The notes under the pieces: generated by a model | What the model was told of the DNA's origin: nothing | The model's input: the letters and a program-made list of their open reading frames with translations, nothing else | Database searches by the model: none | From: Gemmatimonadaceae bacterium | Lineage (GTDB): Bacteria; Gemmatimonadota; Gemmatimonadetes; Gemmatimonadales; Gemmatimonadaceae | Direction of reading: 5' to 3' | Assembly: GCA_020846935.1 (NCBI GenBank) | Contig: JADLCY010000011.1 | Coordinates: 434,001-498,000 of the forward strand | DNA length: 64,000 nucleotides | Program-made: the position numbers and the translations under genes | Shown: piece after piece, positions 1 through 64,000 of the stretch | How the letters are laid out: each line of letters begins with the position of its first letter | How positions within the stretch are numbered: the stretch's first letter is position 1

Positions 1-4375
<4,375 letters not shown>

Positions 4376-4514
4376 GGTTCACCCGCGCACAGGCGAAAAC
4401 CCGCTCGTCCCCGCGGCGACGGGCCGCGGAGACGGGGCGAGAAGGAGGGACGGAACGGAGCGGAAATCTCGAATCACAGCGTCGAGGCAGAAGGAAGTGT
4501 GAGGGAGGCGCAGT

Positions 4515-4553
4515 GGCCGGCGGGATGTCGCTCGCGCGACGGGACCGCCGGCC
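4515..4553 (-). promoter_or_regulatory. Strong nested hairpin in the rplL-rpoB spacer
   Basis: A perfect 9-bp stem (GGCCGGCGG at 4515-4523 with CCGCCGGCC at 4545-4553) encloses a second 5-bp hairpin (GTCGC at 4527-4531 with GCGAC at 4536-4540). No T-run follows in the transcribed direction, so it is not a normal intrinsic terminator. In E. coli the equivalent spacer holds a partial attenuator and an RNase III site that lower rpoBC expression relative to rplL. A similar role here is inferred from position only. Confidence 0.5.
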
Positions 4554-4571
4554 GGCTGCGAACCGCCGTCA

Positions 4572-4958
4572 TCACTTCACTTCGACCACGGCGCCTTCGG
4601 CCTCGAGCTTGGCCTTGACCTGGGCGGCTTCTTCCTTGGTAACGCCGGCCTTGATCTCCTTCGGCGCGCCATCGACGAGGTCCTTGGCTTCCTTCAGGCC
4701 CAGGCCGGTGAGCTCGCGCACCACCTTGATGACCTGGATCTTCTTGGCGCCCGACTCCTTGAGGATGACGCTGAACTCGGTCTGCTCCTCGACGGCCGGG
4801 GCCGCGGCAGCCGCACCGCCGCCACCACCGCCAACCGCGACGGCAATCGTCACGTTGAACTTGGTCTTGAACGCGTCGTTCAACTCGACGAGCTCCATGA
4901 CGGACATGTTGCCGATGGCTTCGAGGATATCGTCCTTGCTGATCGTGGTGTTAGCCAT
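4572..4958 (-). CDS. rplL: 50S ribosomal protein bL12 (L7/L12)
   Basis: Stalk protein that recruits translation GTPases to the ribosome. It has 128 residues, the normal size: an N-terminal dimerisation helix region (residues 1-40), a flexible Gly/Ala-rich hinge (about 43-57), and the conserved C-terminal factor-binding domain with the [19 protein letters not shown] block. It sits 95 bases downstream of rplJ, the usual L10-L12 order, so the two are probably cotranscribed and under L10 autoregulation. Confidence 0.98.
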
Positions 4959-5053
4959 TGTGGTATGGTCTCCGTGTCGAACCCAGGCGGGCCTGGGATT
5001 GTTGTGATCACAATTCCATGGTGGCGGCCGGCGAACCGGCGCACCGCCCGGGT

Positions 5054-5536
5054 CTAGCCGTTCTCCAACTGTGTCTTGCGAGCGTCGAGGGCGAGCGAGA
5101 ACATCATCAGCACGCTGTTCAGGCTCCCGGCAAAGAGGCTGAGCGCCTCGTCGCGGGTCGGGAGCGTGGCCAGGCGCTTGACCATCGCCTCATCGATCGG
5201 CTTGCCCTCGAAGAGGCCACCCTTGGTGGCCGGCTTCTGGTCGTGCTCCCTGGCGAAGTCGACGAGCACCTTCGCCGCGGTGATCGGATCCTTCGCCACG
5301 ACGACGCCGGTGGGGCCGCGAAGGCGCGAACCGGTGAGGCCGCTCTCGTTGACCGCCCGCAGCGCGAGGGTGTTCTTGATGACGACGTAGTCGACGCCGG
5401 CGCGGCGGAAGCGGCGACGGAGTTCCGTCATGCGCTTCACGTTGAGGCCGGTGAAATCGGTGAAGTACACGGCCTGCGCGCCGCCGATCCTGGCGCGGAG
5501 GTCGGATACCAGCTGTTCCTTCTCGGTCTTCTTCAT
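5054..5536 (-). CDS. rplJ: 50S ribosomal protein uL10
   Basis: Base of the ribosomal stalk; it binds 23S rRNA and carries the L7/L12 dimers on its C-terminal helix. The 160 residues begin [17 protein letters not shown]. The conserved [14 protein letters not shown] and the [14 protein letters not shown] segments are clear. The last helix (about 140-158) is the L12-binding tail. The start lies 6 bases after the rplA stop, indicating translational coupling within the rplKAJL operon. Confidence 0.97.
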
Positions 5537-5542
5537 GGCCCG

Positions 5543-6235
5543 TTACCCGCGGTACAGGGTGGTGTCCACCTTGACGCCGGGGCCCATGGTGCTGGACACC
5601 GAGACGTTGCGGACATAGACGCCCTTCGACGCCGCCGGCTTGGACCGGACGATCTGGTCCATGAACGCCGTGAAGTTCTGCTCCAGGGCTTCGACGCCAA
5701 ACGACACCTTGCCGATGGCGGCGTGCACGTTGCCGGCCTTGTCGACGCGGAACTCGATCTTGCCGGCCTTGGACTCCCGCACGGCCTGACCGACGTTCAT
5801 GGTGACCGTCCCGGCCTTGGGGTTGGGCATGAGGCCGCGAGGCCCGAGGACGCGGCCGAGCTGGCCGATCTGACCCATCTGGTCCGGCGTCGCGATCATG
5901 ACGTCGAAGTCGAGCCAGCCCTCCTTGATCTTCGCGAGATACTCGTTGCCAACGAAGTCGGCGCCAGCGTCCTGCGCCTCACGGGCGCGCTCACCGACGG
6001 CGATGACCAGCACGCGCACCGTCTTGCCCGTCCCGGCCGGGAGGACGACGGTTCCGCGGACGATCTGGTCGGCATGACGCGGATCGACGCCGAGCCGCAC
6101 CGCGACTTCAACCGTCTCGTCGAACTTTGCGAAGGCGGCCCCTTTCACGAACTCCAGCGCCTGACGCGGCTGGAAGGCCGCGACCGGGTCACGCTTCTTT
6201 GCCGCGGCGTTGAACTTCTTTCCGTGGGTGCGCAT
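5543..6235 (-). CDS. rplA: 50S ribosomal protein uL1
   Basis: L1 stalk protein that moves E-site tRNA; in many bacteria it also represses its own operon. The 230 residues are full length. The signature segments [14 protein letters not shown] and the [17 protein letters not shown] region are present. Its ATG overlaps the rplK TGA by one base (TGATG), so the two genes are translationally coupled. Confidence 0.98.
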
Positions 6236-6660
6236 CAGTCCTTCACCTCGACGCCCATCGACCTGGCCGCGCCGGCCACCATGGCCATCGCGGATTCGAT
6301 CGAGTCACAGTTGAGGTCGGGCATCTTCACTTCGGCGATCTTCCTGACCTGCGCACGCGTGAGTGAGCCGACCTTCACGCGGTTGGGCTGACCCGACCCC
6401 TTTTCGAGTCCGAGCTCCTTCTTGATCAGGATCGCCGCAGGCGGCGTCTTGAGGATGAAGGTGAACGACTTGTCCGAGTAGATGGTGATCTCGACCGGGA
6501 GGATCAGTCCATCCTGGGCCTGCGTGCGGGAGTTGAACTCCTTGCAGAACGCCATGATGTTGATGCCCTGAGGGCCGAGCGCCGTGCCTACCGGAGGGGC
6601 CGGATTCGCGCGTCCAGCTGGAATCTGGAGTTTGACGAATCCAGTGACCTTCTTTGCCAT
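6235..6660 (-). CDS. rplK: 50S ribosomal protein uL11
   Basis: Binds the GTPase-associated region of 23S rRNA; in stringent-response bacteria it is needed for RelA activation. The 141 residues are the normal length. The N-terminal [19 protein letters not shown] motif (the proline-rich thiostrepton-binding domain) is intact, as is the C-terminal RNA-binding domain. A good Shine-Dalgarno (AAGGAG) lies just before the ATG. The 253-base spacer to nusG (6661-6913) probably contains this operon's own promoter or leader, but I see no clear -35/-10 pair there. Confidence 0.98.
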
Positions 6661-6913
6661 GGGCTCCTTCTGTTCGAATGGCGAGACGCACGCCAGGCGT
6701 GGGGCGTGTCCAGGGGTGCATCGCGCTCTGGTTCTCCCACGGTCTGATTAACGTCGTCGTGGTTGCCGACGGGTGCGCTCCTCGCCGCTCAGCGGCTGCC
6801 CCGCGCAAAGGCCGGTGGCTGCGTGTGCGAGCGCCAGGGCTCGCGATCCTGCGGGACTCCGGCGCGCCGCAGCTCCCCCGCGCGCCGTCCCTCCCTGCCT
6901 GTCTGCTCCCGCT

Positions 6914-7474
6914 CTAGTAGCCCTTGAGCTGGAGGTAATCGAGCTCCACCGACGTCGGGCGACCAAACAGGCTGACCGAAACCCGGACCTTGCCCTTGTC
7001 GGTGATCACTTCCTCGACCGTGCCGTTGAAGTCGGTAAACGGTCCCTCGGTGATCGCCACCGCCTGACCGATGAGGAATGGAATCTCCTCGCGCGGCGCC
7101 TCGTCTTCCTTTTCGTCGACGATGCCCAGCAGACGGTTCACTTCCTCCTGCCGCAGCGCCATCGGCTCCTTGGTGGGACTAACGAGCCCGTGCTGCACGA
7201 ACTTGATGACGCCCTGGATGCTGTTGATGACGTGGGACGACTCCTGGTTCCACACCATTTCGACGAGCACGTACCCCGGGTACAGCTTGCGCTCCACCGG
7301 AACCTTCTTGCCGTTCTTGATCTCCACCACTTCCTGCGTGGGCACCATGGCCTGCCGGATGAGTCGCTCCTGGGCCGGCCGCGGATCCTGTTCGATCTTC
7401 CGAAGGATCAGCGACTTGACCTTGTTCTCATGGCCCGCCGTGGTCTGGATGGCGTACCAGCGGTGCACCTCCAC
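6914..7474 (-). CDS. nusG: Transcription termination/antitermination protein NusG
   Basis: Elongation factor that binds RNA polymerase and links it to Rho or to the ribosome. I place the start at the GTG at 7474-7472 (VEVHRWYAIQ), giving 186 residues. A GGAGG that overlaps the secE stop region precedes it by 6 bases, and upstream codons in the same frame belong to secE read in another frame. The NGN domain (residues 1-120, with the LYPGYVLVEM motif) and the C-terminal KOW domain (GPFTDFNGTVEEV) are both complete. Confidence 0.96.
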   Translation of the reverse strand: MEVHRWYAIQTTAGHENKVKSLILRKIEQDPRPAQERLIRQAMVPTQEVVEIKNGKKVPVERKLYPGYVLVEMVWNQESSHVINSIQGVIKFVQHGLVSPTKEPMALRQEEVNRLLGIVDEKEDEAPREEIPFLIGQAVAITEGPFTDFNGTVEEVITDKGKVRVSVSLFGRPTSVELDYLQLKGY

Positions 7475-7476
7475 GA

Positions 7477-7707
7477 TCAACCTCCGAACAGCGAGGGGAT
7501 CCACCGCACGAGCACGGTCTGCAGGACCAGGTCCATCAATCCGATGACCGCGCCGATGAACAGGGAGAGCACGATGACGCCGATCGAGAGCTGGCGCACC
7601 TGCGGCCAGTCCGGCCACGTAACGCGCTTCAGCTCAGCCATCACCTCGTTGTAGAACCGGACGAGGCGCTGGACGACGGACGGGCGGGCGACAGCTTCGG
7701 TGGCCAC
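7477..7707 (-). CDS. secE: Preprotein translocase subunit SecE
   Basis: Small essential clamp subunit of the SecYEG channel. I take the GTG at 7707-7705 as start (VATEAVARPSVVQRLVRFYNEV), giving 76 residues with one C-terminal membrane helix (IGVIVLSLFIGAVIGLMDLV). The amphipathic segment VMAELKRVTWPDW just before it is the SecE hallmark. A longer frame extends upstream, but it runs through rpmG and a tRNA and is not real. The stop is 2 bases before the nusG start, the usual secE-nusG pairing. Confidence 0.95.
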   Translation of the reverse strand: MATEAVARPSVVQRLVRFYNEVMAELKRVTWPDWPQVRQLSIGVIVLSLFIGAVIGLMDLVLQTVLVRWIPSLFGG

Positions 7708-7708
7708 G

Positions 7709-7861
7709 TTACTTCGTTTCCTTGTGGACGACGTGCTTGTTGCAGCGCGGACAGAACTTCTTCCACTCCACGCGCTCCGGATGCGTGCGCTTGTTCTTCG
7801 TGGTGAAGTAATTGCGATTCTTGCAGTCGCTGCACGCGAGGATGATCTTGTCGCGGGGCAT
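7709..7861 (-). CDS. rpmG: 50S ribosomal protein bL33
   Basis: A 50-residue ribosomal protein starting [18 protein letters not shown]. Two CxxC pairs (CSDC and CPRC) show that this is the zinc-binding form of L33. The segment [22 protein letters not shown] is typical. It ends one base before the secE GTG, so rpmG-secE-nusG is one coupled unit. Position downstream of tRNA-Thr is common, but normally with tuf in between. Confidence 0.97.
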
Positions 7862-7928
7862 CTTGGATCCGAGGCACGAGAAACACGAGAACCAACAGGA
7901 CGGGAAGCGCGGCTTCCCGACGAACCAG

Positions 7929-8001
7929 AGCTGACGACCGGGATTGAACCGGTGACCTCACCCTTACCAAGGGTGTGCTCTACCAACTGAGCTACGTCAG
8001 C
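7929..8001 (-). tRNA. tRNA-Thr (anticodon GGT)
   Basis: The reverse strand folds as a cloverleaf. The acceptor stem is GCTGACG/CGTCAGC with discriminator T. The D arm is GCTCAGTTGGTAGAGC, the anticodon loop CTTGGTAAG gives GGT, and the T loop is GTTCAATCC. No CCA is encoded. This is the last of four tRNAs in the cluster and sits directly before rpmG. Confidence 0.97.
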
Positions 8002-8056
8002 GTCACTGCCCTGCACCCTGCCACCACCCGACCCCGCACCTGCACGCCGCCACCAG

Positions 8057-8129
8057 AGCGGGAGACGGGGCTCGAACCCGCGACATCAAGCTTGGAAGGC
8101 TTGCGCTCTACCAACTGAGCTACTCCCGC
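8057..8129 (-). tRNA. tRNA-Gly (anticodon TCC)
   Basis: The acceptor stem GCGGGAG/CTCCCGC has the T discriminator usual for Gly. The D arm is GCTCAGTTGGTAGAGC, the anticodon loop CTTCCAA gives TCC, and the T arm contains GTTCGAGCC. No CCA is encoded. Confidence 0.97.
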
Positions 8130-8155
8130 ACATCCCCCTCGACCTAACGACTCGA

Positions 8156-8238
8156 TGGTGGGGGAAGGATTCGAACCTTCGAAGGCATAAGCCGGCAGAT
8201 TTACAGTCTGCTCCCGTTGGCCACTTGGGTACCCCACC
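8156..8238 (-). tRNA. tRNA-Tyr (anticodon GTA)
   Basis: A class II tRNA with a long variable arm. The acceptor is GGTGGGG/CCCCACC with discriminator A, the anticodon loop CTGTAAA gives GTA, and the variable arm lies between CTGC and the T arm with its GTTCGAATC loop. It is 83 nt long, as expected for bacterial tRNA-Tyr. No CCA is encoded. Confidence 0.97.
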
Positions 8239-8290
8239 TGCTTGCCCTCGCGACTCGCCGCCGCAGCACCGACGCCTTGCCATTCGACAG

Positions 8291-8363
8291 AGCTGACGGC
8301 GAGAATCGAACTCGCAACCTGCTGATTACAAATCAGCTGCTCTGCCAATTGAGCTACGTCAGC
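8291..8363 (-). tRNA. tRNA-Thr (anticodon TGT)
   Basis: The acceptor is GCTGACG/CGTCAGC with T discriminator. The D arm is GCTCAATTGGCAGAGC, the anticodon loop TTTGTAA gives TGT, and the T arm contains GTTCGATTC. It is the first gene of the operon, 28 bases after the -10 box. The order Thr(TGT)-Tyr(GTA)-Gly(TCC)-Thr(GGT) is the same as E. coli thrU-tyrU-glyT-thrT. Confidence 0.97.
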
Positions 8364-8391
8364 GCTCAGGCCCGTTCTTCGCGAGCTTGGA

Positions 8392-8420
8392 ATGCTAGCC
8401 GGTGCGGAAATGCGTGTCAA
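8392..8420 (-). promoter_or_regulatory. Near-consensus sigma70 promoter of the tRNA-rpmG-secE-nusG operon
   Basis: On the minus strand a perfect -35 TTGACA (8420-8415) is followed by a 17-base spacer and the -10 TAGCAT (8397-8392). The first tRNA begins 28 bases later. The local sequence is markedly more AT-rich than its surroundings. Confidence 0.85.
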
Positions 8421-8477
8421 GCAATTGGGAATCCTCAGCTTAGAGCCCGGTCAATCGCGCCGCAGTCGCCCGACTGA

Positions 8478-8631
8478 ATCGGAAGCGGCGGCCTCCGTCG
8501 CCCGACCCTGAGCAGCTGCGGCGCTGCATCGGGAGCCGCAGCCTCGGGTGCCCGCCCCCTGAGCAGTCGCGGCCAGCTCAATCGGGAGCCGCGGCCTCCG
8601 ATGACCCACCCCCTGAGCGGCGCTCGCCACC
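8478..8631. repeat. Three degenerate tandem units of 50-53 bp behind cysS
   Basis: Units begin near 8478, 8528 and 8581. Each reads ATCGGGAGC(C)GCGGCCTC and continues to a CCTGAGC motif, with several substitutions between copies. The block fills the space between the tRNA promoter and the end of cysS. I see no open reading frame or known RNA in it. Confidence 0.7.
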
Positions 8632-8650
8632 GGGGTCGGGGGCCGACCCC
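8632..8650 (-). terminator. Hairpin at the cysS stop codon, possible terminator
   Basis: GGGGTCGG and CCGACCCC form an 8-bp stem with a GGG loop whose edge touches the cysS TAG stop. There is no T-run on the downstream side, so termination is uncertain; the hairpin may only protect the mRNA 3' end. Confidence 0.35.
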
Positions 8651-10119
8651 TAGCGCCAGCGCTCGAGCTGCGTCCCCGTCGCGGTGTCCTTCACCACGAA
8701 CCCGCGGAGCTCCACCTCGCCACGGATCGCGTCGGATCGCGCAAAATCGCGCTCCCGTCGTGCCTCGAGGCGCTCCCGAACCCGCCCGACTGCCCACCGG
8801 AGCGCCTCCTGCTCCGCCTCGTCGCTGTCGCTCAGGGTAGTGGGGTCCGGCTCGATGGACGCCGGGCCAACAACCAGCCGGACGACCCGAGGCTGGAGGT
8901 CGAGCACCGAGTCCATCAGATCGAAAACCCGGCGACCCTCGGACAGCGCCGCCGTATCCGCTCCATTCCGGTCGAGCTCGGCATTCGCCTTCTGGATGAA
9001 CCCGAACAGGGCTGCAACCGCCTCGGGCGCGTTCAGGTCGTCTGCGAGCGCGGCCCGGAACTCGGCCTCGGCCTCCCTCGCCACGGCGCCAAGGTCCGGG
9101 GTCGCTCCCCGCATCTGCGCCAGTCGATGGGCGAACTCCCCGATTCGGCGGACCGCCTCCAGTGACCCCTCGAGCCCCTCACCGGAGAGGTTCATCTGCT
9201 TCCGGTAGTGCGTCGAGTACACGAAATGCCTGAGGGCCGCGGCAGAAATCCCGCGCTCGCGGAGATCCTTGACCGTCGTGATGTTGCCCAGGCGCTTTGA
9301 CATTTTCGTCCCGTCGATTTGCAGAAACTCCCCGTGGCACCAGAAACGGCTGAACGGCTGTCCCGTCGCCGCTTCGCTCTGTGCGATCTCGTCCTCATGA
9401 TGCGGAAATACGAGGTCGATCCCGCCACCATGGATGTCGAGGGTTTCGCCGAGGTACTTCATGGCCATCGCCGAGCATTCGAGGTGCCAGCCCGGGCGCC
9501 CGCGGCCAAAGGGAGCATCCCAGGCAGCCCCCGTCGTCTCATCCTCCTCCTTTGCCCGCTTCCAGAGCGCAAAGTCCTGCGCGTGCTCCTTCGTGTAGTC
9601 GTCCTGCGCGACGCGGGCGCCGCTCTTCACCTCACGCGCGTCGAGGCGGGAGAGCTTTCCGTAGCCCGGGAACCGCGCGATGCTGAAGTAGACCGAACCG
9701 TCCTCCGCGAGATACGCGACGCCTTTGGCGAGCAGGGTCTCGACGAGGGCGATCATTTCCGGGATGTGCGTCGTGGCCTTGGGATACTCCTCCGCATCCT
9801 CGATGCGCAGGTAGCGTCGATCCTGATGGAAGATGGCGGTGATCGGCTCAGTGACCTCGAGGATCGACTTGCCGGTGGCCTTCGCCCGCTTGATGATCTT
9901 GTCGTCGACGTCGGTCAGGTTCTGGACCTGGACGACCTTCCACCCCTGGAGCCGCAGGGTGCGGCGCATCAGATCGTTGAAGAGGAAGGTCCGGAAGTTC
10001 CCGACGTGCGCCGGGTCGTACACCGTCGGGCCGCAGGTGTACATGCGCACGGTTTCACCGTCGGCGGGCGCAAAGGGTTCGACCGAGCGGGAGAGCGTGT
10101 TGTACAGGCGGAAGGTCAT
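8650..10119 (-). CDS. cysS: Cysteine--tRNA ligase
   Basis: Class I aminoacyl-tRNA synthetase that charges tRNA-Cys. Its 489 residues match the family length. The HIGH-type motif is HVGN (38-41) and KMSKR lies at 272-276. The zinc ligands that select cysteine are at C29, C215, H240 and E244, the same spacing as in E. coli CysS. The C-terminal helical DALR-type anticodon domain occupies about 340-489. The gene is upstream of, and on the same strand as, the tRNA operon, which has its own promoter. A TATCTT box only 6 bases before the ATG hints at a very short or absent leader, but this is weak. Confidence 0.97.
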
Positions 10120-10199
10120 GACGGCAAGATAGCCGTGCCGTCAAAGGCGGCGCGATTCGCCGGTGACCGGTCTGGCGGCGCCGCAGGGAGTGCCGGAGC

Positions 10200-10724
10200 T
10201 TGCTGTTCTTCCGGTTTCAGGCAGCCGTGAGCGACGCAACGACGATCCAGTTCCTGGGCTACGCCATCGACTTCTCCACGCCATGGCTCGCCGTGGCCTG
10301 GGCGCTGGGGATCGGGTTTGCCCTGGCGGTGATTCCGATGGGGGCGGCCGAGTTGGTGGCCTTCGCCGCCGGCGCGCTCAGGCCTGCAGGCATCATCGGC
10401 CCCGTGGTGGTGTCGTTCACCTGCGGGCACGTCGCCGGCAAGTTGGTCTGGTTCTGGCTGGGTACGCAGGAGGCGCGCGTGCGACGGCCGCATGTCCGTC
10501 GGGTGATCGATGATGCGAAGGCGATTACCGCGCGGCACCCGGCGATCGGGGCCGCCGTGCTGGCGACGTCCGCCGTGGCGGGCCTGCCACCCTTCCACCT
10601 CACGACGGTGGCCGCGGGCATCGCGCGCTATCCGCTCGTGCCGTTCGTTGCCATCACGTTCACGGGACGACTCGTGCGCTTTGGCCTGATCGCACTCATT
10701 CCCGGCACGTTCGTGTTCGACTGA
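10200..10724 (+). CDS. Small integral membrane protein, VTT/DedA-like
   Basis: About 174 residues with four or so hydrophobic segments (roughly 25-55, 60-85, 115-140 and 145-170). The pattern of a Gly/Pro-rich re-entrant segment, a conserved Gly in GHVAGKLVWFWLG and a late TGRLVRFGLIAL helix resembles the VTT (SNARE-associated/DedA) membrane fold, but the match is by eye and the protein is shorter than DedA. The start is uncertain: TTG at 10200 or GTG at 10227 in the same frame. It is transcribed divergently from cysS, and nothing else is in its operon. The 201 bases that follow (10725-10925) show no gene. Confidence 0.6.
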   Translation: MLFFRFQAAVSDATTIQFLGYAIDFSTPWLAVAWALGIGFALAVIPMGAAELVAFAAGALRPAGIIGPVVVSFTCGHVAGKLVWFWLGTQEARVRRPHVRRVIDDAKAITARHPAIGAAVLATSAVAGLPPFHLTTVAAGIARYPLVPFVAITFTGRLVRFGLIALIPGTFVFD

Positions 10725-10925
10725 GTGAGTCATGCGCGCGCTTCGCCCGACCATCAATTGCGTGCATGCTGAGTGTCGCGGCTCCCAGGGCACGCAACGG
10801 AAGGTGCACGTGGTTGATGCTGCCGAGTCCCTCGCGGTACCGTGACGCCGGAGCCTGACTGTTGACGGGATCCTGCGGCCTCCACCGCGTAATCGATGCT
10901 CAGTGGTACCCGCCCGGCGTCGCCC

Positions 10926-12128
10926 TCAGGCGGAGCGCGTGGTGGGCTCCACGAAACGCAGCACGTCGATGGGCGGATCCGACGTGACGATGACGCCGCG
11001 ATCAGCCGATGGAACGCGAAGCACGAGCACGCGATCCTGCCCCGGGCGCAGCAGGCTTTGCCCCTCGTAGATGCGATTGACGAGGATGCGCCTGACGAGG
11101 ACGATACCGGTCGCCAGGAGCGGCACCGCCACCGGGAGGCCGGCGGGCCCGAGCATCCGCCCGACGATGAGCACCGCCATGATGCTGAGCACCGGCGGGA
11201 TCTCCACCTGCTTCTGCGTGATGAGCGGCACGACGAGGTTGGCCTCGACGATGTGGATCACGAAGCCGAGTACCATCACGAAGACGGCGTGCGCTCCGGG
11301 ACTCAGGCCAAAGACGCCTTCGCCGCCAAGAACGAACAACGCCGGGATCGTGGACGACACGAGGGTGCCGAAGAACGGGATGATGGCCACGGCGCCGGTG
11401 AAGACGCCGAAGGTGAGCCAATAGGGAACCTCGAGCAGGTAGAGCCCAATGGCGGTGAGGATCGCGAGGATGGTCATCGCGAGGAGCTGCCCGACCAGCC
11501 ATGAGCGGAGGGTCGTGCCGATGTCTCCGAGGACATCGCGCACGAGATCGCGCCGCACCGGCGGAAACAGCGCGATGAGCCACTCGCGATAGGTGCCGGG
11601 GTAGAGGGCGAGGAAGATCCCCATCACGAGAATCGAGACCAGATTGACGACGGCGTGGCCGAGCCCAACGACGCGTGGCAGCACCTGCCCGAGTGCGGCT
11701 TCGGTCTGTTGGACGAGCGTCCCGACGAGCTTCCCCGATTCTTCCGCGTAGACCTGTCGCAGGGCGGGGTACTTCTCGAGCACGCGCTCGAGCCAGCCCT
11801 GCCAGGCATCGCGGTAGCGCGGGAGGTTGGCCACGAGGGCCTGCGTCTGCTCGACGACGGGCGGCACGAGCAGGAAAACGAGGCCGATGACGGCCCCGAT
11901 GGTGCCAAGGAATCCGACAAAGAACGCGACGGACGCCGGGAGGCGCGTCCGTCGCGTGATGGCCTCGCTCAGCGCGCCGAGGTAGAGCGAAAAGAGGATC
12001 GCGACAAACAGCAGGAGGAAGATGTCTGCCGTGCGGCCGAGCAGCCACAGGAGCAGGACGGTCGCGACCGTCGCGGCGAGCGCGGGCGCGAACCGCTGGC
12101 GCGGCAGGGTCGCGAACGTATCGCTCAC
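10926..12128 (-). CDS. AI-2E family (PerM/YdiK-type) membrane transporter
   Basis: A 400-residue polytopic membrane protein with about eight hydrophobic helices. Two or three are N-terminal (18-85), followed by a soluble helical hairpin region (about 95-160) and a cluster of helices at 165-350. The motif IPFFGTLVSSTIPALFVL in the second half and the WLVGQLLAMTILAI segment are characteristic of the AI-2E/UPF0118 family, whose members export small molecules or act as Na+/H+ antiporters; the substrate cannot be told. The gene begins 6 bases after pspA and is the last of a three-gene minus-strand operon. Confidence 0.88.
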   Translation of the reverse strand: MSDTFATLPRQRFAPALAATVATVLLLWLLGRTADIFLLLFVAILFSLYLGALSEAITRRTRLPASVAFFVGFLGTIGAVIGLVFLLVPPVVEQTQALVANLPRYRDAWQGWLERVLEKYPALRQVYAEESGKLVGTLVQQTEAALGQVLPRVVGLGHAVVNLVSILVMGIFLALYPGTYREWLIALFPPVRRDLVRDVLGDIGTTLRSWLVGQLLAMTILAILTAIGLYLLEVPYWLTFGVFTGAVAIIPFFGTLVSSTIPALFVLGGEGVFGLSPGAHAVFVMVLGFVIHIVEANLVVPLITQKQVEIPPVLSIMAVLIVGRMLGPAGLPVAVPLLATGIVLVRRILVNRIYEGQSLLRPGQDRVLVLRVPSADRGVIVTSDPPIDVLRFVEPTTRSA

Positions 12129-12134
12129 GCCCCG

Positions 12135-12917
12135 CTAGGCCTTTTCGTCGTGTGCGTCCTCGATCTCGGCGTGCACGTCCTCGACCGGTGCGCTGCCGGC
12201 GTTGAGCTGGCGCTTCTCGGCCGGGGCGCCGCTCGGCAGGAGACCCATTTTCTGCTTGAGCGCAAGGAGTTGTGCGTCGGCGCTGGCGGCGCCGGCCGTG
12301 CGCTCGAGCTGCTTGAAGTCGTGCTGCAGTCGGTCGCCCGAGAACTCCTGGTCGATCTCGTTCGACGCCTTCAGCATGCGCTCGTTCTGCTCGATCTTCT
12401 CCTCCATCCGCGCGAACGCTTCGAACGCGGACTTCTCGGAGAGGCCGGACATGGTCTCCTGGATGCGCTGCTGCGCCTGCGCCCGACGCTGACGCGCGAG
12501 GAGCAGGTTCTTCTTGCGCTTGGCCTCCTCGATCTTGTCGTTGAGGTCGTGCAGCGCCGTCTTGAGCTTTTCGGTTTCGAGCTGGTGCGACTGCCAGGTG
12601 GTCTCGAGCTGCTGGTAGTGCGCAATGTGTTCGCTCTGCCTGACGAGCGCCTGCTTGGCGAGATCGTCGCGGCCCTGCTGGATCGCGAGCATGGCCTTCT
12701 GCTCCCAGTCCTGGGCCTGCTTGTGCTCGTTGTCGGCCTGGTCGCGCAGGCGCTTCTCGTCGGCAATGGCGGCGGCCACCTGCTGCTTGGCCTTCACCAG
12801 CTGGTCACGCATGTCGACGATGATCTGATTCAGCATCTTCTCCGGGTTCTCGGCGGAGGAGATGAGGTCGTTGATGTTCGACTTGACGAGTGAGGCGAGT
12901 CGATCGAAGATGCCCAT
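12135..12917 (-). CDS. pspA: PspA/IM30 family membrane-stress protein
   Basis: A 260-residue protein that starts MGIFDRLASLVKSNINDLI, the amphipathic membrane-binding helix of PspA/Vipp1. A long alpha-helical coiled coil (about 25-225) rich in Gln, Glu, Lys and Arg follows. PspA proteins belong to the ESCRT-III superfamily and polymerise on damaged inner membrane. The C-terminal tail after residue 225 is Ala/Glu-rich and unlike E. coli PspA. It sits 4 bases after the YbjN gene and 6 bases before the AI-2E permease, so all three are almost certainly cotranscribed. No pspF or pspBC is nearby, so regulation differs from the enteric system. Confidence 0.93.
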   Translation of the reverse strand: MGIFDRLASLVKSNINDLISSAENPEKMLNQIIVDMRDQLVKAKQQVAAAIADEKRLRDQADNEHKQAQDWEQKAMLAIQQGRDDLAKQALVRQSEHIAHYQQLETTWQSHQLETEKLKTALHDLNDKIEEAKRKKNLLLARQRRAQAQQRIQETMSGLSEKSAFEAFARMEEKIEQNERMLKASNEIDQEFSGDRLQHDFKQLERTAGAASADAQLLALKQKMGLLPSGAPAEKRQLNAGSAPVEDVHAEIEDAHDEKA

Positions 12918-12921
12918 GAGC

Positions 12922-13326
12922 CTATGCGTCCTCGCGGTACGTCGTGAGCTCGCGCAGGTGTGTCGCGAGTGCGAGCGTGATGCTTTCGTAGCTGGAGAGG
13001 AACTCCTCGTAGTCGAGGTGCGCGAGTTCCAGCGCCTCGGTGAGCACGATCGACCCGTCGCTGATGCCGTAGGAGCCGTGCACGAGGTCGCTCGCGTTGA
13101 GCTCGAGCAGGCGCTGGTTGAGCTTCGCGCCCTTCCCGTTGGTCGACGGGACGTTCATGACCTTCACGCGCAACACGAGCACGGGCGGGTTGTAGTGGAT
13201 CACGATGTCCACGTCGAGCGCGCCGCCAGGATGCACGATGTACGTGTTCTCGCCGGCTTCGAAGTAACTCGCGCCGTGGCTCGAGAGGCGGTCCAGAAAG
13301 GACTCGAGGTCGTCTTTGGTTACCAT
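12922..13326 (-). CDS. YbjN/CesT-like chaperone-fold protein
   Basis: A 134-residue soluble protein from the ATG at 13326-13324 (MVTKDDLESFLDRLSSHG). The alternating alpha and beta pattern, with VDIVIHYNPPVLVLRVKVMNV and LLELNASDLVHGSYGISDGSIVL, matches the YbjN / type III chaperone-like fold. Members regulate stress or motility or act as small chaperones, but the exact function is unknown. An upstream extension in the same frame is Arg-rich and unlikely. It is the first gene of the YbjN-pspA-AI-2E operon. Confidence 0.8.
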   Translation of the reverse strand: MVTKDDLESFLDRLSSHGASYFEAGENTYIVHPGGALDVDIVIHYNPPVLVLRVKVMNVPSTNGKGAKLNQRLLELNASDLVHGSYGISDGSIVLTEALELAHLDYEEFLSSYESITLALATHLRELTTYREDA

Positions 13327-13494
13327 GAGAATCCTGCGTCGGGGCCTGGCCTTCCTACGCATGCCGGAGGGCCATGGTTTCCGGTCACGCGCCGTTGCGC
13401 CACGTGCCCGCGTATGAGACGTCCCAAGATACAGGGCGCGGCGCCCGGCGATACCATGCCGCCACAGGAACGACGATTACCCGTCGTGTTGGTG

Positions 13495-14379
13495 TCAGGG
13501 CCGTGCTTTCCGGATCTGCACGAGTCGCTCTCGTGCCAGGCGCCGCCCGGTCGGTGTGGCCGCGAGGCCGCCGCCGGCGGTCTCCCGATAGCGAACATCC
13601 ATTGATCGGCCGATCTCGCCCATCACGTCGATCACCTCGTCCACCGGAATGGCGAACGTGACGCCGGCGAGCGCCATCTCGATGGCCGCGAGCGCAATCG
13701 CCGCCCCCGTGGCGTTGCGGAAGACGCAGGGCAGCTCGACGAGTCCGCCCAGTGGGTCGCAGACGAGTCCAAGGGTACCCTGCTGAGCCAGCGCGACCGC
13801 ATGACCGGCCTGTGTGGGCGACCCGCCAAGCATTTCGGTGGCGGCACCCGCAGCCATGCCTGCGGCCGCCCCGGTTTCGGCCTGGCATCCACCTTCTGCA
13901 CCCGAAAGTGAGGCCCGCTCGGCGACCACGGCTCCGATGAGGCCCGCCGTGGCGAGCGCATCGACGACGCGGTCATCGTCCACGCCCCTGGCGTCGGCGA
14001 GCCCGGTAAGCACCGCCGGGAGCACGCCCGCGCCTCCCGCCGTCGGTGCAGCCACGATGACGCCCATCGCCGCATTCACTTCCTGGACGGCGAGCGCGCG
14101 CGCGAGCACCTCGCGGAAGGGCGTGCCGGCGAGCGGGCCCTCCGGACCTTCGCGGAGCTTTGCGGCGTCACCGCCGACCAGCCCCGACGTGGAACGGAGG
14201 TCGCCAACGAGACCTTGCTGCACCGCACCGCGCATGACGGTGAGCGCACGCCGGAGTGCGGCACGAATATCCTCGATCGGTCGTCCCTGGTCGCGCGACT
14301 CTGCCTCGAGGGCGACCTGGGCCAGTGTGGCCCCGCGAGCTTCCGCATCGCGAATCGCGTCAGCGATGGCCTTGTACAT
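13495..14379 (-). CDS. sdaAA: L-serine dehydratase, iron-sulfur-dependent, alpha subunit
   Basis: Catalyses L-serine to pyruvate and ammonia with a labile [4Fe-4S] cluster, as the alpha chain of the two-subunit (Gram-positive-type) enzyme. The 294 residues carry the cluster cysteines C165 (GAEGGCQAE), C207 (VCDPLGGL) and C218 (ELPCVF), plus a conserved SSGL-like STSGLVGGDAAKL segment near 63-75. The gene starts 3 bases after sdaAB, so the subunits are coupled. It is unusual only in being the split type rather than the fused form of proteobacteria. Confidence 0.95.
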   Translation of the reverse strand: MYKAIADAIRDAEARGATLAQVALEAESRDQGRPIEDIRAALRRALTVMRGAVQQGLVGDLRSTSGLVGGDAAKLREGPEGPLAGTPFREVLARALAVQEVNAAMGVIVAAPTAGGAGVLPAVLTGLADARGVDDDRVVDALATAGLIGAVVAERASLSGAEGGCQAETGAAAGMAAGAATEMLGGSPTQAGHAVALAQQGTLGLVCDPLGGLVELPCVFRNATGAAIALAAIEMALAGVTFAIPVDEVIDVMGEIGRSMDVRYRETAGGGLAATPTGRRLARERLVQIRKARP

Positions 14380-14382
14380 CGG

Positions 14383-15057
14383 TTACGCCGCGACCTTGTC
14401 GAGGCGGTACGCCCACTTCACCCAGTCGAGCGCCAGGATGTCGTCGATCGCACGCTCCTCCGGTCGTTCGTCGGCTTCGATGACCATGAAGGCATCACCG
14501 CCGCGCTGCTTTCTCGACAGCCGCAGGTTGGCGATGTTGACGTCGTCCTCGGCGAGGATCGCCGTGATGCGCGCGATGGACCCGCGGATGTCCTCGGCAA
14601 CGAGCACGATCGTGTGGTAGCTGCCCGAGACCGCGACCGGATAGTCGTCGATGGCACTGACGAGCACGCGGCCGGCGCCTAACGACGCCCCCACCATCAC
14701 CGCACTCCGCTCGCCCCGTTCGACGGTGAGGCGCACGGTATTGGGATGCGTCTCGCCTTCCTCGCCGAGTTTGGTCTTCTCGAACCGGAACGCCAGTCCC
14801 TCGCGCTCGGCAATGTCGAGCGCGTCGCGCAGGCGTTCGTCGTCAGGCCGGAATCCCATGAGTCCACCGGCCAGTGCCTTGTCCGTGCCGTGCCCCTCTC
14901 CCGTTCGCGCGAACGACCCGTGCAGTTCGATCAGCGCACGCTCGGGCGTTCCACCGACGAGTCCTCGTGCCAACAGCCCGAGCCGACAGGCACCCGCCGT
15001 ATGAGACGACGAGGGGCCGACCATGACGGGACCGATGATGTCGAGAAGAGAAACCAC
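14383..15057 (-). CDS. sdaAB: L-serine dehydratase, iron-sulfur-dependent, beta subunit
   Basis: A 224-residue beta chain. The N-terminal part (MVSLLDIIGPVMVGPSSSHTAGACRLG) contains the GPSSSHT motif of the family. The C-terminal 75 residues (from about 145, HTIVLVAEDIRGSIARI) form an ACT-type domain expected to bind serine as a regulatory ligand. It is the first gene of the sdaAB-sdaAA pair. A Leu-TTA codon inside CGTTAGGC lies at 14687-14694. The 185-base spacer to uvrA (15058-15242) shows nothing I can name. Confidence 0.95.
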   Translation of the reverse strand: MVSLLDIIGPVMVGPSSSHTAGACRLGLLARGLVGGTPERALIELHGSFARTGEGHGTDKALAGGLMGFRPDDERLRDALDIAEREGLAFRFEKTKLGEEGETHPNTVRLTVERGERSAVMVGASLGAGRVLVSAIDDYPVAVSGSYHTIVLVAEDIRGSIARITAILAEDDVNIANLRLSRKQRGGDAFMVIEADERPEERAIDDILALDWVKWAYRLDKVAA

Positions 15058-15242
15058 GGATGGACGAGTGAGAGAGGCTCGCGCGGGAGGACGACGGGAG
15101 AACCCGTTGACGTGTGGTTGACTGAGACGGACAGACGGGGAATGTAGCAGCGCTCACGCCCCACGATGCGCGGTCCCACGCGACGATGGCGTACCCAACC
15201 GATCCGCGGTCCGCCGCGTGGAAGGCGCACCCAGCTGATCTG

Positions 15243-18113
15243 CTACCCGCTCTTCCGCTTGCGAAGCAGGGGTGCGAGGTACTGGCCCGTGTGTGAGCCC
15301 TTCACCTTCACCACCTGCTCCGGCGTCCCGGCGGCCACGACCGAACCGCCGCGCGTACCGCCCTCGGGACCAAGGTCGACGATCCAGTCAGCGGTCTTGA
15401 TCACGTCGAGGTTGTGTTCGATGACGAGGACCGTGTTGCCGCGATCCACGAGCCGGTGCAGCACGTCGAGCAGGACGCGCACGTCCTCGAAATGCAGTCC
15501 TGTGGTGGGCTCGTCCAGGATGTACAGCGTGCGGCCGGTGTCGCGCTTCGAGAGCTCTGTCGCAAGCTTCACCCGTTGCGCTTCGCCGCCCGACAACGTG
15601 GTGGCGCTCTGCCCGAGGTGCACATAGCCGAGGCCGACGTCATTGAGCGTCTGGAGCCTTTGGGCGATCCGTGGCTGATTCTCGAAGAAGGCGAGGGCGT
15701 CCTCCACGGTGAGGTCGAGCACCTCCGCGATGCTCAGGCCGCGAAAGCGCACTTCGAGTGTCTCGCGGTTGTAGCGTCGTCCCTTGCAGACATCACACGG
15801 GATGTAGACGTCGGGCAGGAAGTGCATCTCGATCTTCACGAGGCCATCACCCTGACACGACTCGCAGCGACCTCCCTTGACGTTGAACGAGAAGCGGCCG
15901 GGCCCGTAGCCGCGGATCTTCGCTTCGGGCAGTTCGGCGAACAGCTCGCGCACCGGCGTGAAGAGGCCCGTGTACGTGGCGGGATTGGAGCGCGGCGTGC
16001 GACCGATCGGGGACTGGTCGATGTCGATGACCTTGTCGATGTGCTCCAGGCCCTGGAGGCGGTCGTGTGCGCCGGGAATGACGCGCGCACGGAAGAAGTG
16101 GCGAGCCAACGACCGGTGGAGAATGTCCTCGACCAGGGTGGACTTGCCTGAACCGGAGACGCCGGTGACCGCCACGAAGGTGCCGAGCGGGAACTCCACG
16201 GTAAGATCGCGAAGGTTGTGTGCACGCGCTCCAACCACGCGAAGCAGGCGATCGGGCGACACCGGCCGCCGCGTCGCCGGCACCGGGATCTTTCGCTCTC
16301 CCAGCAGATACTGGCCAGTCAGCGAAGACGGTGTGCGCATCACCTGCTCGACGGTACCTTCGGCCACCACCAGGCCACCGTGCTTGCCTGCGCCGGGGCC
16401 GAGGTCGATCACGTGGTCCGCCTCGCGAATCGTGTCCTCGTCGTGCTCGACCACGATCACCGTGTTCCCGAGGTCGCGGAGCTGCTTGAGCGTCTCGAGC
16501 AACCGCGCGTTGTCGCGCTGGTGCAGTCCGATGGACGGCTCGTCGAGGATGTACAGCACGCCCACGAGGTGGGATCCGATCTGCGTCGCGAGCCGGATGC
16601 GCTGCGCTTCGCCGCCCGACAGCGACTCGGCGGAGCGGCCGAGCGTGAGGTAGTCCAGCCCGACGTCGTCAAGGAACCGCAGTCGCTCGCGGACCTCCTT
16701 GAGGATCGGCCCGGCGATCTCGGCGTCGAGCCCGGGCCGACCCGGGGCGCGGAGCGGCATCGCGTCGAAGAGGCCGCGTGACTCCGCGATCGACATGGTT
16801 GTGAGGTCGCCGATACTGCGGCCATCGATGGTGACGGCGAGCGACTCCGGCTTGAGGCGCTGCCCTCCGCACGCGGGGCACACGCGCTCGACCATGTACT
16901 CCTGCAGCTCCATCCGGATCGCGTCGGAGTCCGTTTCCGTGTAGCGCCGCTGGATGAGGGCCAGGATACCCTCCCACGCCACGGACGGCGTGGTCGCGCG
17001 GGCCCGCTTCGTGCCCTTCTTCGTCCCCGTGGACGCGCTGTTCGTCGTACCGCCCGCTCCGTGGAGCAGCGCCTGCTTTACGCCTTTTGGTAACTTTGCC
17101 CATGGCGTGGCGAGGTCAAACCCCAGTTGCCTGGCCAAGCCCGGCAGGATCACGCGGCGGAGGTAGCCGTCGGGCTCGCCCCAGGGCAGCACGACGCCCT
17201 CGAGAATCGTGAGGCTCGGATCACCGAGGATCAGGTCTTCGCTGACGACGCGGCGGGTCCCGAGCCCGCTGCACGACGTGCAGGCACCGAACGGTGAGTT
17301 GAACGAGAAATGTCGCGGTTCCAGCTCGGGCAGCGAAATGCCGCAAGTGGGGCAGCCGAATTTCTCCGAGAACAGCTGCGTGGTCTGCTCGCCACCGTGG
17401 CGCACGACCTCGACGAGACCCTCGGCCAGCTTGAGCGCCGTCTCCAGCGAGTCCACGAGGCGTCCCCGGTCTTCGCCCCGCACGACGGCGCGATCGACGA
17501 CGATGCTGATGTCATGATTCTGCCGACGATTCAGTGCGGGCGGCTTCGCCAGCTCGACCAGCTGACCGTCGACCATGGCCCGCAGAAAGCCTTGTTTGCG
17601 CGCGCCCTCGAAGAGGTCCCGGAACTCTCCCTTTCGACCGCGGACGAGGGGCGCGAGGATCTCGATGCGTTGTCCCTCGGGCCACGTGAGGATCACGTCC
17701 GCGATCTGCCCGGCGGACTGGCGCTCGACCGCACGGCCACAGTTCGGGCAATGGGGCGTGCCGACGCGCGCATAGAGCAGCCGCAGGTAGTCGTAGATCT
17801 CGGTGACGGTGCCCACCGTGGACCTTGGGTTATGCCCCGCGGACTTCTGTTCTATTGAAATGGCGGGGGAAAGCCCCTCGATGGAGTCGACGTCGGGCTT
17901 CTCCATCAGGCCGAGGAACTGTCGGGCATACGCGGACAACGACTCCACGTAGCGGCGCTGGCCCTCGGCGTAGATGGTATCGAATGCGAGGGACGACTTG
18001 CCGGACCCTGAGAGCCCGGTCACGACCGTCAGGCGGTCGCGTGGGATCTGGACATCGATGTTGCGGAGGTTGTGCTCGCGCGCGCCGCGAATGATGAGGG
18101 CGTCTTCGGCCAT
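15243..18113 (-). CDS. uvrA: UvrABC excision nuclease, ATPase subunit UvrA
   Basis: DNA-damage sensor of nucleotide excision repair. The 956 residues (E. coli UvrA has 940) contain two ABC modules: the first Walker A is GLSGSGKSS at 33-41 and the second is GVSGSGKST in the C-terminal half, each with an LSGGEAQR signature. Four zinc-type CxxC pairs are visible, for instance in [24 protein letters not shown] and CESCQGDG. A Lys/Ser/Thr-rich insertion of about 25 residues (around 350-378) follows LLHGAGG. Just before it the codons become unusually AT-rich, including the one Leu-TTA codon in the window that is not followed by GGC. The gene stands alone. Confidence 0.97.
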
Positions 18114-18365
18114 AGACCCGAAACTTCGCCGAAGGGTGCGCGGGCTTCAAGTCGGCCTGATGCGACGGGCGATGCGACGCGCGCGCGGAATGTTCGCGCA
18201 GACTCCCGCGCGGGAACCGCGCGGTCGTCCCGTGACCTTTCGAGCGCCCAGCGGTCTTTTCGCCGAGGTCACTCCCTTCCGAACCCGTTGTGAATCAGTC
18301 ACTTGGAGCGCGTCGTCGACCGTGCCGGGCCGCGCACGCCATGCTGCGGGCGGCGAGCGCCTAAC

Positions 18366-18878
18366 GTGCGCCTCGATATCGCGATCGACGACCTCGCGTT
18401 TGTCGCAGCCGATGCGATCGCCAGGCCGGTGAACGCGGAGCTGCGTGCGACGACGCCACTGCAGCGGCGCCTGGAAGGCGCGGCGGGTCCGACGCTTTCT
18501 GCACAGCTGCGCGTGACGGAGCCCCTCGACATCGGTGCTGCCGTCGTGACGGCGGCTGGTGGGCTCGAGGCGGGGCTCCTGATTCATGCGGTGGTGATGA
18601 CCGAGCACGAGGCGGTATCGCGCACGGGAGTGCAGCGCGCGATGACGAGCGCCCTGCAGCGGGCTCGTGACTGGAAGCTTGCGCGGGTGGCTTTTGCGCC
18701 GTTCGGCCTTGGGGCGGGCAACCTCGACGTCGATGAAGCCGCGCAGGTAATGGTCGGCGTACTGAATGACCACGCCAGCGCCGAGTTCCCTCGAGAGGTC
18801 ACGATCGTGGTGGAGAACGAGGTCGAGGCCGCGGCGTTTCGTGCAGCGCGCGCGTGGGCGTGGCGGGAGGCGCTATGA
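18366..18878 (+). CDS. Macro domain protein
   Basis: About 170 residues from the GTG at 18366. The order of elements fits the macro (ADP-ribose-binding) fold: an [22 protein letters not shown] strand-helix corresponding to the usual VDAIVNAAN segment, a [17 protein letters not shown] strand, LLIHAVVM, a helix with [15 protein letters not shown], and [19 protein letters not shown]. The canonical NAAN is replaced by RPVNAE, so ADP-ribose hydrolysis is doubtful while nucleotide binding is plausible. Its TGA overlaps the ATG of the next gene, which is odd for a macro protein: it is coupled to a transglutaminase and an ABC exporter. A CGTTAGGC word (reverse orientation) lies directly before the start. 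Confidence 0.72.
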
Positions 18879-20401
18879 ACGGGCGCGGCATTGCCGCCGT
18901 TGCGGTGCTCGCGGCGTGGGGCGCAGGTCTCGCCGTGTTCGCCCAGCGGGAATCATCCCGTTCGACCGTGCAGCGGCTTGCCGAGGCCGCGGTTCGCGTC
19001 GCGCCGGGCCCCACGTACTTCGCGATCGAATCCGAGGCGCGCCACGTGGGCTTTGCCTCGTTCACCACCGACACGATCCCCGACGGATTGCAGTTCACGG
19101 AGTACGATGTGCGGGAGGAGCGTGCGTCGGGGCGTCGCGTGCGCCAGGTGGTGACACACGCCACACGCGCGCTCGCACTTCGGGAGATCGCCGTGAGCGC
19201 CGCCGCACCGGTTGCCACGGCGCGTGTGCTCGACGACTCCACGCTGCTCGTCGTGCGAGAGAGTGCCGCGGGCCGCGACAGTACGCGGGAGCGATTCGTT
19301 GCACCACTGCTCGTGCCGGCGCTGGTGCCGATGGCGATCGCCCTCGGGCCCTCGCCATCGGTGGGAGATCGGCATGCCTTCGATGTGTTCGATCCTGCCA
19401 CGCTGCGCGTGCGGCGTCTGGCGGTGACGCTGGCGGCGGAGTCGACGTTCGTGGTGGTGGACAGCGCGGCGTTCGACGCAGAGGAGCGTCGGTGGGTTCC
19501 GGCGCATCGTGACACGCTCACGGCCTGGCGCGTGGTGGAGGATCGCGTGCCCGGACTCGACGCCTGGGTCGACGCACTCGGCCGGCTCGTGACCCTGCGC
19601 GAAGATGCGGCGACGCGGCAGACGCGCACGTCGTACGAGATGGCATTCGAGAACTGGCGCAGCACGGTTCGCGCGTCCGGCGACGCGGTGACGGCTCCGA
19701 TGAAGACGGTGACGGCGGTGCGCGCGACGCCGCCCGTTGGCACGCTCACCGTCGTGGCCCTTGGCCTCCCGTTAGGCGACCTGTCCGCCACCGGGCGCTG
19801 GCAGCGGCGCTCGGGGGACACCATCCGGATCGTGCGCGCCGACTCCCTCACGCAGCAGCACGGGTACTGGCTGCCGCCGCAGCGTGACCATCGCACGGCC
19901 TTCGCGAGCACGCTCAAGGTGGAGCCGGGCATCGAGGTCGAGGCGCATCCGATTGCCGGCGCCGCTCGCCGGCTGCGCGGCCGCGCGTACGATCCGCTCG
20001 CCGTCACCCAGCGACTGGCCCGTTGGGTCAGTGACTCCATTCGACTCGAGACGACGTTGACCCCGCCGAGCGCGCTCACGACGCTGCGGTCGGCCTCAGG
20101 CGATGCGGACCACCACACGATGCTCTTCCTGGCGCTGGCCCGGGCGTCCGGCATCCCTGCGCGCGCGGTGCGCGGCGTGGTCTACACCGGCGATGCCTGG
20201 CTGTCGCACTCGTGGGCCGAAGTCTGGGTCAGTCGGGACTGGGTGCCGGTGGATCCGACCAGTGGTCAGTTCCCCGCGGATGCCTCGCACTTGCGGCTCG
20301 TCGTCGGTGCGGTGTCCCTGGGCCAGGAACTCGACCGACTCGTCTCGCGGTCGACGCTGAGGGTCGTCGCGTCGGGGCCCGCTCCAACCCACAAGCCATG
20401 A
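18875..20401 (+). CDS. Secreted or membrane-anchored transglutaminase-like protein
   Basis: 508 residues from the ATG at 18875, which overlaps the previous stop. A hydrophobic N-terminus (IAAVAVLAAWGAGLAVFAQ) is a signal or anchor. The C-terminal third is a transglutaminase-like cysteine-protease fold. However, where the Cys is expected the sequence reads DADHHTMLFLALARASGIPARAV, so the nucleophile appears to be replaced (no Cys in that block). The later HSWAEVWV (His) and VPVDPTSG (Asp) motifs are kept. It may be a non-catalytic binding domain. The middle region is all-beta and unassigned. The stop overlaps the ATG of the ABC ATPase. Confidence 0.8.
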   Translation: MNGRGIAAVAVLAAWGAGLAVFAQRESSRSTVQRLAEAAVRVAPGPTYFAIESEARHVGFASFTTDTIPDGLQFTEYDVREERASGRRVRQVVTHATRALALREIAVSAAAPVATARVLDDSTLLVVRESAAGRDSTRERFVAPLLVPALVPMAIALGPSPSVGDRHAFDVFDPATLRVRRLAVTLAAESTFVVVDSAAFDAEERRWVPAHRDTLTAWRVVEDRVPGLDAWVDALGRLVTLREDAATRQTRTSYEMAFENWRSTVRASGDAVTAPMKTVTAVRATPPVGTLTVVALGLPLGDLSATGRWQRRSGDTIRIVRADSLTQQHGYWLPPQRDHRTAFASTLKVEPGIEVEAHPIAGAARRLRGRAYDPLAVTQRLARWVSDSIRLETTLTPPSALTTLRSASGDADHHTMLFLALARASGIPARAVRGVVYTGDAWLSHSWAEVWVSRDWVPVDPTSGQFPADASHLRLVVGAVSLGQELDRLVSRSTLRVVASGPAPTHKP

Positions 20402-21156
20402 TCGAGATCGCGAACCTCACGAAGCGATACGGCAGCTTCACCGCCGTCGACGCGCTCAACCTCGTCGTGCCGCGCGGGGAGCTGTTCGGCTTTCTCGGGC
20501 CAAACGGCGCGGGAAAAACAACGACGATGCGCATGGTCGCCGGCATCCTGCGTCCCACGTCGGGGAGTATCCGGATCTGCGGCATCGACCTCGATCGCGA
20601 CCCGATCGCGGCCAAGTCGCGGCTCGGCTTCATCCCCGATCGCCCGTTCATCTATGAAAAGCTGACCGGCATCGAGTTCCTCCGGTTCGTGGCCGGACTC
20701 TATGCGCAGGAAGGTGACGCCATCGAGCGCCGCGCCGCGGAACTGCTCGAGGTGTTCGACCTCACGGAGTGGAGAGATGAGCTGGTCGAGGCGTACAGCC
20801 ACGGGATGCGGCAGAAGCTCATCATCTCGAGTGCATTCGTGCATCGCCCCGATGTGATCGTCGTCGACGAGCCCATGGTGGGGCTCGATCCGAAGGCGGC
20901 GCGCACGCTGAAGGATCTGTTCCGGGAATACACGCGGCGCGGCCACACGATCATGATGTCGACGCACACGCTCGAGGTGGCGCAGGCGATGTGCGACCGC
21001 ATCGCGATCATTCAGCGAGGTCACATCCGGGCCGCGGGCACGATGGATGAACTGCGCGCCAACGCGGAGCGCGGTGATGAAGGGCTCGAGGAGATCTTCC
21101 TCCGACTCACCGGTGACGACGTGGCGCGGGAGCTGGCCGAGGTGCTCGATGGGTAG
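20398..21156 (+). CDS. ABC transporter ATP-binding protein
   Basis: 252 residues. The Walker A is GPNGAGKTT (34-42), the signature is YSHGMRQKL, and the Walker B VIVVDEPMVGLDP and H-loop STHTLEV follow. The overall pattern is that of ABC-2 type exporters. It starts inside the stop of the transglutaminase gene and ends overlapping the permease start, so macro-transglutaminase-ATPase-permease is a single coupled operon. Confidence 0.95.
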   Translation: MIEIANLTKRYGSFTAVDALNLVVPRGELFGFLGPNGAGKTTTMRMVAGILRPTSGSIRICGIDLDRDPIAAKSRLGFIPDRPFIYEKLTGIEFLRFVAGLYAQEGDAIERRAAELLEVFDLTEWRDELVEAYSHGMRQKLIISSAFVHRPDVIVVDEPMVGLDPKAARTLKDLFREYTRRGHTIMMSTHTLEVAQAMCDRIAIIQRGHIRAAGTMDELRANAERGDEGLEEIFLRLTGDDVARELAEVLDG

Positions 21157-22963
21157 TGCCGGACTGCCGGTGGGTCCCGACCCCGGCCTCGTCGCGCGCC
21201 ACCGGATGCTCTCCGGATCGCAGTCGCGCGTGGGACCGCAGCCGGGGTACACGCCGTCGGGCGGGCGGGTGGTGCCTCCGGTGGCCGCGGGCGCATCCAT
21301 CCTGCACCTGCTCTCGCCTCGCTGGCAGAGCGCGCGCGCTCGTCGACGGCAGGGAGAGCGAGGGCGTGGGGCACGCTGGGTGCTCCTGTCCCTCCTCGCG
21401 CTCGTGTTCTGGAGCTTCGCCTTCGGCGCCGTGCACCGGGTGCTCTCCTACTTCAAGGGTGTACCGGAGATCGGGCCGCTGCTCGCCGGCAAGCTGCTTG
21501 GTGTGCTGCTGCTGGCCTTCTCGTCGATCCTGCTGCTCTCGAACGTGATCACCGCGTTGTCGAGTTTCTTCCTGGCGCGAGACCTCGACATGCTCGTCTC
21601 GGCGCCTGTGGACTGGCTCAGGCTCTACGCGGCCAAACTCTTCGAGACGACGCTGCACTCGAGCTGGATGGTGCTGCTGCTGTCGATTCCGATCTTCGTG
21701 GCGTACGGCATGGTCTACGACGGCGGGTGGGGGTTCATCGCAATCGTCGTTGGCACCCTCGTGCCCTTCCTGGTGATTCCATCGGCCGTGGGCAGCGCGC
21801 TCACGCTGTTGCTGGTGAACGTGTTTCCGGCGCGGCGTACGCGGGACATCCTCAGCGTGATCACCGTGATCGCCGGCGCGGGCGTGGTGGTGTTGTTCCG
21901 GTTGCTGCGGCCGGAGAAGCTGGCGCGTCCGGAAGGCTTTCGATCGCTGGTCGAGTTCATTGCGATCCTCCGTGGACCGACGTCGCCGTTGCTGCCGAGC
22001 GAGTGGGTGCAGCGCTCGGTGATGGGATGGCTGACCTATGACTACGACGTGCTCCCGCTCTATCTGCTGTGGTCGACCGCCGCCGCGTTCGTAGTGCTCG
22101 GCGCCACACTGCATGGTGTGTTGTACGCCCGTGGCTACAGCAAGGCGCAGGAGGGTGCACAGCGCCTGGTGAAGGAAGCAACGTCGGCGCCACCGCGCTG
22201 GGCGATGTGGCCGTTCGGCGTGCGACGTCGCGAACTGGTGTTCAAGGAGATCCGCATCTTCTTCCGCGACACGACGCAGTGGTCGCAGCTGATCCTGCTC
22301 GGCGTCCTGCTGGTGGTCTACGTTGTGAACATCCGGTTCCTGCCGCTGTCGGGAGAGGGTATGACGTTCTTCATCGTCAACCTCATTCCGTTCCTCAACC
22401 TGGCGCTGGCCGGGTTTGTGCTCGCCTCGATCGCCGCGCGGTTCCTGTTCCCCGGTGTGAGCCTCGAGGGGCGCAGCTGGTGGCTGGTGCGGTCGAGCCC
22501 CCTGGCCATGCGCGACCTGCTGTGGGCAAAGTTCTGGGTGGGCACCGTTCCCCTCCTGGCGCTCGCCCTTGGGATCGTTGGCGTGACCAACGCGTTGCTG
22601 CAGGTGAGTCCCTTCATGTTCGCGGTGTCCATTGCGACCATCACGCTCATGACCTTTGCGATTGCCGGTCTGGCGGTCGGATTCGGCACCATGTACCCCC
22701 GCTTCGAGACCGAAAACGCTGCGCAGATTCCCACGTCGTTCGGGGGTCTGGTGTTCATGATGAGCGCGGTGTGCCTGATCGGGGGCGTGCTGCTGCTCGA
22801 GGCGCGTCCGGTGTACCTCTACCTGAGCGCGCGGGCCTTCGCCGAGGTCGCGGATCCCACGCCGATGATCCTTGGCTTTGCGATGGCCGCCGGGCTCTGC
22901 CTGGTGGCGACGTTCGTTCCGCTCAGGCTCGCGCGGCGGCGGCTGGAGTCCATCGAGCGATAG
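21149..22963 (+). CDS. ABC-2-type transporter permease
   Basis: 604 residues from the ATG at 21149, overlapping the ATPase stop by 8 bases. After a long soluble N-terminus (about 70 residues) there are roughly 12 membrane segments in two halves, each with a large cytoplasmic loop. The central loop has the YSKAQEGAQRLVKE segment and FGVRRRELVFKEIRIFFRDTTQWSQ. This arrangement matches large exporter permeases of the YhgE/ABC-2 group; the substrate is unknown. Confidence 0.85.
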   Translation: MGSAGLPVGPDPGLVARHRMLSGSQSRVGPQPGYTPSGGRVVPPVAAGASILHLLSPRWQSARARRRQGERGRGARWVLLSLLALVFWSFAFGAVHRVLSYFKGVPEIGPLLAGKLLGVLLLAFSSILLLSNVITALSSFFLARDLDMLVSAPVDWLRLYAAKLFETTLHSSWMVLLLSIPIFVAYGMVYDGGWGFIAIVVGTLVPFLVIPSAVGSALTLLLVNVFPARRTRDILSVITVIAGAGVVVLFRLLRPEKLARPEGFRSLVEFIAILRGPTSPLLPSEWVQRSVMGWLTYDYDVLPLYLLWSTAAAFVVLGATLHGVLYARGYSKAQEGAQRLVKEATSAPPRWAMWPFGVRRRELVFKEIRIFFRDTTQWSQLILLGVLLVVYVVNIRFLPLSGEGMTFFIVNLIPFLNLALAGFVLASIAARFLFPGVSLEGRSWWLVRSSPLAMRDLLWAKFWVGTVPLLALALGIVGVTNALLQVSPFMFAVSIATITLMTFAIAGLAVGFGTMYPRFETENAAQIPTSFGGLVFMMSAVCLIGGVLLLEARPVYLYLSARAFAEVADPTPMILGFAMAAGLCLVATFVPLRLARRRLESIER

Positions 22964-22984
22964 CCGGCACGGCGTGGCGGCGCC

Positions 22985-24412
22985 TCACGTCGAGCGCGTC
23001 GGGTGTCGCCGCGCGGCCGGGAGCAACGAGAGAAGCACGGCGAGGCCGGCGAGACCGGCCGCAATGCCCCACAGCACGATCGGCCAACGGTCAACGATCG
23101 TCAGGCGCACCTCGTCGCCCGGACGAACATCCTCCAGCCAGACCACGGTGGACGTGAGGCCGACCATGCGTGCGGGAATCTTCACGAGGCCACCGATGAT
23201 GCCCCCGCGCGCATCGTGGTACTCCCGATGCTCCGCGCTCGCCAGCCGCGTGCGTCCAGACCGCCGGGTCTCGAGCGCCAGGGCCAGGACATCGGAATCG
23301 TTGTCTTCGTAGCGGGAGAGGCCGAGGTGGTCCAGGGCTCCACCGGAAACCGGCGCAGACCCGCCACTCGTCAGGCGCCCATCGCGCGGCGCGCTTTCCA
23401 GCTCGATACCCGCGGCCGTCAGCGCGACCAGGGCCGAGGCCATTGCGACGGCCGTCGCGGGCGACGGCCGCGCGGTTCGCGGGAGCCCCGGCCGGCTGCG
23501 CCACACCGCGATGAGCGCGACAACGAACGCGAGCCCAGCGAGTCCACGCATCGCCAGGGTCGCGGGCAACGCGACCGGTCCGAGGGCGAGGCCAACGGCG
23601 GCGAGTGTGAGGGCGAGCGCGCCCTCGACCGCTGCCTGCGTGCCGCCGCGGCGCGAGATGGTGGCCAGGCTGCCCAGCGCCACCAGCATCGCCATCACCG
23701 ACGCGCCGCCTCGACTGGTGAGGAGATCGACGTCCCGCGAAACGCCGGTTGCGACCGCGACCCACACGTGCGCCAGCACCGCGGTCACGACGCCGAGAAA
23801 CGCCACTCTCCCCAGCAGGAGATCGGCGCCCGTCGGGTTCCCGTGTCGCCATCGATCGACGGTGACTCCGAGCGTGAGCGCGGCCCCGACGATCGCCGTG
23901 GTGAGCCCAGCCATCCACAGCAGGGAACCCACATGGCGAAAGAAGATCAGCGGGTCCTGGCCATCGACCGGTGTCCATGCGAGTCGCGCGAGCGGTCGCC
24001 CGGCCAGCGGGCCGGCGAGCAGTACGATCATGGTCACCGCGGCGATCCCGGCAACGCCGGGTCGTGTGCCGCGCCGCGCCCACCAGCCGCCAACGATCCC
24101 CAGCAGGGCCGCCAGGGCGGGCCCTGCCCCGCTCGGGTCCGCAAAGGCTCCACGGATGGCAACCGTCGCCGGCACCGCGTTCGTGGTATGTCGCGCCACG
24201 AAATCGACGGCGACGTCGTGCCGGCGCAGGGCGTCCCCGAGCACGAGCGTCGCGAGCGACGCGAACGCCGCCGCCATGAGGAGCGCGCGGGAAGCCACGC
24301 CGGAGCGGTGGTCTCCCGGCCGCGCCGTCATCGCCGCCACCCCGGCCACGAGGGCGAGTGCGGTGGCGATCCAGATGGCGAGCGTGCCTGGGGTCAGCGC
24401 GCCGAGGCTCAC
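22985..24412 (-). CDS. Polytopic membrane protein, degenerate CcmF/NrfE-like
   Basis: 475 residues from the GTG at 24412, with about 12 hydrophobic helices and one soluble domain near the C-terminus (about 350-440). The N-terminal helix followed by DVAVDFVARHTTNAVPATVAIRG, and the C-terminal soluble part followed by a final helix, follow the layout of the cytochrome c heme-lyase subunit CcmF. It lacks the tryptophan-rich WWD heme-handling motif and is about 150-180 residues shorter than CcmF. No other ccm genes are near. The similarity is judged by eye and moderate. It is the last gene of a minus-strand run after glpK. Confidence 0.5.
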   Translation of the reverse strand: MSLGALTPGTLAIWIATALALVAGVAAMTARPGDHRSGVASRALLMAAAFASLATLVLGDALRRHDVAVDFVARHTTNAVPATVAIRGAFADPSGAGPALAALLGIVGGWWARRGTRPGVAGIAAVTMIVLLAGPLAGRPLARLAWTPVDGQDPLIFFRHVGSLLWMAGLTTAIVGAALTLGVTVDRWRHGNPTGADLLLGRVAFLGVVTAVLAHVWVAVATGVSRDVDLLTSRGGASVMAMLVALGSLATISRRGGTQAAVEGALALTLAAVGLALGPVALPATLAMRGLAGLAFVVALIAVWRSRPGLPRTARPSPATAVAMASALVALTAAGIELESAPRDGRLTSGGSAPVSGGALDHLGLSRYEDNDSDVLALALETRRSGRTRLASAEHREYHDARGGIIGGLVKIPARMVGLTSTVVWLEDVRPGDEVRLTIVDRWPIVLWGIAAGLAGLAVLLSLLPAARRHPTRST

Positions 24413-24428
24413 GCGCGCTCCGTCGGCG

Positions 24429-24629
24429 CTATTCGGTCGAGCGTCGCGTGGCTTCGGATCGGACTTGCTGCATCACGCGATCGAGCGTCGCTTCGGCACG
24501 CTCGCGTTCGTCCGGGGACCACGGGCCCGCATTGCGCTGGATGTCGCGGACCTGCTCCAGCATCTCGTTGATGAGCATGCGAAGCAGCAGGTTCTTGCGT
24601 TCGGGACGTGGGCTTTCCGGCTCGGTCAT
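24429..24629 (-). CDS. Small hydrophilic protein of unknown function
   Basis: A 66-residue charged helical protein (RKNLLLRMLINEMLEQVRDIQRNAG) with a GAGGG ribosome-binding site 5 bases before its ATG. No membrane segment or known domain is seen. It lies 78 bases after glpK and 16 bases before the CcmF-like gene, suggesting cotranscription with the latter. Confidence 0.6.
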   Translation of the reverse strand: MTEPESPRPERKNLLLRMLINEMLEQVRDIQRNAGPWSPDERERAEATLDRVMQQVRSEATRRSTE

Positions 24630-24707
24630 GGGAACCCTCGGCGCGTGAGCGGGATGTCGGCCTCCCGCCCGGGAATGATGCAGGGAGCATGCGGGGGCAC
24701 GCCAGCG

Positions 24708-26201
24708 TCACCGGCCAGCGCCCTCGCGAACGTCCCGGGCCCAGCCTAACGTCGCGCGCACGGCCCGCTGCCAGCCGTCGCGGCCCGAGGTGGCGATCGC
24801 ACGGTCGGCGCCCGGCGTGAACTTCGTGAACTGCCGCGCGGCCAGGAACTCGCCAGGACTTGCCCAGACACCGGCGGCCACACCGGCCAGCCCCGCGGCA
24901 CCGAGTGCGGTCGTCTCCAACATCGACGGCCGTTCCACGGGGATGCCGAGCACGTCCGCCTGGAATTGCATCAGCCAGTCGTTGGCGGTGGCCCCGCCGT
25001 CCACACGCAGCCGATCGACGGCAACGCCGCCAAACGTTCGTGCGGCGTCCACCACGTCGGCGGTGGAGTAGGCCATCGACTCCAGTGCCGCACGTACCAG
25101 GTGCGCCCGGCCGGTCCCCCGCGTGAGGCCCACGATCATGCCGCGTGCATCGGCGTCCCAGTGCGGCGCGGCCAGACCCACGAGCGCCGGCACGAAATAC
25201 ACCCCATCATTTGATACAAGCGACCGTGCCATCGCCTCGCTCTCGCCCGCGTGAGCGAGCAGCTGCAGGCCGTCGCGTAGCCACTGGATCGCGGCGCCAG
25301 CGATGAACACGGCCGCTTCGAGTGCGTAGGCCGGCTGGCCCTTCGCGTCGCAGGCAATCGTCGTCAGCAGGCCGCCTCCGCCATTCGGCCGTGACGCGCC
25401 GGCGTTGAACAGCAGGAACGCTCCGGTGCCGTAGGTGTTCTTGCCTTCACCTTTCGCCCAGCATCCCTGGCCGTACAGCGCCGACTGCTGGTCACCGACG
25501 ACGCCGCGGATCGGGATCGCGGCGCCAAGGTGTTCCGCGCTCGCGGTGCCGAAGTCTCCCGAGGACGATCGCACGTCGGGGAGCATCGCGCGGGGCACCC
25601 CGAAGAGCGCGCACAGCTCGTCGCTCCACGCGAGACGGTCGATGTCGTAGAGCATCGTGCGCGACGCATTGGTCGGGTCGGTCGCATGCACCTGGCCGCC
25701 GGTGAGCTTCCACACGAGCCACGCGTCGATCGTTCCCGCCGCGAGTTCACCGGCGACGGCGCGCGCGGCAAGGCCGGGCACCTGCCGCAGCAACCATTCG
25801 AGCTTGGTCGCCGAGAAGTAGGGATCGACGACCAGACCCGTTCGTCGCGAGATCTCCTCCGCGCGTGGCGACAGCTCGGCGCAGCGCGGAGCCGTGCGAC
25901 GATCCTGCCAGACGATCGCGCGATGCACCGGCGCGCCCGTGCGTCGGTCCCACACGACGATGGTCTCGCGCTGGTTGGTGATCCCGATCGCCTCGGGCAC
26001 GACCCTGGCAGCGGCGATCGCCTCACGCGCGGCCTCACGCGTGCGCTCGAAAATCTCCTCCGCATCGTGCTCGACGAGCCCCGGTTGCGGATAGTGCTGC
26101 GTGATCTCGCGATAGCCACGACCGACGACCTGGCCATCGGAGCGGACGACCAAACAGGTGCTGCCGGTGGTTCCCTGGTCGATGGCAAGCACGTACTTCA
26201 T
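24708..26201 (-). CDS. glpK: Glycerol kinase
   Basis: Phosphorylates glycerol with ATP to sn-glycerol-3-phosphate. The 497 residues match the FGGY family. The N-terminal nucleotide/substrate block LAIDQGTTGSTCLVV, WQDRR and GVVGDQQSALYGQGCW are present, as is the late RVDGGATANDWLMQFQADVLG segment. It is 31 bases downstream of mtnA on the same strand. There is no glpF or glpD beside it, so glycerol uptake and oxidation genes must be elsewhere. Confidence 0.96.
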   Translation of the reverse strand: MKYVLAIDQGTTGSTCLVVRSDGQVVGRGYREITQHYPQPGLVEHDAEEIFERTREAAREAIAAARVVPEAIGITNQRETIVVWDRRTGAPVHRAIVWQDRRTAPRCAELSPRAEEISRRTGLVVDPYFSATKLEWLLRQVPGLAARAVAGELAAGTIDAWLVWKLTGGQVHATDPTNASRTMLYDIDRLAWSDELCALFGVPRAMLPDVRSSSGDFGTASAEHLGAAIPIRGVVGDQQSALYGQGCWAKGEGKNTYGTGAFLLFNAGASRPNGGGGLLTTIACDAKGQPAYALEAAVFIAGAAIQWLRDGLQLLAHAGESEAMARSLVSNDGVYFVPALVGLAAPHWDADARGMIVGLTRGTGRAHLVRAALESMAYSTADVVDAARTFGGVAVDRLRVDGGATANDWLMQFQADVLGIPVERPSMLETTALGAAGLAGVAAGVWASPGEFLAARQFTKFTPGADRAIATSGRDGWQRAVRATLGWARDVREGAGR

Positions 26202-26232
26202 GCGAAGGCGGGTGGCTGGTGGGCGCGCGTGT

Positions 26233-27261
<1,029 letters not shown>

Positions 27262-27399
27262 GCGTCAAGGTACGAGCCTCGCCGGTCGGCTGGCAGGCCG
27301 GCGGCCCCCGTCGACCCGTGGCGTACGAAGCGCAGCGAGGAGCTGCCATTCCGGAGTAGATTCCTCCCTCGCCCACACGCCCGCCACGCGTCTTCGCCC

Positions 27400-28176
27400 A
27401 TGCCGACGAACCTCACGCTGAGTGTCCACGACCGCGTCGCCACCATCACGGTCACGCGCCCCGACAAGCTGAACGCGCTCAACGCGCAGACGATCGGCGA
27501 GCTGGGTGAAGCCATCGACGAGGTGCGCACGCGCGCCGACATCGGGGGCGCGATTCTCACGGGCGCGGGCAAGGCGTTCGTCGCCGGTGCTGACATTTCG
27601 GAGCTGGCCACTCAGCAGCCGCTCGACGCCCGGCAACGCGCGCTCCGGGGTCAGGGCGTCTTTGGGCGGTTCGAGCGGAGCCCCAAGCCGGTGATCGCCG
27701 CCGTGAACGGCTTTGCACTCGGCGGCGGTTGCGAACTGGCGATGGCCTGCCACGTGCGCATCGCGTCGGACACCGCGAAGTTCGGCCAGCCCGAGGTGAA
27801 GCTCGGGATCTGCCCAGGCTACGGGGGCACGCAACGCCTGCCGCGACTCGTGGGCCAGGGTCGCGCGCTGCAACTCCTGCTGACCGGCGAGCTGATCGAC
27901 GCGAGCGAGGCGTTCCGCATCGGCCTGGTGAACAAGGTGGTGCCTGCCGCGGAGCTTCTGGCAACGGCGGAAGCGATGCTGCGAACGATGCTGGCCAACG
28001 GCCCGCTGGCGCTGGCGTCGTGCATCGAGGCGGTCCATCGCGGCTACGACGGCCCGCTCGCCGAGGGGCTCGCGATCGAGGCGGACCATTTCGCGCTGCT
28101 GTCCGGCACGAAGGACATGGCCGAGGGAACGGCCGCGTTCCTCGCGAAGCGCCCGGCGGCCTTCGAGGGTCGTTAG
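27400..28176 (+). CDS. Enoyl-CoA hydratase (crotonase family)
   Basis: 258 residues from the ATG at 27400. Crotonase fold: the oxyanion-hole loop AGADI (62-66) and Gly109, with catalytic glutamates E112 (GGGCELAMA) and E132 (GQPEVKLGI), 20 residues apart as in rat enoyl-CoA hydratase. Both glutamates being present argues for true hydratase activity in fatty-acid oxidation. A much longer frame exists upstream but runs antisense to mtnA. The gene ends in a TAG that is part of a CGTTAGGC word, 5 bases before recF. Confidence 0.92.
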   Translation: MPTNLTLSVHDRVATITVTRPDKLNALNAQTIGELGEAIDEVRTRADIGGAILTGAGKAFVAGADISELATQQPLDARQRALRGQGVFGRFERSPKPVIAAVNGFALGGGCELAMACHVRIASDTAKFGQPEVKLGICPGYGGTQRLPRLVGQGRALQLLLTGELIDASEAFRIGLVNKVVPAAELLATAEAMLRTMLANGPLALASCIEAVHRGYDGPLAEGLAIEADHFALLSGTKDMAEGTAAFLAKRPAAFEGR

Positions 28177-28181
28177 GCACC

Positions 28182-29357
28182 GTGGAAGCCACGGAGGCGA
28201 TTGGCGAAGCGCGTGTCACGCCGGCTCCGCCTCCGGTGCGCGTCCGACGGCTGACGCTGCGCAACGTCCGCAACATCGAGCACGCGGAGCTGGATGTGCC
28301 GCCGGCCGGTGTGGTGCTCGTCGGGCGGAACGGGCACGGCAAGACCAACCTGCTGGAGGCGGTGCACTACGCGCATGCCTTGCGGTCCATGCGAGGCGCA
28401 CGCGACGCAGACCTGGTGCGCTTCGGGTGCGACGCGCTTCACATCGCGATGCAGGTCGACGGGTCGCGGGTCGACGACGTGCGCATCGGGATCGAGCGCG
28501 GCGCACGACGCAAGCGCCTCGTGCTCGACGGCATCGAGGTGCCGCGACTGGCGGACGCACTCGGCGCCGTACCCTCGGTGGTGCTGTCACCGCGTGACGT
28601 GGTCCTCGTGAGCGGAGCGCCGCTGGAGCGCCGACGCTTCCTGGACATCGTGCTGGCCGCGACGTCGCCGCGCTACCTGGGCGCGTTGCAGCGGTATCGA
28701 GCCGCGCTGCTCCGGCGGAATGCCGTGTTGCGCGACGCGGCGACGCGCGCCGACGGTCAGGCGCTCGCGGCGGTGTGGGAGCCTGCCCTTGCCGAGGCGG
28801 GCGCGAGACTCTGGACAGAGCGTATGGAGTGGGTGCGTGTGGCCGCGCCACGCGTGCGTGCGCTGTGCGCGCTGATCGGCGAACCGGCGACGGTGGGCCT
28901 GCGGCACCAGGCGGGCACGCGCGAGCACGCGATCGCGGGACTGGATGAGGAGGCGCTGCGTGCGGTGCTCGCTGATCTGTTGGCGAAGAACCGCACGAGC
29001 GACATCCGGCGTGGGATGACGCAACACGGACCGCACCGGGACGATGTGGCGATCGTTCTTGGGGGCCGACTGGCGCGCACGTTTGGATCCGCGGGCCAAC
29101 AGCGCACGATTGCGCTCGCCCTGCGCATGGTGGAGGCCGAGACGCTGCGCGATCGATTGGAGCGCGCACCGGTGCTGTTGCTCGACGACCCCTTTGCGGA
29201 GCTCGATCGTGAGCGGGCGCAGGGCATCCTTGGGGTGCTGAGTCGGGTGGGCGACGGCCAGCGTATCCTTGCCGTGCCGCGCGACGACGACGTGCCGCCC
29301 GGATTCACGGCGCTGGCGCGATGGACGATCGAACATGGTGAGGTACGCGATGCCTGA
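28182..29357 (+). CDS. recF: DNA replication and repair protein RecF
   Basis: SMC-like ATPase that loads RecA at gaps with RecOR. The start is the GTG at 28182, giving 391 residues. The Walker A is GRNGHGKT (48-55), with FGSAGQQRT as the signature and LLLDDPFAELD as Walker B. It is adjacent to dciA and gyrB, the classic recF-gyrB neighbourhood, but dnaA and dnaN are not upstream; an enoyl-CoA hydratase is instead. Confidence 0.95.
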   Translation: MEATEAIGEARVTPAPPPVRVRRLTLRNVRNIEHAELDVPPAGVVLVGRNGHGKTNLLEAVHYAHALRSMRGARDADLVRFGCDALHIAMQVDGSRVDDVRIGIERGARRKRLVLDGIEVPRLADALGAVPSVVLSPRDVVLVSGAPLERRRFLDIVLAATSPRYLGALQRYRAALLRRNAVLRDAATRADGQALAAVWEPALAEAGARLWTERMEWVRVAAPRVRALCALIGEPATVGLRHQAGTREHAIAGLDEEALRAVLADLLAKNRTSDIRRGMTQHGPHRDDVAIVLGGRLARTFGSAGQQRTIALALRMVEAETLRDRLERAPVLLLDDPFAELDRERAQGILGVLSRVGDGQRILAVPRDDDVPPGFTALARWTIEHGEVRDA

Positions 29358-29664
29358 CGACGAACGCAGTGGCGGAGCGGAGCGGCTGGCGGACGCCCTC
29401 TCGCGCTTCATGCGCACGAGCGGGCTGACCGATCGCGTGAAGCAGAGCGAGGTGCTCACGCTGTGGCCGGAGCTGGTGGGACCGGAGCTGGCGCAGGTGA
29501 CGCGGGCGATTTCGGTGAGCGAGGACGGTACGCTGTTCGCGGTGGCGCGCACGTCGGCGTGGATGCACGAACTGACGCTGATGGAGTCCGAACTGCTGGC
29601 GTCGATCAACCGGGTAACGATGAATCGGCCGATCGTGAAGATCCGGTGGGCCTTGATGCGCTAA
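29350..29664 (+). CDS. dciA: DciA-type (DUF721) protein
   Basis: 104 residues from the ATG at 29350, overlapping the recF stop by 8 bases. The LWPELVGPELAQVT and ARTSAWMHELTLMESELLASIN segments are the DUF721 core. DciA is the ancestral bacterial helicase operator that helps load DnaB where DnaC/DnaI are absent. Position between recF and gyrB is typical. Confidence 0.9.
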   Translation: MPDDERSGGAERLADALSRFMRTSGLTDRVKQSEVLTLWPELVGPELAQVTRAISVSEDGTLFAVARTSAWMHELTLMESELLASINRVTMNRPIVKIRWALMR

Positions 29665-29690
29665 CCCGTTATCGAACCTTCGGTTACGGG

Positions 29691-31741
<2,051 letters not shown>

Positions 31742-32163
31742 CGAATGATCGGGGGGGGACGTGGGGGCATCGACGAGTGACGGGGGAACGCATCGTCGGG
31801 CGAATCGGCTGACGAGTCGGCGGGTTGAACGGGGTGAATGGGTCGGCTGGTGAATGGGTCGGCTGGTGAATGGGTCGGCTGGTGAATGGGTCGACGGGTG
31901 AATGGGTTTGACGGTACACGTATCGACGGAATCTCCCACGCGACGGGTCGCCGACACGAGTCGACGGATGGCTCGTGGACGGATCGACGGTGCATGAATT
32001 GCCTGAGGCGGGCGATCGCCCGTGGATGAGCCGGAGAGACCAGACAACGGATCGACGGTAACCTGCGGCGAGTGGTGGACGGCGGGCGTGTGATGGAGTA
32101 CCTAGGGCTGAGCCGTCCGCGGGCCGATGCCGGCGGCCGGGCGCACGTTCTTCCATCCGCGCC
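31742..32163. other. Repeat-rich intergenic region between gyrB and the antiporter
   Basis: 422 bases without a convincing gene. It contains the 16-bp tandem repeat at 31834-31914 and, further on, scattered shorter relatives of the words GTCGACGG and GGATCGACGG. No hairpin with a T-run is visible. Any promoter of the downstream antiporter should be near its right end, but I cannot point to one. Confidence 0.6.
31834..31914. repeat. Five tandem copies of a 16-bp unit
   Basis: The unit GTGAATGGGTCGGCTG occurs three times perfectly (31834, 31850, 31866), then as GTGAATGGGTCGACGG (31882) and as a final diverged GTGAATGGGTTTGACGG. The block follows the gyrB stop by about 90 bases. Confidence 0.9.
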
Positions 32164-34281
32164 ATGCACGACGGACCGAACTTTCTCCAGAACCTCGCGC
32201 TCGTTCTCTGCGTCGCCGCCGTCACGACGGTCGTTTCGCGTCGGGTGCGGCTGCCGGTCGTCTTCGGGTACCTCGTCGCGGGGATGATCGTGGGGCCGTT
32301 TACGCCCCTGCCCCTCTTTGCCGACGCGGAGATGGTGCGCGCGCTCTCCGAGCTTGGCGTCGTCCTCCTCATGTACTCCCTCGGGCTGGAGTTCCGACTC
32401 GGCCGCGTACTGCAGATCGGCGCCACGGCAGGGGTGGCTGCGCTCGCCGAAACGAGCCTGATGTTCGGTCTCGGGTACGCGATCGCGGCGCTCTTCGGGT
32501 GGTCAGATGTCGAACGGCTCTTCACGGGCGCAATCGTCGCGATCTCGTCCACCACGATCATCGCACGCACGTTCACCGAGCAGGGCGTGAAGGGCCGGCT
32601 CAGGGAAACGGTCTTCGGCATCCTCATCGTCGAGGACCTCATTGCGATCCTGCTCATCGCGGTCCTCTCCACGATCGTGACCGGGGGCGGAGTCTCCGGG
32701 CGCGGGCTCGCGCTCACCGGGATTCGCCTGGCGACGTTCCTCGTCGCCCTGATCGCGATCGGACGGGTCGCGCTGCCATGGCTCGTGCGACGCGTGGTTG
32801 CGCTCGGCAGCGATGAAACGACGGTCGTGCTCTCGGTTGGCCTTTCGTTCGCGGCCGCGCTGCTCGCCCTCGCGTTTGGCTACAGCGTCGCGCTCGGCGC
32901 ATTCATCGTCGGGTCACTCGTGGCCGAGAGCGGCGAGGGCGAGCGTATCGCACACCTGATCGCGCCGGTACGCGACATCTTCGTCGCGATCTTCTTCGTT
33001 TCGGTGGGCATGCTCATCGAGCCGCGTGTGGTCGCCGAACACTGGGCCGCGATCCTGGGGCTGAGCGTCGTGGTGATCGTCGGCAAGTTCGTGGCGGTCT
33101 CCATTGGCGCGTTCCTCACCGGGAACGGCCTCAGGCTCTCGGTGCAGGCGGGGATGAGCCTCGCGCAGATCGGCGAGTTCTCGTTCATCATCGCCGGTGT
33201 CGCGCTCGCAGGCGGCGCCACGCGGCCGTTCCTCTACCCCGTAGCGATCGCGGTGTCGGCGCTCACGACCCTGACCACGCCGCTCCTGGTCAAGCGCGGG
33301 CCGCACTTCGCGCAACGCGTGGACCGCAGCCTCCCGGAGGCCCTGCAGACGTTTGTCTCACTCTATGCCACCTGGTTCGACGGGCTGCGGCGCAGTCGAC
33401 CCGCTGCTCGACCGGGCCTGCGACGCGCCGCGTGGCTCATCCTCGGCGACGTCGCGCTGCTCGGGGGACTCATGATCGCGGCCGCGGCGGAGATGAATCG
33501 ACTGGCGCCACTCATCGAGGGCTGGTTCTCGTGGCAGGCGCCTGCGGGGCGCTATGCGGTGCTCGTGCTCGCGCTCGGCGCGGCCACGCCGTTCGTGGCG
33601 GGACTGGTGCGCATGACGCGCTTCGTCGCAACCGAACTGGCGCTGCGCGCGATGCCCGGCCCCGAGCGCCATCGCCTCGACCGCGCGGCGGCGCCGCGGA
33701 TCGCGTTCGTCGCGACGCTGCAATACGGGCTCCTGCTCGCGTGCGCGATTCCGCTCCTCGCCCTGCTGCAGCCAATGGCACCGAGGCTACCGGTGGCCGG
33801 CGCCTTTGGACTGATGGCGATCGGTGCTGCCGTTGCAGTGTGGCGAAGCGCGACTGCGCTCTACGGACATGCGCGCGCCGGCGCCGAAGTGATCGTAATG
33901 GCCCTGATGCAGAAGAGCACCAGCAACTCTACCGAGGAAGAGCTGGCTGTCACGATGGATCACGTGGCAGCCATGCTGCCCGGGCTCGGCGATCCGGAAT
34001 CCGTGAGACTCGTGGCGGGCGATCCCGGGGTCGGGCGCAGCCTGGGTGAGCTCGACCTGCGAGGGGAGACCGGGGCGACGGTGTTGGCCATCCTGCGTCG
34101 CTCGGCGGACGGCGCTGAGTCCATCACACCGCGGGGCAGCGAGCGCTTGCGCGAAGGCGATGTCCTCGCGCTCGCCGGCACGGAGGACGCCATCGTGCTG
34201 GCTCGTCAGGCGTTGGTGCGTCGAGGGCAGCCCCAGGGTGATCCAGACGCGGCGTCTGCCGGCGGCGCCGGCGCTCTCTGA
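32164..34281 (+). CDS. CPA2-family monovalent cation:H+ antiporter with C-terminal RCK_C domain
   Basis: 705 residues. The first 390 form the 12-13-helix Na+/H+ exchanger fold (FGYLVAGMIVGPF, LGVVLLMYSLGLEF, VAISSTTIIARTF, ALGAFIVGSLVAES). Residues about 420-570 contain three or four further helices, more than KefB/KefC have. The C-terminal 85 residues (VRLVAGDPGVGRSLGELDLRG) form an RCK_C/TrkA-C ligand-binding domain. There is no RCK_N nucleotide domain, so control by glutathione or NAD as in KefC is unlikely. Confidence 0.92.
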   Translation: MHDGPNFLQNLALVLCVAAVTTVVSRRVRLPVVFGYLVAGMIVGPFTPLPLFADAEMVRALSELGVVLLMYSLGLEFRLGRVLQIGATAGVAALAETSLMFGLGYAIAALFGWSDVERLFTGAIVAISSTTIIARTFTEQGVKGRLRETVFGILIVEDLIAILLIAVLSTIVTGGGVSGRGLALTGIRLATFLVALIAIGRVALPWLVRRVVALGSDETTVVLSVGLSFAAALLALAFGYSVALGAFIVGSLVAESGEGERIAHLIAPVRDIFVAIFFVSVGMLIEPRVVAEHWAAILGLSVVVIVGKFVAVSIGAFLTGNGLRLSVQAGMSLAQIGEFSFIIAGVALAGGATRPFLYPVAIAVSALTTLTTPLLVKRGPHFAQRVDRSLPEALQTFVSLYATWFDGLRRSRPAARPGLRRAAWLILGDVALLGGLMIAAAAEMNRLAPLIEGWFSWQAPAGRYAVLVLALGAATPFVAGLVRMTRFVATELALRAMPGPERHRLDRAAAPRIAFVATLQYGLLLACAIPLLALLQPMAPRLPVAGAFGLMAIGAAVAVWRSATALYGHARAGAEVIVMALMQKSTSNSTEEELAVTMDHVAAMLPGLGDPESVRLVAGDPGVGRSLGELDLRGETGATVLAILRRSADGAESITPRGSERLREGDVLALAGTEDAIVLARQALVRRGQPQGDPDAASAGGAGAL

Positions 34282-34336
34282 GGCTCATCCAGGATCCTGG
34301 CGCGACTGCCAGTGTCGCCGGCCCGCGGGTGGACGA

Positions 34337-34657
34337 GCCTCTCCCGCGCTTGCTCCTTGCGCGCGCGAGCCAACGCCGCGCAAAGGCATCTTGCGCTCCG
34401 ATCAACGTCGAGTCGATGACGCCGACCGCGATCAGCGACCAGCTTATCCCTCCTTCTGCTCCTTCACACAGGCGAGGAGCTGCCGAGCCAAGGCGTCGTG
34501 CACGCCGATCAGCGCCGAGATGATGACGCCGACCGCGAGCAGCGACGAGCTTATTTCCCCTTCTGCTCCTTCACGTAGGTCAGGAGCTGTCGCGCAAAGG
34601 CGTAGTGCACACCGATCAGCGCCGCGACGATGACGCCGATGGCGAGGCGGGAGATGA
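34337..34657 (-). repeat. Three tandem 107-bp copies of the 3' end of a small membrane-protein gene
   Basis: Copy 1 (34551-34657) is the last part of the gene at 34551-34802. Copy 2 (34444-34550) encodes the same C-terminus with substitutions (ALIGVHDALARQLLACVKEQ versus ALIGVHYAFARQLLTYVKEQ) and keeps a TAA stop. Copy 3 (34337-34443) is further decayed. Anchor words GATGAC at 34415, 34522 and 34629 give an exact 107-base period; 107 is not a multiple of three, so read-through changes frame. Confidence 0.88.
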
Positions 34658-34802
34658 GGGAGTGTTCGGCATCGAGTCCGCCGGTGGGCGACTGTGCGGT
34701 GATCCAATAGAAGAGGGCAAAGATCCCGACCGCTCCCACACAGACGCCGAGCGCGCCAAAGGCGGCCAGGTGACCGTGGGTCTTCATGGTTGGTGTCTGC
34801 AT
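34551..34802 (-). CDS. Small membrane protein with two transmembrane helices
   Basis: Up to 83 residues (ATG at 34802, or 78 from the ATG at 34787; neither has a clear ribosome-binding site). Two hydrophobic segments (AAFGALGVCVGAVGIFALFYW and LAIGVIVAALIGVHYAF) are followed by a basic tail, RQLLTYVKEQKGK. No family is recognised. It is convergent with the upstream antiporter and divergent from the BNR gene. Its 3' end has been tandemly copied downstream. Confidence 0.6.
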   Translation of the reverse strand: MQTPTMKTHGHLAAFGALGVCVGAVGIFALFYWITAQSPTGGLDAEHSLISRLAIGVIVAALIGVHYAFARQLLTYVKEQKGK

Positions 34803-34925
34803 GCGCCAGTGATCTGAGGAGCTGCAAGATCGACGCGGCGCACGCGGGAGGCAACCGCCGCCTCCCCAAGGGAGGGCGCAGGAGGTAGCATTTCTCGCGT
34901 TCCGTCATCCAGGCAAGGAGCCTTC

Positions 34926-37900
34926 ATGCGTACGTCTGGTTCGCCCCGGCAGGTCCTGTCCATCCTCCTCTTTCTCGCCGGCACCGCAGTCAGCGCGCAG
35001 CCCGCGCGTCGTCCGGCGACCGCTGCCGCCCCCAGTCCGGCGGCGCCCACCGTGGCCGAGTCGTTGTTCGCGGGGCTGTCTTACCGCAACATCGGACCGT
35101 CGAACATGTCCGGGCGCATGAGCGACGTGGAGGGCGTGGCCGGCGACCCGTCGATCGTGTACGTCGGGAGCGCGTCCGGAGGCGTCTGGAAGTCGACGAA
35201 CGCCGGCACGACCTGGACGCCGATCTTCGACAAGCAGTCCGTGGCGTCGATCGGCGACCTGGCGCTCGACCCGACCAATCCCGAGGTCGTTTACGTCGGC
35301 ACCGGCGAGGCCAACGTGCGGAACTCGGTGAGCTTTGGCAACGGCGTGTACAAGACCACGGATGGTGGCAAGACGTGGCGGCACCTCGGCCTCGCCGATA
35401 CGCGGCATATCTCGCGCATCGTGGTGAACCCGCGCGATCCGCGAAAGGTCTACGTCGCCGCCGTTGGCCACGCCTTTGGGCCGAACGAGGAGCGGGGCGT
35501 GTTCATGTCGGAAGACGGTGGTGAGCACTGGACGAAGGTGCTGTACACCGACGCCGTGCACGGCGCGGCGGACCTCGACATCGACCCGGTGAATCCCAAT
35601 CGGCTGTATGCGGCCCTGTGGTACTTCGACCGCAAGCAGTGGACGTTCCGCTCGGGCGACGAGCAAGGTGGCATCTACCGCTCGGTCGACGGCGGGAAGA
35701 CCTGGACGAAGGCGACGAAGGGTCTGCCGAAGCTCATGGGGCGCGTCGGGATCAAGGTGGCGCCCTCGTCTCCCAACGTGGTGTACGCGGTCGCCGAGAC
35801 CCGCGAGGGCTACGTCTTCAGGTCCACGGACCATGGCGAGACGTGGGTGAAGACCAGCGACAACGCGCACACGCTCGGCCGGGGTTTCTATTACGCCGAC
35901 CTCCGGGTGGACCCGACCAACGCCGATCGCCTCTACACGTTAGGCATGGCGTTCTCGTTTTCGGTGGATGGCGGCAGCACGTTCCGCCCGATGACGGGGA
36001 ATTTTCACGGCGACCACCAGACGATGTGGATCGACCCCATGAACCCGCGGCGCATGTTCATGGGTGATGACGGCGGGATGAACGTCTCGTACGACCAGGG
36101 CCGGCAGTGGGAGTGGTATCCGAACCTCCCGGTGGGACAGTTCTACCAGGTGTCCTACGACATGCGCGAGCCGTTCTACCACCTCGCCGGCGGGCTGCAG
36201 GACAACGGCGTGTGGACCGGCCCGTCGCGCGTGCGCGGGGCGTCGATCCTCATCGACGACTGGCGCTTCATCCAGAATGGCGACGGCTACTACGCCGTCT
36301 CGCATCCCGACAACCCGGACCTGTTCCTCTCCGACTACCAGGCCGGCGGCATCCAGGCGACCAACCTCCAGACCTACGAGCAGCGCGAGGCCAGCCCGCA
36401 GATCAAGCGCATGGACGGCTACCCGGCGGATAGCAACCAGGTGCGCTTCAACTGGAACGCGCCGATCGTGAAGTCGCCACACGACGGCAAGATCGTGTAT
36501 TTCGCCGGCAACATCGTGTACAAGTCGTCGGACTGGGGCCGCACGTGGACGGCGATCTCGCCCGACCTCTCGAAGAACGATCGATCCCGACAGGGGGATG
36601 CCGGCGGCCCGGTCCTCAAGGAGAACACGGTCGCCGAGTACTACGGCAACGTGTTCTCGTTCGCCGAATCGCCGGTGCAGGCCGGCGTGCTCTGGGCAGG
36701 AACGGACGATGGCAACCTGCAGGTCTCGCGCGACGCGGGTCGGACGTGGTCCAACGTGGCAGCCAACGTACCGGGCGTCGGCCCGGACGCGGTGGTCTCC
36801 GGCGTGGAGCCGTCTCGCACAGCGGCCGGCACCGCGTACGCCACGTTCGAGCGGCGAATGATGGACGACTTCCGCCCCTACGTGTACAAGACGACCGACT
36901 TCGGGCGGACGTGGACGAACATCACGGGGAACCTGCCCGCAGACAACTACGTGCAGGTGATCCGCGAGGACCCGAAGAACGCGAGCCTGCTCTATGTCGG
37001 CACGGAACTGGGGCTCTACGCGTCATGGAGCGGCGGCTCCGACTGGACGCGGCTGCACCTCGGCAACCTCCCGCCGGTCGCGGTGCATGAAGTGCTCGTG
37101 CATCCGCGCGACAATGACCTCGTGCTCGCCACGCACGGACGCGCCCTCTGGGTGTTCGACGATGCCTCGGCGATCCAGCAGATGACGCCCGCCATCGCAC
37201 GCAAGGCGGCGCACCTGTTCACTCCGCGGGTAGCCACGCGCTTCAACCAGGGTGACCAGAAGTGGAACTGGGGGAACAAGCAGTTCCGCGGCGCCAACAC
37301 GCCATACGGCGCGCTGGTGACCTACTGGCTGGGCGCAAAGCCGGCGGACTCCGCGCTTCGCATCGAGGTGCTGCAGGAGGGCCGTGTGATCCGCACGCTG
37401 CGGCGACCGACGACCAACCAGGGGTTCAACCGCGTTGCGTGGGATCTGCGCATGGACGCGCCCAAGGTGCTGAGCGACATGCCCGCCGACTCGTCGGACC
37501 CCGGCGACTGGCGCGGGCGCCCGGTGGGCCCGCAGGTGCTGCCAGGTCAATACGCCATCCGGCTGACCGTGGGCGGCGATGTGCAGGAGCAGCCCCTGAC
37601 CGTACGCATCGACCCCACGTCGCAAACCACGCTGGCCGAGCTGCAGCAGCAGTTCGAGCAGGCCACGCGACTGAACGCGGTGATCGCGAACATCATTGAC
37701 GCCGAGCGCAACCTCGTGGCCTTCAAGGGCCAGGTGGACGAGCGCCGAACGACGGGCCGCGAGATGCGCGGTGACGCAGCGCGCGAGATGTCGGCAGCGG
37801 CGGGCGAGGAGATCGGGAAGCTGGACTCGGTGCGCTTGCAGCTGACGCGTCCGCGCCCGGATGCGGTGCCGTTCTACTCGGAGGGCCCGCGTCCGCTCGA

Positions 37901-38117
37901 GCGCGCGATGAGCCTGATGGGTGCGATCGACAACGGTCTGTCACCGATCATTGACGGACAACGCGAGTACATGGGCGATGTTCGGCGCGACGTACTGACC
38001 GTGATCGACATGGCTGAGCGCCAGGTCGACGCTACCGCACGCCGCATGAATCCGCTGCTGCAGGCGCTTGGTCTCCCGGCGCTCGTGATTCCTCCTCGCA
38101 AGCAGGCCGCCATGTAG
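34926..38117 (+). CDS. Secreted BNR/sortilin-type beta-propeller protein
   Basis: 1063 residues with a signal peptide cut after AVSA (ahead of AQPARR). At least eight Asp-box/BNR motifs of the form S-x-D-x-G-x-T-W (STNAGTTW, TTDGGKTW, SEDGGEHW, SVDGGKTW, STDHGETW, SSDWGRTW, SRDAGRTW, TTDFGRTW) describe two VPS10/exo-sialidase-like propellers spanning about 50-760. After that come an Ig-like strand region (about 800-900) and a helical C-terminus (about 915-1063). Such proteins are annotated as glycosyl hydrolases, but no catalytic set is obvious. A clean AAGGAG site precedes the ATG. A Leu-TTA in CGTTAGGC is at 35938. Confidence 0.88.
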   Translation: MRTSGSPRQVLSILLFLAGTAVSAQPARRPATAAAPSPAAPTVAESLFAGLSYRNIGPSNMSGRMSDVEGVAGDPSIVYVGSASGGVWKSTNAGTTWTPIFDKQSVASIGDLALDPTNPEVVYVGTGEANVRNSVSFGNGVYKTTDGGKTWRHLGLADTRHISRIVVNPRDPRKVYVAAVGHAFGPNEERGVFMSEDGGEHWTKVLYTDAVHGAADLDIDPVNPNRLYAALWYFDRKQWTFRSGDEQGGIYRSVDGGKTWTKATKGLPKLMGRVGIKVAPSSPNVVYAVAETREGYVFRSTDHGETWVKTSDNAHTLGRGFYYADLRVDPTNADRLYTLGMAFSFSVDGGSTFRPMTGNFHGDHQTMWIDPMNPRRMFMGDDGGMNVSYDQGRQWEWYPNLPVGQFYQVSYDMREPFYHLAGGLQDNGVWTGPSRVRGASILIDDWRFIQNGDGYYAVSHPDNPDLFLSDYQAGGIQATNLQTYEQREASPQIKRMDGYPADSNQVRFNWNAPIVKSPHDGKIVYFAGNIVYKSSDWGRTWTAISPDLSKNDRSRQGDAGGPVLKENTVAEYYGNVFSFAESPVQAGVLWAGTDDGNLQVSRDAGRTWSNVAANVPGVGPDAVVSGVEPSRTAAGTAYATFERRMMDDFRPYVYKTTDFGRTWTNITGNLPADNYVQVIREDPKNASLLYVGTELGLYASWSGGSDWTRLHLGNLPPVAVHEVLVHPRDNDLVLATHGRALWVFDDASAIQQMTPAIARKAAHLFTPRVATRFNQGDQKWNWGNKQFRGANTPYGALVTYWLGAKPADSALRIEVLQEGRVIRTLRRPTTNQGFNRVAWDLRMDAPKVLSDMPADSSDPGDWRGRPVGPQVLPGQYAIRLTVGGDVQEQPLTVRIDPTSQTTLAELQQQFEQATRLNAVIANIIDAERNLVAFKGQVDERRTTGREMRGDAAREMSAAAGEEIGKLDSVRLQLTRPRPDAVPFYSEGPRPLERAMSLMGAIDNGLSPIIDGQREYMGDVRRDVLTVIDMAERQVDATARRMNPLLQALGLPALVIPPRKQAAM

Positions 38118-38205
38118 TCATTTCAGCGACCTACATGCGCCGTGCGTTCGGCGTTGTGCCGGGCCGCGATCCTGTCGGGCGCAGGAGCAGCGCCAGGTGT
38201 GTGCC

Positions 38206-39591
38206 CTACGCCTGGCCGAACGCCCGGTAGATGGGATACTCGGCGGTGCGCACCCAGGGTTCGGCTTCGTAGACGGCGATCCCCTCGCTCGTGATCCGAT
38301 GCGACACGAGCGGGAGGGGCGGCTCCGCTTCCTCGGCGATCGTGATGGCCTCGGACAGAGTGGCGGCGCCGGCGGCAACGCCGGCCTCGTCGCGCGCAAA
38401 GATGCTGGCCAGCGGTTCACCCGCCTTGACGACGTCACCCGGTCGCGCGCGGATCACGAAACCCACGCTGGGGTCGATGGGATCGTCCATCGAGCGCCGA
38501 CCGCCGCCGAGGGCAATGATGCCGCGCCCGATCGCGCGCGGCTCCACGCGCGCCACGACACCCGGGCGCGGCGCCGTGTAGAACTCGACGACGCGCGCCT
38601 GCGGCAGGAGCGACGGATCGTCCACGACACGCGGATCGCCGCCCTGGGCCGCGATGACCTCCTGAAAGCGCTCCAGCGCCTTCCCCGAGGCGATGGCCAC
38701 CTCCATGCGACGCCGCGCTTCGTCGACGCTGCGGGCCACGCCGGCGATGGTGAGCATTTCTGCACCGAGCGTGTAGGTGACCTCCATGACGTCGGGCGGA
38801 CCTTCACCGTGCAGCGCGTGGATCGCCTCCTCCACCTCGAGCGCGTTGCCGCAGGCACGGCCCAGGGGGCGATCCATCGCCGTCATCATGCAGGTGACCG
38901 GCACATCGTGCGCAGAGCCGAGGGCGATCATGAGGCGCGACAGTTCGACGCCGCGATCGAAGTCCGGCAGGAAGGCGCCCGACCCGCGCTTGACGTCGAC
39001 GACGAGACCCGAGAGCCCTTCGGCGAGCTTCTTGCTCATGATCGAGGCCGCGATCAGCGGGATCGACTCCACGGTACCGGTCGCGTCACGCAGCGCGTAG
39101 AGCCGCCGATCGACCGGGGCGATCTCGCGACTCTGGCCGATGAGCGCACAGCCAAGCGTTCGCAACTGCGCGCGGACCTCGGCCAGGGTGAGCGTGGTGC
39201 GGAAGCCGGGAATGGCCTCGAGTTTGTCGAGCGTGCCGCCGGTGTGACCCAGGCTGCGACCGGACATCATGGGCACCGCGACGCCGAGCGATGCGATCAG
39301 CGGGGCCAGGAGCAGCGAGACCTTGTCGCCTACACCACCCGTGGAGTGCTTGTCAACACGGGGGACGCCGAGGTCACTGAGGTCGAGCACGGCGCCGCTG
39401 TGGAGCATCGCGCGGGTGAGCGATGCCGCTTCGTCGTGGTCGAGCCCGCGCAGGCAGGCGGCCATGAGGAAGGCCGCCATCTGATAGTCGGGAACCTCAC
39501 CGTGATCGTAGGCACGGGTGAGCGCCTCCCATTCGGCGGGCTCGAGGCGACCACCGTCGCGCTTTCGTTCGATCAATCGCGTCGCGAGCAT
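38206..39591 (-). CDS. deoA: Thymidine/pyrimidine-nucleoside phosphorylase
   Basis: Splits thymidine (or uridine) with phosphate to base and deoxyribose-1-phosphate. From the ATG at 39591 (MLATRLIERKRDGGRLEPAEW) it has 461 residues, aligning with the usual start; an ATG at 39633 would add 14 unrelated residues. The phosphate-binding motif KHSTGGVGDKVSL is at 81-93, with SGRSLGHTGGTLDKLEAIPG and SIMSKKLAEG following. The C-terminal PYNP domain (about 340-461) is present. The gene is convergent with the BNR gene. Confidence 0.95.
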   Translation of the reverse strand: MLATRLIERKRDGGRLEPAEWEALTRAYDHGEVPDYQMAAFLMAACLRGLDHDEAASLTRAMLHSGAVLDLSDLGVPRVDKHSTGGVGDKVSLLLAPLIASLGVAVPMMSGRSLGHTGGTLDKLEAIPGFRTTLTLAEVRAQLRTLGCALIGQSREIAPVDRRLYALRDATGTVESIPLIAASIMSKKLAEGLSGLVVDVKRGSGAFLPDFDRGVELSRLMIALGSAHDVPVTCMMTAMDRPLGRACGNALEVEEAIHALHGEGPPDVMEVTYTLGAEMLTIAGVARSVDEARRRMEVAIASGKALERFQEVIAAQGGDPRVVDDPSLLPQARVVEFYTAPRPGVVARVEPRAIGRGIIALGGGRRSMDDPIDPSVGFVIRARPGDVVKAGEPLASIFARDEAGVAAGAATLSEAITIAEEAEPPLPLVSHRITSEGIAVYEAEPWVRTAEYPIYRAFGQA

Positions 39592-39677
39592 CTGGCAGCC
39601 TAGCGGGGTATACTGGGGCACCCCCCCGTACATCGGTGGTCAGGCCGACTGCTCCCGGCCGGGCCCATCACCCTGAA

Positions 39678-40457
39678 ATGACGATGATCAGTCAGCGTAC
39701 GAAGAGTCTGGTATGGATCGTGAGCGCGATTCTCGCACCTCGGGCGTCGTTTGGCCAGAGTGCGTCGGAGCGGGTCGCGCTCGGCAACCAGGAGCACGCG
39801 GCGTTCCGGCCGGTGCAGGCGCTTGCGCACTACGAGGCCGCGCTCGCGGTGGACAGCACGAATGCCGAAGCCCTGGGCAAGGCGTCCCAGACCGCGGTGG
39901 ACGTCGGCGAACAGGAGAAGGATGCGACCAGGAGAAAGGAGCTGTTTCGGCGAGGTGAAGCGTACGCGCGGCGCGCGGTGGCGGCCGACCCGAGGAGCGC
40001 CGAGTATCAGTTCGACCTCGCGCGTGCCCTGGGGCGCACGGCGTTGAGCGTTGGCGTGCGCGAGCGTGTGCGCTACGCGACGGAGATCCGGGCCGTGGCA
40101 CTGGAAGCGCTGCGCCTTGATCCGAACCATCCAGGGGCCTTGCACGTAATGGGAGTCTGGAACGCCGAAGTGATGCGATTGAACGGCGTGGAACGGTTCT
40201 TCGCGAAGAACCTGTTGGGCGGACGGGTATTCTCGCAGGCGAGCTGGAAGGACGCCCTCTCGTACATGGAGAAGGCGGTGGCCGTGGATCCCGTGCGGCT
40301 GACCCACAAGCTCGACCTGGCAAAGATCTACCTTGACGTGGACAGCACGGCAAAGGCGCGCGAGCAGCTGGAAGCCGTGGTGCAAGGCACTCAGACCGAC
40401 TACAACGACCCGCTCTACAAGGCCGAAGCCGACGCCCTGCTGCGCAAACTGAAGTAG
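39678..40457 (+). CDS. Secreted TPR-repeat protein, RMDN-like
   Basis: 259 residues from the ATG at 39678, with a signal peptide ending in ASFG ahead of QSASERVA. Three or four TPR-like helical pairs follow: ALAHYEAALAVDSTNAEALGKAS, EAYARRAVAADPRSAEYQFDLAR, ALEALRLDPNHPGALHVMGVW and ALSYMEKAVAVDPVRLTHKLDLAKIYL. The middle block (MGVWNAEVMRLNGVERFFAKNLLGG) resembles the regulator-of-microtubule-dynamics (RMDN) family seen in bacteria and eukaryotes. It is probably a periplasmic scaffold; its function is unknown. Confidence 0.75.
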   Translation: MTMISQRTKSLVWIVSAILAPRASFGQSASERVALGNQEHAAFRPVQALAHYEAALAVDSTNAEALGKASQTAVDVGEQEKDATRRKELFRRGEAYARRAVAADPRSAEYQFDLARALGRTALSVGVRERVRYATEIRAVALEALRLDPNHPGALHVMGVWNAEVMRLNGVERFFAKNLLGGRVFSQASWKDALSYMEKAVAVDPVRLTHKLDLAKIYLDVDSTAKAREQLEAVVQGTQTDYNDPLYKAEADALLRKLK

Positions 40458-40513
40458 GCGGCGCGACAACCGGCGCCGGGCAGCGCGGGCGGCAGGCGTG
40501 GGAGGAACCGAGC

Positions 40514-40894
40514 GTGACGGCATCGGACCAGCACGTGGTGCTGCTGATCGAGGACAACGAGGACACGCGCATCGTGTACTCGACGATCCTGCGGCACCAC
40601 GGCTATCGCACGATCGAGGCCGTGGATGGCGAGGAGGGTGTCGCACGCGCGGCGGAAGTCGCGCCGGACGTGGTGATCCTCGACATCTCACTCCCCCGCA
40701 TGGACGGATGGGCAGTGGCAAAGCGCCTGCGCAGCGAACCCGCCACCGCCACGGTGCCAATGCTGGCGTTGACCGCGCATGCCTCCCCTGGTGACCGTGA
40801 TCGGGCGCGGCGCGAGGGGTTCAACGGATACCTCGCCAAGCCGTGCGACCCGGCGGCCGTTCTCGCCGAGGTGCGCCGGCTCCTGGCGACGTGA
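40514..40894 (+). CDS. Stand-alone response-regulator receiver domain (CheY-like)
   Basis: 126 residues from the GTG at 40514. The acidic pocket (E13, D14), the phospho-acceptor D57 (VVILDISLPRMDG), T87 and K109 (LAKPCD) are all present. There is no output domain and no histidine kinase nearby, so the cognate kinase is encoded elsewhere. Confidence 0.95.
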   Translation: MTASDQHVVLLIEDNEDTRIVYSTILRHHGYRTIEAVDGEEGVARAAEVAPDVVILDISLPRMDGWAVAKRLRSEPATATVPMLALTAHASPGDRDRARREGFNGYLAKPCDPAAVLAEVRRLLAT

Positions 40895-40915
40895 CGCGCG
40901 AGGCGGGGGCGATAG

Positions 40916-42979
<2,064 letters not shown>

Positions 42980-42990
42980 ACGCACTCCAT

Positions 42991-43551
42991 ATGCCTCAGC
43001 CACTCGACCTCACCGGACACGGCATGCTCGCCCTGACGCGCGCTTCCCTGAGTACCCTGCGGAACGCGCTGTTGCGCGACGGCGGGCCCGACGCAGCGAT
43101 CTATCTCCAGGAAGCGGGCTATGCGGGCGGCGACGCCATGTGGCTCGCGTTCCGTCGCTGGCTTGGCGAGCGCAGCGACATCGCTGCCGAGGATCTCGAC
43201 GTCCCCGCATTTGAAGCGCGACTCTCGGAGTTCCTGCGCGACGCCGGATGGGGCAACGTGACGATCGGGTCGATCGACGATGTGGTGGCCACGATCGACT
43301 CGTCGGACTGGGGTGAGGCGGATCCGGCGAGCCAGATGGACCACCCCTGCTGCCACCTCACGACCGGACTGTTCGCTGATCTGTTCGGGCGCATTGCGGG
43401 CCACACGGTGGCGGTGCTCGAAGTCGAATGCCGATCAGCCGGGGCGGACCAGTGCCGCTTTCTGGTGGGAAGTCCCGAAGTGATGGAGTCGATTTACGAC
43501 GACATGGGTCGTGGGATCCCCTACGCGGATGCGGTGGCCGCCTGCGTGTAG
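42991..43551 (+). CDS. V4R (4-vinyl-reductase-like) domain protein
   Basis: 186 residues from the ATG at 42991. The V4R domain spans about 95-165 and contains the Cys pattern of the family: HPCCHLTTG (C120, C121), EVECRSAG (C147) and DQCRFLVG (C155). V4R domains bind small ligands or metal and occur in chlorophyll biosynthesis (BchJ) and in signalling proteins. This one has no partner domain. It may be cotranscribed with ligA, but the functional link is not evident. The 291 bases after it (43552-43842) hold a palindrome at 43582-43593 and the ribosome-binding site of the next gene. Confidence 0.8.
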   Translation: MPQPLDLTGHGMLALTRASLSTLRNALLRDGGPDAAIYLQEAGYAGGDAMWLAFRRWLGERSDIAAEDLDVPAFEARLSEFLRDAGWGNVTIGSIDDVVATIDSSDWGEADPASQMDHPCCHLTTGLFADLFGRIAGHTVAVLEVECRSAGADQCRFLVGSPEVMESIYDDMGRGIPYADAVAACV

Positions 43552-43842
43552 TCCATCACGCTTCACTGCACGGGGGGCGGCGCGACGCGTCGCCCCTCGC
43601 TCGATTTCGACGGTCTGGAGCACGGGTCGAGTTCGGAGATCGTGTCGCCGGTGACGCCGGGTCCCGCCGAACCGGATTGCTGTCGAGTCCGGCGACAGCC
43701 TGACATCCCGCCAGCCCACGTTCCTTGCGTGCGAGCCTGCCGCACCTCACGTTGACGCGGCGCGCCGCGGCCTGACGCTCCCAGTCGACTTTGTTGTCGC
43801 CACGAGGGACCGGGCGTGCATCACCCCCTTCGGAGGTTTGCG

Positions 43843-46800
43843 ATGCCCAATCGTGCGTTCATGCGCCTGTTTGCGCTGTCGACGGCGCTCGCCCTGCTCG
43901 CCGGCAGGGTGGACGCCCAAGGCTCCACCGGCACCATCCGCGGCACCGTGACGGACTCGGCGGGCCGACGGCCGATCGACGGCGTTCAGGTGACGCTCGT
44001 CGGCACGCTGCTCGGCGCCGTGACCGGCGCGAACGGCGAGTACGTGATTCGAGGTGTGAACGCCGGAACGCACACGGTGCGGGCCGCCAGGCTGGGGTTT
44101 GCGGCCGGCCAGCGGACGGTGACGGTCGCTGGTGGCGGCGATGCCACGGCGGATTTCGTGATGCGTGCGGCCGCGATCAACCTGTCACAGGTGGTGGTCG
44201 TGGGATACGGCACCGCCAATCGGCGTGAAGTGAGCAACGCGGTAGCCACGGTTCGAAGCACGGAACTGGTGCACACGCCGCTGGCGAGCATCGACGGCGC
44301 GCTGCAGGGCAAGGCGCCGGGTCTGCAGGTCGTGCAGAACGCCGGCAACCCGGGCAACGGCATGTCGGTGCGCATCCGCGGCGCTTCGTCCCTTTCGGCG
44401 GGCAATCAGCCGCTCTACGTGATCGACGGCGTGCCGCTGCTCCGGGACAACTACTCGCAGCTTGGCGTCGGCGGACAGGATCTCACGGCCGTGAGTTCGC
44501 TGAGTCCCGACGAGATCGCGTCGATCGACGTGCTCAAGGACGCCTCGGCCGCCGCGATCTATGGCTCCCGCGGGTCCAACGGCGTCGTGCTGATCACCAC
44601 CAAGCGTGGCCAGGCGAACCGACCGCAGATCACCTTCAGCGGATACTACGGCACGCAGAAGGTGTCGAAGAAGGTGAACATGCTCAACGCAAAGGAGTAC
44701 GTCGCCTACTTCAATGAAGCGGCAAAGAACGACGGGTACGCGGACGACGAGCTTCCGTTTCGCCCGGGTGTGGACGATTCCGTCGACACGGACTGGCAGG
44801 ATGAGGTCCTGCGCGCGGCCCCGGTCTTTGATGGATCGCTTGGCATCAGCGGCGGCAGCGACCGGGTAACGTACTTCCTCTCCGGTTCGATGTTCGATCA
44901 ACGCGGCATCGTGGTGGGTTCGAAGTACAACCGGATGAACACGCGTGCCAACCTCGACTTTGCGCCCAACAGTCGCCTGTCATTCCGCACGTCGATCGGC
45001 CTCCTGCGCGAGGACAACGATCGCAACGAGAACGACAACACGATCGACGGGGTGACCACGAACGCGCTGGCGAACCAGCCCAACGTGCCGGCCACGATCC
45101 CGACCGGCGTGGGCTTCAGCTCCACCGACGACGGTCTCGAATACACGAACCCGCTGGCGCTCGGTCGCCTGGACGCCGCCGAGTCGCGCACGATGCGTGC
45201 GCTCGGGAACACGGAGATGCAGTTGCGCATCCGGGACGGGTTGCGGCTCACGGGACGCATCGGGGCGGACGTGCTCAACCTGCGCGACCTGCGCTGGAAC
45301 TCGCCCAAGGTGATCGGCACGTATGCGGCCAGCGCGCGCGGCGTGGCACAGCAGGGCAACACCACGGCCAACAAGTACGTGGCTGAAACGTTCCTGCAGT
45401 ACGACCGTCCGTCGTCTGGTCTCGGACAGCTCTCGCTGGTGGGTGGCGCGAGCACCGAATACAACACGACCGAAGCCGACTTCCTGCAGGGCGAGGGTTT
45501 CGCGAGCGAGAAGTTCCGCTACGTGGGGAACGCGGGCAAGGTGACGTCGTACGACGGCAGCCGCACCGACAACAACCTCGTCGGATTCTTCTCACGCGGT
45601 AACTGGTCGCGCAGTGATCGCTACTTTGCGAGTGCGGCGGTGCGCGCCGACGGCTCGTCGCGCTTTGGCGAGAACAACCGCTACGGCGTGTTCTACTCGG
45701 GATCGCTGGGCTGGGTGGCCAGCGAGGAGTCCTGGCTGGCGTTCCTGCGTCGCGTCGGCGAGGTGAAGGTCCGTGCCAGCTACGGAGAGACCGGCAACCA
45801 GGGCATTCCCGACGACTTTGCGCCGCTCGCGCGATTCGGTCGCGCGAACTACGCCGACGAACCGGGGATCTCACCATCGGCGCTCGGCAACCCGAACCTG
45901 CGGTGGGAGACGACCAAGGAACTCGACTTTGGCCTCGACCTGTCGATGCTCGACGGCCGCGTGGGTCTCGTGGGCGACTACTATCGCAAGCGCACGAACG
46001 ACCTGCTGGTTACGCGACCGATCACCTCGACGTCCGGCTTCACGAGCGTCTGGGCGAACATCGGGAACATCGAGAACAAGGGCTTCGAGCTCCAGGTGAA
46101 CACCGAGGTCCTTCGCGCCAACGCATCGGACGGGCTCTCCTGGGACGCGGACCTGAACATCGCGTGGAACCGCAACGAGGTGATCGCGCTCTACCGCGAC
46201 GAGCCGTTCAACAGCGGCATCCGCAGCATCAACCGCGTGCAGGTCGGTCATCCGCTCGGTTCGTTCCACACGCTGCGCTTCAAGGGCGTGGACCCCGAGA
46301 CCGGTGATGCGATCTACGACGACATCAACGGCGACGGCGACATCACGACGGACGATCGCACGATCGTCGGCAGCCCGCATCCGACGTACTTCGGTGGCTT
46401 CACCAACCGGATTGCGTTCAAGGGATTTGACCTGCGCGCGTTCCTGCAGTTCAGCCAGGGCAATGAAGTCTTCAACGCCATCCGGGTGTTTGCCGATGAC
46501 GGTGGCTACTACTTCGACAACAAGCTGAAGGACTCCTACGAGAAGCGATGGCAGAAGCCCGGCGACCGCGCCGAGCAGCCGCGCCTGAGCTACGACGGCA
46601 CGTCGGGTGCGCGCGACGTCTCCAGCCGGTTTGTCGAGGATGCGTCCTACGTTCGCCTGCAGGAGATCACGCTGGGCTATCGGCTGCCGGCCGCCGTTCG
46701 CCGCAACACGCGGTTCTCCGACGCACGCCTGTTTGTCTCGGGGCGCAACCTGCACACGTGGACGAAGTACTCCGGGTACAACCCTGATGTGAACAGCAAC

Positions 46801-46890
46801 GGTGCGGGCGCTATCGTCTCGCTCGGTACCGACTTCTACGCTTACCCGCTGGCCCGCACGATTTCGTTCGGGATCAGCAGCTCGTGGTGA
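43843..46890 (+). CDS. SusC/RagA-family TonB-dependent outer-membrane transporter
   Basis: 1015 residues from the ATG at 43843, chosen because a strong GGAGG site lies just before it. A signal peptide (cut after RVDA) is followed by a carboxypeptidase-regulatory-like domain (about 30-105), a TonB-box-like VVVVGYGTA and the plug with LQGKAPGLQVVQNAGNPG and PLYVIDGVPL, then a SusC-type barrel ending FGISSSW. GVVLITTKRG is the SusC-family plug signature. It imports large ligands with the lipoprotein SusD partner that follows. Confidence 0.97.
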   Translation: MPNRAFMRLFALSTALALLAGRVDAQGSTGTIRGTVTDSAGRRPIDGVQVTLVGTLLGAVTGANGEYVIRGVNAGTHTVRAARLGFAAGQRTVTVAGGGDATADFVMRAAAINLSQVVVVGYGTANRREVSNAVATVRSTELVHTPLASIDGALQGKAPGLQVVQNAGNPGNGMSVRIRGASSLSAGNQPLYVIDGVPLLRDNYSQLGVGGQDLTAVSSLSPDEIASIDVLKDASAAAIYGSRGSNGVVLITTKRGQANRPQITFSGYYGTQKVSKKVNMLNAKEYVAYFNEAAKNDGYADDELPFRPGVDDSVDTDWQDEVLRAAPVFDGSLGISGGSDRVTYFLSGSMFDQRGIVVGSKYNRMNTRANLDFAPNSRLSFRTSIGLLREDNDRNENDNTIDGVTTNALANQPNVPATIPTGVGFSSTDDGLEYTNPLALGRLDAAESRTMRALGNTEMQLRIRDGLRLTGRIGADVLNLRDLRWNSPKVIGTYAASARGVAQQGNTTANKYVAETFLQYDRPSSGLGQLSLVGGASTEYNTTEADFLQGEGFASEKFRYVGNAGKVTSYDGSRTDNNLVGFFSRGNWSRSDRYFASAAVRADGSSRFGENNRYGVFYSGSLGWVASEESWLAFLRRVGEVKVRASYGETGNQGIPDDFAPLARFGRANYADEPGISPSALGNPNLRWETTKELDFGLDLSMLDGRVGLVGDYYRKRTNDLLVTRPITSTSGFTSVWANIGNIENKGFELQVNTEVLRANASDGLSWDADLNIAWNRNEVIALYRDEPFNSGIRSINRVQVGHPLGSFHTLRFKGVDPETGDAIYDDINGDGDITTDDRTIVGSPHPTYFGGFTNRIAFKGFDLRAFLQFSQGNEVFNAIRVFADDGGYYFDNKLKDSYEKRWQKPGDRAEQPRLSYDGTSGARDVSSRFVEDASYVRLQEITLGYRLPAAVRRNTRFSDARLFVSGRNLHTWTKYSGYNPDVNSNGAGAIVSLGTDFYAYPLARTISFGISSSW

Positions 46891-46895
46891 CCCCC

Positions 46896-48260
46896 ATGAC
46901 AACCGCAATGAGAATCCCGTTTGCGCCGGCGTGGGCCCGGCGATCACTGGCGGCGGCCGTGGCGGTGCTCGCCCTCGCGGCCTGTGACAAGACACTCACC
47001 GTGGAACCGGTGAACGAAGTCGAGGAGAAGGAAGCCATCATCGATGCGGGCAGCGCGCGTGCCGCGCTCGCGGGCCTGTACGACGCGCTGCAGAGCGGGT
47101 CGTACTACGGCGGCGACTTCAACTTCTTCCTTGAGCTCCCCACCGACAACGCGGATCACGTGGGCACCTTCACCACGTACGCCGACGTCGACAAGCACGT
47201 GACCACGGCTGACAACAGCACGATCGAGGGGATGTGGGACGCGGTCTACCAGGCCGTGGGTCGCGCCAACACCATCATCGCCATGGTTCCGGGCGTGAGC
47301 GCGCTCGATGAAGCCGAGAAGAACGACATCCTCGGGCAGGCGTATGCGATCCGTGCGCTGGCCTACCACGACCTGGTCAAGGTCTGGGGGCCGGTACCGA
47401 TTCGCACCGCGCCCGCTGCGAGCCTCGCCGAACTCGCCGACACACAGCGCGCTCCCGTCGACCAGGTGTACACGCAGATCCTGGCCGACCTCACCAAGGC
47501 GTCCACGCTGATGGACGACGAGGCCCGCACGCGCAAGGCGTCGAAGGGCTTCGTAAACGCCCTGCGAAGTCGCGTGCAGTTGTATCGCGCCAATTGGGCG
47601 GCCGCCGAGGCGGCGGCGGAGGCCGTCGTGGATGAAGGCTATGAACTGGCCGAGCACTTCGAGGATCTCTTCGACCCCGAAGGCAACGATACCAACGAGG
47701 ACATTCTGCGCGCCTCGTTCACGGCAACGGAGTACAACCTCCTCGGCTTCTACTACCAGTCCAAGTCGTACGGCGGGCGGTGGGAGCTGGCGCCAACCAC
47801 GAACATGATGCAGCAGTACGAAGCGGGTGACGAACGGGGAGCCTGGACGTTGGCGCTCGACGGCCGTCGCCGTCGTTACGTCGCCAAGTACCCGACCACG
47901 GTCGGCGCCGAGGATCTGCACGTGATCCGGTTTGGCGAGGTGCTGCTCAGCCTCGCGGAGGCGCAGGCCAGGCAGGGGAAGCTGTCGCAGGCTGTCGACA
48001 CGTACAATCAGTTGCGCGAGCGCGCCGGCGTTGCGCCGCACCAGCTGGGCGTCGACGTGACCTCACAGGCCGAGGTCATCGCCGCCATCCTGCAGGAACG
48101 TCGGCGCGAACTGGCGTTTGAAGGCGATCGGTGGCCGGACCTCGTCCGCACCGGCCGCGCCATCACGCTGCTCAACATTCCGAGCTTCCGCACCTTGTTC
48201 CCGGTGCCGACGAACGAGATCGACGTCGCACCACGGATGACGCAGAACCCCGGCTACTAG
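46896..48260 (+). CDS. SusD/RagB-family outer-membrane lipoprotein
   Basis: 454 residues from the ATG at 46896 (another ATG at 46908 is possible). The lipobox is LALAAC (Cys about 29). The TPR-like helices (GLYDALQSGSYY, AVYQAVGRANTIIAMV, LGQAYAIRALAYHDLVKVWGPVPI) and the C-terminal RRELAFEGDRWPDLVRTGRA are SusD signatures. It forms the lid of the SusC barrel. No glycoside hydrolase, sulfatase or regulator is adjacent, so the substrate cannot be inferred. Confidence 0.96.
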   Translation: MTTAMRIPFAPAWARRSLAAAVAVLALAACDKTLTVEPVNEVEEKEAIIDAGSARAALAGLYDALQSGSYYGGDFNFFLELPTDNADHVGTFTTYADVDKHVTTADNSTIEGMWDAVYQAVGRANTIIAMVPGVSALDEAEKNDILGQAYAIRALAYHDLVKVWGPVPIRTAPAASLAELADTQRAPVDQVYTQILADLTKASTLMDDEARTRKASKGFVNALRSRVQLYRANWAAAEAAAEAVVDEGYELAEHFEDLFDPEGNDTNEDILRASFTATEYNLLGFYYQSKSYGGRWELAPTTNMMQQYEAGDERGAWTLALDGRRRRYVAKYPTTVGAEDLHVIRFGEVLLSLAEAQARQGKLSQAVDTYNQLRERAGVAPHQLGVDVTSQAEVIAAILQERRRELAFEGDRWPDLVRTGRAITLLNIPSFRTLFPVPTNEIDVAPRMTQNPGY

Positions 48261-48284
48261 GCCACAGGCAAGCAGCTGATCATG

Positions 48285-48325
48285 ACGGGGGACGATCGCG
48301 CGAGCGGCGTCCCCCGTTGTTTGTT
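48285..48325 (+). terminator. Rho-independent terminator after the SusC/SusD pair
   Basis: A perfect 10-bp stem ACGGGGGACG (48285-48294) / CGTCCCCCGT (48308-48317) with a 13-base loop is followed by TGTTTGTT. It lies 25 bases after the SusD stop. Confidence 0.85.
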
Positions 48326-48352
48326 CGGCGTGTCGCGCTCCACGCGCACCCC

Positions 48353-49486
48353 TTACGCCCGCTCGACGATCCGGTCCACCAGATAGCTGGACTGCTCCAG
48401 CGCTTCAGAGGTGAAGTCGCCAAAGAAGGCGCGGACCTCCTCAAACAGTGCCGTGAAGCTGGCCTGATCACCGCGCCGGAGTACGTCGGCGAGTTCGGCC
48501 GACACCTGCTGCATCGTCGACGTCACCTCGCCCAGGCGGGGATTGCGCATTTCAATCGGGCCGTAGAGGCTCGGCGCCTGGGCGAAGTGTCGGGCCGTCG
48601 TATACAACTCGAGCAGATAGACGGGCGAGCGGAACGCCATCGTCTCCTCGAGCGGGACGCCGAGCCTGGCGAGCGTCAGCCCCATGACCTGCGTCTGGAA
48701 GTGCGTGAGCACCTGCACCACCGACATCACGCGATCATGCTGTTCGGCGCTCGCTTCGGTGACGACCATGCCGTGCGAGCTGAGCGTGTGCGCGACCCAG
48801 TCCGCCCACGCCTCCCCGCGCGCGCGGCACAGGACGACGCGTTGACCCTGCAGCGTGTGCACGCCCGGACCAAACATGGGATGCGTGCCTACCACGCTGG
48901 CAGGGGTCGCGGCGAGCATCGCGTCGACCGGGCCGCGCTTCACGCTCGTCAGGTCCATGAGGAGCGCTTCGGGGCGCACGTGGGGACCGACCTCACGGAT
49001 GACGGACTCCGTGCGATCGATGGGCACACTGATGACCACCACGTCCGATTCGCGCGCGGCGTCGGTGGCGTTGAGTTGCGTGTCGACGTCGACGATGAGG
49101 ACCCGGTGCCCGAGGTCGGCGAACATGCCGGCGAAGACTCGGCCCATGCGACCCTTCCCTCCCACGATCGCCACCGTGCGTGGCGCTTCGTCAGGCGTGA
49201 CCTCCACGCGCAACATCGCCTGCACGTCCCGGCTGGTGCGCAGCAGGAGGCGGAACAGCGACTCCATCTCACCGGGCGGAAGACCCAGTTCTTCGGCGGC
49301 GCGCACGCGGTCCTCCAGGACCTCGCGCTCCCGGTTCGGGTCCCGGATGCGCAGGCCCTGCGCGCGCTTGACGGACCCGATCTCGCGCACGAGGGCCATG
49401 CGCCGCGCAACCACCTGCAGGAGGTCACGGTCCGCGGCATCGACCATCGCGCGCAGGAGGGAAAGCGAGCGGGTGGGTTCGGTCAT
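48353..49486 (-). CDS. tyrA: Bifunctional chorismate mutase / prephenate dehydrogenase
   Basis: Converts chorismate to prephenate and then to 4-hydroxyphenylpyruvate for tyrosine. 377 residues from the ATG at 49486. The N-terminal AroQ mutase (about 8-92: VDAADRDLLQVVARRMALVREIGSVK) is followed by the dehydrogenase with the NAD motif VGGKGRMG (108-115), THPMFGPG and a C-terminal all-helical domain. The order and size match E. coli TyrA (T-protein), a fusion best known from gammaproteobacteria. It lies alone, convergent with the SusC/SusD operon. Confidence 0.95.
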   Translation of the reverse strand: MTEPTRSLSLLRAMVDAADRDLLQVVARRMALVREIGSVKRAQGLRIRDPNREREVLEDRVRAAEELGLPPGEMESLFRLLLRTSRDVQAMLRVEVTPDEAPRTVAIVGGKGRMGRVFAGMFADLGHRVLIVDVDTQLNATDAARESDVVVISVPIDRTESVIREVGPHVRPEALLMDLTSVKRGPVDAMLAATPASVVGTHPMFGPGVHTLQGQRVVLCRARGEAWADWVAHTLSSHGMVVTEASAEQHDRVMSVVQVLTHFQTQVMGLTLARLGVPLEETMAFRSPVYLLELYTTARHFAQAPSLYGPIEMRNPRLGEVTSTMQQVSAELADVLRRGDQASFTALFEEVRAFFGDFTSEALEQSSYLVDRIVERA

Positions 49487-49544
49487 GCGTGAGGCAGGAA
49501 GGCGTGAGTGTTGGTTGTGCCCGGTCATCAGGCGTCGACACCGG

Positions 49545-50504
49545 TCACGGCGCGGCGGGGAGCGGGCAGCGGATGACGTACATCGGTGCACGCCGACCTT
49601 CGTGCGTCAGGAGAAGTTCGCCGGATCTCCCGAACCAGGCGATGCCTTCGCCGTATCCGCGTTCGAGCCCGCCGACCCTGCATTGCGTGTGGGGTCGGCG
49701 AACACCTGGTCGCCCGGATGCTGAGTCCGCACTGAAGATGTAGACGTCGTCGTAGGTGCGAACGGCCACGTAGCGGCCATCCAGTGAGCGCGCGGCATCC
49801 GTGACGAGCCGCCCGTCCGTGCTCCCCGGAACGATCGGCAGGCTGTCGACCAGGCGCGCAGGGATGAGCGAGTCGATCTCCCACGCCGAGGCAGGCACAT
49901 GAAAGACCAGCGAGGGACGCAGTCTCGCACCGTCGCGACGCGCCCGCTTGGTGAAGAAGTACGTGTCTCCCGCCGGCCCGACGACCATGGCCTCGACGTC
50001 GTGTGGACCGTCCTCGTATCGAAGGCGGAGGCGTTGCGCCACCAGAACCCCGGTAGCGCCCGGCGCGAGCGCGATGGGCTCCGGGACACGGTAGAGCAGC
50101 AGGTCGTTGCGGTGCTCATCGTTGTCGCCGACATCGGCGATGTAGAGGCAGCTCTCCGGGACGACCCTCGAGGAGTCGAGGGCGACGGGGCGCGGGCCGC
50201 ACGGACCGTGGGCCGCCGCCTCCCAGTCGACGTTGGTGGCATTCTCCACGCGCCATGCGCCACGGTCACGCCCGCCCGTATCGACGGCAAAGAGCATGGC
50301 GTCGTGGCCGGAGTCGTTGATCGTGAATACGACGTCGACCTGCGCGGGCGTGATCACCGCCGCTGACCCCTCGGTGAGTTCGCGGCGGGTCTCGACGACG
50401 ATCCTCCGTGCGGCCATGGGCGGAGGCGCCTGGGCCGGCGGGCCACCGCACGCGGTCACGAGAGCGGCAAGCCATGGAATGCGGAAGGTCGAGACTCGGG
50501 GCAC
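49545..50504 (-). CDS. Beta-propeller lipoprotein, phytase/esterase-like
   Basis: About 319 residues if it starts at the GTG at 50504 (VPRVSTFRIPWLAALVTACGG), which gives a lipobox Cys near residue 18. Repeated beta strands with DVVFTINDSGHDAMLFAVDTGG, SCLYIADVGDNDEHRNDLLLYRVPEP, GPHDVEAMVVGPAGDTYFFTK and the C-terminal GYGEGIAWFG match esterase-like phytase-type propellers by eye. The start is uncertain because the frame is open further upstream. The 279 bases to padR (50505-50783) hold only the padR regulatory region. Confidence 0.65.
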   Translation of the reverse strand: MPRVSTFRIPWLAALVTACGGPPAQAPPPMAARRIVVETRRELTEGSAAVITPAQVDVVFTINDSGHDAMLFAVDTGGRDRGAWRVENATNVDWEAAAHGPCGPRPVALDSSRVVPESCLYIADVGDNDEHRNDLLLYRVPEPIALAPGATGVLVAQRLRLRYEDGPHDVEAMVVGPAGDTYFFTKRARRDGARLRPSLVFHVPASAWEIDSLIPARLVDSLPIVPGSTDGRLVTDAARSLDGRYVAVRTYDDVYIFSADSASGRPGVRRPHTQCRVGGLERGYGEGIAWFGRSGELLLTHEGRRAPMYVIRCPLPAAP

Positions 50505-50748
50505 GGGAGCAAACTGGCCGGGGAGGGCGCGTTCCTCCAGTCGTGGATGACGGCCCTCCAGCCTGCGCAGCGACCCACCGCCTGCCCCTCGCGCCCGCGC
50601 TCCCGATGCACGTCGAGCGATCGAGAGTCCACATGCCGTCGATCCGGTCATTGACAGCAAGCACCGGACTCCTCGGGCCCCACCCACCCTGGCCGCCATG
50701 TCCGACGTCCGGGCCGACGCAAAGGCTTTCAGCCGTTGTGTTGTCTGA

Positions 50749-50767
50749 TTACATATCCGACCTGTAA
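50749..50767 (+). promoter_or_regulatory. Candidate PadR operator, inverted repeat
   Basis: TTACA and TGTAA separated by 9 bases form a perfect inverted repeat 17 bases before the padR ATG, inside the only AT-rich stretch of the region. PadR repressors typically bind ATGT-N8-ACAT-like dyads over their own promoter. Confidence 0.5.
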
Positions 50768-50783
50768 CCACCCGACATGACCA

Positions 50784-51113
50784 ATGCCTGACTCCCGTGA
50801 AGTCGTCCAGGGGACGCTCGACCTCCTCGTCCTGTCCTCTCTCCGGGCGGGCAGCATGCACGGATGGGGCATCGCGCAGCGGATACGGGAGCGCTCCGGG
50901 GACGCCGTGCTCGTGACCACCGGCGCATTATACCCGGCCCTGCACCGGCTCGAGGAGCGACGTCTCGTGCGCTCCCGGTGGCTGACCAGCGAAGCCAACC
51001 GACGGGCGCGCTTCTACGATCTCACCGCGGCGGGGCGAAAAGCGCTCGGCGAAGAGGTTGAGTGGTGGACACGGTTCACCGCCGGGGTCGCCGGCGTCAT
51101 TGCCACCTCCTGA
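50784..51113 (+). CDS. PadR-family transcriptional regulator
   Basis: 109 residues with the winged helix-turn-helix of PadR: GTLDLLVLSSLRAGSMHGWGIAQRI, TTGALYPALHRLEERRLVRSRW and RARFYDLTAAGRKAL. It lies 8 bases before an ADOP-family permease, a pairing that is very common in Acidobacteria and Gemmatimonadota, where the regulator probably represses the pair. Confidence 0.93.
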   Translation: MPDSREVVQGTLDLLVLSSLRAGSMHGWGIAQRIRERSGDAVLVTTGALYPALHRLEERRLVRSRWLTSEANRRARFYDLTAAGRKALGEEVEWWTRFTAGVAGVIATS

Positions 51114-51121
51114 GGCGCGCC

Positions 51122-53749
51122 ATGTTCACCCGACTTTTCGCGGCGCTCCGCGCCGTCGTCCGCCGCCGGGACGTCGGACATGAGATCGACGACGAGATTC
51201 ACGACCATCTGGAGCGCGACGTGGCCTGGCGCCTGCGCCGCGGCGCTTCACCTGGTGAAGCCCGTCGGCTGGCCCTTGCGGACTTCGGCGGCGTCGAGGC
51301 CACGCGCGACAGTGTGCGCGATGCACGACGCATTACCGCGATCGACGATCTGCGGCGCGACCTTCGATTTGCGGCGAGGCGGCTCGCACGCAGACCCGCA
51401 TACACCGCCCTCGTGGTCACGACCATCGGACTGGGCATTGCCGCATGCACCACGGTCTTCACCGTGGTCGACGGCATCCTGCTCAAGCCGCTGCCGCTCG
51501 CAACGCCACAGGACATTGTCACGCTCTGGCAAACGCGGCCTTCGGCAGGGGTCGAGCGCGATGACGTGGCGCCGGGCACTTTCCTCGATTGGCAAGCGCG
51601 CGCACGCACGCTGTCGAGCGTTGGGGCAGCGAACCCCTCGGGCGTAAGCCTCCGGCACGAGGGATCGACGGAGCACGTGGACGCCTGGCAGGTCTCGGAT
51701 GGCCTCTTTGCCCTCCTCGGAGCGCGACCCCTGCGCGGACGCTCTTTCGAGCCTGGCGACTTTGTACCCGGCGCCGAACCGGTGGTGCTCCTCGACTACG
51801 GATTCTGGCAGCGTCGCCTCGGCGGCGACCCGCAGATCCTTGGTCGCCGACTCCTGCTCGATGACCAGCCGCGCACCGTCATCGGCGTGATGCCCGCGAG
51901 TTTCGAGTTGCCGGAGCACACCAACCTCTGGATGCCGTGGGTGGTTACCCCTGAGCAGCGCACCGATCGATTTGCGCCGTATCTGCGAGTCTTCGGTCGC
52001 CTCGCGCGCGGCGCGACGGTCGCCGAGGCGCGCGCGGAGCTGGCGACGATCGCCCGCGCGCTCGAGGGAGAATACCCGCGCTCGAACCGCGGCGTCGGGG
52101 CCGCGGTGATTGGACTCACCGATATCCTCGTCGGATCGCGGCGCCCCCTCCTGTGGACCCTGCTCGGCGCCGCCTTTTCCCTGTTGCTCGTCACCGTGAT
52201 CAATGTCGGCGCGCTCCACCTCACGCAGCTGGATCGCCAGCAACGCGAGACCGCGGTCCGGCTCGCGCTCGGAGCGCGACGAGCAGCAATCGTGCGTCCA
52301 CTGCTTGTGGAGGCATCCCTGATTGCCGTCCTGGGCGGTGCCGCGGGCGCGGGCCTCGCCGCCATCGGCGTGCGCGCCGTGCACGTTCTCGGTCCCGCCG
52401 CGCTACCACGCCTGGTCGATGTCGTGCTGGACTGGCGCGCGTTAGGCGTCGCCATCACGCTGTCGCTCCTGGCCGCGGCGACCCTGGCGATCGTCTCGGC
52501 GCGCCGTACATCGATGTCGGAGGATCATCGCGTGCCCGCCTCGCGTGGTGTCGCCGGTACGAGGCGAGGCACGCAACTCCGGCGTACGGCCGTGGGACTG
52601 CAACTCGCCCTGTCGCTCGTCCTGCTCGTCGGCACGAGCCTCCTGGTGCGCAGCTTCATCCGGCTCATGTCCGAGGACCGTGGGTATCGAACGGACCACG
52701 TGATGGCGTTCTCGGTGTGGGTTCACGAGGAGTATCCGGGCGTCGAAGCGCGCACGCAGTACGTGCGCGATGTGCTGGATCGCCTCGGCGCATTGCCGGG
52801 CGTGACCAGCGTTGCCCTCGGTTCCGCCTTGCCGCTTGCGCAGCAGATCACCGGCGAGGATGCGGACATCGTGATGGAGGGCGCGTCCGTGGTTCCTGGT
52901 GAGGAGCCACAGGCGCGCGGCATCGCGGTGTGGCCGAGCTGGTTCTCGACGCTGGGGACGCCGCTGCGGCGCGGGCGACCCCTGACCGTCGCAGACGACG
53001 CGCGCGCGGAGCGAGTGGTGATGGTCAACGAGGCATTCGTGAAGCGCTTCTCGCCCGACCGCGATCCCATCGGCCGCGTGGTGAGTGTGGGACTGATGGG
53101 CCGAGCCGTGCCGACGCGGATCGTGGGTGTCGTCGGCGACACGCGTCACGCGCGTCTGGACGGACCCCCGGAGCCCGGCGTGTTCATCCCATGGCTGCAA
53201 CAGCCGATCGCGGCCATCACGTTCGTGGTGCGGACGTCGGGGGACCCGCAACTGATCGCGCCGGCCATTCCGCGGACGATGTTCGCCATCGATCCCCGCG
53301 TGGCGCTCGACCGCCTGTCGACGCTCGACGAACTCGTGGCCCATCATGTCCGGGAGCGCACGTTCATGCTCGTGCTGCTCGGCGTGTTCGGGGCCGTGTC
53401 CGTCCTCGTGGCATGCATCGGCGTGTTTGGGGTGATGAATCAGGCCGTCGCCGAGCGGCGGCGCGAGATCGCGGTACGCATGGCGCTGGGCGCCGCGCCG
53501 GGCCGCATCGTCGGCGAGTTCGCCCGCGAAGCGACCGCGATGGCCGCGGGCGGGATCGGCGCGGGACTCGTGGTCGCCGCGGCCGGGACCAGCGCGATCA
53601 CGAGCTTCCTCTACGACGTGCAGCGCTTCGATCCGCTGGCCCTGGGTGCGGCGGTCGTCCTGCTCGCATCGTGCGCGTTCATCGCGGCCCTGTGGCCGGC
53701 CATGCGAGCGTCGCGGACGCCACCCGGAGCGGTGATCCAGCGCGAATAA
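51122..53749 (+). CDS. ADOP-family ABC-type permease (MacB/FtsX domains)
   Basis: 875 residues from the ATG at 51122. The N-terminal soluble segment (about 1-85, VRRRDVGHEIDDEIHDHLERDV) is the ADOP-specific region. MacB-type periplasmic domains and two FtsX-like four-helix modules follow (helices near 90, 350-465, 505, 755-870), with a repeated RRREIAVRMALGA motif (and RQQRETAVRLALGA in the first half). There is no ATPase in the gene or next to it. It sits immediately after padR. Confidence 0.93.
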   Translation: MFTRLFAALRAVVRRRDVGHEIDDEIHDHLERDVAWRLRRGASPGEARRLALADFGGVEATRDSVRDARRITAIDDLRRDLRFAARRLARRPAYTALVVTTIGLGIAACTTVFTVVDGILLKPLPLATPQDIVTLWQTRPSAGVERDDVAPGTFLDWQARARTLSSVGAANPSGVSLRHEGSTEHVDAWQVSDGLFALLGARPLRGRSFEPGDFVPGAEPVVLLDYGFWQRRLGGDPQILGRRLLLDDQPRTVIGVMPASFELPEHTNLWMPWVVTPEQRTDRFAPYLRVFGRLARGATVAEARAELATIARALEGEYPRSNRGVGAAVIGLTDILVGSRRPLLWTLLGAAFSLLLVTVINVGALHLTQLDRQQRETAVRLALGARRAAIVRPLLVEASLIAVLGGAAGAGLAAIGVRAVHVLGPAALPRLVDVVLDWRALGVAITLSLLAAATLAIVSARRTSMSEDHRVPASRGVAGTRRGTQLRRTAVGLQLALSLVLLVGTSLLVRSFIRLMSEDRGYRTDHVMAFSVWVHEEYPGVEARTQYVRDVLDRLGALPGVTSVALGSALPLAQQITGEDADIVMEGASVVPGEEPQARGIAVWPSWFSTLGTPLRRGRPLTVADDARAERVVMVNEAFVKRFSPDRDPIGRVVSVGLMGRAVPTRIVGVVGDTRHARLDGPPEPGVFIPWLQQPIAAITFVVRTSGDPQLIAPAIPRTMFAIDPRVALDRLSTLDELVAHHVRERTFMLVLLGVFGAVSVLVACIGVFGVMNQAVAERRREIAVRMALGAAPGRIVGEFAREATAMAAGGIGAGLVVAAAGTSAITSFLYDVQRFDPLALGAAVVLLASCAFIAALWPAMRASRTPPGAVIQRE

Positions 53750-53818
53750 CCAGACAACCCCTGGCGTGGCGCGTCGATATCTTCCGGTCGCCGAAACCCT
53801 TCCCCGCTCCGACCGACC

Positions 53819-56128
53819 GTGCAACGCCGTCACATTCCAACCTTGGCTGCTTTCATCCTGCTGGCCGCGTCCCGCCTGAGCGCCCAGGAGGGGCAAGGGA
53901 TTCCCGGACGGGGAGCCCCGGCTGTGCCCATCCCTCGGGTGACCGACGAGATCACAATCGACGCGCGCCTTGACGAACCAGCATGGTCGCGCGCGGCTCG
54001 CCTCACGGGGTTCTCGCAATACCAACCGGTGGACCAGCGACCGGCCGAAGAACCGACCGAAGTGCGCGTCCTGTACACGCCGCAAGCGATCTACTTCGCC
54101 ATCGTGGCCACTTCGACCGATCCCGGCGGCGTGCGCGCGACCCTATCCAAGCGCGATAACATCGGCAACGACGACCGCGTCACGGTCTATCTGGACACGT
54201 TCAACGATCGGCGCCGCGCCTTCTTCTTTGGCGCCAATGCGCTCGGCGTGCAGCTCGACGGCGTACGCACCGAAGGCGGGCTGAGCGCCGGCGACATGTT
54301 CGGTGGGGGCGTCGACCTGAACCCCGACTTCCGGTTCGAAACGAAAGGCCAGCTCACGGAGTCGGGCTATCTCATCGAGATGCGCATTCCGTTCAAGAGC
54401 CTGCGGTTCCCTGCCGCGGACCCACAGCAGTGGGGCATTCAGGTGGTGCGGCAGATTCCCGGCCGCAACGCCGAGGACACGTGGACCGACGCACAGCGCG
54501 GCGCGTCGTCGTTTCTCGCGCAGTCAGGCACGCTCACGGGCATCACCCAGGTCGAACGGGGCGTGGTGACCGACGTGCAGCCGTTCGTCACGCAGTCATT
54601 CGCCGGCTCGCGCGACGCGGCGACTGGCGCGTTCACTCGCAGCGACCGCCAGTTCGACGCTGGCGTCAACCTGCGACTCGGCTTTCCGGCGATCGCCATC
54701 GACGCAACCATCAACCCCGACTTCTCCCAGGTGGAGGCGGACGCGGGGCTCGTGACGGTCAATGAGCGCTTCGCGCTCTTCCTGCCCGAACGCCGCCCGT
54801 TCTTTCTCGAGGGGATCGAGCTGTTCGCGACGCCGAACCAGTTGGTGTATTCACGCACCATCGCCAACCCGATAGCCGGCGCCAAGGTCAGTGGAAAGGT
54901 AGGCCGACTGAGTCTGGCCTATCTCTCGGCGATCGACGAGGCGGGCGACGCCCGCGACGCCGTGAACGTCGCGCGTGTGCGCACGGACTACGGCCACAAC
55001 TCGGTGGCCGGCCTGACCGTGACGGACCGCCGCGGTCGCGGAGAAGCGAATTCGGTCGTCGCCGCGGACACGCGCGTGGTCTTTCGCGAGAAGTACACGT
55101 TCCAGTCACAGTTCGGTCAGTCGCTCACCACCACCGGCGAGGAGACGACCTCGGCGCCAGTCTGGTCGGCCGACATCGATCGGACCGGGCGCACGTGGGG
55201 CTTCAACTACAGCGTGAACGCGATCGGCGACCGCTTTGCCTCGGCGGCGGGCTTTGTGCCACGGGTCGGCTTCCAGACCGCGCACGCCTACAACCGCATT
55301 GCCTTTCTCGGGGGACCGAGCGCCCGCATCCAGAACCTGACGCTCTTTGGCGGCCCCACGCGCATCTGGCGCTACGGCTCGTTGGCACGCCGGGACCAGA
55401 TCGAGGGAACGGATGAGGTGATGAGTTTCATCACGCTGCGCGGCGGCTGGAGCCTGATGCCGTCGGTGCGGCGGAACTTCATTGCGATCGATCCGTCGGT
55501 CGCGAGCGGCCTGTTCCACCGCGACGCTGGCGGTGTGCTGATCCCGTGGGCGCCGAGCGGTCGCCTGTCCGGCATGTGGACCACGTCGTTTGGGGTGACG
55601 ACGCCCGTGTTCGCCCGCTTCAACGCGTCGGTGGATGCATCGCAGGGCGAGGTGCCGATCTACGCCGAGGGTGCCCCCGGCCGATCGCTGCGCTGGAGCG
55701 GATCGCTCACCGTGCGACCGACTCCGGAAACGCGGCTGGAGGGCACGCTCACGCACTCACGCATTACGCGCGAGGGAACCGGGCGCGAATACGCCCGGGT
55801 GCTCATCCCGCGTCTCAAGGCCGAGTATCAGCCCACGCGGGCCCTGTTCTTTCGCGTCGTCAGCCAGTTCAGGTCTGATCGCGTGGATGCGCCGCGTGAT
55901 CCGGCGTCGGGGCTGCCGTTGCTCACGTCCACCGGTCTCGCGCGCTCGCCCCGGGATGTCCGTTCGCTGCGCACCGACTGGCTCGTCCAGTACGAGCCAT
56001 CGCCGGGTACGACCGCGTTCTTCGGGTACGGCGACACCTGGACGTCGCCGGGCGCGGTGAGCGACACGGACCTCCGTCGCACCGCGGACGGGTTCTTCCT
56101 CAAGCTCGCATACCTGTTTCGCCGCTAG
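53819..56128 (+). CDS. DUF5916 protein: CBM9-like domain plus outer-membrane barrel
   Basis: 769 residues from the GTG at 53819. A signal peptide (cut after RLSA, before QEGQG) is followed by a CBM9-like carbohydrate-binding domain (about 40-215: ITIDARLDEPAWSRAARLTGF, YIAIVATS-like YFAIVATSTDPG). The rest is a DUF5916 region with many amphipathic beta strands (RRPFFLEGIELF, INPDFSQVEADAG) ending in LKLAYLFRR, typical of an outer-membrane barrel. The function is unknown; DUF5916 genes are abundant in Gemmatimonadota and Bacteroidota. Confidence 0.9.
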   Translation: MQRRHIPTLAAFILLAASRLSAQEGQGIPGRGAPAVPIPRVTDEITIDARLDEPAWSRAARLTGFSQYQPVDQRPAEEPTEVRVLYTPQAIYFAIVATSTDPGGVRATLSKRDNIGNDDRVTVYLDTFNDRRRAFFFGANALGVQLDGVRTEGGLSAGDMFGGGVDLNPDFRFETKGQLTESGYLIEMRIPFKSLRFPAADPQQWGIQVVRQIPGRNAEDTWTDAQRGASSFLAQSGTLTGITQVERGVVTDVQPFVTQSFAGSRDAATGAFTRSDRQFDAGVNLRLGFPAIAIDATINPDFSQVEADAGLVTVNERFALFLPERRPFFLEGIELFATPNQLVYSRTIANPIAGAKVSGKVGRLSLAYLSAIDEAGDARDAVNVARVRTDYGHNSVAGLTVTDRRGRGEANSVVAADTRVVFREKYTFQSQFGQSLTTTGEETTSAPVWSADIDRTGRTWGFNYSVNAIGDRFASAAGFVPRVGFQTAHAYNRIAFLGGPSARIQNLTLFGGPTRIWRYGSLARRDQIEGTDEVMSFITLRGGWSLMPSVRRNFIAIDPSVASGLFHRDAGGVLIPWAPSGRLSGMWTTSFGVTTPVFARFNASVDASQGEVPIYAEGAPGRSLRWSGSLTVRPTPETRLEGTLTHSRITREGTGREYARVLIPRLKAEYQPTRALFFRVVSQFRSDRVDAPRDPASGLPLLTSTGLARSPRDVRSLRTDWLVQYEPSPGTTAFFGYGDTWTSPGAVSDTDLRRTADGFFLKLAYLFRR

Positions 56129-56159
56129 GGACGCGCGGGGCCGCTGGCGGGTCGCGTGC

Positions 56160-56413
56160 GCATCGGGCGTGTCACGCTCGTCGGGTGTGGCGCGCGCGTC
56201 AGGCGTCGCGCGCTCGTCAGGTGTGGCGCGCGTCAGGCGTGGCGCGCTCGTCAGGTGTGGCGCACGTCAGGCGTGGCGCTCTCGTCAGGCGTCGCGCGCT
56301 CGTCAGGTGTGGCGCACGTCAGGCGTGGCGCGCTCGTCAGGCGTCGCGCGCTCTTCGGGCGTGGCGCGCTCGCAGGGGGGACGCACTCGTCAGGCGCGGC
56401 GCGCTCGTCAGGC
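56160..56413. repeat. Fifteen-unit tandem array of a 16-18-bp word, ending inside the DUF488 gene
   Basis: The consensus unit is CGTCAGGCGTGGCGCGCT (18 bp), with 16-bp variants CGTCAGGTGTGGCGCA. A larger 52-base cycle (16+18+18) is visible around 56252-56355. Units near the left end are diverged; the right end runs into the stop codon of the DUF488 gene. Confidence 0.92.
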
Positions 56414-56794
56414 GATATCTGCGCCGCGTTCCGTGAGCAAGGCCCGCAGCACCGAGCGGTGGCAGCGACTCTCGTCTTCGCAGTAGCAGCCGATCGACAG
56501 ATTGGTGGTGTGCGAGAGTGCGGCGAGCAGGTCGAGCGCGTGTGCGGCCGGCGCCGCCTTCATCTCGGCGCGAAAATGCGTCACGAACCTGGCCCATTCC
56601 CGCTCGTTGCTCGCGTGCAGTGCGAGCTTCACCAGCTCAGCGCTTGGCGAGAGTTCCGGCAGCCAGGTGTCGTACCAGTTGTCGGCCGCAAAACGCGCCT
56701 TCGGTACACCGCGGGGCGGGCGGCGTACGGTGCCGATGCGCACGCCTTCCCGGGCGTGACGGCTGGTGCCCAACTGCACGATGCGGAGTGACAT
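56408..56794 (-). CDS. DUF488 family protein
   Basis: 128 residues with the DUF488 pattern: VQLGTSR near the start, FAADNWYDTWLPELSPS in the middle, and the Cys-containing LSIGCYCEDESRCHRSVLRALL block near the C-terminus. The function of the family is not established. The TGA stop (56410-56408) is supplied by the last unit of the tandem repeat, so the C-terminus may have been set by the repeat. Confidence 0.85.
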   Translation of the reverse strand: MSLRIVQLGTSRHAREGVRIGTVRRPPRGVPKARFAADNWYDTWLPELSPSAELVKLALHASNEREWARFVTHFRAEMKAAPAAHALDLLAALSHTTNLSIGCYCEDESRCHRSVLRALLTERGADIA

Positions 56795-56848
56795 GGTCTC
56801 ATGAAAGGTGAGTCGTACGTGGTGCGCGCCTTCGTGCTGACCGGCGAC

Positions 56849-59098
56849 TCACGGTGAGTTCGTGGTGAGCGCCTTCTCCTGGACGAACCGCTTGAAGAAA
56901 GCGGTCATGCGGTTCCACGTGTCCATCCAGATCCCGTGGAACATGGACTCGTGCAGATCATCGGGGATGACCATGAGTTCGTGGTGGACGTTGCGCGCGC
57001 GGAGGAGCTGCACGAGTCCCACCGTTTGCGCGAAGTCGACGTTGCGGTCGTCATCGCCATGCACGAGAAACACCGGAGACTTCCATCCGTCGATCGCCGC
57101 AATCGCGGATGATCGATAGGACACGGCGTTGGTGTCGAGGGAACTGCCCCAGAGGTGGACGCCGGCGAGGTCCGCTCCGGCCACGAAAAGATCCGAGTTG
57201 CGCGCGAGGGCCTGCGCGGTGAGCACGCCGCCGTAGGAGAGCCCCCAGATGCCGATGCGCGCCGGATCGACGTCGCTCCTGGCCTGCAGCCACTTCCCGG
57301 CCGCGAGGACATCCTGGTACTCGGCGTTCCCTCGACCACCGGTGCCCGGCGCGTTGCGGAACGACTTGCCGTACCCGACGCCGCTGCGGTAGTTGACCGA
57401 CAGTACGATGTAGCCCTGCGACGCGAGGTACTGGTTGTACCCGTACGCCCAGTGATAGAACTGCATGTAGTGATAGCCGGGCAGCATCTGCCGCACCGGA
57501 CCGCCGTGCACGAATACCATCGCGGGCCGCCGCTCGCCGGGCCTGAGGTCGGCGGGGAGAAAGAGCTGGTTGTGGATCTCCATCCCGTCGGACGACTTCA
57601 CGATCACCACTTGTGGCGTCACGTGTGCCGCCGTCGGAAAGTCGCTGCCGAGCGTTGGGTAGAATGGTTTCGCCGCTCCGCCCGCGGCGGCGACGAGCGC
57701 GACCGACGCCGGCGTGCGTACGCCAAAGAACAACAGCGCGAGTTGCCGTCCGGATGCGAGGGGCTGCGGGTGCGTCTCGATGTCCGATCCCGTGGTCACC
57801 TGACGCGGTGTGCCGCCTGCTACCGGGACGGCCCAGATATGGCGGCGCTCGATGTCACCCGCATTCGTCGAGTAGTACAGCGTGCGTCCGTCCTTCGAGA
57901 GGGTCGCGCTGGTGGCATCCTCGATCATGCCGTCGGTCGTCGTGAGCATCACGGGCGCCCCCGGGGAGGACACGCTGAGCGCGTAGTAGCGATCCCACTC
58001 GTCGCGCGGGGCCGACATGGGAAAGATCAGGTGCCCGTCGGCCCATTGCAGGCTCGCGATGGACACGAAGACGGAGTCGCTCTTCGCGTTGTGCCAGAGT
58101 TCGCGCGCGGTTCCGTCGGCGACGCTGGCGATCATGACCGCCAGCGTATGGCCTCCGGTAAAGGTCGCGCGGCAGAGCCCCGGCGGCTCGGTACTCGGCC
58201 TGACGGCCGGCGCGGCCTGCTGGCCAAAACCTCCGGGACCACCCGGTGGCGTGTTCGCGCACGGCCCTCTCGACGTTCCCGGAGCGCCCGACGCCGGACC
58301 GCTGGGATTGCCGATGCTCCCGACGTTCTGCTGGCCCTGCGCACCGAAGGGTGTACCCGGCCGGCGCGTGAACGCGATCTCGCGCCCATCGGGCGACCAC
58401 ACCGGGGCATCATCGAAATCCACGCCCGGCGCCATGAAGGTGACGGTGCGCTTCTTCAGGTCGAGCACGCCGATGAACGAGTGGTTCTGCCGCACGCTTA
58501 CGAAGGCCAGATGTGAGCCGTCGGGCGACCAGCGCGGTGAACGTTGCGTCCCCCATGCCTTGATCAGCGGTTTGAGCCCCCGGTCGACACTGTCCCTCGT
58601 GGCGGTGCCAATTCGTGCGGCAAAGACCTGGCCATCCTTCACGTAGGCGACCATGCGACCGTCGGGTGACAGCTCCGGAGCAGCACCGTCGACGACACTG
58701 AACGCGCCGCCACCGCTCGTTCGCGCGGCCCAGATGGCCCGTGAACCGCCATCGGGGTCGTGCGACGGATTCGCGATCCAGCCGTTGCGGTTGGGCGCCG
58801 AGCCGCGCACGAACACCACGACGCCGCCGTCGTCCGAGATGCTCACGTCGCTCACGTCGATCCCATCGTCTTCCAGGAAACGCGTCAATCGGGTCGGCCT
58901 CCACGTGGGCGCTGCCGCCGTGTAGACGTTCCGCATCCCGCGTTCGTAGGTGGTCCACGCCACCCGGTCCGCGCGACGAGCGCTCACCAGCTCGAGGGGC
59001 GAAGACGGCGACATGAACTGCTCCACCGTGGGCCGCTGCTGCGCAGGCAGCAAGGCCGGGACAACGACGAGGCCGACGAGGGCGAGGGAGCGGTGCAT
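56849..59098 (-). CDS. Secreted S9-family prolyl oligopeptidase-like peptidase
   Basis: 749 residues with a signal peptide (cut before QQRPTVEQF). A beta-propeller of SPDGR/WSPDG repeats (about 30-480) precedes an alpha/beta-hydrolase domain with catalytic Ser621 (WGLSYGG), Asp684 (HGDDDRNVD) and His716 (DDLHES). The propeller carries an unusual Gly/Pro/Gln-rich loop of about 70 residues (roughly 255-325) with two Cys. It is probably a periplasmic dipeptidyl or oligopeptidase. It is divergent from the MmgE/PrpD operon. Confidence 0.93.
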   Translation of the reverse strand: MHRSLALVGLVVVPALLPAQQRPTVEQFMSPSSPLELVSARRADRVAWTTYERGMRNVYTAAAPTWRPTRLTRFLEDDGIDVSDVSISDDGGVVVFVRGSAPNRNGWIANPSHDPDGGSRAIWAARTSGGGAFSVVDGAAPELSPDGRMVAYVKDGQVFAARIGTATRDSVDRGLKPLIKAWGTQRSPRWSPDGSHLAFVSVRQNHSFIGVLDLKKRTVTFMAPGVDFDDAPVWSPDGREIAFTRRPGTPFGAQGQQNVGSIGNPSGPASGAPGTSRGPCANTPPGGPGGFGQQAAPAVRPSTEPPGLCRATFTGGHTLAVMIASVADGTARELWHNAKSDSVFVSIASLQWADGHLIFPMSAPRDEWDRYYALSVSSPGAPVMLTTTDGMIEDATSATLSKDGRTLYYSTNAGDIERRHIWAVPVAGGTPRQVTTGSDIETHPQPLASGRQLALLFFGVRTPASVALVAAAGGAAKPFYPTLGSDFPTAAHVTPQVVIVKSSDGMEIHNQLFLPADLRPGERRPAMVFVHGGPVRQMLPGYHYMQFYHWAYGYNQYLASQGYIVLSVNYRSGVGYGKSFRNAPGTGGRGNAEYQDVLAAGKWLQARSDVDPARIGIWGLSYGGVLTAQALARNSDLFVAGADLAGVHLWGSSLDTNAVSYRSSAIAAIDGWKSPVFLVHGDDDRNVDFAQTVGLVQLLRARNVHHELMVIPDDLHESMFHGIWMDTWNRMTAFFKRFVQEKALTTNSP

Positions 59099-59298
59099 GA
59101 CGACTCCGGCGAGGGTGGGACGGTCGCGCGACTCCTCAAGTTGTGAACGGTGACAGACTGGGGGTAGGTCATCGGCGGCGGCGGTGCGTACACGCCACGA
59201 CTGATCCCCTGCCTCGCCTCCGGCGTGGCTCCTTCAACTGCTGCCCTGGGCGCCCTAGCTTTGGCCCGCCAACGTTGCTTAGCCCCGGGAATGAGGTC

Positions 59299-60708
59299 AT
59301 GGATCAACCAGCGATCAGCCACCAGCTCGCGGCGTTCGTATCGACGACGCGCAGTGCGGACGTTCCGGACGCGGTCAAGGCGCACGCGAGCCGAGCCGTG
59401 CTGGACTGGGTCGGTTCGGCGTTGGCCGGTTCCCTGGAGGAACCGGCGCGTCTGGCGCGCGAGGTCGTCGGCCGCCTGGGTTCGAGCAACGATTCGACCG
59501 TCTTTGCCGGCCGCCGCGCCGCGGCGGCGGGCGCCGCGTTCGCCAACGGCGTCGCCACGCACATCCTCGAGCTCGACGACGTGCACAAGGGATCCACGCT
59601 GCACGCGGCGGCACCGGTCATTCCGGCGGCGCTGGCCGTCGCCGAGCGCGAGCACGCATCGGGCGAGGCGTTCCTCCTCGCGGTGACCCTTGGCTACGAG
59701 GTCGCGTTCCGGATCGGCGAGGCGGTGAATCCGAGTCATTACACCTTCTGGCACCCTACGGGTACGGTGGCCACCTTCGGCGCCGCAGTCGCGGCCGGCT
59801 CGCTGCTGCGGCTCGACGCCAACCAGATGCTGCATGCGCTGGGCAGTGCCGGCACGCAGGCGGCTGGGCTCTGGGAGTTCAATGTCGACGGCGCCATGAG
59901 CAAGGCGCTGCACCCCGGAAAGGCCGGCATGAACGGGATCCTGGCCGCCGATCTCGCGCGGGCGGGGTTTACCGGTGCAAGCCGCATCCTCGAAGGGCCC
60001 CGTGGCTTCATGCGCGCAACGACGGCCTCGCACGATGCCTCGCGCGTCACCGACGCGTTAGGCGAGCGCTGGACCATCGCCGAGAACTGCTACAAGATGC
60101 ACTCCTGCTGTGGGCATACCCACTCGGCCATCGACGTGGCCCAGGAGGTGCGACGGGCGTACGGCTGGCGGGAGGAGCACGACGTGCTGCGGGCGGTGGC
60201 CTCGGTGGAGGTGGAGACCTACGCGCCGGGACTGGCGATCGTCGGGAATGACCGACCCACCTCGGCCTACCAGGCCAAGTTCAGCCTTGCCTACTGTGTC
60301 GCCGCGGCGCTGCTGGAAGGTCGCGTGGGGCTCGTCCAGTTCAGCGACGATCGCTTCGACGGGCGCGGCGTCAGGCAGGCCAGCATCGCCACGCTGCTGC
60401 CGCGCATCCGCGTGCGCGCGACCGACGAGCTCACCGCGCGATATCCCGCCGCATGGGGCACCCGGCTCACGGTCCTGCTGACCGGCGGAGAGCGCGTGGT
60501 ACGGGAGGCCGACTACCCGCTGGGCAATCCGGAGAACCCGGTGTCGACCGATGCGCTGGTGGCCAAGCTCCGCGAACTCGTCACACCACGCTGGGGCTCC
60601 GACGTCGCGGCACGGGCCGTCGCGACCGTCGATGCGTTGCCGGAACAGGGCGACATGGCCGACGCCTTCGCCGAGCTCGTTCCCGAACACGTACCTGTGC
60701 ATGCCTGA
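59299..60708 (+). CDS. MmgE/PrpD family protein
   Basis: 469 residues from the ATG at 59299. The MmgE/PrpD all-helical domain is clear (AVLDWVGSALAGS, ATHILELDDVHKGSTLHAAAPVIPAALA, HYTFWHPTGTVATFGAAVAAG, KMHSCCGHTHSAID). The family includes 2-methylcitrate dehydratase, cis-aconitate decarboxylase and related enzymes; which reaction applies is not decided by sequence alone. It is the first gene of the CoA-pathway operon and overlaps the next start by 8 bases. A Leu-TTA within CGTTAGGC is at 60056. Confidence 0.93.
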   Translation: MDQPAISHQLAAFVSTTRSADVPDAVKAHASRAVLDWVGSALAGSLEEPARLAREVVGRLGSSNDSTVFAGRRAAAAGAAFANGVATHILELDDVHKGSTLHAAAPVIPAALAVAEREHASGEAFLLAVTLGYEVAFRIGEAVNPSHYTFWHPTGTVATFGAAVAAGSLLRLDANQMLHALGSAGTQAAGLWEFNVDGAMSKALHPGKAGMNGILAADLARAGFTGASRILEGPRGFMRATTASHDASRVTDALGERWTIAENCYKMHSCCGHTHSAIDVAQEVRRAYGWREEHDVLRAVASVEVETYAPGLAIVGNDRPTSAYQAKFSLAYCVAAALLEGRVGLVQFSDDRFDGRGVRQASIATLLPRIRVRATDELTARYPAAWGTRLTVLLTGGERVVREADYPLGNPENPVSTDALVAKLRELVTPRWGSDVAARAVATVDALPEQGDMADAFAELVPEHVPVHA

Positions 60709-61870
60709 CATCAACCCGAAGACCGCCGAACACACCGAACTGCGCGAAGGGGTCCGCGCGGCGTGCGCACCCTTCGACTCCAGGTATTGGCAGCAGGTCG
60801 AACGTGAATCCGGATACCCGGCCGCGTTCGTCGACGCTCTGACCAGGGGGGGCTGGCTCGCCGCCCTCATCCCCGAGGCGTACGGTGGTGGCGGCCTTTC
60901 GCTCGCCGAGGCGTCGGTGATCCTGGAAGAGGTGAACCGTTCGGGAGCCAATAGCGGCGCCTGCCACGCGCAGATGTACACGATGGGGACGCTGCTGCGC
61001 CACGGATCCGCGGCGCAGAAGGAGCGATACCTGCCGGCGATCGCGTCCGGCGCGCTGCGTCTGCAGTCGTTCGCGGTCACCGAGCCCACCACGGGCACCG
61101 ACACCACGCAGCTGCGCACCACCGCCGTGCGGCGCGGGGACCGCTATGTCGTGAACGGGCAGAAGGTGTGGATCTCGCGCGTCCTGCATTCGGATCTCAT
61201 GCTGCTGCTTGCGCGGACCACTCCACGTGAGGCTGCACACAAGCGAACCCACGGGCTGTCGGTCTTTCTCGTCGACATCCGCGAAGCGCTTGGCGGTGGC
61301 CTGCGCGTGCGACCGATCGACAACATGGTGAACCATGAGACCAGTGAACTGTTCTTCGAGAACGTCGAAGTGCCGGCGGAGAACCTGATCGGCACCGAAG
61401 GTGACGGGTTTCGCTACATCCTCGACGGCATGAATGCCGAGCGCATCCTCATCGCGGCCGAGTGCATCGGAGACGGGTATTGGTTCATCGATCGTGCACG
61501 CACGTACGCCAACGAGCGCGTCGTCTTTGACCGCCCGATCGGGCGCAACCAGGGCATCCAGTTTCCGATCGCGCAGGCTTACGCCCAGGTGCGCGCCGCG
61601 GACCTGATGCGGTGGGAGGGTGCACGGCTGTTTGATGCCGGCGCGACGTGTGGTGCGGAGGCCAACATGGCCAAGCTGCTCGCCGCCGACGCCTCGTGGC
61701 AGGCGGCCAACGTGTGTCTGCAGACGCATGGCGGGTTCGGGTTTGCCGCCGAGTACGACGTGGAGCGCAAGTTCCGGGAGACGCGCCTGTACCAGGTGGC
61801 CCCGGTTTCGACGAACCTGATCCTGTCCTACCTTGGCGAACACGTCCTCGAGATGCCGCGCTCTTTCTGA
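60701..61870 (+). CDS. Acyl-CoA dehydrogenase family flavoprotein with non-standard catalytic base
   Basis: 389 residues from the ATG at 60701. FAD and substrate blocks FAVTEPTTGTDTTQLRT, VVNGQKVWISR and the QTHGGFGFAAEYDVERKFRETRLYQ segment are standard. The glutamate that serves as base in medium- and short-chain enzymes (YEGT motif) is missing: the sequence there is YQVAPVST, with P368 at that place. Instead E247 in MNAERILIA aligns by eye with the base (E254) of isovaleryl-CoA dehydrogenase, which acts on branched chains. It lies between PrpD and the CitE-like lyase, so a branched dicarboxylyl-CoA is a plausible substrate. Confidence 0.9.
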   Translation: MPDINPKTAEHTELREGVRAACAPFDSRYWQQVERESGYPAAFVDALTRGGWLAALIPEAYGGGGLSLAEASVILEEVNRSGANSGACHAQMYTMGTLLRHGSAAQKERYLPAIASGALRLQSFAVTEPTTGTDTTQLRTTAVRRGDRYVVNGQKVWISRVLHSDLMLLLARTTPREAAHKRTHGLSVFLVDIREALGGGLRVRPIDNMVNHETSELFFENVEVPAENLIGTEGDGFRYILDGMNAERILIAAECIGDGYWFIDRARTYANERVVFDRPIGRNQGIQFPIAQAYAQVRAADLMRWEGARLFDAGATCGAEANMAKLLAADASWQAANVCLQTHGGFGFAAEYDVERKFRETRLYQVAPVSTNLILSYLGEHVLEMPRSF

Positions 61871-61881
61871 CCACGCCCACG

Positions 61882-62814
61882 ATGCCCGATCGACTGTCTC
61901 GCAGCATGCTGTTTGTTCCCGGCTCGCGGGCCGACATGATGGCCAAGGCGGCGCGCAGTGACGCGGACGCCGTGTGCCTCGACCTCGAGGATGCGGTGGC
62001 CGTCGGCCAGAAGGAGGCGAGCCGTAGCATGGTGGTCGAGGCGCTGCGCACGCTCTCGTTCGCCGGGCGCACGCGCATCGTACGCGTCAACGCTCTCGAC
62101 ACGCCGTTTGCATACCGCGACCTCGTGGACGTGATCGAAGGCGCTGGCGCGCACCTCGATCTCGTCATGCTGCCCAAGACCAGCGGGGCGCGCGATGTGC
62201 AGTTCGTCGAGACGCTGCTCACGCAGATCGAGGCGCGCTGTCAGTTGCCGCACCGCATCGGCATCGAGGCGCAGGTGGAGACCGCGGCCGGGTTCGTGGC
62301 GCTGCGCGAGATCGCGACGAGTTCCTCACGGCTCGAGTCGCTCATCTTTGGCTCCGGGGACTACGCCGCGTCGATGCGCATGCCGCTGGCGAGCATCGGT
62401 GAACCGGACGATCATGATGCGGCGTATCCCGGACATCGCTGGCACGCCGCGATGCACGGCATCGTGGCGGCGGCGCGCGCATTCGGGCTCCGCTGCATGG
62501 ACGGGCCCTTCGCCAACTACCGGGACACCGAGGGGCTCGCCAGGTCCGCCGCCATCGCGCGGGCGATGGGCTTCGACGGCAAGCAATGCATCCACCCGGC
62601 GCAACTGGGCACCGTGAACGCCGCGTTCTCGCCGGGCGACACCGAGGTCGCCCATGCCCGCGCCGTGATCGACGCGCATGAGCGAGCGACGGCGGCTGGG
62701 CACGGAGCGATCGGGGACAACGGCGTGATGCTCGACGCCGCCAACGTGCGCATGGCACGCGCCACGCTCCGCGCGCACGACGCGGCCACGCGCCGCTCAG
62801 GAGAGGATCGATGA
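61882..62814 (+). CDS. CitE/HpcH-family CoA lyase (malyl/citramalyl-CoA lyase-like)
   Basis: 310 residues from the ATG at 61882. The TIM-barrel motifs are LFVPGSRADMMAKAA, AVCLDLEDAV, RVNALDT, LVMLPKTSGARDV, IEAQVETAAGF, FGSGDYAASM and GKQCIHPAQLG. Family members split beta-methylmalyl-CoA, malyl-CoA or (S)-citramalyl-CoA into acetyl- or propionyl-CoA plus pyruvate or glyoxylate. It overlaps the MaoC gene by 4 bases and is 11 bases after the dehydrogenase. Confidence 0.93.
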   Translation: MPDRLSRSMLFVPGSRADMMAKAARSDADAVCLDLEDAVAVGQKEASRSMVVEALRTLSFAGRTRIVRVNALDTPFAYRDLVDVIEGAGAHLDLVMLPKTSGARDVQFVETLLTQIEARCQLPHRIGIEAQVETAAGFVALREIATSSSRLESLIFGSGDYAASMRMPLASIGEPDDHDAAYPGHRWHAAMHGIVAAARAFGLRCMDGPFANYRDTEGLARSAAIARAMGFDGKQCIHPAQLGTVNAAFSPGDTEVAHARAVIDAHERATAAGHGAIGDNGVMLDAANVRMARATLRAHDAATRRSGEDR

Positions 62815-63299
62815 CACCAACCGCGGGACGCAGCTACGAGGACTTCGAAGTGGGCATGGTGATCCGCCACGCCGTGGGACGCACGATCACCGACACGGAC
62901 AACACCTGGTTCACGCTCCTCACCAACAACGGCAACCCGATCCACTTCGACCGGCACTATGCGGCGCAGACGGAGTTCGGCCAACCCCTGGTGAACTCGA
63001 CGCTCACCCTGGCTCTCGTCGTCGGGCTCTCGGTGAGTGACATCTCGCGACACGCCGTGAACCTCGGGTGGACCGACATTGCGTTGCCCAATCCGGTGTT
63101 CGAGGGCGACACGCTCTACGCACAGACCGAAGTCCTGAGCGCCCGGGAGTCCAGGTCGCGGCCGCACATGGGCATCGTCGAAGTCCGTACGACCGGCTAC
63201 AAGCAGGATGGCACGGTGGTGATCACGTACCGGCGGGCGATCCTGGTGTATCGACGCGGCCACGCGCCGGTCGTGCCAACGCCCGTCCCGTCCGAATGA
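62811..63299 (+). CDS. MaoC-like hydratase (mesaconyl/itaconyl-CoA hydratase type)
   Basis: 162 residues. Hot-dog fold with TNNGNPIHFDRHYAAQTEFG, FGQPLVNSTLTLALVVGLSVSD and the RSRPHMGIVEVRTTG segment. The usual catalytic Asp of R-hydratases (GDxNPxH) is replaced by N40, while His45 is kept. The resemblance to mesaconyl- and itaconyl-type hydratases is by eye. It is in overlapping ATGA contact with both neighbours. Confidence 0.88.
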   Translation: MTPTAGRSYEDFEVGMVIRHAVGRTITDTDNTWFTLLTNNGNPIHFDRHYAAQTEFGQPLVNSTLTLALVVGLSVSDISRHAVNLGWTDIALPNPVFEGDTLYAQTEVLSARESRSRPHMGIVEVRTTGYKQDGTVVITYRRAILVYRRGHAPVVPTPVPSE

Positions 63300-64000
63300 A
63301 CGACACCTTGCCCTTCGCGGGCCTGCGCGTGCTTGCGCTCGAGCAGGCCGTGGCGGGTCCGTTCTGCACGCGTCAGTTTGCCGACCTTGGGGCCGATGTC
63401 ATCAAGGTGGAGCACCCCGTCGGGGGCGACGTCGCCCGGCGCTACGACGGCGCGATGCAGGGCCTGTCGGCCTACTTCGCGTGGCTCAACCGCGGCAAGC
63501 GCAGCGTGACCCTGGACCTCAAGGGCACGGATGGCCGGGCCACGATGCTCGCCCTCGTCGACGGGTGCGACGTCTTCGTCCACAACCTCGCGGCTGGCGC
63601 GATCGAGCGCCTCGGGCTCGACTACGATACCGTCGCAGCGCGCAACCCTCGCGCGATCTGGGTCCGCATCTCGGGATACGGCCCCGATGGCCCGTACCGC
63701 GAGCGCAAGGCGTACGACATGCTCATCCAGGCCGAAGCCGGCATCGTATCCGTCACCGGCAGTCCTGACACGCCAGCGAAGGCCGGGGTGAGCATCGCCG
63801 ACATCGGCTCGGGGCACTACGCCTTCTCGAGCGCCACCGCCGCGCTCTACCGCAGGGAACGCACGGGTCGCGGCGCGCGCATCGACATCTCCATGCTGGA
63901 GTGCATGACCGAGTGGATGATGCCACCGCTCTACGTGCACCTGGGCGGCGGCTCGGCACCGCAGCGCACCGGCCTCCGCCACAACATGATCGTGCCCTAC
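63296..64000 (+). CDS. CaiB/BaiF-family CoA-transferase, 3' end outside the window
   Basis: 235 codons are present and the gene runs off the right edge. Class III CoA-transferase motifs are FAGLRVLALEQAVAGPFCTRQFADLGADVIKVE, SAYFAWLNRGKRSVTLDLK, RISGYGPDGPYRERKAYD and VTGSPDTPAKAGVSIADIG. The catalytic Asp is D141 in KAYDML. It starts inside the MaoC stop. Such enzymes activate mesaconate, itaconate, citramalate and similar acids with CoA from succinyl-CoA. Confidence 0.94.
   Translation, partial: MNDTLPFAGLRVLALEQAVAGPFCTRQFADLGADVIKVEHPVGGDVARRYDGAMQGLSAYFAWLNRGKRSVTLDLKGTDGRATMLALVDGCDVFVHNLAAGAIERLGLDYDTVAARNPRAIWVRISGYGPDGPYRERKAYDMLIQAEAGIVSVTGSPDTPAKAGVSIADIGSGHYAFSSATAALYRRERTGRGARIDISMLECMTEWMMPPLYVHLGGGSAPQRTGLRHNMIVPY

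What the first reader, a model, noticed from the sequence alone, without database searches (positions are those of the whole stretch)
34337..34657. Tandem 107-bp triplication of a gene's 3' end, decaying outward
The C-terminal part of a small membrane-protein gene is repeated twice downstream with an exact 107-base period. Copy 2 still encodes a near-identical tail with its own stop; copy 3 is eroded. Since 107 is not a multiple of three, a deletion between copies would swap the C-terminus or shift frame. It looks like a source of replaceable gene tails or slippage-driven duplication caught in progress.
Basis: seen in the sequence. Interest (0 to 1): 0.55.

Follow-up and report, generated by a model that had tools for sequence, protein, structure and literature searches.

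The report
Decaying tandem copies of gene tail
The last third of a small bacterial membrane-protein gene was copied twice in tandem just behind the gene, and the spare copies look like inert leftovers of an ordinary local DNA duplication rather than a working tail-swapping device.

Summary
The repeat is real. On the minus strand an 83-aa, probably two-helix membrane-protein gene (34802-34551) is followed by two more copies of its last ~96 bases at an exact 107-base period. Copies 1-2 match at 84 of 107 positions, 2-3 at 72, 1-3 at 63; elsewhere in the window the best at that lag is 48. Homologues occur in 113 of 179 family genomes. Of 42 loci tested for a tail repeat downstream, only the window is strongly positive; one relative gives a weak 32-base match. 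A same-genus relative with the same convergent neighbour has a 32-bp gap where the window has 269, fitting two inserted units. Copies 1-2 show dN/dS 0.53 without significant coding bias, and copy 2 has no start codon before its codon 12. Best reading: a lineage-specific, inert tandem duplication. Results that do not fit neatly: copy 2 is not evolving detectably faster than the gene and keeps more outgroup states than the gene's own tail.

The parts
34551..34802 (-). gene for an 83-aa small membrane protein, probably two transmembrane helices (no named family)
   Evidence: ORF; no Pfam family at 0.001, nothing above a curated cut-off for this protein in NCBIfam or Pfam; homologues in 113 of 179 family genomes including its own. 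The helices are read by eye.
34551..34657 (-). copy 1 of the 107-base unit: C-terminal coding part and stop codon of the gene (homology starts near 34646)
34444..34550 (-). copy 2: 30-codon tail (21 of 30 residues as in copy 1) with its own TAA; in the -1 frame relative to the gene
   Evidence: 84 of 107 identical to copy 1; codon table
34337..34443 (-). copy 3: first ~60 bases kept, distal third with indels and no stop
   Evidence: 72 of 107 identical to copy 2; distal part weak
34280..34341 (.). stem-loop between the convergent genes, probably the original 3' flank and perhaps a two-way terminator
   Evidence: -35.8 kcal/mol, z -2.26 (minus strand); -32.2 kcal/mol, z -1.54 (plus strand); no terminator with a T run found
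32164..34281 (+). convergent neighbour: cation/proton antiporter with TrkA-C domain
   Evidence: PF00999 1.3e-52, PF02080 2e-11

Best explanation
An ordinary tandem duplication (a minisatellite-like array of 2.5-3 units). In the lineage of this genome, replication slippage or unequal recombination duplicated a 107-base segment made of the last ~96 bases of the small membrane-protein gene plus about 10 bases of its 3' flank, and this happened twice. The two extra units sit between the gene's stop codon and the stem-loop that precedes the convergent antiporter gene. They lie behind the stop, offer no start for a whole tail, and are drifting; the outermost has lost its distal end. Shown: the array, its period, its absence from the tested relatives, and the longer gap. 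Inferred: the molecular route (perhaps helped by the stem that each unit can form), the order of events, and inertness.
For: Array and period. In the own genome the 379-base stretch matches only here and in one 27-base piece at E 7.8e-4 (40 of 106 first-look candidates scored). Of 42 homologous loci with enough downstream DNA, the window scores 112 against a shuffle maximum of 26, and the next best locus (G030) 34. In the same-genus relative G004 with the same convergent antiporter the gap between stops is 32 bp against 269 here: 237 more = 2 x 107 + 23. The stem-loop plus two units fill the window's gap. dN/dS of copies 1-2 is 0.53; nonsynonymous changes are not significantly depleted (10 against null means 12.5, P 0.066, and 11.6, P 0.20), whereas the two gene-to-gene comparisons tested the same way are (P 0.0008 and 0.0004). 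Copy 3 has more changes than copy 2 (15:4, 12:3, 13:3, 12:4 with four outgroups, p 0.012-0.046; over the first 54 sites only 8:2, 4:2, 5:1, 5:1).
Against: Copy 2 is not faster than the gene's own tail (copy-1-unique: copy-2-unique changes 5:6, 7:4, 7:4, 4:7 with four outgroups, p 0.37-0.76), though free decay beside a constrained gene predicts it to be. With the majority of L002-L004 as reference, 10 of the 16 differences fall on copy 1, 4 on copy 2, 2 are ties. Copy 2 against L002 gives the same dN/dS as copy 1 (0.19), and against L003 0.35 (copy 1: 0.40), so copy 2 still looks as gene-like as the gene. Numbers are small and the outgroups distant (synonymous difference 0.47-0.65 to L002 and L003). 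No second genome of the species was available.
Confidence: 0.83

Rival explanations
1. Copies 2 and 3 act as a donor store: in-register recombination or gene conversion now and then replaces the gene's C-terminus with the tail of copy 2.
For: Copy 2 keeps 30 open codons and a stop. It is not faster than the gene's tail and keeps more outgroup states, as occasional conversion could give. An in-register 107-base deletion would give an in-frame chimeric tail (sequence).
Against: No array behind the three same-genus homologues tested, nor a strong one behind any of the 41 other loci. dN/dS 0.53 shows no diversifying selection. Copy 3 has no intact tail, so there is one usable spare only.
Confidence: 0.08
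2. The unit matters as RNA: each copy can form a stem (9-11 uninterrupted pairs) behind the stop codon that shields or ends the two convergent transcripts.
For: The same stem in all three units. The three changes seen in its 9-pair core among the copies all keep pairing (read by eye).
Against: Folding is not exceptional: z -1.33, -1.67 and -0.95 per unit, -1.61 for the whole stretch. No Rfam match at gathering score and no T-run terminator. By eye three of the nine core pairs are broken in L002 and in L003. No strong array in the other 41 loci tested.
Confidence: 0.06
3. A -1 frameshift near the end of the gene fuses the copy 2 tail onto the protein, giving a form of roughly 118 aa with an extra helix.
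For: Copy 2 is open in the -1 frame across the junction; the mechanical ORF 34908-34444 spans it.
Against: No canonical slippery heptamer at the gene's end (read by eye); open frames are frequent in this GC-rich DNA (51 ORFs of 40 aa or more overlap 6 kb); no strong array in the 41 other loci.
Confidence: 0.02

Closest known systems
Bacterial minisatellites / tandem repeats (VNTR loci, as used in MLVA typing; recalled, and named in search listings)
   Same: Head-to-tail copies of a ~100-base unit, diverged, with one damaged edge, seen in one lineage
   Different: Only 2.5-3 old, diverged copies; copy-number variation between strains untested; one unit lies in a gene's 3' end
Partial tandem gene duplication leaving a pseudogene fragment (recalled)
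   Same: Copies of part of a gene directly behind it, without the gene's start and without significant coding bias
   Different: Two successive copies at an exact period; copy 2 still open to its stop and not measurably faster than the gene
Silent-cassette variation (e.g. neisserial pilin genes; recalled, and seen in one search listing and abstract start)
   Same: One complete gene with partial, start-less copies near it
   Different: No variation, conservation, selection for diversity or exchange shown; one usable spare of a short, probably membrane-embedded tail

Membership tests
Tandem repeat (minisatellite) array | Head-to-tail copies of a unit at constant period, beyond chance | tested here: met
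   period 107, score 369; 84/107 and 72/107 identity against a maximum of 48/107 elsewhere in the window
Tandem repeat (minisatellite) array | Copy number varies between strains (VNTR) | not testable with these tools
   one genome per species held; the three same-genus homologues tested have no array
Partial gene duplication (pseudogene fragment) | Copies lack a start and promoter of their own and show no significant coding constraint | tested here: met
   in the copy 2 frame the first ATG/GTG/TTG inside the copy is GTG at codon 12 of 30 (codon table); nonsynonymous depletion P 0.066 and 0.20; the only promoter-like site in 33900-35100 is at 33953-33926, outside the array
Partial gene duplication (pseudogene fragment) | Copies evolve faster than the intact gene | tested here: inconclusive
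   copy 2 not faster than copy 1 (p 0.37-0.76); copy 3 faster than copy 2 (p 0.012-0.046, inflated by its poorly aligned distal part)
Silent-cassette tail-switching system | Array kept in related genomes | tested here: not met
   strong in 1 of 42 loci, the window itself
Silent-cassette tail-switching system | Excess of amino-acid-changing differences between copies | tested here: not met
   dN/dS 0.53 (copies 1-2, 30 codons) and 0.54 (copies 2-3, 18 codons)
Silent-cassette tail-switching system | Exchange between copies seen in populations | not testable with these tools
   single genome of the species

The most novel reading that the evidence does not exclude
The 3' end of this small membrane-protein gene is a recurrent duplication hotspot in its family (a weak ~36-40-base tail repeat also follows it in G030 and perhaps G184), and copy 2 is kept gene-like by occasional conversion, so that the tail is renewed or exchanged from the spare copy.
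Probability: 0.06. Interest if true: 0.35.

Novelty: new member of a known kind. Interest (0 to 1): 0.12.

Why it matters
Mostly as a clear example of how a tandem duplication of a gene's end can persist between convergent genes without harming the gene: because the stop codon lies inside the unit, in-register expansion and contraction leave the protein in frame. If copy 2 really exchanges with the gene it would be a minimal tail-renewal device, but nothing here shows that.

Tried and rejected
A fourth copy further out: ungapped identity 32-35 of 107 with the others, and a local alignment score reached by 433 of 500 shuffles, so rejected. Its only matched stretch, seven bases close to where the next unit would begin, may mark the original 3' flank; this is post hoc.

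Rfam, promoter and terminator scans and folding gave no functional RNA element. A tree of the three tails with four outgroup tails (60 columns) left the order of the copies unresolved. Two sites (codon 7 base 1, codon 23 base 2) are shared by copies 2 and 3 against most outgroups, a weak hint that these two are sisters.

Recurrence in relatives: behind the homologue in G030 the score is 34 (2 of 2000 dinucleotide shuffles), in G184 26 (33 of 2000), in G183 of the same genus 18 (1475 of 2000). Five of the other loci had 1 to 3 of 200 shuffles at or above the score (G184, G067, G149, G020, G025). With 42 tests this is near what chance gives. As control, 3 of 71 other ORFs, picked by a simple length and GC3 rule from the window and four stretches of relatives, also exceed all 100 shuffles. 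So recurrence is not claimed, only kept as the bold reading.

Paper searches: I saw listings and abstract starts only and opened no paper; nothing in those listings concerns this gene or array. One search listed 6 of 18 papers.

Because of the latter I moved 0.02 from the best explanation to the donor-store rival.

Full report
What is there. The window lies in a genome of 4,517,900 bases. On the minus strand, 34802-34551 encodes an 83-aa protein that looks, by eye, like a two-helix membrane protein. It matches no Pfam or NCBIfam family above a cut-off, but homologues occur in 113 of 179 genomes of the taxonomic family, its own included. It stands divergent to a large sortilin/BNR-type gene (34926-38117) and convergent to a cation/proton antiporter gene (32164-34281), with gyrB beyond that.

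The array. Directly after the gene's stop codon the last ~96 bases of the gene recur twice at an exact period of 107. Copies 1-2 agree at 84 of 107, 2-3 at 72, 1-3 at 63; outside 34001-35000 the best 107-base stretch at that lag has 48 matches. Twenty-base blocks at lag 107 jump from 6 of 20 just upstream of 34650 to 15-18 of 20 from there to 34491. The first ~11 bases of units 2 and 3 match each other but not the gene, so they most likely come from the original 3' flank: the duplicated segment was tail, stop and about 10 bases (inference). Copy 3 is kept for about 60 bases and then broken by indels; its stop is gone.

Lineage. In the own genome the stretch matches only itself and one 27-base piece elsewhere (40 of 106 candidates scored). 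I tested the 3' end of each homologue for which a locus was at hand against up to 450 bases downstream of it: 42 of 43 loci had enough sequence. The window scored 112 against a shuffle maximum of 26; the next best (G030) scored 34. Of the 113 genomes with a homologue, 70 had no locus fetched and one (G009) had too little downstream, so 71 are untested at DNA level. Apart from the own genome only G143 and G081 show two protein matches, each pair on separate contigs. G003, a 74%-complete genome of the same genus, showed no protein match. In G004, which keeps the same convergent antiporter, the gap between the two stop codons is 32 bp; in the window it is 269 bp. In G001 gyrB itself is the convergent neighbour, 86 bp away. 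In the window a stem-loop (34280-34341, -35.8 kcal/mol) takes up the antiporter-proximal part of the gap and two units the rest. The single-copy state is therefore most likely ancestral, and the window's lineage gained two units.

Over 30 codons copies 1 and 2 differ at 16 bases (6, 3 and 7 at codon positions 1, 2, 3): 6 synonymous and 10 nonsynonymous by Nei-Gojobori counting, dN/dS 0.53. Random placement of the same changes gives means of 12.5 or 11.6 nonsynonymous (P 0.066 and 0.20). Copies 2-3 over 18 codons give 0.54 (P 0.32). Comparisons of the gene between species give 0.10 to 0.40; the two tested by placement gave P 0.0008 and 0.0004. A ratio near 0.5 is what one constrained and one free copy would give.

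Results against that. Copy 2 is not faster than copy 1 in relative-rate tests (5:6, 7:4, 7:4, 4:7; p 0.37-0.76). Polarised by the majority of L002-L004, 10 of 16 differences fall on copy 1, 4 on copy 2 and 2 are ties. Copy 2 compared with L002 gives the same dN/dS as copy 1 (0.19), and with L003 a slightly lower one (0.35 against 0.40).

Frame. The finding says that a deletion between copies could shift frame because 107 is not a multiple of three. That is not so for in-register events: the codon register and the stop lie inside the unit, so removing one unit joins the front of copy 1 to the back of copy 2 in frame. Only out-of-register deletions shift frame. A whole tail cannot be started inside copy 2: its first possible start there is GTG at codon 12 of 30. 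Otherwise it is reachable from the gene only by a -1 frameshift, for which no canonical slippery site is seen (by eye), or from an out-of-frame start inside or upstream of the gene (mechanical ORF 34908-34444).

Mechanism and verdict. The most likely history is two rounds of local tandem duplication by slippage or unequal recombination, followed by drift, with the outermost unit most damaged. Each unit can fold a stem of 9-11 uninterrupted pairs, which may have favoured slippage, but the folding energies are not exceptional (z -0.95 to -1.67). This is an ordinary minisatellite-like partial gene duplication in a new place, of low general interest.

Noticed in passing
31833-31907: A 16-base tandem repeat (4.7 copies, 96% matches) between gyrB and the antiporter gene; a 26-base piece of it matches only here in the own genome with up to 2 mismatches (4 overlapping places).
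   Followed up: partly
56166-56414: A degenerate 18-base tandem repeat of about 14 copies just behind a 769-aa ORF; overlapping frames read as low-complexity peptides.
   Followed up: no
34551-34802: The small membrane protein belongs to an unnamed family found in 113 of 179 genomes of the taxonomic family; two of 7 members scanned have weak hits to DUF2975 (best E 0.0012).
   Followed up: partly
L045 (G030) and L046 (G184), just behind the homologue's stop codon: A weak repeat of the gene's last ~36-40 bases directly after the stop in two genomes of one genus, not in a third, G183.
   Followed up: partly
63197-63982, minus strand: An ORF whose 3' end resembles its downstream sequence more than 100 shuffles do (score 37 against 32).
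   Followed up: no
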